Source of the DNA: Candidatus Aenigmatarchaeota archaeon
GTDB lineage: Archaea > Aenigmatarchaeota > Aenigmatarchaeia > QMZS01
DNA: 35,711 bases
Direction of reading: 5' to 3'
Assembly (NCBI GenBank): GCA_023134135.1
Contig: JAGLVB010000010.1
Coordinates: forward strand, 1 to 35,711
Numbering within the stretch: position 1 is the first letter of the stretch; each line of letters begins with the position of its first letter. This document shows, one piece after another, positions 1-35,711 of this stretch. The position numbers were made by a program, and so were the translations under genes. The notes below the pieces were generated by a model. That model searched no databases. It saw nothing but the letters and a program-made list of their open reading frames with translations, and was not told where the DNA came from.

Positions 1-130
1 TTAATTGGCAACAAGTCTAATGAATAAAATTTTTGACTTCGCAATTGCCTGAATATAAGATTCTATTTTATATTGAGTTTATAGATTCAATTCCAAAAAA
101 TAAGAGGGTAAAAATTAAAATCTGATTAAT

Positions 131-871
131 TTAAATTTTCCTGCTCTCTTCCCACTCTCTGTTTAACCATGCACTAAGACAGAAAATACATTTCTTATAA
201 TAGATGGCCACAGCATGGATATTATCTTTGGTTTCAAATAAATTAGCATAATATTTTTTGTCCACCAGTAAATTTCCATGAGTTGGTTCTTTTATTCCCC
301 TGTTAACCTCAGAAATTTTCTTTAGGGTGCGAAGCGCGGGGACTTTTTGATTTGAACTTAAAATTATTTTTATTTTTATTTTTTTCCTCTTTGCATATTC
401 TAAATCAGGAATTAATTTGTCCAATAAAAATGTAGAAACATAATTTAAAGTTATCTCTGATTTTGCTTTTGAAATAAAAGTTTTTATTAATTTCAAAACA
501 TCTTCTTTTCCGGATATTAATTCCTGCGCAGCCTCTGAAATCACATCTTTATCCTTCTTTGAGTGCGCCTCAATTTCTTCCAGAATTTCGGTTTTTGCTT
601 TTTTCAATTTGTTTTCTTCTTCCTCGAGTTTCTTTTTGATTATGTTAAAATTTGTGGGTTTATATCTTACTGGTCTTTCTTCCAGAATATTTACCCAACC
701 CTTTCTCGCCAGTGTTGAAAGTATATCATAGATTCTTGCTCTCGGCACTTTAGATAATTTGGATAAATCTGTGGCAGAAGAGGTTTCTGAAACACAGACC
801 GCATAATAAACCTTTGCCTCATAGTCTGTAAGACCAAATGTTTTCAGGGCATTGAGTATATTCTCTTCCAT
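131..871 (-). CDS. TrmB-family transcriptional regulator (copy 1)
   Basis: A 246-residue regulator of the archaeal TrmB family, which usually controls sugar uptake and central carbon genes. Residues about 8-65 form the winged helix-turn-helix; the recognition part reads KVPRARIYDILSTL, typical of the family. A charged coiled coil follows (about 72-105). The C-terminal half, about 115-245, resembles the phospholipase-D-like effector domain. The ATG at 869-871 is preceded at about 20-30 nt by a TATA-like stretch (888-902), so the mRNA is probably leaderless. The gene diverges from the 1006-2440 operon, and a perfect 19-bp palindrome lies between them, so it probably regulates that operon and perhaps itself. 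It is related to the second TrmB protein at 23127-23966. The ligand cannot be read from the sequence. Confidence 0.85.
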   Translation of the reverse strand: MEENILNALKTFGLTDYEAKVYYAVCVSETSSATDLSKLSKVPRARIYDILSTLARKGWVNILEERPVRYKPTNFNIIKKKLEEEENKLKKAKTEILEEIEAHSKKDKDVISEAAQELISGKEDVLKLIKTFISKAKSEITLNYVSTFLLDKLIPDLEYAKRKKIKIKIILSSNQKVPALRTLKKISEVNRGIKEPTHGNLLVDKKYYANLFETKDNIHAVAIYYKKCIFCLSAWLNREWEESRKI

Positions 872-936
872 AAAGAACTCTGTATTTTGTATTTAAATAT
901 ATCACTTTTGTTACGACAAGAGTTGCAAAATCTATA

Positions 937-955
937 AATATACTAAAAGTATATT
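937..955. promoter_or_regulatory. Palindromic operator matching the TrmB consensus
   Basis: AATATACTAAAAGTATATT is a perfect inverted repeat. Its core TACT-AAA-AGTA matches the TACTNNNAGTA operator described for TrmB of Thermococcus litoralis. It lies between a divergent TrmB gene and an operon and overlaps AT-rich candidate TATA boxes (931-960), so binding would be expected to block transcription. The operator role is an inference. Confidence 0.6.
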
Positions 956-995
956 ATATTATCAGGTAGTGACAACAGATAAATACTACTTGATA

Positions 996-1000
996 GGTGA
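996..1000 (+). promoter_or_regulatory. Shine-Dalgarno site GGTGA
   Basis: GGTGA sits five bases before the ATG at 1006 and complements the usual archaeal 16S rRNA 3' end. It favours the ATG over the in-frame GTG at 997, which would lie inside this site. Confidence 0.6.
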
Positions 1001-1005
1001 AGAAA

Positions 1006-1569
1006 ATGGAAAAAATTGCGGAATCGGATAGGGTTTGGAAAAATGGTGTTGCTGAAGGTGAAATTATTCGCTATTGGCAATCTAACAAGTCTGAACACTC
1101 TGACGGGAGATTTAAGACTAAATCAGATATTGAAAAATATGCAAAAGATAATCCAGTAATTTTAGTTGTTGACTTGATGATTGGCTCTGGAACTTATAAC
1201 CAACTTTGTGATTCTTGTGAGGGATTTATAATGAATGATTTTCCAGGTTCTAGTATAGATTATCCAAACCCAAATATAATACCTAATGTCAGAGACAAAC
1301 CAATTGCGGTCATGGAATATGCTTTGGGACTCCACAGAAAAGAATTGGAAAGAGTACCTTATGAAAACAGAAAAGAATTGTGGGAAAAATACCCAACCAA
1401 TCTAAACTGTCCAACGGATATGATTGGTGGTAAGCAATATTCAGTTATGGTTGAAGATGGTAATGAAGAAATATTTTATGACTCAGACAGAGCTTCATTA
1501 AAAGAAGGGCAAAAAGTCAGGTTGGAATGTAAAGATGGTAAAGCTGTTGTTTATGAAATAGGTGAATAA
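1006..1569 (+). CDS. Conserved-looking protein of unknown function, first gene of a TrmB-linked operon
   Basis: A 187-residue soluble protein that I do not recognise. No signal peptide or membrane segment is visible. Features include a CDSC pair near residue 70, a Pro- and Asn-rich stretch (YPNPNIIPN), and a C-terminal part (about 140-187) that reads like a small beta-barrel or ligand-binding strand set (YSVMVEDGNEEIFYD, then KVRLECKDGKAVVYE). The start is set by GGTGA five bases upstream. The gene is followed at once by the beta-helix gene at 1571, whose ribosome site overlaps this gene's last codons, so the two are co-translated and probably work together. Control by the neighbouring TrmB protein is likely from the palindrome upstream. 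No function is claimed. Confidence 0.75.
   Translation: MEKIAESDRVWKNGVAEGEIIRYWQSNKSEHSDGRFKTKSDIEKYAKDNPVILVVDLMIGSGTYNQLCDSCEGFIMNDFPGSSIDYPNPNIIPNVRDKPIAVMEYALGLHRKELERVPYENRKELWEKYPTNLNCPTDMIGGKQYSVMVEDGNEEIFYDSDRASLKEGQKVRLECKDGKAVVYEIGE
1561..1565 (+). promoter_or_regulatory. Shine-Dalgarno site GGTGA inside the preceding gene
   Basis: GGTGA overlaps the end of the upstream reading frame and sits five bases before the ATG at 1571. The context is almost the same as at 996-1008. It argues against the in-frame GTG at 1562. Confidence 0.6.
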
Positions 1570-1570
1570 A

Positions 1571-2440
1571 ATGAAAGATGCAAACGAGTATTTGAGAAGA
1601 ATTCATAAGAATGAATTAAACCCTAAAAAAATTCTACAAGAACTAATTTTCAAAGAGCATGTTGATAAAGATTTGTATCAAAGTTTCAGACAATGGAGTG
1701 AAGATTACAGGATAAATGAATTGTCTAAAAAAAAGGCTTATGAAGGTGTGGGTGATTATCCGGATTTACCTGAAACTGCTGAAGAAATTCAGGCACTGAT
1801 TTACAAAATTGAAAGTGAGCCCAATCTTTTAGCTTCAGGGCATTACATTTCTTACTGTATAAATAAAATTCCTGATGAAGATATTGAACTTGAAATGAAA
1901 AAAGCTTACAGTTATCTTGGTGAAAATAATAATAAAAATTTAACCATTAAAGGAGATGTTGCAGACTGGGTTGGACGTAAAAATAAAGGAAAAATTCTTG
2001 TTAAAGGGAATGCTGAAAATTGGGTTGGAGCTTATATGGATGGAAAGGAACTTATTATTGAAGGAAATACGGGCTATTTGTCTGGAGCCTATATGAAAAA
2101 GGGGGAACTTATTATCAAAAAAAATTGTGGTGATGAACCTGGACATGGGCTGTGTGGTGGAAGTATTATTGTTGAAGGGAATGCTGGTAATCGCATTGGA
2201 TCATTTATGCAAGAAGGGCAGATTTTTGTTAAAGGGGATGCTGGTGATAAAGTTGGAGATCATCTGGAAGGAGGGGATGTTGTTATCAAAGGAGATGCTG
2301 GGAAAGTCTATGAAAATAAAAATCTTATAAAAAAATATTTAGGGGGGTCTTTTGACTTCAGAGGAAATGCCAAATACCTTGGAGATTGTATGATTGGAGG
2401 GTCCATTGAAATTAAAGATCAACTTTATTTCTGGAAATAA
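1571..2440 (+). CDS. GXGXG beta-helix protein (FwdC / glutamate synthase C-terminal domain type)
   Basis: A 289-residue protein. Residues 1 to about 115 are helical and charged. The rest contains about eight repeats of roughly 19 residues with the pattern I-x-V-x-G-[DN]-A-G-x-x-x-G, for example IFVKGDAGDKVGDHLEGG. This is the right-handed beta-helix found in the C-terminal domain of glutamate synthase large chain and in FwdC/FmdC of formylmethanofuran dehydrogenase. No other glutamate synthase or formylmethanofuran dehydrogenase subunit is in the window, so an enzyme assignment is not justified. In known complexes this domain has a structural or interface role. The gene is translationally coupled to the unknown gene 1006-1569 and probably shares TrmB control. 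Confidence 0.75.
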   Translation: MKDANEYLRRIHKNELNPKKILQELIFKEHVDKDLYQSFRQWSEDYRINELSKKKAYEGVGDYPDLPETAEEIQALIYKIESEPNLLASGHYISYCINKIPDEDIELEMKKAYSYLGENNNKNLTIKGDVADWVGRKNKGKILVKGNAENWVGAYMDGKELIIEGNTGYLSGAYMKKGELIIKKNCGDEPGHGLCGGSIIVEGNAGNRIGSFMQEGQIFVKGDAGDKVGDHLEGGDVVIKGDAGKVYENKNLIKKYLGGSFDFRGNAKYLGDCMIGGSIEIKDQLYFWK

Positions 2441-2527
2441 ATATATGGAAATTACGACGACGAGTATATCAGGGTTATTGTTGGTTAATCCCTATTAAAC
2501 TAAAATTTGAGTTTTTCTGAAAAGAGA

Positions 2528-2541
2528 TTTATTTTAATTTA
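2528..2541 (+). promoter_or_regulatory. TATA-like box of tRNA-Val
   Basis: An AT-rich box (TTTATTTTAATTTA) begins 26 bases before the first base of the tRNA, the normal archaeal spacing for a TATA element. Confidence 0.45.
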
Positions 2542-2553
2542 TTTACATTTTAT

Positions 2554-2658
2554 GGGCTGGTGGTCTAGACTCTGAATAACAATGAATATCAGGGAGATAA
2601 GGGTTATGACGCTGCCTTTACAAGGCAGAGGTCGGCGGTTCAAATCCGCCTCAGCCCA
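2554..2658 (+). tRNA. tRNA-Val (anticodon UAC) with an insertion in the D-loop
   Basis: The acceptor arms are GGGCTGG (2554-2560) and TCAGCCC (2651-2657), with discriminator A at 2658. The anticodon stem is CTGCC/GGCAG with loop TTTACAA, giving anticodon TAC (valine). The T-arm is GGCGG-TTCAAAT-CCGCC. Removing 30 nt from the D-loop gives a normal 75-nt tRNA with A14, G15, G18 and G19 in place. CCA is not encoded, so the CCA enzyme at 6476-7825 must add it. T-rich sequence just after the gene may terminate transcription. Confidence 0.9.
2570..2599 (+). other. Probable 30-nt tRNA intron in the D-loop
   Basis: The boundaries are ambiguous by a few bases (2570-2599 or 2572-2601), because either choice leaves a plausible D-loop. 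Inside, CTCTGA (2570-2575) pairs with TCAGGG (2589-2594), with one G-T pair. TCT (2564-2566) can pair with AGA (2595-2597), giving a relaxed bulge-helix-bulge-like fold at the junction. Archaeal introns at non-canonical positions, including the D-loop, are known in some lineages. A stably expanded D-loop is the alternative. Confidence 0.65.
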
Positions 2659-2692
2659 TTTTAATTATTAATTTAATTTCCGTAAGAAGAAA

Positions 2693-3064
2693 TTAAAATG
2701 TATTAAAAAATTCAATCCCAAATCCTTTTTCTTCAATTAATTTTTCAGAGGCAACCCCGTTGTTTTCTGTCACTTCATTTGCTTTCAGAAACTTCCATCC
2801 TCGTTGCTCTTTCTTCATTGCTATTAATGGAATCGCTCCCGCCTTTTCCGCAAAGTCAGTCAGACTTTCCATCTGCCTCTCTGAAATTCTCACAGTTGAA
2901 TTCCAGCTTTTGCATTCAAAAACAAAAATGTGCCCGAGTTTGCAGGCAATTACATCTATGGAATCCTTCCCTGATTTCGGGGCTCTAAGAACAGCAAAAC
3001 CCAGACTTGAAAGAAGTTTCATCAATTCATGTTCCGCCCTAAATCCTTTTTTGTAAGTGTGCAT
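2693..3064 (-). CDS. hjc: Archaeal Holliday junction resolvase Hjc
   Basis: A 123-residue nuclease that resolves four-way DNA junctions during recombination and fork repair. The archaeal Hjc fold is clear: the N-terminal helix carries E11 (KGFRAEHEL), SGKDSIDVIA carries catalytic D37, and FVFECKSW carries E50 and K52 of the PD-(D/E)xK core. Length matches the family (120-140). I use the ATG at 3062-3064 rather than an in-frame TTG at 3071-3073, because the upstream gene's stop codon ends one base before this ATG. It is the second gene of a two-gene unit with the SemiSWEET gene; the pairing looks like compaction rather than shared function. Confidence 0.9.
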   Translation of the reverse strand: MHTYKKGFRAEHELMKLLSSLGFAVLRAPKSGKDSIDVIACKLGHIFVFECKSWNSTVRISERQMESLTDFAEKAGAIPLIAMKKEQRGWKFLKANEVTENNGVASEKLIEEKGFGIEFFNTF

Positions 3065-3065
3065 A

Positions 3066-3320
3066 TTAACCAAATTTTAGTTTAAGCAACAATAGAATAA
3101 ATACTAATACCAAAGTGATTCCGTTTGCAAGTAAAACAGCCAAATCACTAATAAGAAACCCATAAACCACCCACAGAAAAACGCCTGAGAAAAGAATCAC
3201 GCACCAGGTTAAGGAAATATCTTTTGTCTCCTTTAATTTCATTGTTTTGAGTAATTGAGGTAAAATCGAAACTGTGGTCAACGCTCCAGCAATAAGACCA
3301 ACAAAAATAATGTAATCCAT
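3066..3320 (-). CDS. SemiSWEET / PQ-loop family small transporter
   Basis: An 84-residue membrane protein with three hydrophobic helices (about 4-20, 35-57, 60-82). The first helix ends in the PQ-loop motif (SILPQLLKTMKLKETKDIS). The single three-helix bundle is the SemiSWEET form, which dimerises to make a sugar-conducting pore. Family members carry sugars or other small solutes, and the substrate here cannot be told. The gene ends one base before the Hjc start. It diverges from the amidotransferase gene across a 56-bp promoter region. Confidence 0.8.
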   Translation of the reverse strand: MDYIIFVGLIAGALTTVSILPQLLKTMKLKETKDISLTWCVILFSGVFLWVVYGFLISDLAVLLANGITLVLVFILLLLKLKFG

Positions 3321-3376
3321 AAAGTAGAATAAAAATTAAGTTATTGTTGAAACAAAAGAATAGAATTTCTATTATT

Positions 3377-3937
3377 ATGAAAATCCTGCTGGTTAACAAC
3401 ATCACAAAACATTTGGAAGAATTGCGGGAAATATTAAAACCTCATGAAATTACAACAGTGAATTTTCAGGAGTTGCCCAAAAACTATTCTGATTTTGACT
3501 GCATAATTCTTTCCGGTGGGAGCAAATACAAAGTTAAAAATAATGAAGAAATTTACAAACAGGAAATCGAACTCATAAAAAATTCTGAAATTCCTGTTTT
3601 TGGAATCTGCCTTGGATTTGAATTAATTTGTCATTTTTACGGGGAGAAAATTGAAATGCTCAAAGAAAAAAAGAGGGGTTTAAGAAATCTGGAAATTATT
3701 GAAAAAGATTCCTTGCTGAAGGGAATTGAAAAATTGAGTGTTTTTGAAGCTCACAGATTTTATGTAAAAAAAGTCAAAAATCTGATTTTATTGGCAAAAT
3801 CCGAAATAGGCGCAGAAATCATAAAACACAGGGAAAAACCAGTTTACGGGGTCCAGTTCCACCCTGAAATCAGACTGGAAAAAAACCAAGGAACCAAAAT
3901 CCTGACAAATTTCCTAAAATTATGCAAAACAAAGTGA
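3377..3937 (+). CDS. guaAa: Class I glutamine amidotransferase, probably GMP synthase subunit A
   Basis: A 186-residue stand-alone glutaminase domain that releases ammonia from glutamine for a partner enzyme. The catalytic Cys lies in FGICLGFEL and the catalytic His with its Glu in GVQFHPE. Archaeal GMP synthases are often split into this subunit (about 188 residues) and a separate ATP-pyrophosphatase subunit. The KPVYGVQFHPE ending and the AHRFYVKKV segment resemble those proteins. The synthetase subunit is not in the window, so another class I amidotransferase remains possible. The ATG at 3377 is preferred over an upstream TTG at 3344, since the family begins right at the first beta strand (MKILLVNN). 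Confidence 0.75.
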   Translation: MKILLVNNITKHLEELREILKPHEITTVNFQELPKNYSDFDCIILSGGSKYKVKNNEEIYKQEIELIKNSEIPVFGICLGFELICHFYGEKIEMLKEKKRGLRNLEIIEKDSLLKGIEKLSVFEAHRFYVKKVKNLILLAKSEIGAEIIKHREKPVYGVQFHPEIRLEKNQGTKILTNFLKLCKTK

Positions 3938-3961
3938 ATTAAATAGTTTAATAATTTAGTT

Positions 3962-4894
3962 ATGGATATTAACGAATTAAAGGATAAAATTGCGAAAGAA
4001 GCTGGATTAACCCGGGAAGAAGTTGACAAAAAAATAGAAGATAAAGTTTTTGAATTATCTGAACTGGTTTCTGAAGAAGGCGCCGCTTATATTGTTGCAA
4101 AAGAAGAAGGTCTTGACCTTCTTGAGAAAAGAGAAAGAAGCCTTAAAATAAAAAATATAATACCCAACCTTAGAAATGTTGAAGTTATCGGAAAAATTGT
4201 GGAATTATCTGAGGTTAGAGAATTTGAGAGAAATGATAAAAAAGGGCAAGTAAGAAATATCACCATCGGGGATGAAACCGGACGAATTAGAATTGTATTC
4301 TGGAATAATATGGTTGACTTGACTGAAAATTTAAATGAAGGTGATGTTGTAAAAGTTAAACAGGGATTTACAAAAGCAAATACTTTTGGAATGCCTGAAA
4401 TACACTTAAGCGCAAGAAGCACAATCGAACCTGAAGAAAAAGAAATTGAAGTTGCGGAAAAATCAGAAAGATATTCTGAGGTTTCTGTTTCAAAAAATAT
4501 GGGTGAAAGAAAAAATCTGAAAGAAGTTGCAGATAATGATTTTCTTGAAGCAAAAGCCGCAATTGTTTCATTGTCAGAAAGAGAATATATCACTTGTCCT
4601 GACTGCAATTCAAAACTCGAAGAAATTAATGGAAGTTGCGTGTGCAAAGATCATGGTAAAGTTGAACCTAAAAGAAATTTAATAATTCATGGTTACCTTG
4701 ATGATGGATTAGCAACATTGAGATTTGTTTCATTCAAAGAAACTGCGGAGAGAATTAAAAATGAAAATTTAATTGGTAGAGAAAAACTCTTTACCGGCAG
4801 AATAAAGAAAAATGAATATTTCGGCAATCTTGAATTGATGGTGAATAAAATTGAGGATATTGACCTTGATGAAGAGATTGAGAAGTTAAAATAG
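3962..4894 (+). CDS. Replication protein A-like single-stranded DNA-binding protein
   Basis: A 310-residue protein of the archaeal RPA type, which coats single-stranded DNA in replication and repair. Residues about 65-155 form an OB fold (VEVIGKIVELSEVREF, then VRNITIGDETGRIRIVFW). A zinc-ribbon element follows with C212, C215, C226 and C228/H231, leading into a second OB-like region (about 235-305). Residues 1-55 are a helical, acidic region. Length and order fit single-chain archaeal RPA proteins. A TATA-like stretch about 20-25 bases before the ATG suggests a leaderless mRNA. It stands between the amidotransferase and an unknown gene, all on the same strand. Confidence 0.85.
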   Translation: MDINELKDKIAKEAGLTREEVDKKIEDKVFELSELVSEEGAAYIVAKEEGLDLLEKRERSLKIKNIIPNLRNVEVIGKIVELSEVREFERNDKKGQVRNITIGDETGRIRIVFWNNMVDLTENLNEGDVVKVKQGFTKANTFGMPEIHLSARSTIEPEEKEIEVAEKSERYSEVSVSKNMGERKNLKEVADNDFLEAKAAIVSLSEREYITCPDCNSKLEEINGSCVCKDHGKVEPKRNLIIHGYLDDGLATLRFVSFKETAERIKNENLIGREKLFTGRIKKNEYFGNLELMVNKIEDIDLDEEIEKLK

Positions 4895-4896
4895 AG

Positions 4897-4905
4897 TATA
4901 AATAA
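4897..4905 (+). promoter_or_regulatory. TATA box for a leaderless transcript
   Basis: TATAAATAA lies 21 to 29 bases before the ATG at 4926, so transcription should start at or very near the start codon. No Shine-Dalgarno sequence is present. Confidence 0.5.
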
Positions 4906-4925
4906 TTTTCTTATTTATAAATAAT

Positions 4926-5294
4926 ATGACAACTTATAGTGAACTTCCTTATTGGGTTGAAGATAATAAAGGGGGGCGATATTCAGATTCATATTGCATA
5001 GCGCATGGAGGCATCCAATGTATAGATTATGCCAGAAGAGATGAGGTTCCAGAAAAAGAGATTACAAAAGCTGTTATGACTCATTTAATCGTATCTAATA
5101 AAAACTATGAAAGTTTTATAAACGCTTTTGGGGAAGTGGAAGATAAAGAAACAAGGGATAAGGATGAAGAAAAGTATGGGTTAAGGAAACGAGTACTGGA
5201 AGATTTGAATGCAGGAAAAACAATTGAATACAAAGGTTACACTATCAATCCTCTGCCAAAAGAAGATGATTCCTTAAATGCTGAATTAAACTGA
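4926..5294 (+). CDS. Hypothetical protein, 122 residues
   Basis: A small, charged, soluble protein I do not recognise. It has Tyr- and Gly-rich N-terminal sequence (GGRYSDSYCIAHGGIQC) with two cysteines and a histidine, a helical middle part rich in Glu and Lys, and a short C-terminal strand region (TIEYKGYTINPLP). No signal peptide or membrane segment is visible. It has its own TATA box at leaderless spacing, so it is a separate transcription unit between RPA and aIF2-alpha. Good separation from neighbours and a clean promoter support a real gene. Confidence 0.6.
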   Translation: MTTYSELPYWVEDNKGGRYSDSYCIAHGGIQCIDYARRDEVPEKEITKAVMTHLIVSNKNYESFINAFGEVEDKETRDKDEEKYGLRKRVLEDLNAGKTIEYKGYTINPLPKEDDSLNAELN

Positions 5295-5338
5295 ATAATT
5301 TCTAATTTACAATAAGTTTATCTATTTTTAACTAAATT

Positions 5339-6052
5339 ATGGATAGAATAAAACGAGGGGAGCTTGTTGTAGCCTCAGTTGAGGAGATTCATTCAAGTTC
5401 AGTGGAATTAAAACTTGTGGAATATAATGCAAAGGGTTTCCTTAATGTGTCAAATATCCCAGGATTATGGATTAGGGATTTGAAAAAGAACCTTAAAAAA
5501 GGGCAGATGATTATTGGGAAAGTTATTCACATAGACCACTTGGTTGAAATTTCACTCAAAGGCATCTCTCGCAGTGAAAAAGAAAGGAGATTAAAAGATT
5601 ATGGAAAAGAAACAAAAGCTATCAGACTTTTTGAGAGAATATCGAATGAATATAAAATTTCTCCGAAAAAAATTGAAAATGAAATTTCTCTTTTAAAACA
5701 AAATTATGGTAGTGTTTTTGAAGCTCTTGCAGTTATCAGAAAAGGAGAGGAAATAACATTTAGCGAAGAATTCTCTGAATTAAACGAAAGATTTAAAACT
5801 GGAGAAAAAGTTTATGAAATCAAAGGTGAAATTGAACTGCATTCTGACAAAAGCGATGGTGTGGATTTAATAAAAAATGGTCTTAGTGAACTAAAAAATA
5901 TTGAAAGCAGTTACAAAGGAAACACAAGATTTCTCCTTAAATTAAAAACAACAAATCCAAAAAAAGGTGAAAAAACTCTTGTTAAAGAAGCTGAAAAAGT
6001 TATCTCAAAAATAAAAAGTAAAGGGGGTTCTGGAGAATTTAAATTACTATAA
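5339..6052 (+). CDS. Translation initiation factor aIF2 subunit alpha
   Basis: The 237-residue alpha subunit of the heterotrimeric factor that brings initiator Met-tRNA to the small ribosomal subunit. Residues about 8-78 are the S1-type OB domain (GELVVASVEEI, NVSNIPGLWIRDLKKNLKKGQ, IGKVIHID). A helical domain follows to about 155, and the C-terminal alpha/beta domain (about 160-237) includes RFLLKLKTTNPKKGEKTL. The usual archaeal length is about 260-270, so this copy is on the short side, with a compact S1 domain. The gamma and beta subunits are not in the window. It converges with the ferredoxin gene, whose last base is 3 nt away. Confidence 0.9.
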   Translation: MDRIKRGELVVASVEEIHSSSVELKLVEYNAKGFLNVSNIPGLWIRDLKKNLKKGQMIIGKVIHIDHLVEISLKGISRSEKERRLKDYGKETKAIRLFERISNEYKISPKKIENEISLLKQNYGSVFEALAVIRKGEEITFSEEFSELNERFKTGEKVYEIKGEIELHSDKSDGVDLIKNGLSELKNIESSYKGNTRFLLKLKTTNPKKGEKTLVKEAEKVISKIKSKGGSGEFKLL

Positions 6053-6054
6053 TT

Positions 6055-6243
6055 CTACATTTCTTTAACTTCAATTGCCTGAACCGGGCAAATATCAACA
6101 GCTTCTTTGTTGCAATCCGGTTTTTCTACTTCGGTTTTCTTGGGATGGGCTTTTCCATCATCTTTGATTTCCAGATTATCGCACACAGCAACGCAGGCTC
6201 CGCACCCGATGCATTTTTCCTTATCTATAGTTACCTTAAACAT
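6055..6243 (-). CDS. Single-cluster [4Fe-4S] ferredoxin
   Basis: A 62-residue soluble electron carrier. CIGCGAC supplies C11, C14 and C17, and C52 in ICPVQAI supplies the fourth ligand of one [4Fe-4S] cluster. Two further cysteines, C21 and C44, stand where Thermotoga and Pyrococcus single-cluster ferredoxins have a disulfide, so the same bond is plausible here. The second cluster seen in clostridial ferredoxins is absent. The partner oxidoreductase is not evident in the window. The gene is alone, with the next minus-strand gene starting 43 bases away. Confidence 0.9.
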   Translation of the reverse strand: MFKVTIDKEKCIGCGACVAVCDNLEIKDDGKAHPKKTEVEKPDCNKEAVDICPVQAIEVKEM

Positions 6244-6285
6244 TATATTATATATAAAATAATAGATTTAAACGAAATTCAGATA

Positions 6286-6501
6286 TTATCTTAAATCATA
6301 ATCAAGTATTATATTTGTAGCAATCTCCTGCAAATAACACCCATTACAGGAATCTCTCTGACAAAGATATTCTGGAGAATAGGGCTCAAGACCTAATTTC
6401 TCCATACGTTCATTTACTCTCCTAATTAAAGGGCATATATCTCCTTTTATATTATTTAGCTTGATTAAATCTTTTTTAAACCTCAAAATACTTCCTGACA
6501 A
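6286..6501 (-). CDS. Small cysteine-containing protein overlapping the CCA-enzyme gene
   Basis: A 71-residue protein I do not recognise. It has C23 followed by Pro and a C-terminal cluster C47, C52, C55 (CQRDSCNGC) that could bind zinc or an iron-sulfur cluster; the cysteine-bearing end looks constrained. The ATG at 6499-6501 overlaps the end of the CCA enzyme by 26 bases in another frame, so the two are probably one mRNA and translationally coupled. A later start at Met33 would shorten it but keep the cluster. A link to tRNA metabolism is possible from the coupling only. Confidence 0.55.
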   Translation of the reverse strand: MSGSILRFKKDLIKLNNIKGDICPLIRRVNERMEKLGLEPYSPEYLCQRDSCNGCYLQEIATNIILDYDLR

Positions 6502-7825
6502 GGTGAGAATTGAATTCTTTGTTCTTATTTACCACCTCAATAATCTCTTCCTCTTTCATCAATTTTATTTTTTTCTCTGCGATTCTCTCTGGGATTTCTT
6601 TCCTGTTTTCTTTAAGGAAATGTTTTAACACAGTTTCAATATTCAGGAATTTCCTTTTTGAACCAACAAAAAATTTGTTATCCTCAATATAAGGTTTATA
6701 CTCATCATCCAGATATTTTCTTAAAAAATTATCAATTTCTTTTGAAAATATTGAAGGACCTTCCTGTTTTTTTAATTTTGACAGCAGTTTATTCTCAACT
6801 TCAAAAATAATATAAACAACATTGGTTTCGTCTGTCCATTCTAAATACCTAACCACTGAAAAATCATATTCCTTCAGATAATTTGCAATTCGTTTGCTTA
6901 ATTTTCTTATCTGAGGATATAAATTTTCTGGAATCATCTCAGGAGGGGTAAATTTAATTCCAATAAAATTTGTACCTCTCTTATCTTTTAGTTTTTTTAT
7001 GAGCATATTCCTTGCTGGTTTTTTAAACTTTGGAAATCTTCCTGTTTTCAGATATTTTTTTGCTTCTAGTTTTAACCTAAGGAAATTTTGAGGGGAAATT
7101 GGAGAACCAACATTCCTATTTTTATCCACAGGATCTATCACAACCAAAGCATCAGCAAATCTCTTTTTTGCTTCTTTCTCAGTTACCTGATTTTCCAAAT
7201 CTATTAATTCAGCAAAATTTAATTTTGAAAGTCCTTTCATTGTATTTGCAAAAGTCCCGTAATTTAAAACCAAAAGTTCGCAAAGATATCCGCTCAATCC
7301 ATTGTGTTTTGCATCAGCGCCATATACATCAATCTGCTTGCAGAAATATTTAAACAATCTCGCATGATCCATTCCATACCCGACCAGTTTTTCTTTTATG
7401 TACTTTGTATGGTGCGGGGACCTGTCAACAGCGGATATTATTTTATCACCTCTCCCGGTTTCATAACAAGGCACAATATCAATCTCAAAATTTTTAACTT
7501 TCACTCTCACATAAGGATGCTCCGCATATTTTATATTATAAATTCCTTTCATATCTTCGCAAATTGAGGTCCCAATTAATAAACCATATTCCTCTAATTT
7601 CTCTCTTGAAACCTTCTTCCTGAAAACAATGAATAAATCCACATCATGGTCCTTGCTCAACCAGGTGTCTTTTGATATTGAACCCACAATTTGGGGATAA
7701 GCGTAAAAAGGCTTTGCAACTATTTTTGCAACCTCAAGTAATTTAACGACAAATTCTTCAACAACCTCTTTTTCAGATTTACAGGGTTTTATCTTTCTTA
7801 GAATAGCCAATTCTTTTTGGTTCAT
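6476..7825 (-). CDS. cca: CCA-adding tRNA nucleotidyltransferase (archaeal class I)
   Basis: A 449-residue enzyme that adds CCA to tRNA 3' ends. The nucleotidyltransferase signature is clear: G48-S49 (IVGSISKDTW) and the metal ligands D61 and D63 (DHDVDLFIVF), with the third carboxylate D116 in EIDIVPCYE. The central part (DRSPHHTKYI, HNGLSGYLCELLVLNYG) matches the archaeal class I central and body domains, and the rest forms the body and tail. Length is typical (about 430-460). The need is visible here: tRNA-Val at 2554-2658 has no encoded CCA. The gene overlaps the small Cys-rich gene downstream. Confidence 0.93.
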   Translation of the reverse strand: MNQKELAILRKIKPCKSEKEVVEEFVVKLLEVAKIVAKPFYAYPQIVGSISKDTWLSKDHDVDLFIVFRKKVSREKLEEYGLLIGTSICEDMKGIYNIKYAEHPYVRVKVKNFEIDIVPCYETGRGDKIISAVDRSPHHTKYIKEKLVGYGMDHARLFKYFCKQIDVYGADAKHNGLSGYLCELLVLNYGTFANTMKGLSKLNFAELIDLENQVTEKEAKKRFADALVVIDPVDKNRNVGSPISPQNFLRLKLEAKKYLKTGRFPKFKKPARNMLIKKLKDKRGTNFIGIKFTPPEMIPENLYPQIRKLSKRIANYLKEYDFSVVRYLEWTDETNVVYIIFEVENKLLSKLKKQEGPSIFSKEIDNFLRKYLDDEYKPYIEDNKFFVGSKRKFLNIETVLKHFLKENRKEIPERIAEKKIKLMKEEEIIEVVNKNKEFNSHLVRKYFEV

Positions 7826-7934
7826 AATGTTTATTTACTTTGTTTTATTTTAAGAGTTTCTATTTATTATTTTACATTCTATATTATGAATTTGCAGAAA
7901 AAGTCAGAAACAAGTGAATTCATGGTCAAATAAT

Positions 7935-8522
7935 ATGTTTTATATATTGGATATTCAGGAAAAAGTTGGTGTGGAAGCCCAAAACTTAAAAGGAGATACT
8001 ACAGAGAGCATTAAAGAGAGATTAGAAGAAGCCCATTTAAAGGAAGAAAATGGTGTATTCCTTGGCGTCACCGAGATAAAAAAACTTGGGGAAACTGGGG
8101 TAATATTGCCTGAAAAACCTTATATTTATTTTGATGTGGAATATTCCGCATTATTTTTCCAGCCAGTTCCTAATGAAATGGTTGATGGATATGTCACTGA
8201 AGTTGCTGAATTCGGACCATTTATCAGAATAGGTCCTGTGGATGCTTTAGTTCACATCTCCCAGATTACTCAGGAAAAATTAATCTATAACCCTGAACAG
8301 GATATTCTTGCGAGCAAAGATTCAAATATTGTTGTAAAAGATGGTGAACTTGTAAGAGCCATGGTCGCAAACACCTCAATTTCCGATGAAAGAACCAGAA
8401 TAAACCTTACAATGAAACAGGATGGTCTTGGATTAACTAAATTATTGAAAAAAAAGCCTGCACCGAAAACGGAAAAGAAAACAGAGGATAAAAAGGAAAA
8501 AGTTAAAAAAGAGAAGAAATAA
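7935..8522 (+). CDS. rpo7: RNA polymerase subunit Rpo7 (RpoE')
   Basis: The 195-residue stalk subunit of archaeal RNA polymerase, which pairs with Rpo4, aids open-complex formation and binds emerging RNA. The N-terminal RNP-like domain (FYILDIQEKVGV to about 75) is followed by an S1/OB domain (about 80-165; DGYVTEVAEFGPFIRIGPVDALVHISQ). I use the ATG at 7935 because Rpo7 proteins start at this strand; the frame opens with a GTG at 7914. The last 25 residues are almost only Lys, Glu, Thr and Pro, an extension not usual in the family. Rpo4 is not nearby. It shares its strand with the mevalonate genes but probably not their promoter. Confidence 0.9.
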   Translation: MFYILDIQEKVGVEAQNLKGDTTESIKERLEEAHLKEENGVFLGVTEIKKLGETGVILPEKPYIYFDVEYSALFFQPVPNEMVDGYVTEVAEFGPFIRIGPVDALVHISQITQEKLIYNPEQDILASKDSNIVVKDGELVRAMVANTSISDERTRINLTMKQDGLGLTKLLKKKPAPKTEKKTEDKKEKVKKEKK

Positions 8523-8533
8523 TTTCAAATAAG

Positions 8534-8542
8534 AGTTTTTAA
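8534..8542 (+). promoter_or_regulatory. TATA box of the mevalonate-entry operon
   Basis: A TTTTTAAAT-like box lies about 21-29 bases before the ATG at 8563, leaderless spacing. No Shine-Dalgarno sequence precedes this ATG. Confidence 0.45.
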
Positions 8543-8562
8543 ATTATCTAATAACTTAATTA

Positions 8563-9756
8563 ATGGCAATTGCAATAATTGGCACAGGAATTACAAAATT
8601 TGGCGAATTGTGGGATAAAAGCTGGGAAGATCTTGTTCAGGAAAGTTTCTCAGAATCCATGAAAAATGCCAATGTTGAGATAAAGGAGATAGACTCCTGT
8701 TATGTGGGGAATATGAATTTGTCCCGATTCGAAGGACAGGATCACACCGCCTCAAGAATAACTGAAATACTTGGAATTAATAAAGTTATAAGAACAGAAG
8801 CCGCATGCGCTTCAAGTTCAATTGCTATGAAACTTGCCGCAAATGAAATTGGTTTAAGCGAATCCAAAGGAGAAAATAAAATAATTCATGTTCTTGGATT
8901 TGAAAAAATGACTGATCGGATGGCCGGAGAAACAACAAATATTTTATCAGGCGCCTCTCATTTTGACACAGAAGTTATAAATGGGGCAACCTTCCCAAGC
9001 TTATATGCTTTGCTCGCAACAAGATATTTGCATGAAACCGGAGCGGAAGAAGAAGACCTTCATGCAATTGGAATAAAAAATCACAGAAATGCCATGCTCA
9101 ATGAAAAAGCAATGTTCCAAAAAGAAATAACCCTAAAAAATTTTACAGGCAATATTGCGAGCCCATTAAAATTACTGGATTGCTCTCCCATCTCCGACGG
9201 TTCAGCATCAATAATAACAACAACAGAAAAATACGCAAAAGAACTTGGGGTTGATTATGTTAAACTGGAAGATATTGAAGTTGCAACAAGTTCCATCTCG
9301 CTGGCAAAAAGGGAAGAACTTCTTGTTCTGGATTCCGCAAAGAGAGCTTCTGAAATAGTTTACAAAAGATTAAACCTGACCGCAAAAGATATTGATCTAA
9401 TTGAAATCCATGATTGTTTTACCATTAATGAAATTTTATGTCTTGAAGCCGCGGGCTTTGCAAAGAAAGGGGAAGGTTACAAATTGGTGAGAAGTTTGAA
9501 ACCTTATGATGAGATTAACAAAAAAGAATCTCCTGTTCCTTATGATTTTAACGGAAGAAAATTATTTGTAAATACAAGCGGTGGTCTTAAAGCAAAAGGT
9601 CATCCTGTTGGAGCAACAGGGGTTGCCCAAATTATAGAAGTTACAAATCAGCTGCTCGGAAAATGCGGGAAAAGAAATGCAAATCCCAAAATTGGAGCCA
9701 CATTAAATATTGGAGGAACTGGGGGCACAGCTACTTTTTCCATCTTAAGGTGTTGA
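8563..9756 (+). CDS. Archaeal acetyl-CoA C-acetyltransferase (thiolase)
   Basis: A 397-residue thiolase of the archaeal SCP2-like type. It joins two acetyl-CoA into acetoacetyl-CoA, the first step of the mevalonate pathway to archaeal isoprenoid lipids. The nucleophile is C82 (EAACASSSIAMKL). H283 lies in EIHDCFTINE, and the GHP loop with H347 is in GGLKAKGHPVGATG. The gene ends one base before the HMG-CoA synthase start. In archaea these two enzymes and a DUF35 protein form a complex that passes acetoacetyl-CoA directly because its equilibrium is unfavourable. The pairing here fits that complex exactly. Confidence 0.92.
   Translation: MAIAIIGTGITKFGELWDKSWEDLVQESFSESMKNANVEIKEIDSCYVGNMNLSRFEGQDHTASRITEILGINKVIRTEAACASSSIAMKLAANEIGLSESKGENKIIHVLGFEKMTDRMAGETTNILSGASHFDTEVINGATFPSLYALLATRYLHETGAEEEDLHAIGIKNHRNAMLNEKAMFQKEITLKNFTGNIASPLKLLDCSPISDGSASIITTTEKYAKELGVDYVKLEDIEVATSSISLAKREELLVLDSAKRASEIVYKRLNLTAKDIDLIEIHDCFTINEILCLEAAGFAKKGEGYKLVRSLKPYDEINKKESPVPYDFNGRKLFVNTSGGLKAKGHPVGATGVAQIIEVTNQLLGKCGKRNANPKIGATLNIGGTGGTATFSILRC
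9747..9752 (+). promoter_or_regulatory. Shine-Dalgarno site AAGGTG for the HMG-CoA synthase gene
   Basis: AAGGTG lies in the last codons of the thiolase gene, five bases before the ATG at 9758. It supports coupled translation of the two pathway enzymes. Confidence 0.5.
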
Positions 9757-9757
9757 T

Positions 9758-11116
9758 ATGATAGTAGCGCCAAAAGCTTTTAGACTAAATAATTTTGAAA
9801 ATATTGGCAAAGAAGGCGAAATTTATTCAAAAACAAAAATCTCTGTTGCATCAACCTTATTTAATTATAACCGAAAAGTTCCTTATTACACTGCGTTGAT
9901 AAAAATTGACGGAGAAATTATTTTTGGTCTGATTGACGATAAAGTTAAAATCGGCGACAAAGTTATTTCAAGACCCGGAAAACTCGGAAGAACCGAACAA
10001 GGTTTATATATTTACGGCGGACTTTGGAAATTAAAAAAAGAATTCAGCAAACCGCAAACCAAAAAATCAGAAACAAAAAGAAAACTTCCTGATGAGAAAA
10101 TTGGCATCTCTGGTTATGGAGTTTATGTTCCAAGATACCGATTGGAACTATCCAATCTTAATAATGTCTGGGGTCGCGAATTAAAAGGAATTAAAAGTTT
10201 TCCGGGAAAATTTGACGACCAAGGAAGTTATGCTTTGAACTGCGGTCTAAACGCTTTAAAACATTCTGGTGTGGAAGGAAATAAACTCAAATTTATAGAA
10301 GTCGGAAGTGAAAGCAAAGTATATGCTGTAAAACCCACAGCAAGTATCATGGCAGGTCTCCTAAAAACAGAAAATTGTTTTGCATCAGATGTTGAATTTG
10401 CGTGCAAAGCAGGAACGCAGGCGATGGTAAATACATTCAACTTCGTAAAAATAAATGGGGGTTCAGGACTTGCTATTGGAGCGGATTCTGCGCAGGGTGC
10501 TCCGAATGATGAACTTGAAATAACAGCCGGGGACGGGAGCGCAGGTTTTGTGATTGGAGACCAAAAACCTATTGCTTTGGTTGAAGGATACACAAGTTTT
10601 ACAACAGACACCACAGATTTCTGGAGAAATGACGGGGATAAATTCCCTAAACATGCGGGAAGATTTTCAGGCAATCCGGCTTATTATAAACATGTTGAAT
10701 CAGCCGCAAAAAACCTGATGAAAAAATTAAACCTTGAGCCAAAAGATTTTGACTATGTTGTTTTCCACCAGCCAAATGGAAAGTATCCGAGAATTGTTGG
10801 AAAAAGATTGGGGTTCACTCCGGAACAGGTTGAACCAGGAATTAATTTTGAATTTATCGGAAACACTTATTCCGCAAATTCCTTGCTGGGTCTTGCGCGT
10901 GTCCTTGACATTGCCGCGCCTTACCAGAGAATCTTAGTGGTCTCTTACGGTTCTGGAGCAGGAAGTGATGCAATATCATTCATAACCACTCCAGACATTG
11001 AAAACAAAAGAAATAGGATTGAAAGAAGCGTCAAAAGTTGGGTTGGAGAAGAAGACAAAGATAATTTGATTATTGAAGATTATTCGATTTATCTGAAAAA
11101 TAAAGGAATTATTTAA
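9758..11116 (+). CDS. Hydroxymethylglutaryl-CoA synthase with an N-terminal DUF35 OB domain
   Basis: A 452-residue fusion. Residues 1 to about 95 match the OB part of DUF35 (ISVASTLFNYN, YTALIKIDGEIIFGLID, KIGDKVISRP), without the Cys4 zinc ribbon that usually precedes it. A Lys-rich linker (about 96-112) leads to the HMG-CoA synthase domain (113-452). That domain has E185 (EVGSESKVY), nucleophile C216 (FACKAGTQA) and H337 (VFHQPNGKYP). It condenses acetoacetyl-CoA with acetyl-CoA to HMG-CoA. In methanogens the DUF35 protein is a separate chain bridging thiolase and synthase; here the bridge is covalently attached to the synthase. Translation is coupled to thiolase. HMG-CoA reductase is not in the window. 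Confidence 0.9.
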   Translation: MIVAPKAFRLNNFENIGKEGEIYSKTKISVASTLFNYNRKVPYYTALIKIDGEIIFGLIDDKVKIGDKVISRPGKLGRTEQGLYIYGGLWKLKKEFSKPQTKKSETKRKLPDEKIGISGYGVYVPRYRLELSNLNNVWGRELKGIKSFPGKFDDQGSYALNCGLNALKHSGVEGNKLKFIEVGSESKVYAVKPTASIMAGLLKTENCFASDVEFACKAGTQAMVNTFNFVKINGGSGLAIGADSAQGAPNDELEITAGDGSAGFVIGDQKPIALVEGYTSFTTDTTDFWRNDGDKFPKHAGRFSGNPAYYKHVESAAKNLMKKLNLEPKDFDYVVFHQPNGKYPRIVGKRLGFTPEQVEPGINFEFIGNTYSANSLLGLARVLDIAAPYQRILVVSYGSGAGSDAISFITTPDIENKRNRIERSVKSWVGEEDKDNLIIEDYSIYLKNKGII

Positions 11117-11168
11117 TTGAAAAATTCAGAGAAAACATAAAAAAAATACAATGAGTAACCTGTTATCC

Positions 11169-12497
11169 TTAATGTAGATAACTTAATATTAACGTTATCA
11201 AAATTGAAGCTCTCGTTCCAAATTTAACAATTTGTGGTAAGATATCCATCCAAAATTTAGTTTTTTCAAAAGTATCTGTCAATTTTAAATACATATCCAG
11301 CCACTTCCCAAATACAGTTTTTTCATCATCTATTAATTTATTGGTGTCTATTAACTTCTGAAAAACCTTTGCGATTTTGTCAGGATTGCTCTCTGAATAA
11401 TTTAATAATTTCTTTAAAAGCTTGTTAGTTTCCAGAATATTTTTTTCAATTAATTTACTCCTTTCATTCGTTTCTGTTGTATTCTTATCTATCCTTGACA
11501 CTCTTTCGAGAAGTTTACTAAAGTCCTTTCTTTCTTTAGTTAAAAATGAATAGTTAGTTGCTTTTAAAAGAGGACCCTCTTGCGTTTTTCTTAATATATT
11601 CTGTGAAGTGTATATATCTCCCAAGGGAGAAGATACCAACCTAGTTTCACCTTCAAGATAATCGTTTCTTTTTAACTCTTTTATAAGCAGTGTTGGATTT
11701 TTTAAACCTTTTTTAAAAGGAATGTTTGATAGATTTCCATCACTGAAATCAAATCCCCTTTCAGATAAATTAGAAAACATTTTCTTGACATTTAATTCTT
11801 GAAAAATTTTTCGGGTTTCTACAGTTTTAAATGCACCATAAACTGGAATGTTGTCTATTGATAAATTCAAAAAATTTGAAAGCCCTATAACTTCTGAAAT
11901 TTGCAATAACTTTTTTTTGTTGCTATTTGGATCTAATCTTATACCATCGAGTATAATTTTAGAATTATCTAAATTCAATCGTCCGATACCTAATGATATG
12001 GAAACAGCAATATTCTTTTCTTCCCACTTTTTAAACCACTCATGTCCTTTAACACCATAGACATTGCACAACGTGTTGAAACCAACTCCTATTATTGGCT
12101 TAGACGAAAGTGGTTGTATGTCTGCAATTTGAGCAAAATTACTTTCAGTATAAGCTTTTATATTTATCAATCGTTTATTATCTATAGCTAAATGGAAAGA
12201 TGAATCGGGTTGAATGCCAGAAACTGTTGGCATCTTTCCTGCGTATATCTTAAATCCCAATGCTCTAAAAACGTTATCAAAGAATATTGGGTAATAATCA
12301 GGATCAACAGTGGAATCTAATTTTGATTCTTGTTTTAAATTATCGATGAATTTATCTTTTAAACTTGAGGCAGTTTCAATTCCCTTTGTATTAATAGTCT
12401 TAAAGTAATTATTTCTTAGGCTTTTCTGTCTGCCTCTTAATCTTCTTCTCTCTATTTTATCTTTCTCCCACTTTTGTTCTTTTGTTAGTTTTGTCAT
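11169..12497 (-). CDS. Orphan protein with basic N-terminus, coiled coil and C-terminal membrane helix
   Basis: A 442-residue protein I do not recognise. The first 35 residues are very basic (RRRLRGRQKSLRNNY). Residues about 60-200 look like an alpha/beta domain; the segment GIQPDSSFHLAI, then LINIKAYTES, loosely recalls a PD-(D/E)xK nuclease core, but the acidic residue of the ExK part is Asn. Residues about 330-390 form a coiled coil (NERSKLIEKNILETNKLL). The chain ends in a hydrophobic segment (ASILITLILSYL) that could anchor it. It stands alone between the mevalonate genes and the export operon, with a 210-bp gap upstream. Its lack of family resemblance suggests a lineage-specific or acquired gene. 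Confidence 0.65.
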   Translation of the reverse strand: MTKLTKEQKWEKDKIERRRLRGRQKSLRNNYFKTINTKGIETASSLKDKFIDNLKQESKLDSTVDPDYYPIFFDNVFRALGFKIYAGKMPTVSGIQPDSSFHLAIDNKRLINIKAYTESNFAQIADIQPLSSKPIIGVGFNTLCNVYGVKGHEWFKKWEEKNIAVSISLGIGRLNLDNSKIILDGIRLDPNSNKKKLLQISEVIGLSNFLNLSIDNIPVYGAFKTVETRKIFQELNVKKMFSNLSERGFDFSDGNLSNIPFKKGLKNPTLLIKELKRNDYLEGETRLVSSPLGDIYTSQNILRKTQEGPLLKATNYSFLTKERKDFSKLLERVSRIDKNTTETNERSKLIEKNILETNKLLKKLLNYSESNPDKIAKVFQKLIDTNKLIDDEKTVFGKWLDMYLKLTDTFEKTKFWMDILPQIVKFGTRASILITLILSYLH

Positions 12498-12708
12498 AAG
12501 TTTACCTTAATTCAAAAGTATTTATTTGGATAAACCAATAACCACAAAAAAGCAAAGTTTTACACCTTATAAATATTACTATTTCAAATTAGTTCGTCGA
12601 GCTTCGTTTCTTTGTAAGCATCCGATTTTATCCTTATTACTTTATTTTAGAACAAAGAATATTTGATTTGCAGAAACATAAGATTATTATCTGAATCACA
12701 ACAAAATT
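12498..12708. other. Intergenic gap without visible gene
   Basis: The 211 bases between two minus-strand genes hold the probable promoter of the orphan gene (AT-rich, 12500-12580) and the 3' end of the export operon. I see no RNA gene, strong hairpin or convincing small reading frame. Confidence 0.4.
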
Positions 12709-13929
12709 TTATTCATACCTCAAAGCATCAACTGGATTTAATTTTGCGGCTTTCATTGCGGGAAGAATTCCTGAAAGAGTTCCAACCAAAAAGGAAAATG
12801 CAAGGGAACCAAAAATTAATTCCATTGAAAATGATGCCTTCAACATTGCAAACCCTGACTGAACGGCGAGAAACTCAGCCAATTTTGCCAGACCGACTCC
12901 GACTCCGACCCCAAGAAGCCCTCCAACCATTCCGAGCATGCCTGACTCAAACAAAAATAACAACATAACATGATAATTTTTTGCCCCAATTGCTTTCATT
13001 ATTCCAATCTCTCTGGTCCTTTCCAAAACAGAAGTATACATTGTATTCATTATTCCTATCCCGCCAACCATAAGAGAAATTGAAGCTATCGCTATCAATA
13101 CTGCATTAATCACCCCAAGAACATCACCCACCATATTCATCAACTGCTCCGTGGTCTGCACCTGAAAACTTTCCTCTCCTTCTTTCTCCCCTCTTGCGCG
13201 CCTTATTTTATGAGTTAAGGTTTCCGCCAATGCAGAAGGATCAACATTTGGTTTCATTTTTATCATTATCATTCCATATTCTCCTCTCAAGTCAAATAAT
13301 TCATCTGATTCCTCAAGAGTTATGTACATTTGCGAATCATCCTGACTATTCCCAATTTTATCAACTATGCCGCAAATAGTATAAGGTTTGTCCTTTATAT
13401 AAATCTTGTCTCTGATTCCAGGTCTTTTATTAAAATAATCTGTATAAGCAATATCATACCCTATCACAATATTCCTATCTTTCCCATATTCCAGATCATG
13501 ACCTTTTAAGATATTAAAAGTATCCATGCTGGTAAAAATTTCCTGTGACTCATCAGTTGGCATCCCAGCAACCATTGTGTATTTTGTTTCATCTTTATAT
13601 TTTACAGCAATTGTTTTATAAGTCATACCTCCTGCCACATCAACACCGCTCTGCCGCTTTATAACTTTCAAATCAGCCTCTGTCAGAGGAACTGCGGCAG
13701 TCATCATACTCATCATCCCCAGACCTCCTGCGCCACCAGGCATAACCATTAGTTTATCAGAACCCATTGCCTCAAATTGCCTGTTTATTTCATCTTTCAT
13801 ACCTTCGCCAACAGAAATCAAAGAAACAACTGCGGCAATGCCTATAAAAATTCCTATGATTGTTAACAGACTCCTCATTTTCCGGTTGACTAAATTATTA
13901 ATGGCAAACCTTAAAAAATCAATTATCAT
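12709..13929 (-). CDS. MacB/FtsX-type ABC transporter permease
   Basis: A 406-residue permease of the MacB type. One N-terminal membrane helix (about 18-40, SLLTIIGIFIGIAAVVSLISVG) is followed by a large extracytoplasmic MacB core domain (about 45-270). Three C-terminal helices (about 280-305, 330-360, 370-395) carry the FtsX-like domain, with the usual ERTREIGIMKAIGA coupling motif. Such transporters act as mechanotransducers or exporters of peptides, lipoproteins or small molecules, not importers. It is the third gene of an operon read ATPase, CARDB-like membrane protein, permease, with gaps of 8 to 33 bases. The substrate is unknown. Confidence 0.88.
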   Translation of the reverse strand: MIIDFLRFAINNLVNRKMRSLLTIIGIFIGIAAVVSLISVGEGMKDEINRQFEAMGSDKLMVMPGGAGGLGMMSMMTAAVPLTEADLKVIKRQSGVDVAGGMTYKTIAVKYKDETKYTMVAGMPTDESQEIFTSMDTFNILKGHDLEYGKDRNIVIGYDIAYTDYFNKRPGIRDKIYIKDKPYTICGIVDKIGNSQDDSQMYITLEESDELFDLRGEYGMIMIKMKPNVDPSALAETLTHKIRRARGEKEGEESFQVQTTEQLMNMVGDVLGVINAVLIAIASISLMVGGIGIMNTMYTSVLERTREIGIMKAIGAKNYHVMLLFLFESGMLGMVGGLLGVGVGVGLAKLAEFLAVQSGFAMLKASFSMELIFGSLAFSFLVGTLSGILPAMKAAKLNPVDALRYE

Positions 13930-13937
13930 TATAAAAA

Positions 13938-15161
13938 CTACTTATCTTTTTTAGATGAGAAATAAGAACTCTTCTTTAATTTTTTGCACAACCAATAACC
14001 TACGAAAAGCAAGATTATGAAAATTATTGCATTAGTGGTGCCTGTTGTATCAGGAACTATATTATAATTTTTTAATTCTTCCTGAGTATAAAGTCTTAAA
14101 TTAACAACATATTTGTCTAAATATTCTTTATTATTAGCATCCTTGTAAACCAACTCAATTTTCAACGGCAGTTCTTTTCCATTTTCAGTAGTGTGGATTT
14201 TAAAATCCACGGTATCATAATCATCAGAATCAAGAGCGCCTATGTAAACCTCTGATGGGGAAAGAATTTCATACCCATCGGGTTTAAGAGAAATGGTTAA
14301 GAATTTTAAATCCATCAACCCTTTGTTAATAATATTTAGAGAAACTATACCAGTCTGCCCCGCAGTCAGAATTCCGGATTCATCAATATTCACAGTTATC
14401 TCCGGTTCGGCAGTTACAATTAAAGTTACATAATTGGTTTTTGTGTAATACACCCCCGCAGAATCATAATAAGAAATGTAAGTCAATATCTTATAAGGAC
14501 CGCACTCCGCATTGGGAGAAACAAGCAAATCAAAATCCGCGGTTTTTTCTTCCTTGCTCCCGATAAGATAAATTTTCCTGTCCTCTGTTGAGTTTATTGG
14601 CAAAAAAGTTGAACCTGAAATATTCAGTTTTATATTCACATCCCTCAGATAAGAATCCGCCTCATTTTTTAATTTGATTTTAAGATTTGTAATTTCTCCG
14701 GGTGAAACTTCCCTGCTCTCAACTCCGGTTATTGCAAGATTTGCATCCAAAGTTTGTATTGTTATTCTCAGTTTTTTCTCAACCCAGATATTTCGGTCTT
14801 TTGTGGAATATTTAATTATTAATTCATTCTCGCCTTCAACTGCATCAGCCGCAATCCGGACTTTATATTTAATCACTGAATTATCCATTCCTTCTAAAGT
14901 TTTGATTTCTATTGTTGCATTTTCTCCTTCATCAAGGAAAAAAGGATATGTTGGAATGAGAACAACCAATAAATTTTCCGCTTTTTCATTGCCTATGTTT
15001 TCCACATTAATCCAGACAGATAAATATTCTCCGGGCTGAGCTGGACTTGGTTCATATCTCTGAGGGATTATATTTATTGATGGACTATCCGCATACGCAG
15101 CCATAGGGATTATTCCAGTTAACAGAACTATAATTAATAAGTTAAGCAATTCTTGTCTCAT
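13938..15161 (-). CDS. Secreted CARDB-like beta-sandwich protein with C-terminal membrane anchor (COG1361 type)
   Basis: A 407-residue surface protein. A signal peptide (NLLIIVLLTGIIPMAAYA) precedes several immunoglobulin-like beta-sandwich modules of the CARDB/NEW3 kind. These carry repeated phrases such as VNIDESGILTAGQTG and ISPGE-like openings (for example at about 30-60, 145-165, 255-280). A single helix near 375-395 (TNAIIFIILLFVGYWL) and a basic tail anchor it. In archaea such COG1361-type proteins are often encoded beside MacB-like ABC transporters, as here, and probably act as the extracytoplasmic partner. I use the ATG at 15159-15161; an in-frame TTG lies six bases upstream. It is the middle gene of the ABC operon. 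Confidence 0.8.
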   Translation of the reverse strand: MRQELLNLLIIVLLTGIIPMAAYADSPSINIIPQRYEPSPAQPGEYLSVWINVENIGNEKAENLLVVLIPTYPFFLDEGENATIEIKTLEGMDNSVIKYKVRIAADAVEGENELIIKYSTKDRNIWVEKKLRITIQTLDANLAITGVESREVSPGEITNLKIKLKNEADSYLRDVNIKLNISGSTFLPINSTEDRKIYLIGSKEEKTADFDLLVSPNAECGPYKILTYISYYDSAGVYYTKTNYVTLIVTAEPEITVNIDESGILTAGQTGIVSLNIINKGLMDLKFLTISLKPDGYEILSPSEVYIGALDSDDYDTVDFKIHTTENGKELPLKIELVYKDANNKEYLDKYVVNLRLYTQEELKNYNIVPDTTGTTNAIIFIILLFVGYWLCKKLKKSSYFSSKKDK

Positions 15162-15194
15162 AATCAAACATATTTAATATTTAAAAGAATTATT

Positions 15195-15881
15195 TCATTT
15201 ATTTTTCTCAATTTTTTCAATTTTCCCGTCTTTTATATGCACAATTTTGTCTGCATAAGAAGCAAGAGACTGGTCATGGGTTACAAGTATTACTGTTTTT
15301 CCTTCCTTGTTTATTTCCTTCAAACCTTGCATTATCTTTTTTCCGGTTTTGGAATCAAGATTTCCTGTTGGCTCATCCCCAAGCACTATTTTCGGGTCTG
15401 TTGCAAGAGCTCTTGAAACCGCAACCCTTTGCTGTTCCCCTCCGCTAAGTTCGGTTGGTTTATGATCTAATCTGTGACTTAACCCAACAGATTCAAGTAA
15501 TTTCATTGCCCTCTCTTTCCTCTCAACCATAGGCATATTCTGAAAAACCATTGGGAGCATAACATTTTCCAAAACCGTAAGCGTCCTGAATAAATTAAAA
15601 GTCTGAAATATAAAACCAATTGTTTTTCCTCTTATTGTCGCAAGTTCGCTTTCAGAAAAATCTGCAATATTTTTTCCTTCCAGAAAAACACTTCCCTGAG
15701 TGGGTATATCCAGACAACCAACAATATGCATTAAAGTTGATTTCCCTGAACCGCTTGGTCCGAAAATCGCAACAAACTCGCCTTCCTTTATTTTCAGGTT
15801 TGCCTTATCCAAAGCGTAAACTTTGGAATCGCCCATCTTATAAATTTTTGAAACATTTTTTAATTCTATTATTGATGGCAT
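15195..15881 (-). CDS. ABC transporter ATP-binding protein (MacB/LolD type)
   Basis: A 228-residue ATPase of the MacB/LolD family that powers the permease at 12709-13929. It has Walker [10 protein letters not shown] near residue 40, the Q-loop in FIFQTFNLF, the signature [15 protein letters not shown], Walker [13 protein letters not shown] and the switch histidine in LVTHDQ. The [14 protein letters not shown] segment is typical of this export subfamily. Length is normal for the family. It is the first gene of a three-gene operon, with its own start preceded by an AT-rich promoter-like region at 15885-15910. Confidence 0.92.
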
Positions 15882-15925
15882 AACTTAATTGATAAAATAA
15901 TGTTATATTTAATTAAGAAAATATC

Positions 15926-16240
15926 TTACTTTTTCTCAAAACGATTATTGTCTCTTACATAACATTTATACATAACCCTTTGAAAAGATTCGTCAAGATT
16001 AAGATTTAATGAATTGGCAAGACAAGAAAGAGTAAAAATAATATCTGCAATTTCATCAGAAAGCTCTTTTGTTTCTTCTGAGGATTTTTTCTTTTTTGGA
16101 CCATAAATATGATTTATTTCTCTTGCTAATTCTCCAGTTTCTTCTGTTAATCTTGCCAATATTTCATGTGGTTTCCAATATTCAATTTTGTATTGACTTA
16201 TCCATTTGTCAACTTCATCTTGAACTTCTTTTAGACCCAT
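15926..16240 (-). CDS. MazG-like nucleotide pyrophosphohydrolase
   Basis: A 104-residue all-helical protein of the MazG/dUTPase-like superfamily, which hydrolyses nucleoside triphosphates, often modified or house-cleaning substrates. The metal-binding helices are visible: RLTEETGELAREI (E-E-x-x-E) and ELSDEIADIIFTLSCLAN (E-x-x-x-D). The KKKKSSEE loop between them is typical of the small single-domain forms. The exact substrate cannot be inferred. It stands alone, diverging from the hairpin-rich region before uL3. Confidence 0.82.
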   Translation of the reverse strand: MGLKEVQDEVDKWISQYKIEYWKPHEILARLTEETGELAREINHIYGPKKKKSSEETKELSDEIADIIFTLSCLANSLNLNLDESFQRVMYKCYVRDNNRFEKK

Positions 16241-16527
16241 ACATTTATTATGAAAGATAATCTATAAAAATTACGGACTTTTTCTTAACTCTTCGGAATT
16301 TTTTGGCTTCGCCAAAAATTGTCTTGTAAACCATTACTCACCCCTATCAAAAGATTATAACAAAGATTTAGAGGTTCATTAAATTGCACTCGTTCACCCA
16401 AATTCAAACCTTCGGTTTGAACTTCTCTAAATCCAAGGTTAATATTTACTGATTTACAAAATAACTCCAAAGAAAACCTAAATCCTAAGAAATACCTCTA
16501 TTTTAAATTTATAATCTAAATTATACA
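16241..16527. other. Hairpin-rich intergenic region, possible small RNA
   Basis: No convincing gene is seen. Three base-paired elements stand out. TTTTTGGC (16300-16307) pairs with GCCAAAAA (16311-16318) across a TTC loop. TTCAAACC (16403-16410) pairs with GGTTTGAA (16414-16421), also across TTC. GATTTAGAG (16365-16373) pairs with CTCTAAATC (16425-16433), enclosing the second hairpin. The uL3 promoter appears to lie after them, so they are not part of its leader. A structured RNA or the relic of a mobile element is possible. Confidence 0.45.
16502..16511 (+). promoter_or_regulatory. TATA-like box of the uL3 gene
   Basis: TTTAAATTTA lies 17-26 bases before the ATG at 16528, which would give a leaderless or nearly leaderless mRNA. 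Confidence 0.45.
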
Positions 16528-17448
16528 ATGGCAACACCACATGGACCGAGAAGGGGGAGTTTACAATTTTGGCCGAGAGTACGGGCTAAGAGAATCTATC
16601 CTAAAGTATCATTCTGGTCTGGAGACGGGATACAGGGTTTTGCGGCTTACAAAGTGGGAATGGTGCAATATTCTGCAACAGAAACCAGAAAAAATGTAAA
16701 TCAGGGTAAAGAAATTGTAAGAGCCGCCACAGTTCTTGAAATTCCGGTGATTTATCCAATAGGCATTGCTTTTTACAAAAATAAACGAAAAACCACAGAA
16801 TATTTCAATATTAAAGAATTGCCAAAAGACTTAAAAAAAGACCTGAAAAGGAAAATTAAGATTAAAACTGAAGAATACGGGAAAATACCTGAAGAATTTG
16901 ACGAATTAAGAATAAAAGTGACTAATTTCCCAAGAAAAACCAAATTAAAGAAAACACCTGAAGTATTTGAACTTGGGTGCAAACTTGAATTGGATAAAGC
17001 AAAAGAACTTCTTGGAAATGAACTTAAAATTGAAGATTGTTTTTCTGACGGGGATTTAATTGAAGTAACCTCCATTACCAAAGGAAAAGGCACACAAGGC
17101 ACAATCAAAAGATTTGGGTGTAAATTAAGAAGTCATAAAGCAAAAAAAGGAAGGAGAAGAGTTGGCAGTATAGGGAGTGTTATGCCAAGGAAAGTTGACT
17201 GGAGGGTTCCAATGCCAGGTCAGATGGGATTCCACCAGAGAACTGAATATAACAAATTAATTTTAAAAATTTCAGACAATCTTGAAGAAATCAATCCTAC
17301 TCAGGGATTTAAAGAATATGGACTTGTAAAAACAAAATATGCGCTTATAGACGGCTCTATCCCGGGAACAAGGAAGAGAATGATTCTTTTGAGAAAATCA
17401 AAAAAACAGAAAAAAGAGATTTTGCAGGTTCAGGAGATTTTGAAATAA
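16528..17448 (+). CDS. rpl3: Large-subunit ribosomal protein uL3
   Basis: The 306-residue protein that helps form the peptidyl-transferase centre. The archaeal/eukaryotic type start (ATPHGPRRGSLQFWPRVRAKR) is clear, and the conserved core includes VTSITKGKGTQGTIKRFG, HKAKKGRRRVGSIG and MPGQMGFHQRTEYN. It is somewhat shorter than most archaeal L3 proteins (about 335-350). In most archaea L3 is followed by L4, L23 and L2; here none of them follows, so the cluster is broken. A TATA-like box lies just upstream. Confidence 0.95.
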   Translation: MATPHGPRRGSLQFWPRVRAKRIYPKVSFWSGDGIQGFAAYKVGMVQYSATETRKNVNQGKEIVRAATVLEIPVIYPIGIAFYKNKRKTTEYFNIKELPKDLKKDLKRKIKIKTEEYGKIPEEFDELRIKVTNFPRKTKLKKTPEVFELGCKLELDKAKELLGNELKIEDCFSDGDLIEVTSITKGKGTQGTIKRFGCKLRSHKAKKGRRRVGSIGSVMPRKVDWRVPMPGQMGFHQRTEYNKLILKISDNLEEINPTQGFKEYGLVKTKYALIDGSIPGTRKRMILLRKSKKQKKEILQVQEILK

Positions 17449-17522
17449 CAGATATAGAAGATTCAAACAAATTATTTCTTATTGATTTAATCTTTTGAAT
17501 GATTGGTTTTAAACAATTCTTT

Positions 17523-17897
17523 TTATTTCCTTAATTTTAAACTTTTTAACTTACTTCTTAGATTTATATCTTCCTGTTCATAATCCTGCATTATCTTGTT
17601 ATATATCTTATCGCCTATTTTTCTGCTATAATAACGCTTCTCCGCCTCTTTCTTGCCAAGCTCTATTAAATTTAGCCTTACTTTTAGTTCTTCTTTAGTT
17701 TCACCCTGAGTTAATTTTGTCCTTGAAATATATGATATATAATACAACATAGCCGCCATATCAATTGTCATAAGGAGGAAAATTATGTTATATGATGTAT
17801 TTGGAAACTGAGAAAACAAAGAAGCAATAATAAATATTGTAAGAATTAAAACAGAAATCATAATCCCCCAGATAAAATCCTCAGAAACCCTCTTCAT
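17523..17897 (-). CDS. Small two-helix membrane protein, paralog 1
   Basis: A 124-residue protein of unknown function with two N-terminal membrane helices (about 8-30 and 35-57) and a charged cytoplasmic helical tail. The tail carries KEELKVRLNLIELGKKEAEKR and ends QDYEQEDINLRSKLK. It is clearly paralogous to the protein at 18406-18798: same layout, nearly the same tail, and 38 identical DNA bases (17551-17588 and 18434-18471). The two copies flank the uL24 gene in the same orientation, a sign of a recent local duplication. No known family is recognised. Confidence 0.7.
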   Translation of the reverse strand: MKRVSEDFIWGIMISVLILTIFIIASLFSQFPNTSYNIIFLLMTIDMAAMLYYISYISRTKLTQGETKEELKVRLNLIELGKKEAEKRYYSRKIGDKIYNKIMQDYEQEDINLRSKLKSLKLRK

Positions 17898-17993
17898 AGA
17901 TAAATAAAGAGAATTATATATAAATGAATTTATTTCCTGAAAAAACTCTTTCTGAGTGAAAAAAAGGTTTATTAGTTTTTATTTAATAATTAA

Positions 17994-18389
17994 ATGAGAC
18001 AACATTTTAGCAGTAAATGGAATGTAAGCGTACAGGCAAGAAAACAGAGAAAATACATGAGAACTGCACCAAAACACGTAAGGCAGAAACTCATGCATAC
18101 AAATCTTAGCTCTGAACTGAAAAAAAAATATGACCGGAGAAGTTTTCCTGTAAGAGCTGGAGATAAAGTAAGAGTTATGAAGGGTAGTTTTAAAGGTAAA
18201 ATCTCAAAAGTTACTGGTCTTAATTTGAAAAGTTTATCTGTTTACATTGAAGATGTAAAAAGGAAAAGAGAAGATGGGAAAGAGATTCAGGTTCCTATAA
18301 AACCCTCAAACCTGCAGATTGTTTCTATGGTGCTGGATGATAAAAAAAGAATAAAAATCGCGGACCGGAAAAAACCCGCAAAAAAATAG
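17994..18389 (+). CDS. rpl24: Large-subunit ribosomal protein uL24
   Basis: A 131-residue archaeal/eukaryotic type uL24, which helps start large-subunit assembly. The N-terminal extension (SSKWNVSVQARKQRKYMRTAP) and the KOW motif (RAGDKVRVMKGSFKGKISKVTGL split over about 56-78) are clear. The tail is Lys-rich. In most archaea this gene sits in the spc cluster between L14 and S4e; here it stands alone between two paralogous membrane-protein genes. A TATA-like stretch lies about 25 bases before the ATG. Confidence 0.93.
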   Translation: MRQHFSSKWNVSVQARKQRKYMRTAPKHVRQKLMHTNLSSELKKKYDRRSFPVRAGDKVRVMKGSFKGKISKVTGLNLKSLSVYIEDVKRKREDGKEIQVPIKPSNLQIVSMVLDDKKRIKIADRKKPAKK

Positions 18390-18405
18390 AGAATTAATCA
18401 AAAAT

Positions 18406-18798
18406 TCATTTCTTTGACTTCAGATTTTTTAATTTACTTCTTAGATTTATATCTTCCTGTTCATAATCCTGAAATATCTTGTTATATATCTTTTCGCTTA
18501 TTTTCCTATTATAATATCTCTTCTTCGCTTCCTTTTTTCCAATTTCTATTAGCTTTAATCTTACTTTTAATTCTTCTTTTATATCTTTATTGCCTAATTT
18601 TACTTTTGAAATATATATAACATAATAGATCATAGCAACCAAATCAATTATCATGAACAAAAAGATTATATTATAAATACCTTTTGGAATTTGAGAAACT
18701 ACGGATAAAATGAGAAATAGAAATAAAATGATAAAAATGGTAATTATCAAAACTGAGATTATGGTTATCCATATAAAATCATCATTTATAGGCTTCAT
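18406..18798 (-). CDS. Small two-helix membrane protein, paralog 2
   Basis: A 130-residue paralog of 17523-17897. It has two membrane helices (about 9-37, longer than in copy 1, and 42-62) and the same charged tail (KEELKVRLKLIEIGKKEAKKR, ending QDYEQEDINLRSKLK). DNA similarity is highest at the 3' end and weaker in the membrane part, so the membrane helices have diverged faster than the tail. The gene ends 16 bases from the end of uL24 and converges with it. It diverges from the membrane gene at 18828. Function unknown. Confidence 0.7.
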   Translation of the reverse strand: MKPINDDFIWITIISVLIITIFIILFLFLILSVVSQIPKGIYNIIFLFMIIDLVAMIYYVIYISKVKLGNKDIKEELKVRLKLIEIGKKEAKKRYYNRKISEKIYNKIFQDYEQEDINLRSKLKNLKSKK

Positions 18799-18827
18799 AA
18801 ATTAATAAGTAAACTATCATATAACTT

Positions 18828-19178
18828 ATGGTATTTGATATATATGTTTTATTAAACTGGCTGATACCCTCGATACTTGCTGCAATTGGGATAATGCTTT
18901 CAAGCAATATTATTGAACACAATCTGGAGTTTAAACATGCAATCCTGATTGCTCTTGCCGCAAATATTGTGCCTTCAATTGCTTTTATGTTTCTTGGTTC
19001 CTATTTCATGGGAATTCCTTTTGGATTTGTGCTCCTTGATTTGTTGTGTTGGATTGCTCTTGCATTTTTGATAATGTCTGATATTGAAGTAATTGACAGG
19101 ATTAAAATTGCCATTCTTGGATTTGGAATAACGCAGGTTTTGTTGTTTGTTTTGCCTTGGATAATGAGTTTGATTTAA
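18828..19178 (+). CDS. Four-helix membrane protein of unknown function
   Basis: A 116-residue, almost wholly hydrophobic protein with about four membrane helices (near 5-25, 35-58, 63-83 and 93-114). Short charged turns lie between them (EHNLEFKH and SDIEVIDRIK). No transport or enzyme motif is visible. The start codon lies 29 bases from the divergent start of paralog 2, so the two share a promoter region. The hydrophobic pattern and lack of competing frames support a real gene. Confidence 0.6.
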   Translation: MVFDIYVLLNWLIPSILAAIGIMLSSNIIEHNLEFKHAILIALAANIVPSIAFMFLGSYFMGIPFGFVLLDLLCWIALAFLIMSDIEVIDRIKIAILGFGITQVLLFVLPWIMSLI

Positions 19179-19187
19179 GATTTTATT

Positions 19188-19772
19188 TTATTGTAAAGTC
19201 CTCTGATAGAACCAATGAAGTTTATCTAATTCTTCTGTTTGTTGTTCTAAATACTTACATTTTTCTCCGAATTTTGTTGCCTGTTGAATATTCAACCAAT
19301 AATTATCAATAGATTTGTTTATTGTTTCTTCACCAATACAAGCTACAGCCAGTTCCATAATATCTCCCTCAAAACCTCCAACCTCAGGCATACCATAATC
19401 CTCAAGTTCAATTGCTGTGTCTATAATTGGGTCTAAAACAGCAATTCTTTTTCTAACTTTATCCAGGGTTAATCCGCCCAATTCTGAAATAAGATCTCTC
19501 CTTCTATTTGTAGTTTCTTCATTTAAACAATATATTTTTCTCAAAGCATAATTCTTAATTCCCTCTCTAACCCCTAAAGGTATTTTCCCATAATTTTCAG
19601 CAAACTCGGATTTCTGAAGAATAGCGGTATTTGCAACTTCCTCTCCATCTTTTGTATAAAGAACACCAATTTCACTTGCTTTAATTGGCTCTGGAAAATA
19701 AACCCCAACAATTTTATGAAAATCCAACTCCCCTGAATTAAAATAAGTTCCAGAACCCTCTCTTCTTACCAT
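19188..19772 (-). CDS. Hypothetical soluble protein, 194 residues
   Basis: I do not recognise this protein. The first 60 residues look beta-rich (GTYFNSGELDFHKIVGVYFP, VLYTKDGEEVANTAILQ), and the rest is helical, with an acidic segment (IELEDYGMPEVGGFEGDIMELA) and a coiled-coil-like end (CKYLEQQTEELDKLHWF). No signal peptide, membrane segment or metal motif is visible. It is convergent with the membrane gene at 18828 (9 bases apart) and lies downstream of the 5S rRNA gene on the same strand, with its own AT-rich promoter region between. Confidence 0.6.
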   Translation of the reverse strand: MVRREGSGTYFNSGELDFHKIVGVYFPEPIKASEIGVLYTKDGEEVANTAILQKSEFAENYGKIPLGVREGIKNYALRKIYCLNEETTNRRRDLISELGGLTLDKVRKRIAVLDPIIDTAIELEDYGMPEVGGFEGDIMELAVACIGEETINKSIDNYWLNIQQATKFGEKCKYLEQQTEELDKLHWFYQRTLQ

Positions 19773-19838
19773 TATTTAATATTTATAAAATTTTAAATAC
19801 TCTGTGGTGATTAAATAGTAATCAGAATAATTATAATA

Positions 19839-19955
19839 AGTCGGCAACGTCATGATGTTTCCACCCATAAGGCAGTACTTACCAAATCGCTGGAAAACTT
19901 AACTTCTGTGTTCGGGATGAGAACAGGTGTACCCCTTCCGCTATGGTCGCCAACT
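19839..19955 (-). rRNA. rrf: 5S ribosomal RNA, not linked to other rRNA genes
   Basis: On the minus strand the RNA begins AGTTGGCGACCATAGC and ends GTTGCCGACT. The first and last ten bases pair to form helix I, with two G-T pairs. Inside, CATCCCGAACACAGAAGTTAA is the typical loop B/helix III region, and TGGTAAGTACTGCC and GGGTGG match helices IV-V. Length is about 117 nt. No 16S or 23S rRNA is in the window, so this gene is separate from the main rRNA genes. A TATA box sits upstream. Confidence 0.93.
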
Positions 19956-19973
19956 TAAATTAATTTGGATTAA

Positions 19974-19982
19974 AAATTTAAA
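19974..19982 (-). promoter_or_regulatory. TATA box of the 5S rRNA gene
   Basis: TTTAAATTT on the minus strand is centred about 23-25 bases before the 5S 5' end. It shows that the 5S gene has its own promoter and is not part of the upstream gene's mRNA. Confidence 0.5.
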
Positions 19983-20003
19983 AGAAGACTATTATTTATC
20001 GAA

Positions 20004-20741
20004 TTATTTGTAATTCTTGATTTCACTGATTATTTCAATCATTTTGGTCTTATTATTCTCATTTATTGTGCCTGTGACAATTATATCCGCTCCCGCGTCC
20101 AATTTCTTTCTTGCTGTCTCTTTATCTCTTATTCCGCCTCCTACAATCACCGGGATATCCAGACACTTCTTAATGGCTGCAATGATCCCCTCAGATACAG
20201 AATACTTCGCCCCTGAACCCGCTTCCAGATAAACACATTTCATCCCGAAATACTGCGCTGTAAGAGCATACGCAACAGCAACGTCCGCTTTGTCTCTCGG
20301 CAGGAGCTTGGCATCAGAAACAAGCTGCGAAGTGCAGACATTCCCTGATTCAAACATCAAATATCCCATTGGAATTGGCTCCAAACCATAAGTTTTCACA
20401 AGAGGGGCTCCTTTTAATTGCTCATCCACTATATAAGCCGTACTTCTGGAATTTAACAAAGACATAAAGAAAATTGCATCAGCATATTTTGATATTCCTG
20501 CATGAGTGCTTGGGAATAAGATTATCGGCAAATCCGAAGCCTCTTTGATTTTCTTAATAGTATCATCTAACTGAATTATTGCTGTTGAACTTGAACCCCC
20601 AACCATTAAAGCATCTGTTCCGGCTTCTTCTGCTGTTTTTACAATTTCCGCAACCTGCTCTATTGTTTGTTTATCCGGATCTATAAGAGTAAAATGCAGT
20701 TTTTCGGTTTTCAGTTTTTTGATGATTTCTTCGAATACCAT
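20004..20741 (-). CDS. Geranylgeranylglyceryl phosphate synthase
   Basis: A 245-residue TIM-barrel enzyme that joins geranylgeranyl diphosphate to sn-glycerol-1-phosphate, the first committed step of archaeal ether lipids. It starts with HFTLIDPDKQ, then MVGGSSS, ILFPSTHAGISKYADAIFFMSLLNS (split over about 75-100), and YLEAGSGAKYSV. The phosphate-binding loops VGGGIRDKETA and DIIVTGTI close the barrel. Length is normal. It works downstream of the mevalonate pathway begun by the enzymes at 8563-11116. Its gene stands alone between the 5S rRNA and an unknown gene. Confidence 0.93.
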   Translation of the reverse strand: MVFEEIIKKLKTEKLHFTLIDPDKQTIEQVAEIVKTAEEAGTDALMVGGSSSTAIIQLDDTIKKIKEASDLPIILFPSTHAGISKYADAIFFMSLLNSRSTAYIVDEQLKGAPLVKTYGLEPIPMGYLMFESGNVCTSQLVSDAKLLPRDKADVAVAYALTAQYFGMKCVYLEAGSGAKYSVSEGIIAAIKKCLDIPVIVGGGIRDKETARKKLDAGADIIVTGTINENNKTKMIEIISEIKNYK

Positions 20742-20789
20742 AATCTTATTGAAATCTTTAAAAATAGTTATTATTTTATTTAAAAGAAT

Positions 20790-21290
20790 TTATAACTCAT
20801 CGAATTGAACTGTTGAATCCTCATAACCTTTAAGCACCTGTTCTTTATTATCTCGATAAACAGTACTAAATAATATTTCTGTGTTATTAACAGAACCAAT
20901 AACCTTCAATAATTCTTCTTCATCAAAATTCCCATCTCTAACAGGCACATTTTTATATATCCCGTGAGGTGAATAAGAATCCAGAGCTAAATCCACTTCT
21001 CCTAATTTCTTATCTCTAAATTCTCTAAAGTGAGGCATTTCATCATAAACAGTTAAATCACCCAATCCATACACTTCAAGTTTTTTTACTTCAAAATCAT
21101 CAGAATAACGTTTCCCTATAAAAAATCCCCTTGCATCTTTAAATAACTTCTTGAATGGAACTATTGGTGAAACTCTTATTTTCACTTTTTCATTTTTAAC
21201 AATAGTTTGACCTATTCCCTCTCCATAAGATACTTCCATATTAGGATATTCTCCAGTCACCAATTCAACAATCTCATCGCGGGTTACCAT
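20790..21290 (-). CDS. Hypothetical soluble protein, 166 residues
   Basis: An alpha/beta protein of no recognised family. It has a short N-terminal helix (TRDEIVELVTGEY), then several beta strands (TIVKNEKVKIRVSPIVPFK, KKLEVYGLGDLTVY). A mixed middle part carries His and Asp residues (MPHFREFRDKKLGEVDLALD, SYSPHGIYKNVPVRDG), and the end is acidic. No membrane segment or metal motif is visible. It lies between GGGP synthase and SecD, all on the minus strand, with 38- to 49-base gaps that carry AT-rich promoter-like sequence, so it may be its own unit. Confidence 0.6.
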   Translation of the reverse strand: MVTRDEIVELVTGEYPNMEVSYGEGIGQTIVKNEKVKIRVSPIVPFKKLFKDARGFFIGKRYSDDFEVKKLEVYGLGDLTVYDEMPHFREFRDKKLGEVDLALDSYSPHGIYKNVPVRDGNFDEEELLKVIGSVNNTEILFSTVYRDNKEQVLKGYEDSTVQFDEL

Positions 21291-21327
21291 AATAAAATAA
21301 TGAAAATTTTAAATAATTTACAATCAA

Positions 21328-23025
21328 CTAATCCGCCAATACATATTCAACATATTTGCTGAAAGCTGGTCTTGTAATTAATATTCCTACCAATACTCCA
21401 ATAATTGTTGTTAAAGCAAAACCTCCTATTTCCTTGTAAACCCCAAATCCCGCAAATAGTATTGGAAGCATGGCGCATATTGTTGTGGCTCCTGCCCCGA
21501 AAATCATAAAGAAAGCTCTTTTTAGACCTTCCTTAAGAGAATACCTTTCCTTCTTGTTTCTGGTCTCATCAATAATCAATATCTGGTCATCAACCCCAAA
21601 ACCAATTGCCGCAACAATTCCCGCAAAAGCGAGTGTGGATAAATTCCAGCCAGTTAACGCAGCAAAACCAAAAATTATTATTGCTTCCGCCAACATCGTC
21701 ATCATAACCCCTGCGGAAATTTTCAGATTTCTGTATCTAATGTAAATGACTGCGCTAATTAAAAATATTGCTGTTAATCCAGCCATAGCAATCAGATAAA
21801 GGTAACCACCCCCTAAAGTTGCACTTAACTGATCCATAGAAACCACTTTGAGTTCCACCGGCAGGTTTCCTGATTTTAAAACCGCTTTTAACTGGTTCAT
21901 ATTCTGCCTCGCTTCTTCTTCTGTTTCACCATGCCCTGTAATAATAGGGTTCATTATTTCCCTGCCTTTCAAATCCCCCGCAATTGTTAAAGCATCTGTT
22001 TCTTTGCCATCAAGATAAAAATAAATCCTCTCCGACAATTGGCTTCCCCCAGGAGTTATTATTTTATCTGAATTCTGCGTAATTTCAGCAAACTTTTTTG
22101 CACCTTCAGGGGAAACCACAACACCAAACTGGAATTTATAACCTCCTTCAGTCTTCCCAAAATAATTGCTGGAAGCCGGGATTCCAATAGAAGTAATCTC
22201 TTTTGTTGTATACACAAGACCTTCAATAACAACCTTATTTGAAGTTAGATTCTTTAAATTAAATTCTATCCCTTTCAAAACAAAAGTATCATTAATACTA
22301 TAAATATTTTCATTAATTTTTATTGTGGTATTATCCAAAATCTCAACTAAATAATCCTCAACTTCCCCATCAACAAAATTTCCGAGTGTGAAATAAGAAC
22401 TATTTTTTACAGTTATGGGTATCTTAGCTTCAAAGTTTCCTTCCCTGGATAACAAATCAATTATCTCATCTCTGGTTCCTCCGGCTATCTGAACCATTAT
22501 CAAATCCTTACCCCCGACCTTAAGTTCCCTAAATTCTGCCTGCCTCAAACCATAAACATTTATCCTTGTCTCTAAAACAGATATAATTTCACCTGTAGTA
22601 ACATTTGTTTCATTTCCCTGTAAAGACTGAACTGATTCAAGCAAAGCCCTTATACCCCCATCTATATCAAGACCAAATTTCAGATTTGAAGATTCGGTTT
22701 TAATAATAGAAATATTAAATAAATCAGCTTCCTGCAATTTAATATTCTTGGTCCCTTTATCAGTATTCAAATTTAGATATCCTCTCTCACCCTGAAACTG
22801 AAGCAAATCAATAAGATTTGTTATTTCCTTTGATTCCTGACCAATCATATTTGCAGAATAAATTACAGTTCCTAAATCAATCTTCCCCTCAAAAGCTCCA
22901 GTTCCAACACTTGTGACAATTACACCTGAAGGATTTATCTTTGGATTTATAATTGCTATAGAACCCACTATGCAAAATAACAGCAATAATACCTGCCAAC
23001 TAAGCAATAATCTCTTAAAACCCAT
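21328..23025 (-). CDS. secD: Protein translocase subunit SecD
   Basis: A 565-residue membrane protein that helps drive protein export across the cytoplasmic membrane. There is one N-terminal helix (about 8-27) and a large extracytoplasmic region (about 30-395) with the P1-type repeats (FGLDIDGGIRALLE, ETRINVYGLRQAEFRELKV). Five C-terminal helices of the RND type follow, with GFGVDDQILIIDE on helix 4. Archaeal SecD usually pairs with SecF in the next gene; SecF is not adjacent here. Secreted S-layer and CARDB proteins in this window would be natural clients. Confidence 0.92.
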   Translation of the reverse strand: MGFKRLLLSWQVLLLLFCIVGSIAIINPKINPSGVIVTSVGTGAFEGKIDLGTVIYSANMIGQESKEITNLIDLLQFQGERGYLNLNTDKGTKNIKLQEADLFNISIIKTESSNLKFGLDIDGGIRALLESVQSLQGNETNVTTGEIISVLETRINVYGLRQAEFRELKVGGKDLIMVQIAGGTRDEIIDLLSREGNFEAKIPITVKNSSYFTLGNFVDGEVEDYLVEILDNTTIKINENIYSINDTFVLKGIEFNLKNLTSNKVVIEGLVYTTKEITSIGIPASSNYFGKTEGGYKFQFGVVVSPEGAKKFAEITQNSDKIITPGGSQLSERIYFYLDGKETDALTIAGDLKGREIMNPIITGHGETEEEARQNMNQLKAVLKSGNLPVELKVVSMDQLSATLGGGYLYLIAMAGLTAIFLISAVIYIRYRNLKISAGVMMTMLAEAIIIFGFAALTGWNLSTLAFAGIVAAIGFGVDDQILIIDETRNKKERYSLKEGLKRAFFMIFGAGATTICAMLPILFAGFGVYKEIGGFALTTIIGVLVGILITRPAFSKYVEYVLAD

Positions 23026-23098
23026 TTATAAGAACGTTAAAAATGTTAATAAGCCTGTATAAAGGTTTGTACCCACAAAACAGGGGTGTATTTTTAGT

Positions 23099-23107
23099 AT
23101 ATAAAAG
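23099..23107 (+). promoter_or_regulatory. TATA box of the second TrmB gene
   Basis: TATATAAAA lies 20-28 bases before the ATG at 23127, leaderless spacing. It falls inside the upstream open stretch that starts at 23043, which argues that the ATG at 23127 is the true start. Confidence 0.55.
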
Positions 23108-23126
23108 TTATAATTATTTATATAAT

Positions 23127-23966
23127 ATGGTAGTACCAGAAACAGTTTCGAGAAAAGTCCTTGAAAGTTTGAGAGGTATAGGTCTTAACCTATATGAGAG
23201 GAATCTATACACCGCAATCTTAATCAAAAAAGTTGCAACTGCAAGTGAACTCTCTGAATTATCCCGCGTTCCAAGAGCAAGAGTTTATGATGTTTTGGAG
23301 TCCCTTGAACAAAAAGGTTTTGTGGTGGTGCAGCACGGAAGTCCTTTCAAATATGTTGCGGTCGAACCAAAAGAAGCATTTGAAAATCTTAAATCAAACA
23401 TAAAAAAAGAAGCTGAACTAACAGTTACAAGACTGGAAGAACTGAAAAAAAGCGAGATCATGGCTGATTTAGTCTCACTCTACAAAAAAGATTTAAAAAT
23501 GATTTCCCCTGGAAGTTTCAACGCAGTTATAAAATCAGAAGATAAAATAAGAATGCAGACAAAAACTTTATTGTCCAAGGCAAAAACACAAGTAAATATT
23601 TTGACTTCAGAAAAAGGAATTGCGGATTTAAAAGAACATATGAGATCTTTCAGCAAACTAAAAAGCAAAAATGTTGAAATAAATATCATGGGTCCTATAA
23701 CAACCAGAAACAGAAAACAGGCTATGGAACTATTGCCTTACGCAAATTTAAAGCATCTGGAAGGTGTTGAATTGCCTTTAGGTAAGTTGCAGATAATCGA
23801 TGGGGAACATGTTCTTATGGGTTTGGTGAATGATACTGAAATTGAACCTTCACAGGAAATTGCTTTTTGGACGCAGAGTTCTCATGTTGCAAATGAATTA
23901 ATGACTCCAATATTCAAACAACTATGGACTCAGGCAAAAGATATCACAAAATCAGAAAATAACTAA
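23127..23966 (+). CDS. TrmB-family transcriptional regulator (copy 2)
   Basis: A 279-residue regulator. The winged helix-turn-helix spans about residues 8-75, with RVPRARVYDVLESLEQKGFVVV nearly the same as copy 1 at 131-871. A coiled coil (about 85-115) follows, then a phospholipase-D-like effector domain (about 140-270; VNILTSEKGIADLKEH, VEINIMGPITTRNRK). The frame opens 28 codons earlier at 23043, but the TATA box at 23099-23107 lies within that extension. The last 15 bases overlap the end of the convergent MEMO1-family gene. No TACTNNNAGTA palindrome is seen near it, so the target set may differ from copy 1. Confidence 0.85.
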   Translation: MVVPETVSRKVLESLRGIGLNLYERNLYTAILIKKVATASELSELSRVPRARVYDVLESLEQKGFVVVQHGSPFKYVAVEPKEAFENLKSNIKKEAELTVTRLEELKKSEIMADLVSLYKKDLKMISPGSFNAVIKSEDKIRMQTKTLLSKAKTQVNILTSEKGIADLKEHMRSFSKLKSKNVEINIMGPITTRNRKQAMELLPYANLKHLEGVELPLGKLQIIDGEHVLMGLVNDTEIEPSQEIAFWTQSSHVANELMTPIFKQLWTQAKDITKSENN

Positions 23967-24773
23967 ACCTCCATAACCAACGATTGTAGAAGCGTCATGT
24001 GAAGAAGAAAAAGAAGTGTCATATGCGATTTTTTCTATTTTTTTACATCTTAAATTTTTAGCGATTTCTAAAAGCAATGCAATTGGTGTCGCCCCGCAAA
24101 TTGTTAAATCCTTGTCTTTTGTATAATTCAAAAAAGCTTTCCCGTCAAATTTGCATATTTGTTTGATAATTTCATTATCCAGATTTTTAACATAATCGTT
24201 TGGATCATACAAACTTTCTTTTGGAAAAAAATTGTATGAAGAACCGTAATGAATTAAATCAGAAGTCGCTATAAAAAAATAATTTTCTTCGCTCAATAAT
24301 TTTGCAAGTTCAAGAATCTCTTTGTAAGAAATATTTGGCAGCTGAATTGGGATAAATTCAAAATCCTTAAAAAGATACTGCAAAAAAGGAATCTGCACTT
24401 CTATTGAATGTTCCTTTTTAAGCGCAAATTCATCCTGTATGATTGCCTGCTCTTTTGTCAGGTAATCTGAAAAAGCCCTGTCTATTTTTGCTGTCCCTAA
24501 AGGCGTTTGCCAGTCCTCCTTTGAAGTTGCAATAATACCTGCCCTTTGATGATCCACCCCAAGTATTACAAAATTCCTCTTTTTTGTGCCTGAAATAGCT
24601 TTATAAGTTTTAGCAGCAACCTGACCTGAAAACAGATAACCCGCATGAGGCACAATGATTCCTAAAGCATTATTGTAATATTCTGTTTTCGCCTGAAATA
24701 ACAGGTTTAATTCCGCTTTCAGTTCATCTTTTGTTGAAGGATAAAAAGCGCCTGCAAATTCCGGGAGTCTCAT
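23952..24773 (-). CDS. MEMO1-family protein
   Basis: A 273-residue protein of the MEMO1 family, a metal-binding fold related to class III extradiol dioxygenases and found in archaea and eukaryotes. Typical segments are RLPEFAGAFYPS at the N-terminus, GIIVPHAGYLFSGQVAAKTY (the first metal-site His), FVILGVDHQ, HSIEVQIPFLQYLF and TSDLIHYG. The biochemical role is not settled. In many archaea the gene lies near AMMECR1 or radical-SAM genes; neither is here. The ATG at 24771-24773 starts right at the conserved MRLPEFAGAFYP. Its 3' end overlaps the TrmB gene by 15 bases. Confidence 0.9.
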   Translation of the reverse strand: MRLPEFAGAFYPSTKDELKAELNLLFQAKTEYYNNALGIIVPHAGYLFSGQVAAKTYKAISGTKKRNFVILGVDHQRAGIIATSKEDWQTPLGTAKIDRAFSDYLTKEQAIIQDEFALKKEHSIEVQIPFLQYLFKDFEFIPIQLPNISYKEILELAKLLSEENYFFIATSDLIHYGSSYNFFPKESLYDPNDYVKNLDNEIIKQICKFDGKAFLNYTKDKDLTICGATPIALLLEIAKNLRCKKIEKIAYDTSFSSSHDASTIVGYGGLVIF

Positions 24774-24830
24774 AATTAAACTATTTATCAAAATATCTTA
24801 AATGTGTTCTAAAATTACAGGTATTTAATT

Positions 24831-26081
24831 ATGGTATTCTCATCAATAGGTTATTTTGGAATATTTGATATTGTCCAGTTGTTCTGCTATTTCATAATGG
24901 TCTATTGTTCGATTTTATGGTTCGTTGTTTTTATTAAAAATCATTACAAATTTTTTGTTGACAAACCTATAAAAAATTATCCTTCAGTCACGTTTCTTAT
25001 CCCGGCTTATAATGAAAAAAAGTTCCTTTCCAAATGCCTAAATTCAGTTTTAAATCTTGATTATCCAAAAAATAAACTGAAAATTATCTGCATAAATGAC
25101 GGGTCCACAGATGAAACTTCTGAAATATGCAAAAATATAAAAAACCGCAGAGTGTTGGTTATTAACAAAAAAAATACAGGGAAAGCAGACTCGCTTAACA
25201 TAGCTCTAAAATTGGTTGACAGTGAATTTGTTGTATCTATGGATGCGGATTCTTTTCCAAGAAAAAATTATCTGAAAAAAATAATTGGTCATTTTGATGA
25301 CAAAGATATTGCGGCTATTTCTCCGGCTATGAAAATTAACAAACCGCAAACAATTATGCAGCAAATACAATGGGTGGAATATATCTTTTCAATTTATCTG
25401 AGGAAATTATTTGCAATATTTGACTGTCAATATGTCCTCCCCGGTCCGGGCTCTATTTACAGAACAGATAAACTTAAAGAAATTGGGGGGTGGGATAAAA
25501 ACAGTCTTGTGGAAGACACTGAACTGGCTTTCAGAATGTATGAAAAAGGGTATAAAATTGAAAATTGTATAAACGCGTATGTTGACACAGAAGCCCCTGA
25601 AAAATTTAAAGAATTATTTCAACAGAGGGTTAGATGGTATAGAGGATATTTGCAGACCACATTCCAATATAAACATTTACTTGGAAATTCAAAATATGGA
25701 AATCTTGGTCTATTCATACTGCCGATTAATTTTGTATGGATTTTTATTCTTGGATTTTTATTCTTTATGCCTTTGTATATGTTGCTTAAAGACTTTTCTG
25801 AGTACCTGCATATTCTGTCTCTGGTTGGTTTTGAATGGTCTCCTTTAATATTTAATTTTGACATCCTATATGTAAGTTCCTATAATTATTTTTTTGTATT
25901 GTTCTTCCTGATGGGTATAACAACAATACTCCTGAGTTTATATACTTCGGGCGAGAAAATAGATTTTAAAACAAAAAAAATATTCTATTTCGGGTATTTA
26001 TTTATTTACCCTTTCCTGTATTCTACATTCTGGATTGCGGCTGTAGTATACGAAATATTTAAAATAGATAATAAATGGTAA
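24831..26081 (+). CDS. Membrane glycosyltransferase family 2, processive type
   Basis: A 416-residue polysaccharide synthase-like enzyme. One or two N-terminal membrane helices (about 12-40) precede the GT2 domain (about 52-285). It has SVTFLIPAYNE, INDGSTDE (D90), the DAD metal motif (138-140), VED (228-229) and the QxxRW motif (265-269, QQRVRW). This set marks processive family 2 enzymes such as cellulose, hyaluronan or poly-N-acetylglucosamine synthases. Further membrane helices follow (about 290-315, 345-375, 390-412). It overlaps the next gene by 7 bases, so it is coupled to the thioredoxin-like protein. It may build a surface polysaccharide or extend a lipid-linked glycan. Confidence 0.88.
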   Translation: MVFSSIGYFGIFDIVQLFCYFIMVYCSILWFVVFIKNHYKFFVDKPIKNYPSVTFLIPAYNEKKFLSKCLNSVLNLDYPKNKLKIICINDGSTDETSEICKNIKNRRVLVINKKNTGKADSLNIALKLVDSEFVVSMDADSFPRKNYLKKIIGHFDDKDIAAISPAMKINKPQTIMQQIQWVEYIFSIYLRKLFAIFDCQYVLPGPGSIYRTDKLKEIGGWDKNSLVEDTELAFRMYEKGYKIENCINAYVDTEAPEKFKELFQQRVRWYRGYLQTTFQYKHLLGNSKYGNLGLFILPINFVWIFILGFLFFMPLYMLLKDFSEYLHILSLVGFEWSPLIFNFDILYVSSYNYFFVLFFLMGITTILLSLYTSGEKIDFKTKKIFYFGYLFIYPFLYSTFWIAAVVYEIFKIDNKW

Positions 26082-26743
26082 AGAGAAAAATAGACGCGCA
26101 ATTGTACATCATAGTATTCTTCATAACCATTTCAATATTCGTTGCGGGTCTTTTTCTTGGAAGTGTTCTCAGTAAAAACAAATTAAGCAGTTTATCTGAG
26201 GATCTGGAATCTCTTGAGAGAATGAGGAATACGCAGGAAACAAATAGCCTGTTATTGGATTCTCTTGATGAAAAAATATGTTTGGGTCTTGAATCTTACA
26301 TTAATGATATGTTGCCTGAAATAGAGAATCTTGCGGAAAGAGTTGCTTATTATGAACGCAGCGCTGACAGCAAAAGATTTGGAATTAAAGAATATGAAGA
26401 TATCAAAAAAGATTATAACTTATTGTTAATCAGATATTGGATAATAACAAATAAGCTGGAAAAAAATTGCGATGAAAATATTGTGGATATTATTTATTTT
26501 TATTCCAACAAAAAATGCGATGACTGCAAAGACCAGGGTATTTATCTTGACAGTATAAAAAAACAATATCCTGAAATTATGATATTTGCTTTAGATAAAG
26601 ATTTAAACCTATCCACCATTGAGATTCTGGCAAAGTCATTTAATATAACAGAAGTTCCTTCTTTAATAATTAATGGAAAAAATTATTCCGGATTAAAGAA
26701 TAAAGAAAAAATAATAGAATTGATTGCTCCTGAATCTAAATAA
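26075..26743 (+). CDS. Membrane-anchored thioredoxin-like protein
   Basis: A 222-residue protein. A membrane helix (about 10-31, YIIVFFITISIFVAGLFLG) is followed by a long helical, coiled-coil-like segment (about 36-130) and a C-terminal thioredoxin fold (about 135-222). The fold carries a CDDC pair (C148, C151) after the first strand (VDIIYFYSN) and the conserved cis-proline P195 in EVPSLIING. The domain should face outside the cell and act as a thiol oxidoreductase. CDDC is not the usual CGPC or CPHC. The gene overlaps the glycosyltransferase by 7 bases, so they are co-translated. A role in folding or redox repair of cell-surface proteins is an inference. Confidence 0.78.
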   Translation: MVKRKIDAQLYIIVFFITISIFVAGLFLGSVLSKNKLSSLSEDLESLERMRNTQETNSLLLDSLDEKICLGLESYINDMLPEIENLAERVAYYERSADSKRFGIKEYEDIKKDYNLLLIRYWIITNKLEKNCDENIVDIIYFYSNKKCDDCKDQGIYLDSIKKQYPEIMIFALDKDLNLSTIEILAKSFNITEVPSLIINGKNYSGLKNKEKIIELIAPESK

Positions 26744-26744
26744 A

Positions 26745-28106
26745 CTAATTGACTCTATATATAAATATTTCCTGATTACAATCCCCTTCTATTTTTTTGA
26801 CTAAAGATAACCTTTCATGGACGTCCAATAGATTTTTATTATATTCCATCCCAACAAGGGAATTATAAGCAAAATATTGCGGGTTATATATATTTATCAT
26901 ATTTGTGATATTCTTATCCCAAGTGCTTGAAACAGAAGTATTAAGATAATAACCCAACCAAGGCCAGTAATTGCTAATTATGACCTGAGGTTTTTCTTCA
27001 AGAGAATTAAAATATTGAACTGAATTTAAAATACTGCTATTGGAATCGCAATTATTTTCTAAATTTATATTGATAAGACCAAAGAATAAAAAAACACTGC
27101 CTGATAAAATAAGGACTAATGAGAGAATTTTAAAATTAAATTTCTTTAAAACCCGTCTTTCACTCAGCCAAAGCAAACCAGAATAACTGATTAAATACAG
27201 GAAGGGTAAGAAAACAATATAATATCTGGCTAATTTCATATTTACAAAAAACAGATAATAAACCAAAGAGATAACTACATAAGAAACAATTAAATATTCT
27301 TTGTGTTTAGTCAAAAAAATTAATCCAAAGGGCAGGAAAAAAATTAGCAACCCGAGCGTTAAAAATAAGTTGTTTAATTGCAATGTTGCTGGTTGATTAA
27401 TTGTATAATCCGCAACTATTTTGTACTGTTCCTTGAAATCCCAAATAATGTCATCATAGGTTATATAATTATAACCTACCCAGGGCAATAAAGCCAATAG
27501 AACAAATGAAGTAAACAAGATAAATCCTTTATAATCTTTTTTTAGGACAAATTCAATAAATACCGCCAAAGCAAACAAAGCCACAGTAAACCTGGATAAA
27601 AAAGCCAATGCAAAAAAAGCGCCTGAAATGGAAATAAACGCAAATTTTCCGGATTCTCTGTATTTAAGAAAACTCAAAAAAGACAATAATAAAAACATAA
27701 GCGCCGGGACATCTGTATAAACCCTAAAACCCCAAAGAATAAATTGCGATGAAATGGAAAATAAAAAGGTTATTAGAAGGGAATGGTTTATAGAAAAAAA
27801 TTCCCTTGAAATTAGATAAAAAACAAACACGGTTAACAAACTCATTAAAATAACAACAAACCTGGCTGCAAAAATACTTTCTCCGGTAAAATACCAAACA
27901 AAAGCAATTATATATTCTAAAAAAGGGTATCTGAAATCTTCTACAAAATTACTCCCTCCCAGATGATTTCTTGCATTTCCAAGATAAGCGCATTCATCCC
28001 ATAGAAGAACTGGGTTTAAATAGTTAAATGACAAAAAAACTACTAACAGAAAAATCATTAAAGAAGACAGTAAATATAATTCCTTTCTGGTTTGTATCAG
28101 CTTCAT
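26745..28106 (-). CDS. Glycosyltransferase family 39-like membrane protein
   Basis: A 453-residue polytopic enzyme of the PMT/ArnT type, which transfers sugars from polyprenyl-phosphate donors. About ten or more membrane helices are visible. The first outer loop carries the catalytic Asp-Glu pair (D37, E38 in LLWDECAYLGNARNH), the hallmark of family 39. RYPFLEYIIAFVWYFTGES resembles the family's loop near helix 2, and the C-terminal soluble part is short. It converges with the thioredoxin-like gene (1 base apart) and diverges from the dolichyl-phosphate-sugar synthase-like gene, whose product could provide its donor. It probably decorates surface proteins or lipids. Confidence 0.82.
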   Translation of the reverse strand: MKLIQTRKELYLLSSLMIFLLVVFLSFNYLNPVLLWDECAYLGNARNHLGGSNFVEDFRYPFLEYIIAFVWYFTGESIFAARFVVILMSLLTVFVFYLISREFFSINHSLLITFLFSISSQFILWGFRVYTDVPALMFLLLSFLSFLKYRESGKFAFISISGAFFALAFLSRFTVALFALAVFIEFVLKKDYKGFILFTSFVLLALLPWVGYNYITYDDIIWDFKEQYKIVADYTINQPATLQLNNLFLTLGLLIFFLPFGLIFLTKHKEYLIVSYVVISLVYYLFFVNMKLARYYIVFLPFLYLISYSGLLWLSERRVLKKFNFKILSLVLILSGSVFLFFGLININLENNCDSNSSILNSVQYFNSLEEKPQVIISNYWPWLGYYLNTSVSSTWDKNITNMINIYNPQYFAYNSLVGMEYNKNLLDVHERLSLVKKIEGDCNQEIFIYRVN

Positions 28107-28160
28107 AAAAAACCATATAGAAAATTAAGTTATATTCTAAAACAATCAAAAGAATCTATT

Positions 28161-28856
28161 ATGAAGTTTACGCTAATAATTCCTACTTACAATGAAGGAA
28201 AAATTATTGAAAAATCAATTTTAAAACTGGAAAATTTTCTTGAAAAAAACAAAATAAATGCTGAAGTAATTATTTCTGATGGAGGTAGCCTAGATAATAC
28301 CCTGAAAAAATCAAAAACACTAAAAAAAAGATATGCCTCTCTGGAAATAATTGAAAGAAATAATCGAACTGGAAAAGGCAAGAGTATTGAAGAAGCAATA
28401 AAAAAATCAAAATCGAATTTTATCGTGTTTATGGATGCGGATTTATCTGTTAACTTGGATAATCTGCCAAAAATAATCAATTATCTAAAACAGGATTATG
28501 ATATTGCAATTGGATCAAGATTTGATAAAAACAGTGAAGTAAAAAGAAAATTTACAAGAAAAGTTATTTCGTCTGTTTATTCTTGTATGATTCAGGGTTT
28601 ATTTGGATTAAAAATAAAAGATTATCAATGTGGATTTAAAGGATTTAATCGCAAAAAAATAATGCCTCTTTTGGATAAAATTGAAAATAAAGGTTTTTTC
28701 TGGGATACTGAATTAATAATCAAGGCTAATGCGAAAGGATTAAAAATTAAAGAATTTGGGGTGCAGTGGGAAGAAACCAGAAACTCAAGTATAAATATTC
28801 TTGCCACAAGCCTGAGTTTCCTAAAATCCATCATATGGTTAAGATTAAGGATTTGA
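28161..28856 (+). CDS. Dolichyl-phosphate mannosyltransferase-like GT2 enzyme
   Basis: A 231-residue soluble glycosyltransferase of the DPM1/Alg5 type. It has FTLIIPTYNEG at the N-terminus, SDGGSLDNT (D40), FMDADLS with metal motif DAD (92-94), IAIGSRFD, YQCGFKGFNR and WDTELIIKA. Such enzymes move a sugar from a nucleotide donor to dolichyl phosphate on the cytoplasmic side. I start at the ATG at 28161 rather than 28092, since the family begins right at this strand and a TATA-like box lies at 28125-28136. The membrane gene at 28859 follows after 2 bases. Together they match the two halves of Haloferax AglD. Confidence 0.87.
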   Translation: MKFTLIIPTYNEGKIIEKSILKLENFLEKNKINAEVIISDGGSLDNTLKKSKTLKKRYASLEIIERNNRTGKGKSIEEAIKKSKSNFIVFMDADLSVNLDNLPKIINYLKQDYDIAIGSRFDKNSEVKRKFTRKVISSVYSCMIQGLFGLKIKDYQCGFKGFNRKKIMPLLDKIENKGFFWDTELIIKANAKGLKIKEFGVQWEETRNSSINILATSLSFLKSIIWLRLRI

Positions 28857-28858
28857 AG

Positions 28859-29791
28859 ATGAAATATTCTAAATTAATTGGATTGTTTGGTATTGGATTA
28901 TTTATCTATCTGATATCTTTTATAAACCTTGAATTACTCGTGGATTCTTTTAAAAATTTGGATATTATTTATTTATTAATTTCATTTTCATTTATAATAT
29001 CTGGAGTTCTGATAAAATCATTAAAATGGCGTCTAATAATCAACAAAAATGACAGACTATCAATGAAAACTACAATTATCGCATGGATTTCCGGTTTTGG
29101 TGTTGGATTAATAACCCCCGCCAAATTAGGTGAACTTGTTAGAGCAAAATTCCTGAAATCAAAACCAGGAATATCCATACTTACTGTTTTGGTTGACAGG
29201 TTTAATGATATTCTTGTTCTTTTTCTTATTGGGATTTTCGCAGTGTTTGTACTATTCTCAAAGAAGTCCGCACTATTTAACTTAAGTTACTTGTTCATTT
29301 TGTTTTTTGTTTTCTTCATCATTGGGGTCTTTATTTTAAAAAGTGAAAAAACAGTTAAAAAAATAGGAAGACCTTTTTATAAATTTTTGGTTCCGGAAAA
29401 ATTCAAGAACTTTGCAGGAGAAAATATTAATTTATTTTACAAAAACTTTAAAAAAATGAATAAAAATAAAATTTTTGTTAATTTTCTGTTGGCAATTTTT
29501 GCCTGGTTTATTTGTTTTGCCCAGTATTGGTTTTTAGCCTGCGCATTTGGATTAGATATATCCTATTTTCTTATTTGTTTAATTACACCAATCCTGATTC
29601 TTGTTCAGTTAATTCCGATCTCCGTTTCAGGAATTGGCACAAGAGAAGCAGCAGCTGTTTTAATTCTGTCAAATTTTGGAATATCTCCTGAACTTGCAAT
29701 TGCCTTCTCACTTGGAATCTTAATTGAAGATTTCATTCTTGGGGGTACTGGGTTAATTATTTTGTTCTTCTCAACTAAAGAACTAAATTAA
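28859..29791 (+). CDS. UPF0104 / AglD-type integral membrane protein
   Basis: A 310-residue protein with about eight membrane helices. It has the UPF0104 (lysylphosphatidylglycerol synthase membrane region) motifs: SLKWRLII near 50, GFGVGLITPAKLGELVRAKFL split over about 82-102, VDRFNDILVL near 122, and the C-terminal PISVSGIGTREAAAV near 250-265. In Haloferax AglD this region is fused behind a GT2 domain and is needed for adding the last mannose of the S-layer glycan; here the two parts are separate, adjacent genes. Flippase-like activity has been proposed for the family. The ATG at 28859 follows the GT2 stop by 2 bases, with a weak AAGGA site before it. Confidence 0.85.
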   Translation: MKYSKLIGLFGIGLFIYLISFINLELLVDSFKNLDIIYLLISFSFIISGVLIKSLKWRLIINKNDRLSMKTTIIAWISGFGVGLITPAKLGELVRAKFLKSKPGISILTVLVDRFNDILVLFLIGIFAVFVLFSKKSALFNLSYLFILFFVFFIIGVFILKSEKTVKKIGRPFYKFLVPEKFKNFAGENINLFYKNFKKMNKNKIFVNFLLAIFAWFICFAQYWFLACAFGLDISYFLICLITPILILVQLIPISVSGIGTREAAAVLILSNFGISPELAIAFSLGILIEDFILGGTGLIILFFSTKELN

Positions 29792-29856
29792 AAAAATAAA
29801 ATTTATAGAAATAAAAAAGATTAAAAAATCTTTTTGGATTTAATTGACCTTACCGG
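29788..29856. repeat. R0: third, diverged copy of the S-layer terminator repeat
   Basis: This stretch aligns with the first 80-90 bases of repeats R1 and R2: the AAAATTTATAGAAAT block, the A-rich run, the GATT/AATC terminator hairpin, GGATT and ACCTTAC. It has several substitutions and about a 10-base deletion. The S-layer coding tail present in R1 and R2 is not recognisable here. It lies directly downstream of the HEPN gene at 29883. Confidence 0.7.
29814..29835. terminator. AT-rich bidirectional terminator hairpin (R0)
   Basis: AAAAAGATT and AATCTTTTT pair across an AAAA loop, with T runs on both strands. It sits between the convergent genes ending at 29791 and 29883 and can stop transcription from both sides. 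Confidence 0.6.
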
Positions 29857-29882
29857 GATTGGTTAAAATAGGTTTATATCGA

Positions 29883-30440
29883 TTACAGTTTCTTAACTTC
29901 TTCTATTATCTGTTCTATCAGATTTTCGTCTACTTCTTCCGAAACAAGTTTTATTTTTGTTACAAATTGTCTTGCATAGTCCATTATTAGTTCGCTTTCT
30001 CTATAACTTGTAAATATTCCATATTGCGCTTTTTCCCTTGTCTGTTTTACTTTCCAGAAAAAATTCAGGTATTTCTCACTTATATTTAATTGCTCTATTT
30101 TGTCTTTTTTATATTTGAGTTCATCAAATTTTTTGAGAAGTAAAAAAAGTTTATCTTTAAAAAAGTATTCTAATACAGCAACTGTCGCTGCATGCTCTTT
30201 ACTTTCTAATCCTAATCTCATAATGAGAGAAGTTGCGGCATGATACATGGCATAATAAGCGGTTATTATAACCCAATCGGTGTGTTTTAATTTACTTAAA
30301 TCAGACATAACAATTAAATTGTGGTCTGCTTTATCCATATGCGCTTTAGCAAGAGAAATATTTGGTTTTGTTATTCTCAATCCCCTCACGCCTTTCTTTT
30401 CTCTTTCCAAAGCTTTTCTTATAATATCCTGAACTTTCAT
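29883..30440 (-). CDS. HEPN-domain protein, partner of MNT (module 1)
   Basis: A 185-residue helical HEPN-family protein, probably the toxin (RNase-like) of a HEPN/MNT toxin-antitoxin pair. The long helix pair is typical: AYYAMYHAATSLIMRLGLES followed by KEHAATVAVL. In the place of the catalytic Rx4-6H motif I read R135-EKAQ-Y140, so the canonical histidine is absent, as in UPF0332-type members; cutting activity is therefore uncertain. Its start overlaps the MNT gene by 4 bases (ATG inside the upstream stop), so translation is coupled. It is homologous to the HEPN protein at 31306-31776: same WV-(I/A)-x-T-x-YY block, same R-x4-Y. Confidence 0.8.
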   Translation of the reverse strand: MKVQDIIRKALEREKKGVRGLRITKPNISLAKAHMDKADHNLIVMSDLSKLKHTDWVIITAYYAMYHAATSLIMRLGLESKEHAATVAVLEYFFKDKLFLLLKKFDELKYKKDKIEQLNISEKYLNFFWKVKQTREKAQYGIFTSYRESELIMDYARQFVTKIKLVSEEVDENLIEQIIEEVKKL

Positions 30441-31021
30441 TTTTGATACATAATATCCACAAACTTTTTGGTTCCTGTAAAAATAATATGGTTTTCTTTT
30501 ACCTCTTTAATTAATTCACCGTCTTTCTGTTTTAAAAATTCATTTTTTGTTAGTTGAATTGCAGAAAGTTCTTTTCCATACAAAGAATAAATTTCCTTTA
30601 TTTCTTTTTCCAAGTTTATTTTTCTCTCTGTTAAAATAAATAAATCTATGTCGCTGTCTTTCTTTGCGATTCCTTTTGCATAAGAGCCAAAAATAACACC
30701 AAAAATAACTTTATTTCTTATTTTCTCAAAAAAACCAGATAGAATTAGTTTTAGTTCTTTGTTTTTCACAAAAAAATGTTCTCTTTCTTCTATTTCCGAT
30801 AAAGTTAATAAAACACTTGTTTTTTCATTTTTAAAGTTTAGCGAGCATAGAATCGCTTTCCCTATTTTATTTTCTAAAATCACCTGTTCTTTAATAAGTT
30901 CATGCACTTTTTTATTTATAAAAGAATAGGCTTTATTAGTTCCTCTGGAAATTTCATTTATTGTATATTCTCTATTAAAATTTCTTGCCAGGAACAATAT
31001 TATGTTTTGTTTTGTTTTCAT
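30437..31021 (-). CDS. Winged-helix plus MNT nucleotidyltransferase antitoxin (module 1)
   Basis: A 194-residue protein with an N-terminal winged helix (about 5-62; NREYTINEISRGTNKAYSFI) and a minimal nucleotidyltransferase domain (about 85-190). The domain shows G112-S113 (GVIFGSYAKG) and the metal pair D124, D126 (DSDIDLFIL). MNT proteins paired with HEPN partners act as antitoxins; in MntA/HepT systems they add AMP to a HEPN tyrosine. The DNA-binding domain suggests autoregulation, and a GATAATATTATC palindrome with repeated ATTATCTCTTT lies right before the start (31022-31053). It overlaps the HEPN gene by 4 bases. Confidence 0.82.
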   Translation of the reverse strand: MKTKQNIILFLARNFNREYTINEISRGTNKAYSFINKKVHELIKEQVILENKIGKAILCSLNFKNEKTSVLLTLSEIEEREHFFVKNKELKLILSGFFEKIRNKVIFGVIFGSYAKGIAKKDSDIDLFILTERKINLEKEIKEIYSLYGKELSAIQLTKNEFLKQKDGELIKEVKENHIIFTGTKKFVDIMYQK

Positions 31022-31053
31022 ATTATCTCTTTATGTGATAATATTATCTCTTT
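31022..31053. promoter_or_regulatory. Probable autoregulatory operator of MNT module 1
   Basis: ATTATCTCTTT occurs twice (31022-31032, 31043-31053), and GATAATATTATC (31037-31048) is a perfect palindrome between them. The block lies between the TATA-like stretch (about 31056-31070 on the minus strand) and the ATG at 31019-31021, the right place for repression by the gene's own winged-helix product. Confidence 0.5.
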
Positions 31054-31145
31054 TTAAGATATATATAACCTTTATTAGTTGAATTTGTCAAATAGAAGTA
31101 AAATTAATTGTTAAAAATATAAAATTTATAGAAATTAAAAAAAAT

Positions 31146-31169
31146 AAAAAAGATTAAAAAATCTTTTTT
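31146..31169. terminator. AT-rich terminator hairpin (R1)
   Basis: AAAAAAGATT and AATCTTTTTT pair across AAAA. By position it ends the MNT-HEPN module 2 transcript, although it is a copy of the S-layer terminator. Confidence 0.6.
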
Positions 31170-31195
31170 TGGATTAGATGTACCTTACTTAGTAA

Positions 31196-31295
31196 TTACT
31201 CGAGAGCAGTTACTTCGAAAGGAGTTGCAGTTCCAGATACTTTTACGCCGGTTCCTGTTAAAGCATGTGTATCATACTGTTGTAATACGCTACAA
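31196..31295 (-). pseudogene. S-layer gene 3' fragment
   Basis: This copy of the last 32 codons and stop of the S-layer gene (ends TPFEVTALE) has no start of its own and no 5' part. It is intact at base level, so the duplication is recent or kept alike by gene conversion. It would be transcribed as the 3' tail of the HEPN mRNA. Confidence 0.9.
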
Positions 31296-31305
31296 TTACT
31301 CTCAC

Positions 31306-31776
31306 TCATTCCAAAATCGTCTTCAAAGAAGCTCTTATAATCTGTACTTTACTCTCCGTTAAACCATCTATTAACTCTTTTATTTCCAAAATAAAATTTC
31401 TTAATTTTTTCAAATCTGTTGATATTGGTAAATTTTTCAAATAATATTGATTTTCTATCCTTAACTTCTTATCATCTTCCAGCATTGCGCTTACATTTTT
31501 TCTTATAAATCCGTGTTCTTCCAAATATCTTGCAAGTTCAATTGTGCAAGAATGAATCTCGGTTTTTACGCCAATTCTCATTAAGAACGCATAAAATGTA
31601 AAATATTCAACATAATATTTTGTTGTTGCCACCCACATTTTGGAATCAGTTTTTATTTTAGCCAACACCCTCAAACTCTCTTCCGCACTATTTAAATATT
31701 CTATTGCAAGATTTTCAGAGGGTTCTACTAATTTGATTCCTTTTTTCTGTTCCAGGCACCATTCCAATTTTTTCAT
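31306..31776 (-). CDS. HEPN-domain protein, partner of MNT (module 2)
   Basis: A 156-residue helical HEPN-family protein related to 29883-30440. The shared block is MWVATTKYYVEYFTFYAFLM, then RIGVKTEIHSCTIELARYL, where module 1 has RLGLESKEHAATVAVL. The family motif position reads R106-IENQ-Y111, again an R-x4-Y with Gln before Tyr and no Rx4-6H histidine. It lacks about 20 residues at each end relative to module 1. The start overlaps the MNT gene by 4 bases. The stop codon lies 10 bases before repeat R1, so its mRNA runs into the S-layer tail fragment and terminator. Confidence 0.78.
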   Translation of the reverse strand: MKKLEWCLEQKKGIKLVEPSENLAIEYLNSAEESLRVLAKIKTDSKMWVATTKYYVEYFTFYAFLMRIGVKTEIHSCTIELARYLEEHGFIRKNVSAMLEDDKKLRIENQYYLKNLPISTDLKKLRNFILEIKELIDGLTESKVQIIRASLKTILE

Positions 31777-32339
31777 TTTATAAGAAAAGTTACAAATAAA
31801 TCAGAATTATTTATCATAATATGTTTCTTTGCGATTTCCTGTATAAATGCCGGGGTTAAATTATCCATATTTGTTGGCACACTATGAATCTCAATCCCGT
31901 AAGTTAATGAAAAACTTTTTATTGTTTCTTTTAATTCTTTGTTATATTTTCCAACAATTAATAAATCCAAATCATTGCCTGTTAATTTCTCCGCAAAAGA
32001 TCCAAAAACCAGAAATGAGCTTTCAGAAAAAAATTTGGAAAATAGTTCGTGCAATCTTTTAAGAAGGGGGCTTTTAGCCATTAAATTATAAGTCTTTATC
32101 TTTTCAGAAATTGATAAATAATCATAAATGAAGGGATTCTTAAAATTTATTGAATAAATGGCATGTTTCTCCTTTTTTTCTGTTTTTAAGATTTTCTCAT
32201 TTGTAAGTTGTTTTAGATATTTTGATATCGTTTGGTGAGGTATTTTTAATTCTTTTTCAAAATCCGCCAATAATAGATTTCTTTTGTAATTTAAAAGATA
32301 AGGTAACAAAACATACCATATAGTAATCTTTCTTACCAT
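31773..32339 (-). CDS. Winged-helix plus MNT nucleotidyltransferase antitoxin (module 2)
   Basis: A 188-residue protein with an N-terminal winged helix (about 8-65; ADFEKELKIPHQTISKYLKQL) and an MNT domain with G113-S114 (LVFGSFAEKL) and D123, D125 (NDLDLLIVG). It is the predicted antitoxin and autoregulator of module 2, with the same gene order and 4-base overlap as module 1. Sequence identity with module 1 is low by eye, so the two modules are not a recent duplication of each other. The start lies 32 bases from repeat R2, so its promoter is squeezed between the S-layer terminator and the ATG. Confidence 0.8.
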   Translation of the reverse strand: MVRKITIWYVLLPYLLNYKRNLLLADFEKELKIPHQTISKYLKQLTNEKILKTEKKEKHAIYSINFKNPFIYDYLSISEKIKTYNLMAKSPLLKRLHELFSKFFSESSFLVFGSFAEKLTGNDLDLLIVGKYNKELKETIKSFSLTYGIEIHSVPTNMDNLTPAFIQEIAKKHIMINNSDLFVTFLIK

Positions 32340-32371
32340 AATTATTAATTTATAATATTAAATAGATATAA

Positions 32372-32556
32372 TTAAAAATATAAAATTTATAGAAATTAAA
32401 AAAAATAAAAAAGATTAAAAAATCTTTTTTTGGATTAGATGTACCTTACTTGGTAATTACTCGAGAGCAGTTACTTCGAAAGGAGTTGCAGTTCCAGATA
32501 CTTTTACGCCGGTTCCTGTTAAAGCATGTGTATCATACTGTTGTAATACGCTACAA
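32372..32556. repeat. R2: 185-bp direct repeat at the functional S-layer 3' end
   Basis: This is the partner of R1 (31111-31295). It includes the real S-layer stop codon (32457-32459), the last 32 codons and the terminator. Its inner border with the cassette is at 32371/32372, and its outer border is inside S-layer codon sequence at 32556/32557. Confidence 0.95.
32407..32430. terminator. S-layer gene terminator hairpin (R2)
   Basis: Ten-base arms AAAAAAGATT and AATCTTTTTT with an AAAA loop lie about 27 bases after the S-layer stop codon. The AT-only arms with T runs suit archaeal termination. Confidence 0.6.
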
Positions 32557-35105
32557 GCTGCGCCTGTGTTTGCGGCTTCCCAACCTGCGACTACGTATGC
32601 TACTTTACCGCCGCCAAAAGCGTTTTCCACGATTTTAACCATTGCTGCGTTCTCAGGCACTGTTGAATCTACTCCGTAAGTTGGATAACTTAAGCCAAGT
32701 ACGGCTGCTGTCAACCTGTTAACGGCAGGACCACCAATTATTATCATGTTTTTGTTGCCCTTTGCTGATTCAACTTCTGCGTCTGTGTCAAGTCTTGCAA
32801 TGTTGTCTTTTATTGGAACTACCTGTTCATATGTTACTGCTCCTTCTCCACCTGCTGTTGATACTTCTGAAGTAATTTCACTTACATAAACGTCTGCATA
32901 CATCTGTTCTTTTGGTATTGTTATTGTAAGCACATCCTGATCTCCATCCGTATTTAACAAGATATAGGTACCAAAGGTATCTACATAACCTGTTAAGTCC
33001 GTGTCATCAAAGCTCTGTGATACCGCCTCAGCATCTGAGAACCATGGCGCTTCAACCTGCATTTTGTCACTAACACCATCGTCGTCTGTTCCAATTATAA
33101 CTGCTTCTTTTGCATCACTGTTTGTTGCGTCTTCTTCCTCAACAATCAATAGACCTGCGTGTGTTTCTGCTGATGCAGTACCATTTTGATTAGCATCAAC
33201 AGCTATGTCTAATTCATTGTTCGTTGAACCATTAAATGTGTAATACACTTGTCCAACCAGAGCGGTTACAACACCAGCTGCAGAATCATATTCTACTGTA
33301 GCTATAGTTACATTATTTGTTGCTGCTACATAAGCTACTGAACCTGTTGGTAAAACTATAGTAGTATCTGCGGTTAGACCTGTTACAGTCACATCTTCTG
33401 TAAATGCTACTCTTTGGTCATATCCATGATACAATTCAATAAATGGATATACTGCTACACTTCCGGTTGTTTTATCTGCAATTGTTAGTGTGTCGGCTGA
33501 ATCATTGCATGTTACTGTAAATGTTTTTCCCTTGTATGTGAAGTCTTGTGCTGTTGGATCTGTATCTTTGTCATCCCAGTCTATAATATAGTCTCCAGTA
33601 AAGACATCTTTTATTGTTAAGTCAAGTACATCGCAGTCTGCATTGTTTACTGTCTTTATTTGTCCCATTGTAACATACTCGCCATTGGAGTTCAAAATCA
33701 GATATGATTCATCATCATCTATATTTGCGCCTTCCCACATAGCGACTACTTCTCCTTTTTCATCAGCCACAATCATATCATCTGTATCATCACCGTGGTC
33801 GTATGCAAATGGAAGTGTTGCGGTCTCGCCTCTTTCATCAGTGAGTTTCACGCCAAGTGCTGCTGAAGATTCTTTCAAAACTTCAATCTTTCTTCTTGAT
33901 GTATCTGAATCTGATTCGCTTTCTGACAAGTCAGGTCCGTTTTTAACATCTGCAAAAGTCACTTTGACTGTTCCAAATACCGGATCAACAAAACTGTCAC
34001 CTATAGCTAAATGATCCCTTTCATTGTCATCTGCTGTTACACGGATTTTTATCTGTGTAAGAACTCCAAGAGTTGCATCTGGCGTTAAATCAACAAGTGT
34101 GCCTTCTATACCTGTTTTTGAAGAACCTACTTTTACTTCATCACCATCCTTTAACCAGATTTCATCTGCGCCTAAACTTATCACAGCATCACCAAGTTTG
34201 CTCTCCAAACCATAGTAATTAACTGTATCAGCATATATCTCAAGACCTGCTATTGTTTTTGTTGAACCTTCTGCAACGGTTTTTGTTTCTGTTACTCCAT
34301 CATAAGTGATTTTTATTGACGCTTTTTCAGCACTTGTTACACCGGTTAGGGTTATTTCATAATCCTTTTCATTAAATGTTCCTGTCTTTACCTCCCCAGT
34401 ATCTTCAAATGCAACATCCAGCGCTCCGCCCAATAACTGCAGTTCATCATTATCTGTGCTTGAACCAACTGTATAATCTTTTCCAAACAGAGTAATCTTT
34501 TCTCCGACTGAATCAGATGCATTTATAGGCGTTGCCTCATCAAAGTCCACAACTAAATCATATATTGGTGTGCCTGTTGCAGTTCCCAAATCTATTATCA
34601 ATACAGGGTCATCTAAATCTGCACCGGAATCATCAAATATGAACTCGGCATGGTCTGTTGCTCCGATTTCGATTTTCTGTGAGTAATCATATTCTGTTCC
34701 GCCATCATCCTCAAAAGTGCCCTCTGCCAATATTGTTGGTAAATCATCTACAGTCATTTGTGTTACGCCACCATCAGCAAGTTCATCAAGCAAGTATATT
34801 CTATCTGCTCCGCTTGCTAAATCAGCGCTTTCTCCGGTCATAGTTGTTGTTGCAGCTCCTGCGGTTGTAACTGTTTTTGTTTCTCCTGGTTCTGCGCCTA
34901 ATCTAACAGCCACATTTATTGCACCTACAACATCTGCAGGGCTTGCGTCAGCTCCAACAACCATTAACATGTCTGTTGTGCCGTCTGTTATGAAAGGCGC
35001 TGGATATTCACTTAAGTCTGCTGCCATGGCTGGTGCCAACAAAGTAGCTCCTGTCATAACGGCTCCTATTAAACCTGCTCCTATTTTACTCAATATTTTT
35101 TGCAT
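32457..35105 (-). CDS. S-layer surface protein
   Basis: An 882-residue secreted protein that should form the cell's surface lattice. A signal peptide (GLIGAVMTGATLLAPAMAA, about 10-29) is followed by the S-layer N-terminal domain seen in methanococcal-type proteins (LMVVGADASPADVVGAINVA near 47-66). The matching C-terminal domain has NMIIIGGPAVNRLTAAVLG and GKVAYVVAGWEA. The middle is acidic and beta-rich with Ser/Thr/Asp runs. Five N-x-S/T sequons are visible (for example INASD, CNDSA, NNVTI, FNGST, QNGTA), fitting N-glycosylation by the glycan genes upstream. A strong GGTGAT ribosome site lies five bases before the ATG. The 3' end is duplicated at 31196-31295. Confidence 0.88.
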   Translation of the reverse strand: MQKILSKIGAGLIGAVMTGATLLAPAMAADLSEYPAPFITDGTTDMLMVVGADASPADVVGAINVAVRLGAEPGETKTVTTAGAATTTMTGESADLASGADRIYLLDELADGGVTQMTVDDLPTILAEGTFEDDGGTEYDYSQKIEIGATDHAEFIFDDSGADLDDPVLIIDLGTATGTPIYDLVVDFDEATPINASDSVGEKITLFGKDYTVGSSTDNDELQLLGGALDVAFEDTGEVKTGTFNEKDYEITLTGVTSAEKASIKITYDGVTETKTVAEGSTKTIAGLEIYADTVNYYGLESKLGDAVISLGADEIWLKDGDEVKVGSSKTGIEGTLVDLTPDATLGVLTQIKIRVTADDNERDHLAIGDSFVDPVFGTVKVTFADVKNGPDLSESESDSDTSRRKIEVLKESSAALGVKLTDERGETATLPFAYDHGDDTDDMIVADEKGEVVAMWEGANIDDDESYLILNSNGEYVTMGQIKTVNNADCDVLDLTIKDVFTGDYIIDWDDKDTDPTAQDFTYKGKTFTVTCNDSADTLTIADKTTGSVAVYPFIELYHGYDQRVAFTEDVTVTGLTADTTIVLPTGSVAYVAATNNVTIATVEYDSAAGVVTALVGQVYYTFNGSTNNELDIAVDANQNGTASAETHAGLLIVEEEDATNSDAKEAVIIGTDDDGVSDKMQVEAPWFSDAEAVSQSFDDTDLTGYVDTFGTYILLNTDGDQDVLTITIPKEQMYADVYVSEITSEVSTAGGEGAVTYEQVVPIKDNIARLDTDAEVESAKGNKNMIIIGGPAVNRLTAAVLGLSYPTYGVDSTVPENAAMVKIVENAFGGGKVAYVVAGWEAANTGAACSVLQQYDTHALTGTGVKVSGTATPFEVTALE

Positions 35106-35110
35106 TTTAT

Positions 35111-35117
35111 ATCACCT
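35111..35117 (-). promoter_or_regulatory. Shine-Dalgarno site AGGTGAT of the S-layer gene
   Basis: AGGTGAT lies five bases before the ATG at 35105. It is the strongest ribosome site in the window and fixes the start of a gene expected to be very highly expressed. Confidence 0.75.
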
Positions 35118-35138
35118 TTTTATACATAGAGAATCTCC

Positions 35139-35212
35139 CCAAACCTTAAGAAGGTTGGTTCCTGGATTCGGTGTGTCACTATAAAAATATCTGTAAATAA
35201 AAGTATATATGG
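35139..35212 (-). promoter_or_regulatory. S-layer promoter region and leader hairpin
   Basis: Two TATA-like boxes lie at about 35198-35212 and 35178-35190 on the minus strand, so the leader would be about 50-80 nt. In the leader AACCTT and AAGGTT (35142-35147 and 35151-35156) pair across a three-base loop, extended by CC/GG (35139-35140 with 35157-35158) after one bulged base. Such a 5' hairpin can stabilise an abundant mRNA. Which box is used cannot be told. Confidence 0.45.
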
Positions 35213-35440
35213 TCACTAAGAAACAGTTCCACACAAAATATGGTGATTGAAAATATTTAATTTTACTTTAAAGGAACTAAAATTAGTTAAGTTAATTGTT
35301 TCTGAAGTAAAATTATTTAATTTCTCGGGATTTAAACCAATATTTTTAAGTTATATTTTTATTTTTAATTCACAGAGCATTTCAGGGTTTTTCAACCGCC
35401 AAATTCAGGTCTGTTTAGGGTATACTGATTGAATTAATAT
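35213..35440. other. AT-rich region without visible gene
   Basis: Low-complexity AT-rich sequence upstream of the S-layer promoter. A 61-codon frame at 35247-35432 is rich in Phe, Ile and Lys and looks like a chance opening. I see no RNA gene. Confidence 0.35.
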
Positions 35441-35443
35441 TTC

Positions 35444-35711
35444 TATCCAAAATTAAAGATTTTATGCAAAAATATTCCTGTCGAGTGACTTAGTCCAAAA
35501 ACCTCTGCTGCGAGAGACCTATAATCTTGTAATGCAAATTTAATGTCTGTCAAAGTTTCTCCAGAAATCTTATCTACAATCCGCTGAATACTGAAAAGAG
35601 TCCTTTACAACCAATATTATAAGATAACCAGTTAGTCTTACAAATAAAAAGTACCTCTAATCAAAGATTACGCTGTATTTCAGAACCTGTAGTATCCCGA
35701 AATAATTTCAC
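35444..35711 (-). pseudogene. Possible decayed coding fragment at the window edge
   Basis: On the minus strand the frame ending with the stop at 35444-35446 stays open for about 53 codons. It reads like a real helical protein (SIQRIVDKISGETLTDIKFA, then LQDYRSLAAEVFGLSHSTG), with a possible helix-turn-helix around AAEVFGLSHST. No ATG starts it. Upstream, another frame carries LFRDTTGSEIQRNL before a stop, so the gene may be frameshifted and dead. The reading could also be chance, and the window ends here. Confidence 0.3.

Follow-up and report, generated by a model that had tools for sequence, protein, structure and literature searches.

In the genome of a Candidatus Aenigmatarchaeota archaeon (G000), two unrelated toxin-antitoxin-like pairs stand in tandem 3' of the S-layer gene, and behind each of them lies a copy of the S-layer gene's own tail. 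The sequences directly establish three tail copies in a fixed order and of unequal divergence, two distinct modules, and related genomes that lack the insert. The best explanation, to which we give a probability of roughly 45%, is that the two MNT-HEPN modules, M1 and M2, were gained independently through homologous recombination with the 3' end of the S-layer gene, with no integrase taking part.

The locus

The window analysed is an entire contig of 35,711 nucleotides, one of 31 contigs in an assembly of 985,619 bases that is 73% complete. On the minus strand the order is S-layer gene (35105-32457), R2, MNT2-HEPN2, R1, MNT1-HEPN1 and R0, as an initial annotation of this DNA had read it. The features are as follows.

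32457-35105, minus strand: S-layer gene, 882 aa (PF05124 S_layer_C, E 7.8e-18; chimera analysis)
32372-32556, minus strand: R2, the last 33 S-layer codons plus 3'UTR/terminator in the native place (homology to G001/G007 from 32360)
31773-32339, minus strand: MNT2, wHTH-like N-terminus plus nucleotidyltransferase with GS-X8-DLD, putative antitoxin of M2 (weak Pfam/PADLOC matches)
31306-31776, minus strand: HEPN2, putative toxin of M2 (orthologs score with PF05168)
31196-31309, minus strand: predicted 37-aa mini-ORF, six new residues plus the S-layer tail (ORF reading)
31111-31295, minus strand: R1, copy of the S-layer tail and terminator (184/185 identical to R2)
31022-31110, minus strand: region upstream of M1 containing a TATA-like stretch, the palindrome GATAATATTATC and the repeated AAAGAGATAATAT (read by eye)
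30437-31021, minus strand: MNT1, nucleotidyltransferase with GS-X10-DID, putative antitoxin (PF18765, E 2.6e-10; PF01909, E 5.3e-10)
29883-30440, minus strand: HEPN1, putative toxin of M1 (PF05168, E 8.4e-9)
29786-29863, minus strand: R0, diverged copy limited to the S-layer 3'UTR/terminator, with the hairpin preserved (gap-tolerant local alignment)
28859-29791, plus strand: LPG_synthase_TM-family gene, LPG_TM (PF03706, E 1.5e-37)
28161-28856, plus strand: glycosyltransferase family 2 gene, GT2 (PF00535)

The LPG_TM gene is the second of its kind in the genome, with a 67% paralog at G000:C5:45029-45928.

Three copies of the S-layer tail

The claim that each module is followed by a copy of the S-layer terminator holds as far as the copies are concerned, but "terminator copy" understates R1 and R2, since both include the last 33 S-layer codons. 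R1 thus carries 99 nt of coding tail in addition to the terminator, and differs from R2 at a single position in 185 nt, located in the 3'UTR (31191 A, 32452 G). The similarity stops abruptly at both ends. R2, next to the S-layer gene, retains the native flank, with 32360-32371 matching G001/G007, whereas the flank of R1 has no such match; its outer flank is the M1 upstream region.

R0 had been described as a diverged copy of the same terminator block. In the 985,619-base assembly a search located it at 29788-29853 (78% with gaps, E 1.2e-12), and a gap-tolerant local alignment refined it to 29786-29863, with 68 of 73 aligned positions identical and three indels; the gap columns total 17 and include a 2-nt and a 10-nt gap. 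The next best R-like match in the same genome has an E of 0.0035. The hairpin AAAAAGATT-N4-AATCTTTTT is perfect at exactly three sites of the assembly, namely R0, R1 and R2, and two mismatches have to be allowed to find it elsewhere; R0 is therefore no generic terminator. Its alignment score is highest with R2 (99), followed by G007 (93.5) and G001 (89). With five mismatches in 73 positions plus three indels, as opposed to one in 185 for R1, R0 is the most diverged copy, as first proposed, and is clearly older than R1. This age is relative and not absolute, because R is strongly constrained (3-4 mismatches per about 99 aligned columns between species) while about 38% of the fourfold sites of GT2 differ between species.

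Two distinct modules

M1 and M2 are not copies of one another, in agreement with the earlier reading: identity is 22% between the MNT proteins and 27% over 75 aa between the HEPN proteins. In each module the HEPN and MNT genes overlap by 4 nt. In M1, the HEPN protein (PF05168) and the adjacent NTP_transf_2 MNT protein both score above the Pfam cut-offs; M2 qualifies as a HEPN/MNT pair by transitivity alone, through orthologs of HEPN2 that match PF05168, as HEPN2 itself has no Pfam match and MNT2 stays under the NTP_transf_2 cut-off. Both MNT proteins match the PADLOC candidate defence profile PDC-M05A (E 1.1e-13 for MNT1 and a weak 2.5e-8 for MNT2); the HEPN proteins do not match it. The AF2 model of HEPN2 has a pLDDT of 94, and its best PDB match is the HEPN protein AF0298. 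Sequence searches against solved structures gave one weak match for MNT1 and none with the HEPN2 alignment as query.

These features suggest two distinct class II HEPN/MNT pairs with a putative toxin-antitoxin or defence role. As in that class (PF05168/PF01909; PMC7641770), MNT precedes HEPN in a two-gene unit, the MNT protein carries GS-X(8-10)-DXD, and the HEPN protein has a conserved tyrosine (R-x4-Y, seen in the HEPN2 alignment), the class I HepT/MntA motif RX4HXY being absent from both HEPN1 and HEPN2. They differ from it in that HEPN2 lacks a Pfam match and that MNT2 has GSX8DLD where MNT1 conforms to GSX10DXD with GSX10DID. The stretch upstream of M1, with its TATA-like sequence, palindrome and repeat, is a possible promoter/operator. 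The start codon of the mini-ORF behind HEPN2 shares 4 nt (ATGA) with the HEPN2 stop.

Clusters of multiple MNT and HEPN genes are described for archaea (PMC3710099); the present locus resembles them in its grouping and differs in that each pair is set apart by a duplicated 3' end of a structural gene. There is also a likeness to the VARTIG loci of Thermococcales and to polymorphic toxin systems (PMC8416519): a surface-protein gene, part of which recombines, is followed by variable genes, and in polymorphic toxin systems these downstream genes carry homologous C-terminal pieces. Here, however, no toxin domain is joined to the spare piece of the S-layer gene, and the variable part of the S-layer protein is the middle, not the C-terminus.

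Relatives and other S-layer loci

Two same-genus Candidatus Aenigmatarchaeota MAGs, G001 (contig C11) and G007 (contig C5), have GT2, one R and the S-layer gene without the insert, which amounts to about 3.5 kb of extra DNA in the present genome. GT2 directly faces the S-layer terminator there, and LPG_TM is missing too. When genome contigs were scanned with an R pattern, only these two contigs matched. No close homolog of M1 was found in the genus, and a scan of the genome contigs with MNT1 gave no relative; M1 homologs at unrelated sites are distant (41-46% identity) and so weigh neither for nor against the accretion idea, which module 1 at an unrelated site was to have refuted. Close to the S-layer gene of G005, a more distant species, lies a decayed ortholog of M2 with no R copies beside it, so that M2 may be an old resident of the site.

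An S-layer match was present in 50 of the 60 genomes searched, and one locus per genome was surveyed; two second matches (G012:C6 and G024:C41) and R1 itself were left out. G004, by one protein the nearest relative of this species among the genomes, has no S-layer match. Of the 50 loci, 43 extend 4 kb or more past the S-layer gene on its downstream side. Six of the 50 carry HEPN/MNT modules of several types in the first 4 kb of this downstream stretch, compared with none at 4-10 kb downstream and one within 10 kb upstream. The enrichment has a binomial probability of 0.0018 (0.006 without this genome), at a 4-kb limit picked after the data had been seen and with survey seeds that include proteins from two of the six positive loci, G000 and G059. 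A Poisson estimate gives 0.002 (0.015 without this genome), from densities of PF05168 (114 matches) and PF01934 (33 matches) in the 60 genomes that include fragments and long non-TA frames.

Tail duplication was seen at no other of the 50 S-layer loci. Self-matches occur at four of them, long in this genome alone and 26-45 nt in the other three, and 28 of 500 random windows contain some self-match. The initial annotation had proposed that cassettes insert repeatedly beside the S-layer gene and push the oldest outward, as in the growth of an array. A specific and older R0, relatives without the insert, and differing HEPN/MNT types at six loci favour repeated insertion; a general process of array growth is not established, because the duplication is confined to this genome. 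The same confinement, the decayed ortholog in G005 of M2, the supposed newest module, and the lack in the genus of a close homolog of M1, the supposed oldest, leave the outward ageing of modules unproven, although R0 is indeed more diverged than R1.

How the modules may have arrived

Insertion by homologous recombination would have started from donor DNA, circular or otherwise tail-carrying, in which an S-layer tail and terminator were joined to a module. A single "ends-in" (Campbell-like) crossover between this tail and the chromosomal one would rebuild an intact S-layer gene and leave the spare tail behind the module. The first such insertion would have left R0 behind M1, with homology surviving in the 3'UTR alone, and a later one R1, with its 99 nt of coding sequence, behind M2; the copies would then bracket the modules as bidirectional terminators. 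The target tract does lie at both ends of each insert (R2-M2-R1 and R1-M1-R0), the S-layer frame is intact, and the empty site is present in G001:C11 and G007:C5. Neither a donor molecule nor a circular form turned up. Viral carriage of the modules was set aside, as four scans of viral contigs, with MNT1, MNT2 and two patterns of R as queries, came back empty.

The S-layer gene itself is chimeric. Its outermost 50-residue blocks are 0.90-0.96 identical to G001/G007 and its middle only about 0.2, while the middle has 47% identity with G010, a member of another genus. Fourfold-site identity to G001/G007 is 0.88-0.89 over the last 120 codons versus 0.62-0.63 in the adjoining GT2. Together these values make the tail look recombination-active, although high expression of the gene could, through codon bias, also cause the high fourfold identity.

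The same data bear on the main rival of ends-in insertion, an exchange of S-layer alleles that leaves stumps. Two S-layer haplotypes of the population, one bearing M1 and the other M2 downstream, would have been fused by allele exchange in which one junction was illegitimate. R1 would then be what remains of the S-layer gene that was replaced, or of the donor's, and R0 the stump of an older exchange. The chimeric gene and the low silent divergence of its tail fit this account, as do the start of R1 at an arbitrary codon within the conserved C-terminal tract and the variation of the genes just 3' of the S-layer gene among those genomes of the genus whose flank can be read (G000, G002, G003 and G005; G001 and G007 are alike). 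We consider it unlikely nonetheless: the crossovers for the foreign middle fall inside the gene and not at R1, the near-identity of R1 and R2 requires a very close donor, and the second haplotype is absent from the data.

It is improbable that the terminators were locally duplicated for their own sake, selected as insulation of the modules from strong S-layer transcription and from the convergent LPG_TM gene, whatever the origin of the modules. All three copies have T-rich tracts on both strands around the perfect hairpin, and R0 lies between the convergent HEPN1 and LPG_TM genes; yet folding gives only weak z-scores (-1.9 to 0.1), and 99 nt of S-layer coding tail in R1 would not be expected. 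An artefact of assembly or strain mixture, in which two variants were joined through the 185-bp repeat, is very improbable. Short reads struggle with repeats of this length, the assembly is fragmented and the window takes up its whole contig, but mere repeat collapse cannot create the M2-R1 junction, since this junction is itself unrepeated, and the argument does not touch R0 and M1.

The boxes of attC sites follow the consensus RYYYAAC and GTTRRRY, and neither occurs on either strand of R0, R1 or R2; inspection of the ORFs in the window showed no integron integrase (IntI). We therefore reject as most improbable of all an origin by site-specific integration, whether by an archaeal integrase at a gene's 3' end or as integron cassettes, the 1.1-1.3 kb units holding MNT and HEPN ORFs only and no integrase. 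Some archaeal elements do enter the 3' ends of protein genes and leave direct repeats of that end around the insert (PMC6563490); the att sites given there for crenarchaeal elements are 29-69 bp, far shorter than 185 nt, and the cargo here is two genes only. Integrons occur in archaea, with attC sites reported for Aenigmatarchaeota (PMC9668308), and their order-dependent accretion of small gene units resembles the array growth first proposed here.

Significance

The widest form of the insertion reading is a doubtful one: that the S-layer tail serves as an integrase-free port, by which toxin-antitoxin pairs attached to such tails would move among Aenigmatarchaeota strains through homologous recombination, stack, and be held by addiction despite direct repeats prone to pop out. 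On the modest reading, the locus offers a relatively dated pair of insertions, an older one marked by R0 and a young one by R1, in an uncultured archaeon with insert-free relatives for comparison. If insertion at the tail is true, a surface gene that is near-universal in this DPANN lineage (50/60 genomes) would double as an integrase-free landing site for small conflict modules, and surface variation and the gain of toxin-antitoxin pairs would become linked.

S-layer locus and its repeated gene end

Two MNT-HEPN pairs (M1 and M2), which are putative toxin-antitoxin modules, lie behind the S-layer gene together with three copies (R0, R1 and R2) of that gene's 3' end. The order given in the initial annotation, S-layer, R2, M2, R1, M1, R0 on the minus strand, is confirmed and can be drawn more sharply:

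35105-32457, minus: S-layer gene
32556-32372, minus: R2
32339-31306, minus: MNT2-HEPN2 (M2)
31295-31111, minus: R1
31021-29883, minus: MNT1-HEPN1 (M1)
29863-29786, minus: R0
28859-29791, plus: LPG_synthase_TM-family gene (LPG_TM), convergent with the minus-strand S-layer/module block
28161-28856, plus: glycosyltransferase family 2 gene (GT2), likewise convergent with that block

R1 and R2 differ by 1 mismatch in 185 nt, and their likeness ends abruptly at both edges. The repeats had been described as terminator copies; the copies are real, but since R1 and R2 each include the final 33 S-layer codons together with the 3'UTR, these two are copies of the gene's end, coding tail included. R0 is without the coding part and matches the 3'UTR at 68 of 73 aligned positions with three indels (17 gap columns). 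That R0 is a generic terminator, a refuter set beforehand, is ruled out because its match is specific, the hairpin is limited to the R copies and its closest partner is R2. When R2 was searched against its own 985,619-base assembly, three matches were returned, the last being R0 at E 1.2e-12; the next R-like match in that assembly, from a relaxed search, has E 0.0035. The R hairpin without mismatch occurs at three places only in the assembly, each an R copy, and the 23-nt element beside it has three exact matches, followed by one with two mismatches. The alignment score of R0 is highest with R2 of its own genome (99), ahead of R in the same-genus relatives G007 (93.5) and G001 (89).

At the junction of M2 and R1 (31196-31309), an ATG overlaps the HEPN2 stop by four nt (ATGA) and opens a frame of 37 residues that ends in the S-layer tail; chance suffices as an explanation for it.

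Nature of the modules

M1 consists of a PF05168 HEPN and an NTP_transf_2/Polbeta MNT by Pfam, with the GSX10DID motif present and RX4H absent. M2 is a diverged relative of such pairs: HEPN2 has no Pfam hit, though its orthologs do, and its AlphaFold model (pLDDT 94) is nearly all helical, with HEPN proteins as the best PDB matches (AF0298 first, Foldseek E 0.006; none at E 0.001). Both HEPN1 and HEPN2 carry R-x4-Y, in keeping with the class II HEPN/MNT pairs, whose toxin, according to PMC7641770, has a conserved tyrosine and no RX4H, its activity being left open there. MNT1 and MNT2 both match the PADLOC candidate PDC-M05A. Upstream of MNT1, at 31022-31110, a GATAATATTATC palindrome and repeated AAAGAGATAATAT were seen by eye, a candidate operator for MNT1's N-terminal DNA-binding part. 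At four other loci (L092, L094, L097 and L098), from families f3 and f16, M2-type modules occur close to a homolog of window gene 6476-7825, which we take to be a CCA-adding enzyme.

Relatives and age order

In G007 and G001 a single full-length R (90-91%) is found, on contigs JAUVLW010000023.1 and QMZS01000011.1 (Candidatus Aenigmatarchaeota archaeon), where GT2 is followed after 154-168 nt by the S-layer stop codon, R lying between. Neither LPG_TM, M1 nor M2 is present between these two genes on either contig, and nothing at the locus corresponds to window positions 28861-32359 (approximate limits) except the R copies. The window's LPG_TM is a second copy, with a 67% paralog elsewhere in the same genome (contig C5), and the copies in G001, G004 and G007 (65-66%) are also located elsewhere. 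The extra 3.5 kb may reflect stepwise arrival or partial loss in the relatives.

The initial annotation took R0, and with it M1, to be oldest. Judged by divergence, R0 (5 mismatches in 73, plus the three indels) is older than R1 (1 in 185), which supports the order of the repeats and does not date the modules. An old M1 and a new M2 are not established, because a decayed M2 ortholog exists in G005 and no close relative of M1 turned up within the genus; the G005 copy in fact points the opposite way. G005 is one of the genus's more distant members: for one test protein it is 73% identical, compared with 92% for G001 and 97% for G004. Its M2 ortholog (MNT 67%, HEPN 59-60%), with a stop in MNT and a shortened HEPN, follows the S-layer gene at a distance of about 1.5-2.4 kb on the downstream side. 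It adjoins a 62% LPG_TM gene; also beside it, at 6872-8192 of locus L091 (G005:C6), are a gene for an AF2212-like antitoxin and a remnant that reads as PIN-like, the latter label coming from the sequence and not from a profile. The nearest M1 homologs (MNT, 41-46%) are in other families, and none has an S-layer gene within 10 kb.

Survey of S-layer neighbourhoods

An S-layer match was found in 50 of the 60 genomes searched (the window's own counted), and one locus per genome was surveyed with 44 HEPN, HepT and MNT seed proteins, up to 10 kb each side where the contig allowed. Modules lie within the first 4 kb downstream at six of the 50 loci, namely the window's genome (two modules), G005, G035 (a degenerate HepT), G047, G054 and G059; none of the 50 has one at 4-10 kb downstream, and one locus (G034) has one within 10 kb upstream. 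Given the spans searched, the binomial probability that six of seven such loci have their module in the first 4 kb is 0.0018 (0.006 without the window's genome). PF05168 and PF01934 together have 147 matches in 49.3 Mb of genome sequence; at that density 0.54 Pfam-detected loci are expected, and four are seen (the window's genome, G035, G047 and G054; Poisson 0.002, or 0.015 without the window's genome). Because the 4-kb cut was picked after the data were seen, the enrichment is only suggestive. The module types vary, from PF05168 class II and HepT to the G059 pair, and the tail duplication occurs in the window's genome only among the surveyed loci.

The G059 pair (L148, G059:C22, 8722-9737), directly downstream of the S-layer gene, comprises a MarR-like/MNT gene and a second gene whose 145-aa product has no Pfam hit and is possibly a new HEPN-like partner. 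In many genomes of the class, the stretch immediately behind the S-layer gene again holds homologs of the window's glycosylation genes (24831-28856), an old neighbourhood of S-layer and glycosylation genes.

Origin of the arrangement

Direct repeats of this pattern are a signature of ends-in crossover. The arrangement probably arose in this way, because the S-layer-proximal copy is intact in its native flank and one spare copy stands behind each module; the crossover would have joined the chromosomal S-layer tail with DNA carrying a tail and a module. The S-layer protein itself is chimeric: its outermost blocks are 90-96% identical to those of G001 and G007, whereas the middle (aa 91-690) shares 47% identity with G010 of another genus and 41% with G046, but just about 20% with G001, G005 and G007. 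Agreement at fourfold sites is 0.88-0.89 over the final 120 codons and 0.62-0.63 in GT2, a difference to which codon bias could contribute. On both counts the tail has the look of a tract that recombines. A possible rival, an exchange of S-layer alleles that left stumps behind, fits the same facts, both the chimeric protein and the fourfold-site identity of the tail.

Literature on HEPN/MNT, S-layer recombination or insertion and Aenigmatarchaeota yielded no title on modules stacked behind S-layer genes. Of the serial accretion originally proposed, array growth with modules ageing outward is not shown; repeated additions at one place, each duplicating the S-layer tail, are partly supported and offer the best reading of the locus.

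What the first reader, a model, noticed from the sequence alone, without database searches (positions are those of the whole stretch)
31111..32556. Toxin-antitoxin cassette inserted at the S-layer gene 3' end with an exact 185-bp duplication
Seen: 31111-31295 and 32372-32556 match at 184 of 185 positions without gaps. Each holds the last 32 S-layer codons, the stop and the terminator. Between them are only an MNT antitoxin and a HEPN partner gene (1,076 bp). Known: integrative elements that target the 3' end of a gene carry a copy of that end and so leave the gene intact. Inference: the MNT-HEPN pair moved in as a 1,261-bp unit using the S-layer 3' end as its site, although it has no integrase of its own. 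This would be an undescribed way for a toxin-antitoxin pair to tie itself to an essential surface gene.
Basis: partly seen in the sequence, partly recalled or inferred. Interest (0 to 1): 0.85.

Follow-up and report, generated by a model that had tools for sequence, protein, structure and literature searches.

The report
Scarred toxin-antitoxin array behind S-layer gene
Behind the surface-coat gene of a tiny uncultured archaeon lie two unrelated toxin-antitoxin pairs, each followed by a left-over copy of that gene's tail end; this looks like a record of repeated surface-gene exchange by ordinary recombination, not of a self-mobile toxin-antitoxin element.

Summary
The repeat is real: 31111-31295 and 32372-32556 match at 184/185, flanking one MNT-HEPN pair. 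A second, distantly related MNT-HEPN pair (29883-31021) follows, and a third, older copy of the S-layer terminator (29788-29853, 78%) closes it. So the layout is S-layer -> A -> MNT2-HEPN2 -> A' -> MNT1-HEPN1 -> C <- flippase.

The "cassette moved in with the duplication" reading fails for MNT2-HEPN2. A congener carries a decayed orthologue between its S-layer gene and the same flippase, diverged as much as the genome average, with no S-layer fragment beside it. The pair is therefore much older here than the 99.5%-identical repeat. No tyrosine recombinase is found in the 73%-complete genome, and A' and C have different inner ends.

The S-layer gene is a mosaic: its ends are about 88-94% identical to congeners at DNA level, while about 680 residues in the middle are unalignable to them. 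Best explanation: homology-anchored replacement of S-layer alleles with linked TA pairs, joined illegitimately on one side, leaving the old gene's tail as a scar. Vibrio T6SS immunity arrays are thought to form this way. It is a new variant of a known kind. The direction of the last event and the reads remain untested.

The parts
32457..35105 (-). S-layer gene (882 aa, S_layer_C); mosaic: ends like congeners, middle of another type
   Evidence: ORF; PF05124 E 7.8e-18; mosaic profile
32360..32818 (-). Conserved 3' anchor of the S-layer locus (last ~120 codons plus terminator), 93.8% identical to G001 and G007
34881..35409 (-). Conserved 5' anchor (about 300 bp upstream plus first ~75 codons), 88.3-88.7% identical to G001/G007, i.e. 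at genome background
32372..32556 (-). Copy A: last 32 S-layer codons, stop and terminator of the intact gene
31773..32339 (-). MNT2 antitoxin (188 aa, winged-helix plus minimal nucleotidyltransferase, motif GSF...DLD)
   Evidence: (weak nucleotidyltransferase hits below Pfam cut-offs)
31306..31776 (-). HEPN2 toxin candidate (156 aa)
   Evidence: no Pfam match of its own
31296..31305 (-). Ten-base join between HEPN2 stop and the S-layer fragment; the proposed illegitimate junction
   Evidence: sequence
31111..31295 (-). Copy A': relic of an S-layer 3' end, 184/185 identical to A
30437..31021 (-). MNT1 antitoxin (194 aa, Polbeta/NTP_transf_2)
29883..30440 (-). HEPN1 toxin candidate (185 aa, PF05168)
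29788..29853 (-). Copy C: older, degenerate copy of the S-layer terminator only (78%), abutting the flippase stop
28766..29791 (+). Convergent flippase-like membrane protein (LPG_synthase_TM); same neighbour in G005
28092..28856 (+). Family 2 glycosyltransferase; directly faces the S-layer terminator in G001/G007 (empty site)

Best explanation
The region is an array of TA pairs separated by scars of earlier S-layer genes. Alleles of the S-layer locus, each with whatever lies just downstream (here an MNT-HEPN pair), are exchanged between close relatives by recombination. Homology at the conserved S-layer ends anchors one side of the incoming DNA, and the other side joins without homology (homology-facilitated illegitimate recombination). 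Each such event leaves the tail of the displaced S-layer gene (A', and earlier C) and its pair behind, downstream of the newcomer. SHOWN: the three copies and their order; the mosaic S-layer gene; MNT2-HEPN2 being older at the locus than the repeat; the differing inner ends of the two scars. INFERRED: that the junction after HEPN2 (31296-31305) is an illegitimate join, and that S-layer/MNT2-HEPN2 was the newcomer. The mirror version, in which an S-layer stump plus MNT1-HEPN1 entered from the flippase side, fits almost as well. The MNT-HEPN pairs themselves probably work as type VII TA modules (NMP transfer silencing the HEPN toxin); that is inference from family.
For: Third, older and more distal scar C (78% against 99.5% for A'), in the order sequential displacement predicts. 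The scars' inner ends differ: A' starts 32 codons before the stop, C starts at about the stop and cannot hold the coding part. Their outer ends coincide with the end of the conserved terminator. The two pairs are only 22-27% identical, so they were acquired separately, not by tandem duplication. MNT2-HEPN2 and the flippase are syntenic in G005 at background divergence (73% and 72% against 70-76%). The S-layer gene is a mosaic: aa 1-80 are 85-92% and aa 761-882 are 88-95% identical to G007/G001, the middle 0-30%, yet about 50% identical to G010 of another genus. DNA of the 3' anchor is 93.8% identical to congeners, above the mostly 82-90% of neighbouring genes. Empty site in G001/G007. No PF00589 recombinase in the genome. 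Precedent for the mechanism: PMC5361080.
Against: Only one genome shows it: none of 58 other S-layer loci checked in class relatives has an S-layer 3' relic. The donor allele (S-layer plus MNT1-HEPN1) has not been seen in any relative. A and A' are 99.5% identical, so donor and recipient must have been very close, although the S-layer middle differs strongly from known congeners. Microhomology at the junction cannot be judged without the donor. Gene conversion could keep A' looking young.
Confidence: 0.6

Rival explanations
1. One reading: MNT2-HEPN2 is a 1,261-bp unit that integrated site-specifically at the S-layer 3' end, recreating that end, with an integrase supplied in trans.
For: Near-exact 185-bp direct repeat bracketing exactly one pair, intact S-layer gene; empty site in G001/G007; a second pair bracketed similarly by A' and C.
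Against: Orthologous pair in G005 at the same place without a repeat, at background divergence; no tyrosine recombinase found in the genome (73% complete); A' and C have different inner ends; no relatives of the pair found in IMG/VR or PLSDB.
Confidence: 0.08
2. A circular DNA carrying the S-layer 3' end and MNT2-HEPN2 entered by a single homologous crossover (Campbell-type insertion), with no recombinase.
For: Gives the exact repeat; the S-layer 3' end is strongly conserved between the window, G001 and G007, a good homology target.
Against: Needs a circle that had captured the S-layer end; the pair already belongs to this locus in the genus; does not by itself explain C or the mosaic S-layer gene.
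Confidence: 0.14
3. Local tandem duplication of S-layer 3' end plus TA pair, followed by divergence or replacement of one pair.
For: Direct tandem layout with similar unit lengths (1,261 and 1,323 bp between copies).
Against: The pairs are 22-27% identical and have different nearest relatives in other families, while the flanking repeat is 99.5% identical; needs a later precise replacement of one pair.
Confidence: 0.1
4. Assembly artefact: two strains with different pairs behind the S-layer gene were joined through the shared 185 bp.
For: Metagenome-type draft assembly in 31 contigs; contigs of several relatives end just behind their S-layer genes; no reads available.
Against: The HEPN2/S-layer-fragment join at 31296-31305 lies between unique sequences and cannot be made by collapsing the repeat; exact shared runs are only 80 and 104 bp, divided by a SNP.
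Confidence: 0.06

Closest known systems
T6SS orphan immunity-gene arrays of Vibrio cholerae (Kirchberger et al. 2017, PMC5361080)
   Same: One intact variable gene followed by a string of accessory genes from earlier alleles, including a shifted-back 3' end of a displaced gene; explained there by homology-facilitated illegitimate recombination and sequential displacement.
   Different: Archaeon; the displaced gene is an S-layer gene, not an effector; the retained genes are TA pairs, not cognate immunity genes; a single genome so far.
Recombinational switching of S-layer loci (C. difficile S-layer cassettes; S-layer island of Haloquadratum walsbyi; both as described in PMC4033161)
   Same: S-layer gene content replaced by homologous recombination in conserved flanks, between close relatives.
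   Different: Those are described as replacements; here tail-end scars and TA pairs are left behind.
Integrative elements targeting gene 3' ends
   Same: Intact target gene and direct repeat of its 3' end.
   Different: No integrase detected, variable inner boundaries, pair older than the repeat.
HEPN-MNT (type VII) toxin-antitoxin modules (PMC7641770, PMC11586414)
   Same: MNT with GSx..DxD motif next to an overlapping HEPN-like gene.
   Different: N-terminal winged helix on the MNT; HEPN shows R-x3-Q-Y in place of the Rx4-6H type motif.

Membership tests
Sequential-displacement arrays (Vibrio T6SS type) | Intact variable gene followed by remnants of 3' ends of earlier alleles, older ones more distal | tested here: met
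   A (intact), A' (99.5%), C (78%) in that order
Sequential-displacement arrays (Vibrio T6SS type) | Accessory genes of separate origin, not duplicates | tested here: met
   22-27% identity between pairs, different nearest relatives
Sequential-displacement arrays (Vibrio T6SS type) | Intermediate arrays present in sister strains | tested here: inconclusive
   G005 has the MNT2-HEPN2 form, G001/G007 the empty form; no MNT1-only form seen
Sequential-displacement arrays (Vibrio T6SS type) | Homologous recombination in the displaced gene, variable breakpoints | tested here: met
   Mosaic S-layer gene; inner ends of A' and C differ
Integrative element at a gene 3' end | Site-specific recombinase encoded or available in the genome | tested here: not met
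   No PF00589 match in 0.99 Mb (73% complete), 14/14 controls positive; serine recombinases not tested
Integrative element at a gene 3' end | Same att boundaries at each insertion | tested here: not met
   A' begins 32 codons before the stop, C at about the stop
Integrative element at a gene 3' end | Circular excised form | not testable with these tools
   No reads
HEPN-MNT (type VII) TA module | Adjacent MNT and HEPN genes, MNT with GSx(n)DxD | tested here: met
HEPN-MNT (type VII) TA module | HEPN RNase motif Rx4-6H | tested here: not met
   Family consensus reads K..RI..QYy
HEPN-MNT (type VII) TA module | Toxicity neutralised by NMP transfer | not testable with these tools
   Needs bench work

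The most novel reading that the evidence does not exclude
TA pairs in these archaea ride with S-layer alleles: each S-layer variant carries its own MNT-HEPN pair, and exchange leaves the old pair behind, so the array behind the S-layer gene is a readable history of surface changes, possibly because losing a displaced pair is lethal.
Probability: 0.25. Interest if true: 0.75.

Novelty: new variant of a known kind. Interest (0 to 1): 0.5.

Why it matters
It is a likely example, in a DPANN archaeon, of displacement scars at a surface-protein locus, linking S-layer variation (often a receptor or recognition surface) to the build-up of toxin-antitoxin genes. If the pattern recurs in sister strains, scars could be used to read the order in which a lineage changed its coat. 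It also warns that an exact gene-end repeat around a TA pair is not by itself proof of a mobile element.

Tried and rejected
S-layer 3' relics in 58 other S-layer loci of the class: none by blastn with coding sequence, none by tblastn except the window; a 73-bp 92% repeat behind the G063 S-layer gene begins 76 nt past the stop and was not pursued. Relatives of the pairs in IMG/VR, PLSDB and an exact A pattern in IMG/VR: nothing. Genome-contig scan with the S-layer protein returned only G007. A general enrichment of MNT genes behind S-layer genes: outside the window there are 6 profile hits within 5 kb (G005 twice, G047, G054, G059, G075) against roughly 1.5 expected from PF18765 density (my own sum of the table, about 5.7 per Mb); without G005 it is 4, not significant, so it is only suggestive. 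Tandem duplication and the integrase model were considered and ranked low for the reasons given.

Full report
OBSERVATION. Against the whole 985,619-base assembly the 185-mer finds only these and one further place, 29788-29853 (C), 78% over the terminator part. C is far above chance: score 77, against at most 54 in 2,000 shuffles and at most 34 elsewhere. The mismatch leaves exact shared runs of only 80 and 104 bp, and the join between HEPN2 and the S-layer fragment lies between unique sequences, so a pure assembly collapse is unlikely. No reads were available.

ANATOMY. Read on the minus strand: S-layer gene (32457-35105, PF05124), A, MNT2 (31773-32339), HEPN2 (31306-31776), ten bases, A', MNT1 (30437-31021), HEPN1 (29883-30440), C, and the stop of a convergent flippase-like gene (28766-29791, PF03706). 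MNT1 matches Polbeta/NTP_transf_2 and HEPN1 matches PF05168. MNT2 has only sub-threshold nucleotidyltransferase matches, and HEPN2 has no Pfam match but aligns to HEPN1. Both MNTs carry GS...D.D and both HEPNs carry a conserved R-x3-Q-Y in place of the Rx4-6H motif. The two pairs are only 22-27% identical and have different nearest relatives, HEPN2 up to 58% and HEPN1 up to 57%, in other families of the class. They are separate acquisitions.

RELATIVES. In G007 and G001 the S-layer terminator directly faces the glycosyltransferase that lies beyond the flippase in the window: no pairs, no flippase, no repeat. In G005, a more distant congener, the order is S-layer, a deacetylase-like gene, a decayed MNT2-HEPN2, a small antitoxin-like gene, then the flippase. 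Window and G005 match at 73% over 1,001 bp of MNT2-HEPN2 and 72% over the flippase, equal to the 70-76% background between these genomes. So MNT2-HEPN2 and the flippase were neighbours of the S-layer gene before the two species split, while A and A' are 99.5% identical. The pair is older at the locus than the repeat, and it did not arrive with it from outside the genus. The remaining loophole is gene conversion keeping A' young.

THE S-LAYER GENE IS A MOSAIC. Against G007/G001 its first 80 residues are 85-92% and its last ~120 residues 88-95% identical, while the ~680 residues between score 0-30% and are effectively unalignable. The same middle is about 50% identical to G010 of another genus. 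At DNA level the 3' anchor (32360-32818) is 93.8% identical to both congeners and the 5' anchor (34881-35409) 88.3-88.7%, against mostly 82-90% for neighbouring genes. G001 and G007 are alike throughout most of the gene. A block of the S-layer gene has therefore been exchanged between conserved ends, and the 185-bp repeat lies inside the 3' anchor.

MECHANISM. The pattern fits alleles of the S-layer locus with linked downstream pairs replacing one another, one side anchored by homology, the other joined illegitimately, leaving the displaced gene's tail behind. It predicts (a) older scars further out and more decayed, as seen (A' 99.5%, C 78%); (b) outer scar ends at the end of the conserved terminator, as seen for both; (c) inner scar ends that vary, as seen (A' at codon -32, C at about the stop codon, with only about 13-30 bases between the HEPN1 stop and C); (d) accessory genes of unrelated origin, as seen. 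Kirchberger et al. proposed the same process for T6SS immunity arrays in Vibrio cholerae, including a shifted-back 3' end of a displaced effector (PMC5361080), and S-layer exchange by homologous recombination is described for C. difficile and the archaeon Haloquadratum (PMC4033161). Which side was the newcomer last is open: S-layer/MNT2-HEPN2 from the left, or an S-layer stump with MNT1-HEPN1 from the right. MNT1-HEPN1 has no close relative in the genus.

AGAINST A MOBILE ELEMENT. No tyrosine recombinase in the assembled genome, with 14 of 14 controls positive (the genome is 73% complete, and serine recombinases were not tested). No relatives of the pairs in IMG/VR or PLSDB. No common inner boundary. 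The idea that the pair ties itself to an essential gene is also weakened because the S-layer is dispensable in Sulfolobus islandicus (PMC6249222 abstract).

GENERALITY. None of 58 other S-layer loci has an S-layer 3' relic, so this is one case. MNT genes lie within 5 kb behind the S-layer gene in a few unrelated members (G059 at 177 bp, with its HEPN-like partner; G047, G075, G054), but the excess over chance is weak.

VERDICT. Observation confirmed and extended; the mobile-cassette interpretation is only partly supported. Best reading: displacement scars at an exchanging S-layer locus, a new variant of a known kind of array.

Noticed in passing
window 31022-31060 (minus strand, upstream of MNT1): Repeated AAAGAGATAATAT motif in a dyad (AAAGAGATAATATTATCACATAAAGAGATAATATG) just before the MNT1 start, possibly an autoregulatory operator for its winged-helix domain.
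   Followed up: no
window 17522-17696 and 18405-18579: 175-nt direct repeat, 83% identical, at the 3' ends of two minus-strand ORFs of unknown function (124 and 130 aa, no Pfam match) flanking the ribosomal protein uL24 gene.
   Followed up: partly
L094 (G005:C6), about 2.6-2.9 kb past the S-layer stop: In congener G005 the same S-layer/flippase interval also holds an antitoxin-like ORF (74 aa) with what reads like a truncated PIN-domain toxin beside it, so several TA types have landed there.
   Followed up: partly
L109 (G059:C22) 10922-11937: MNT plus a HEPN-like gene lie directly behind the S-layer gene (177 bp) in a member of another family, without any S-layer repeat.
   Followed up: partly
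G000 whole genome: No PF00589 tyrosine recombinase at all in the 73%-complete assembly, although archaea usually carry one (XerA); 14 Polbeta-type nucleotidyltransferases in 0.99 Mb.
   Followed up: partly
L145 (G063:C27), 76-148 and 6299-6372 nt past the S-layer stop: 73-bp repeat, 92% identical, downstream of the S-layer gene and again 6.2 kb further on.
   Followed up: no
S-layer loci G001, G007, G009, G042, G046, G070: Contigs end within about 0.15-1.2 kb behind the S-layer gene in several MAGs, suggesting strain variation or repeats there that break assembly.
   Followed up: no
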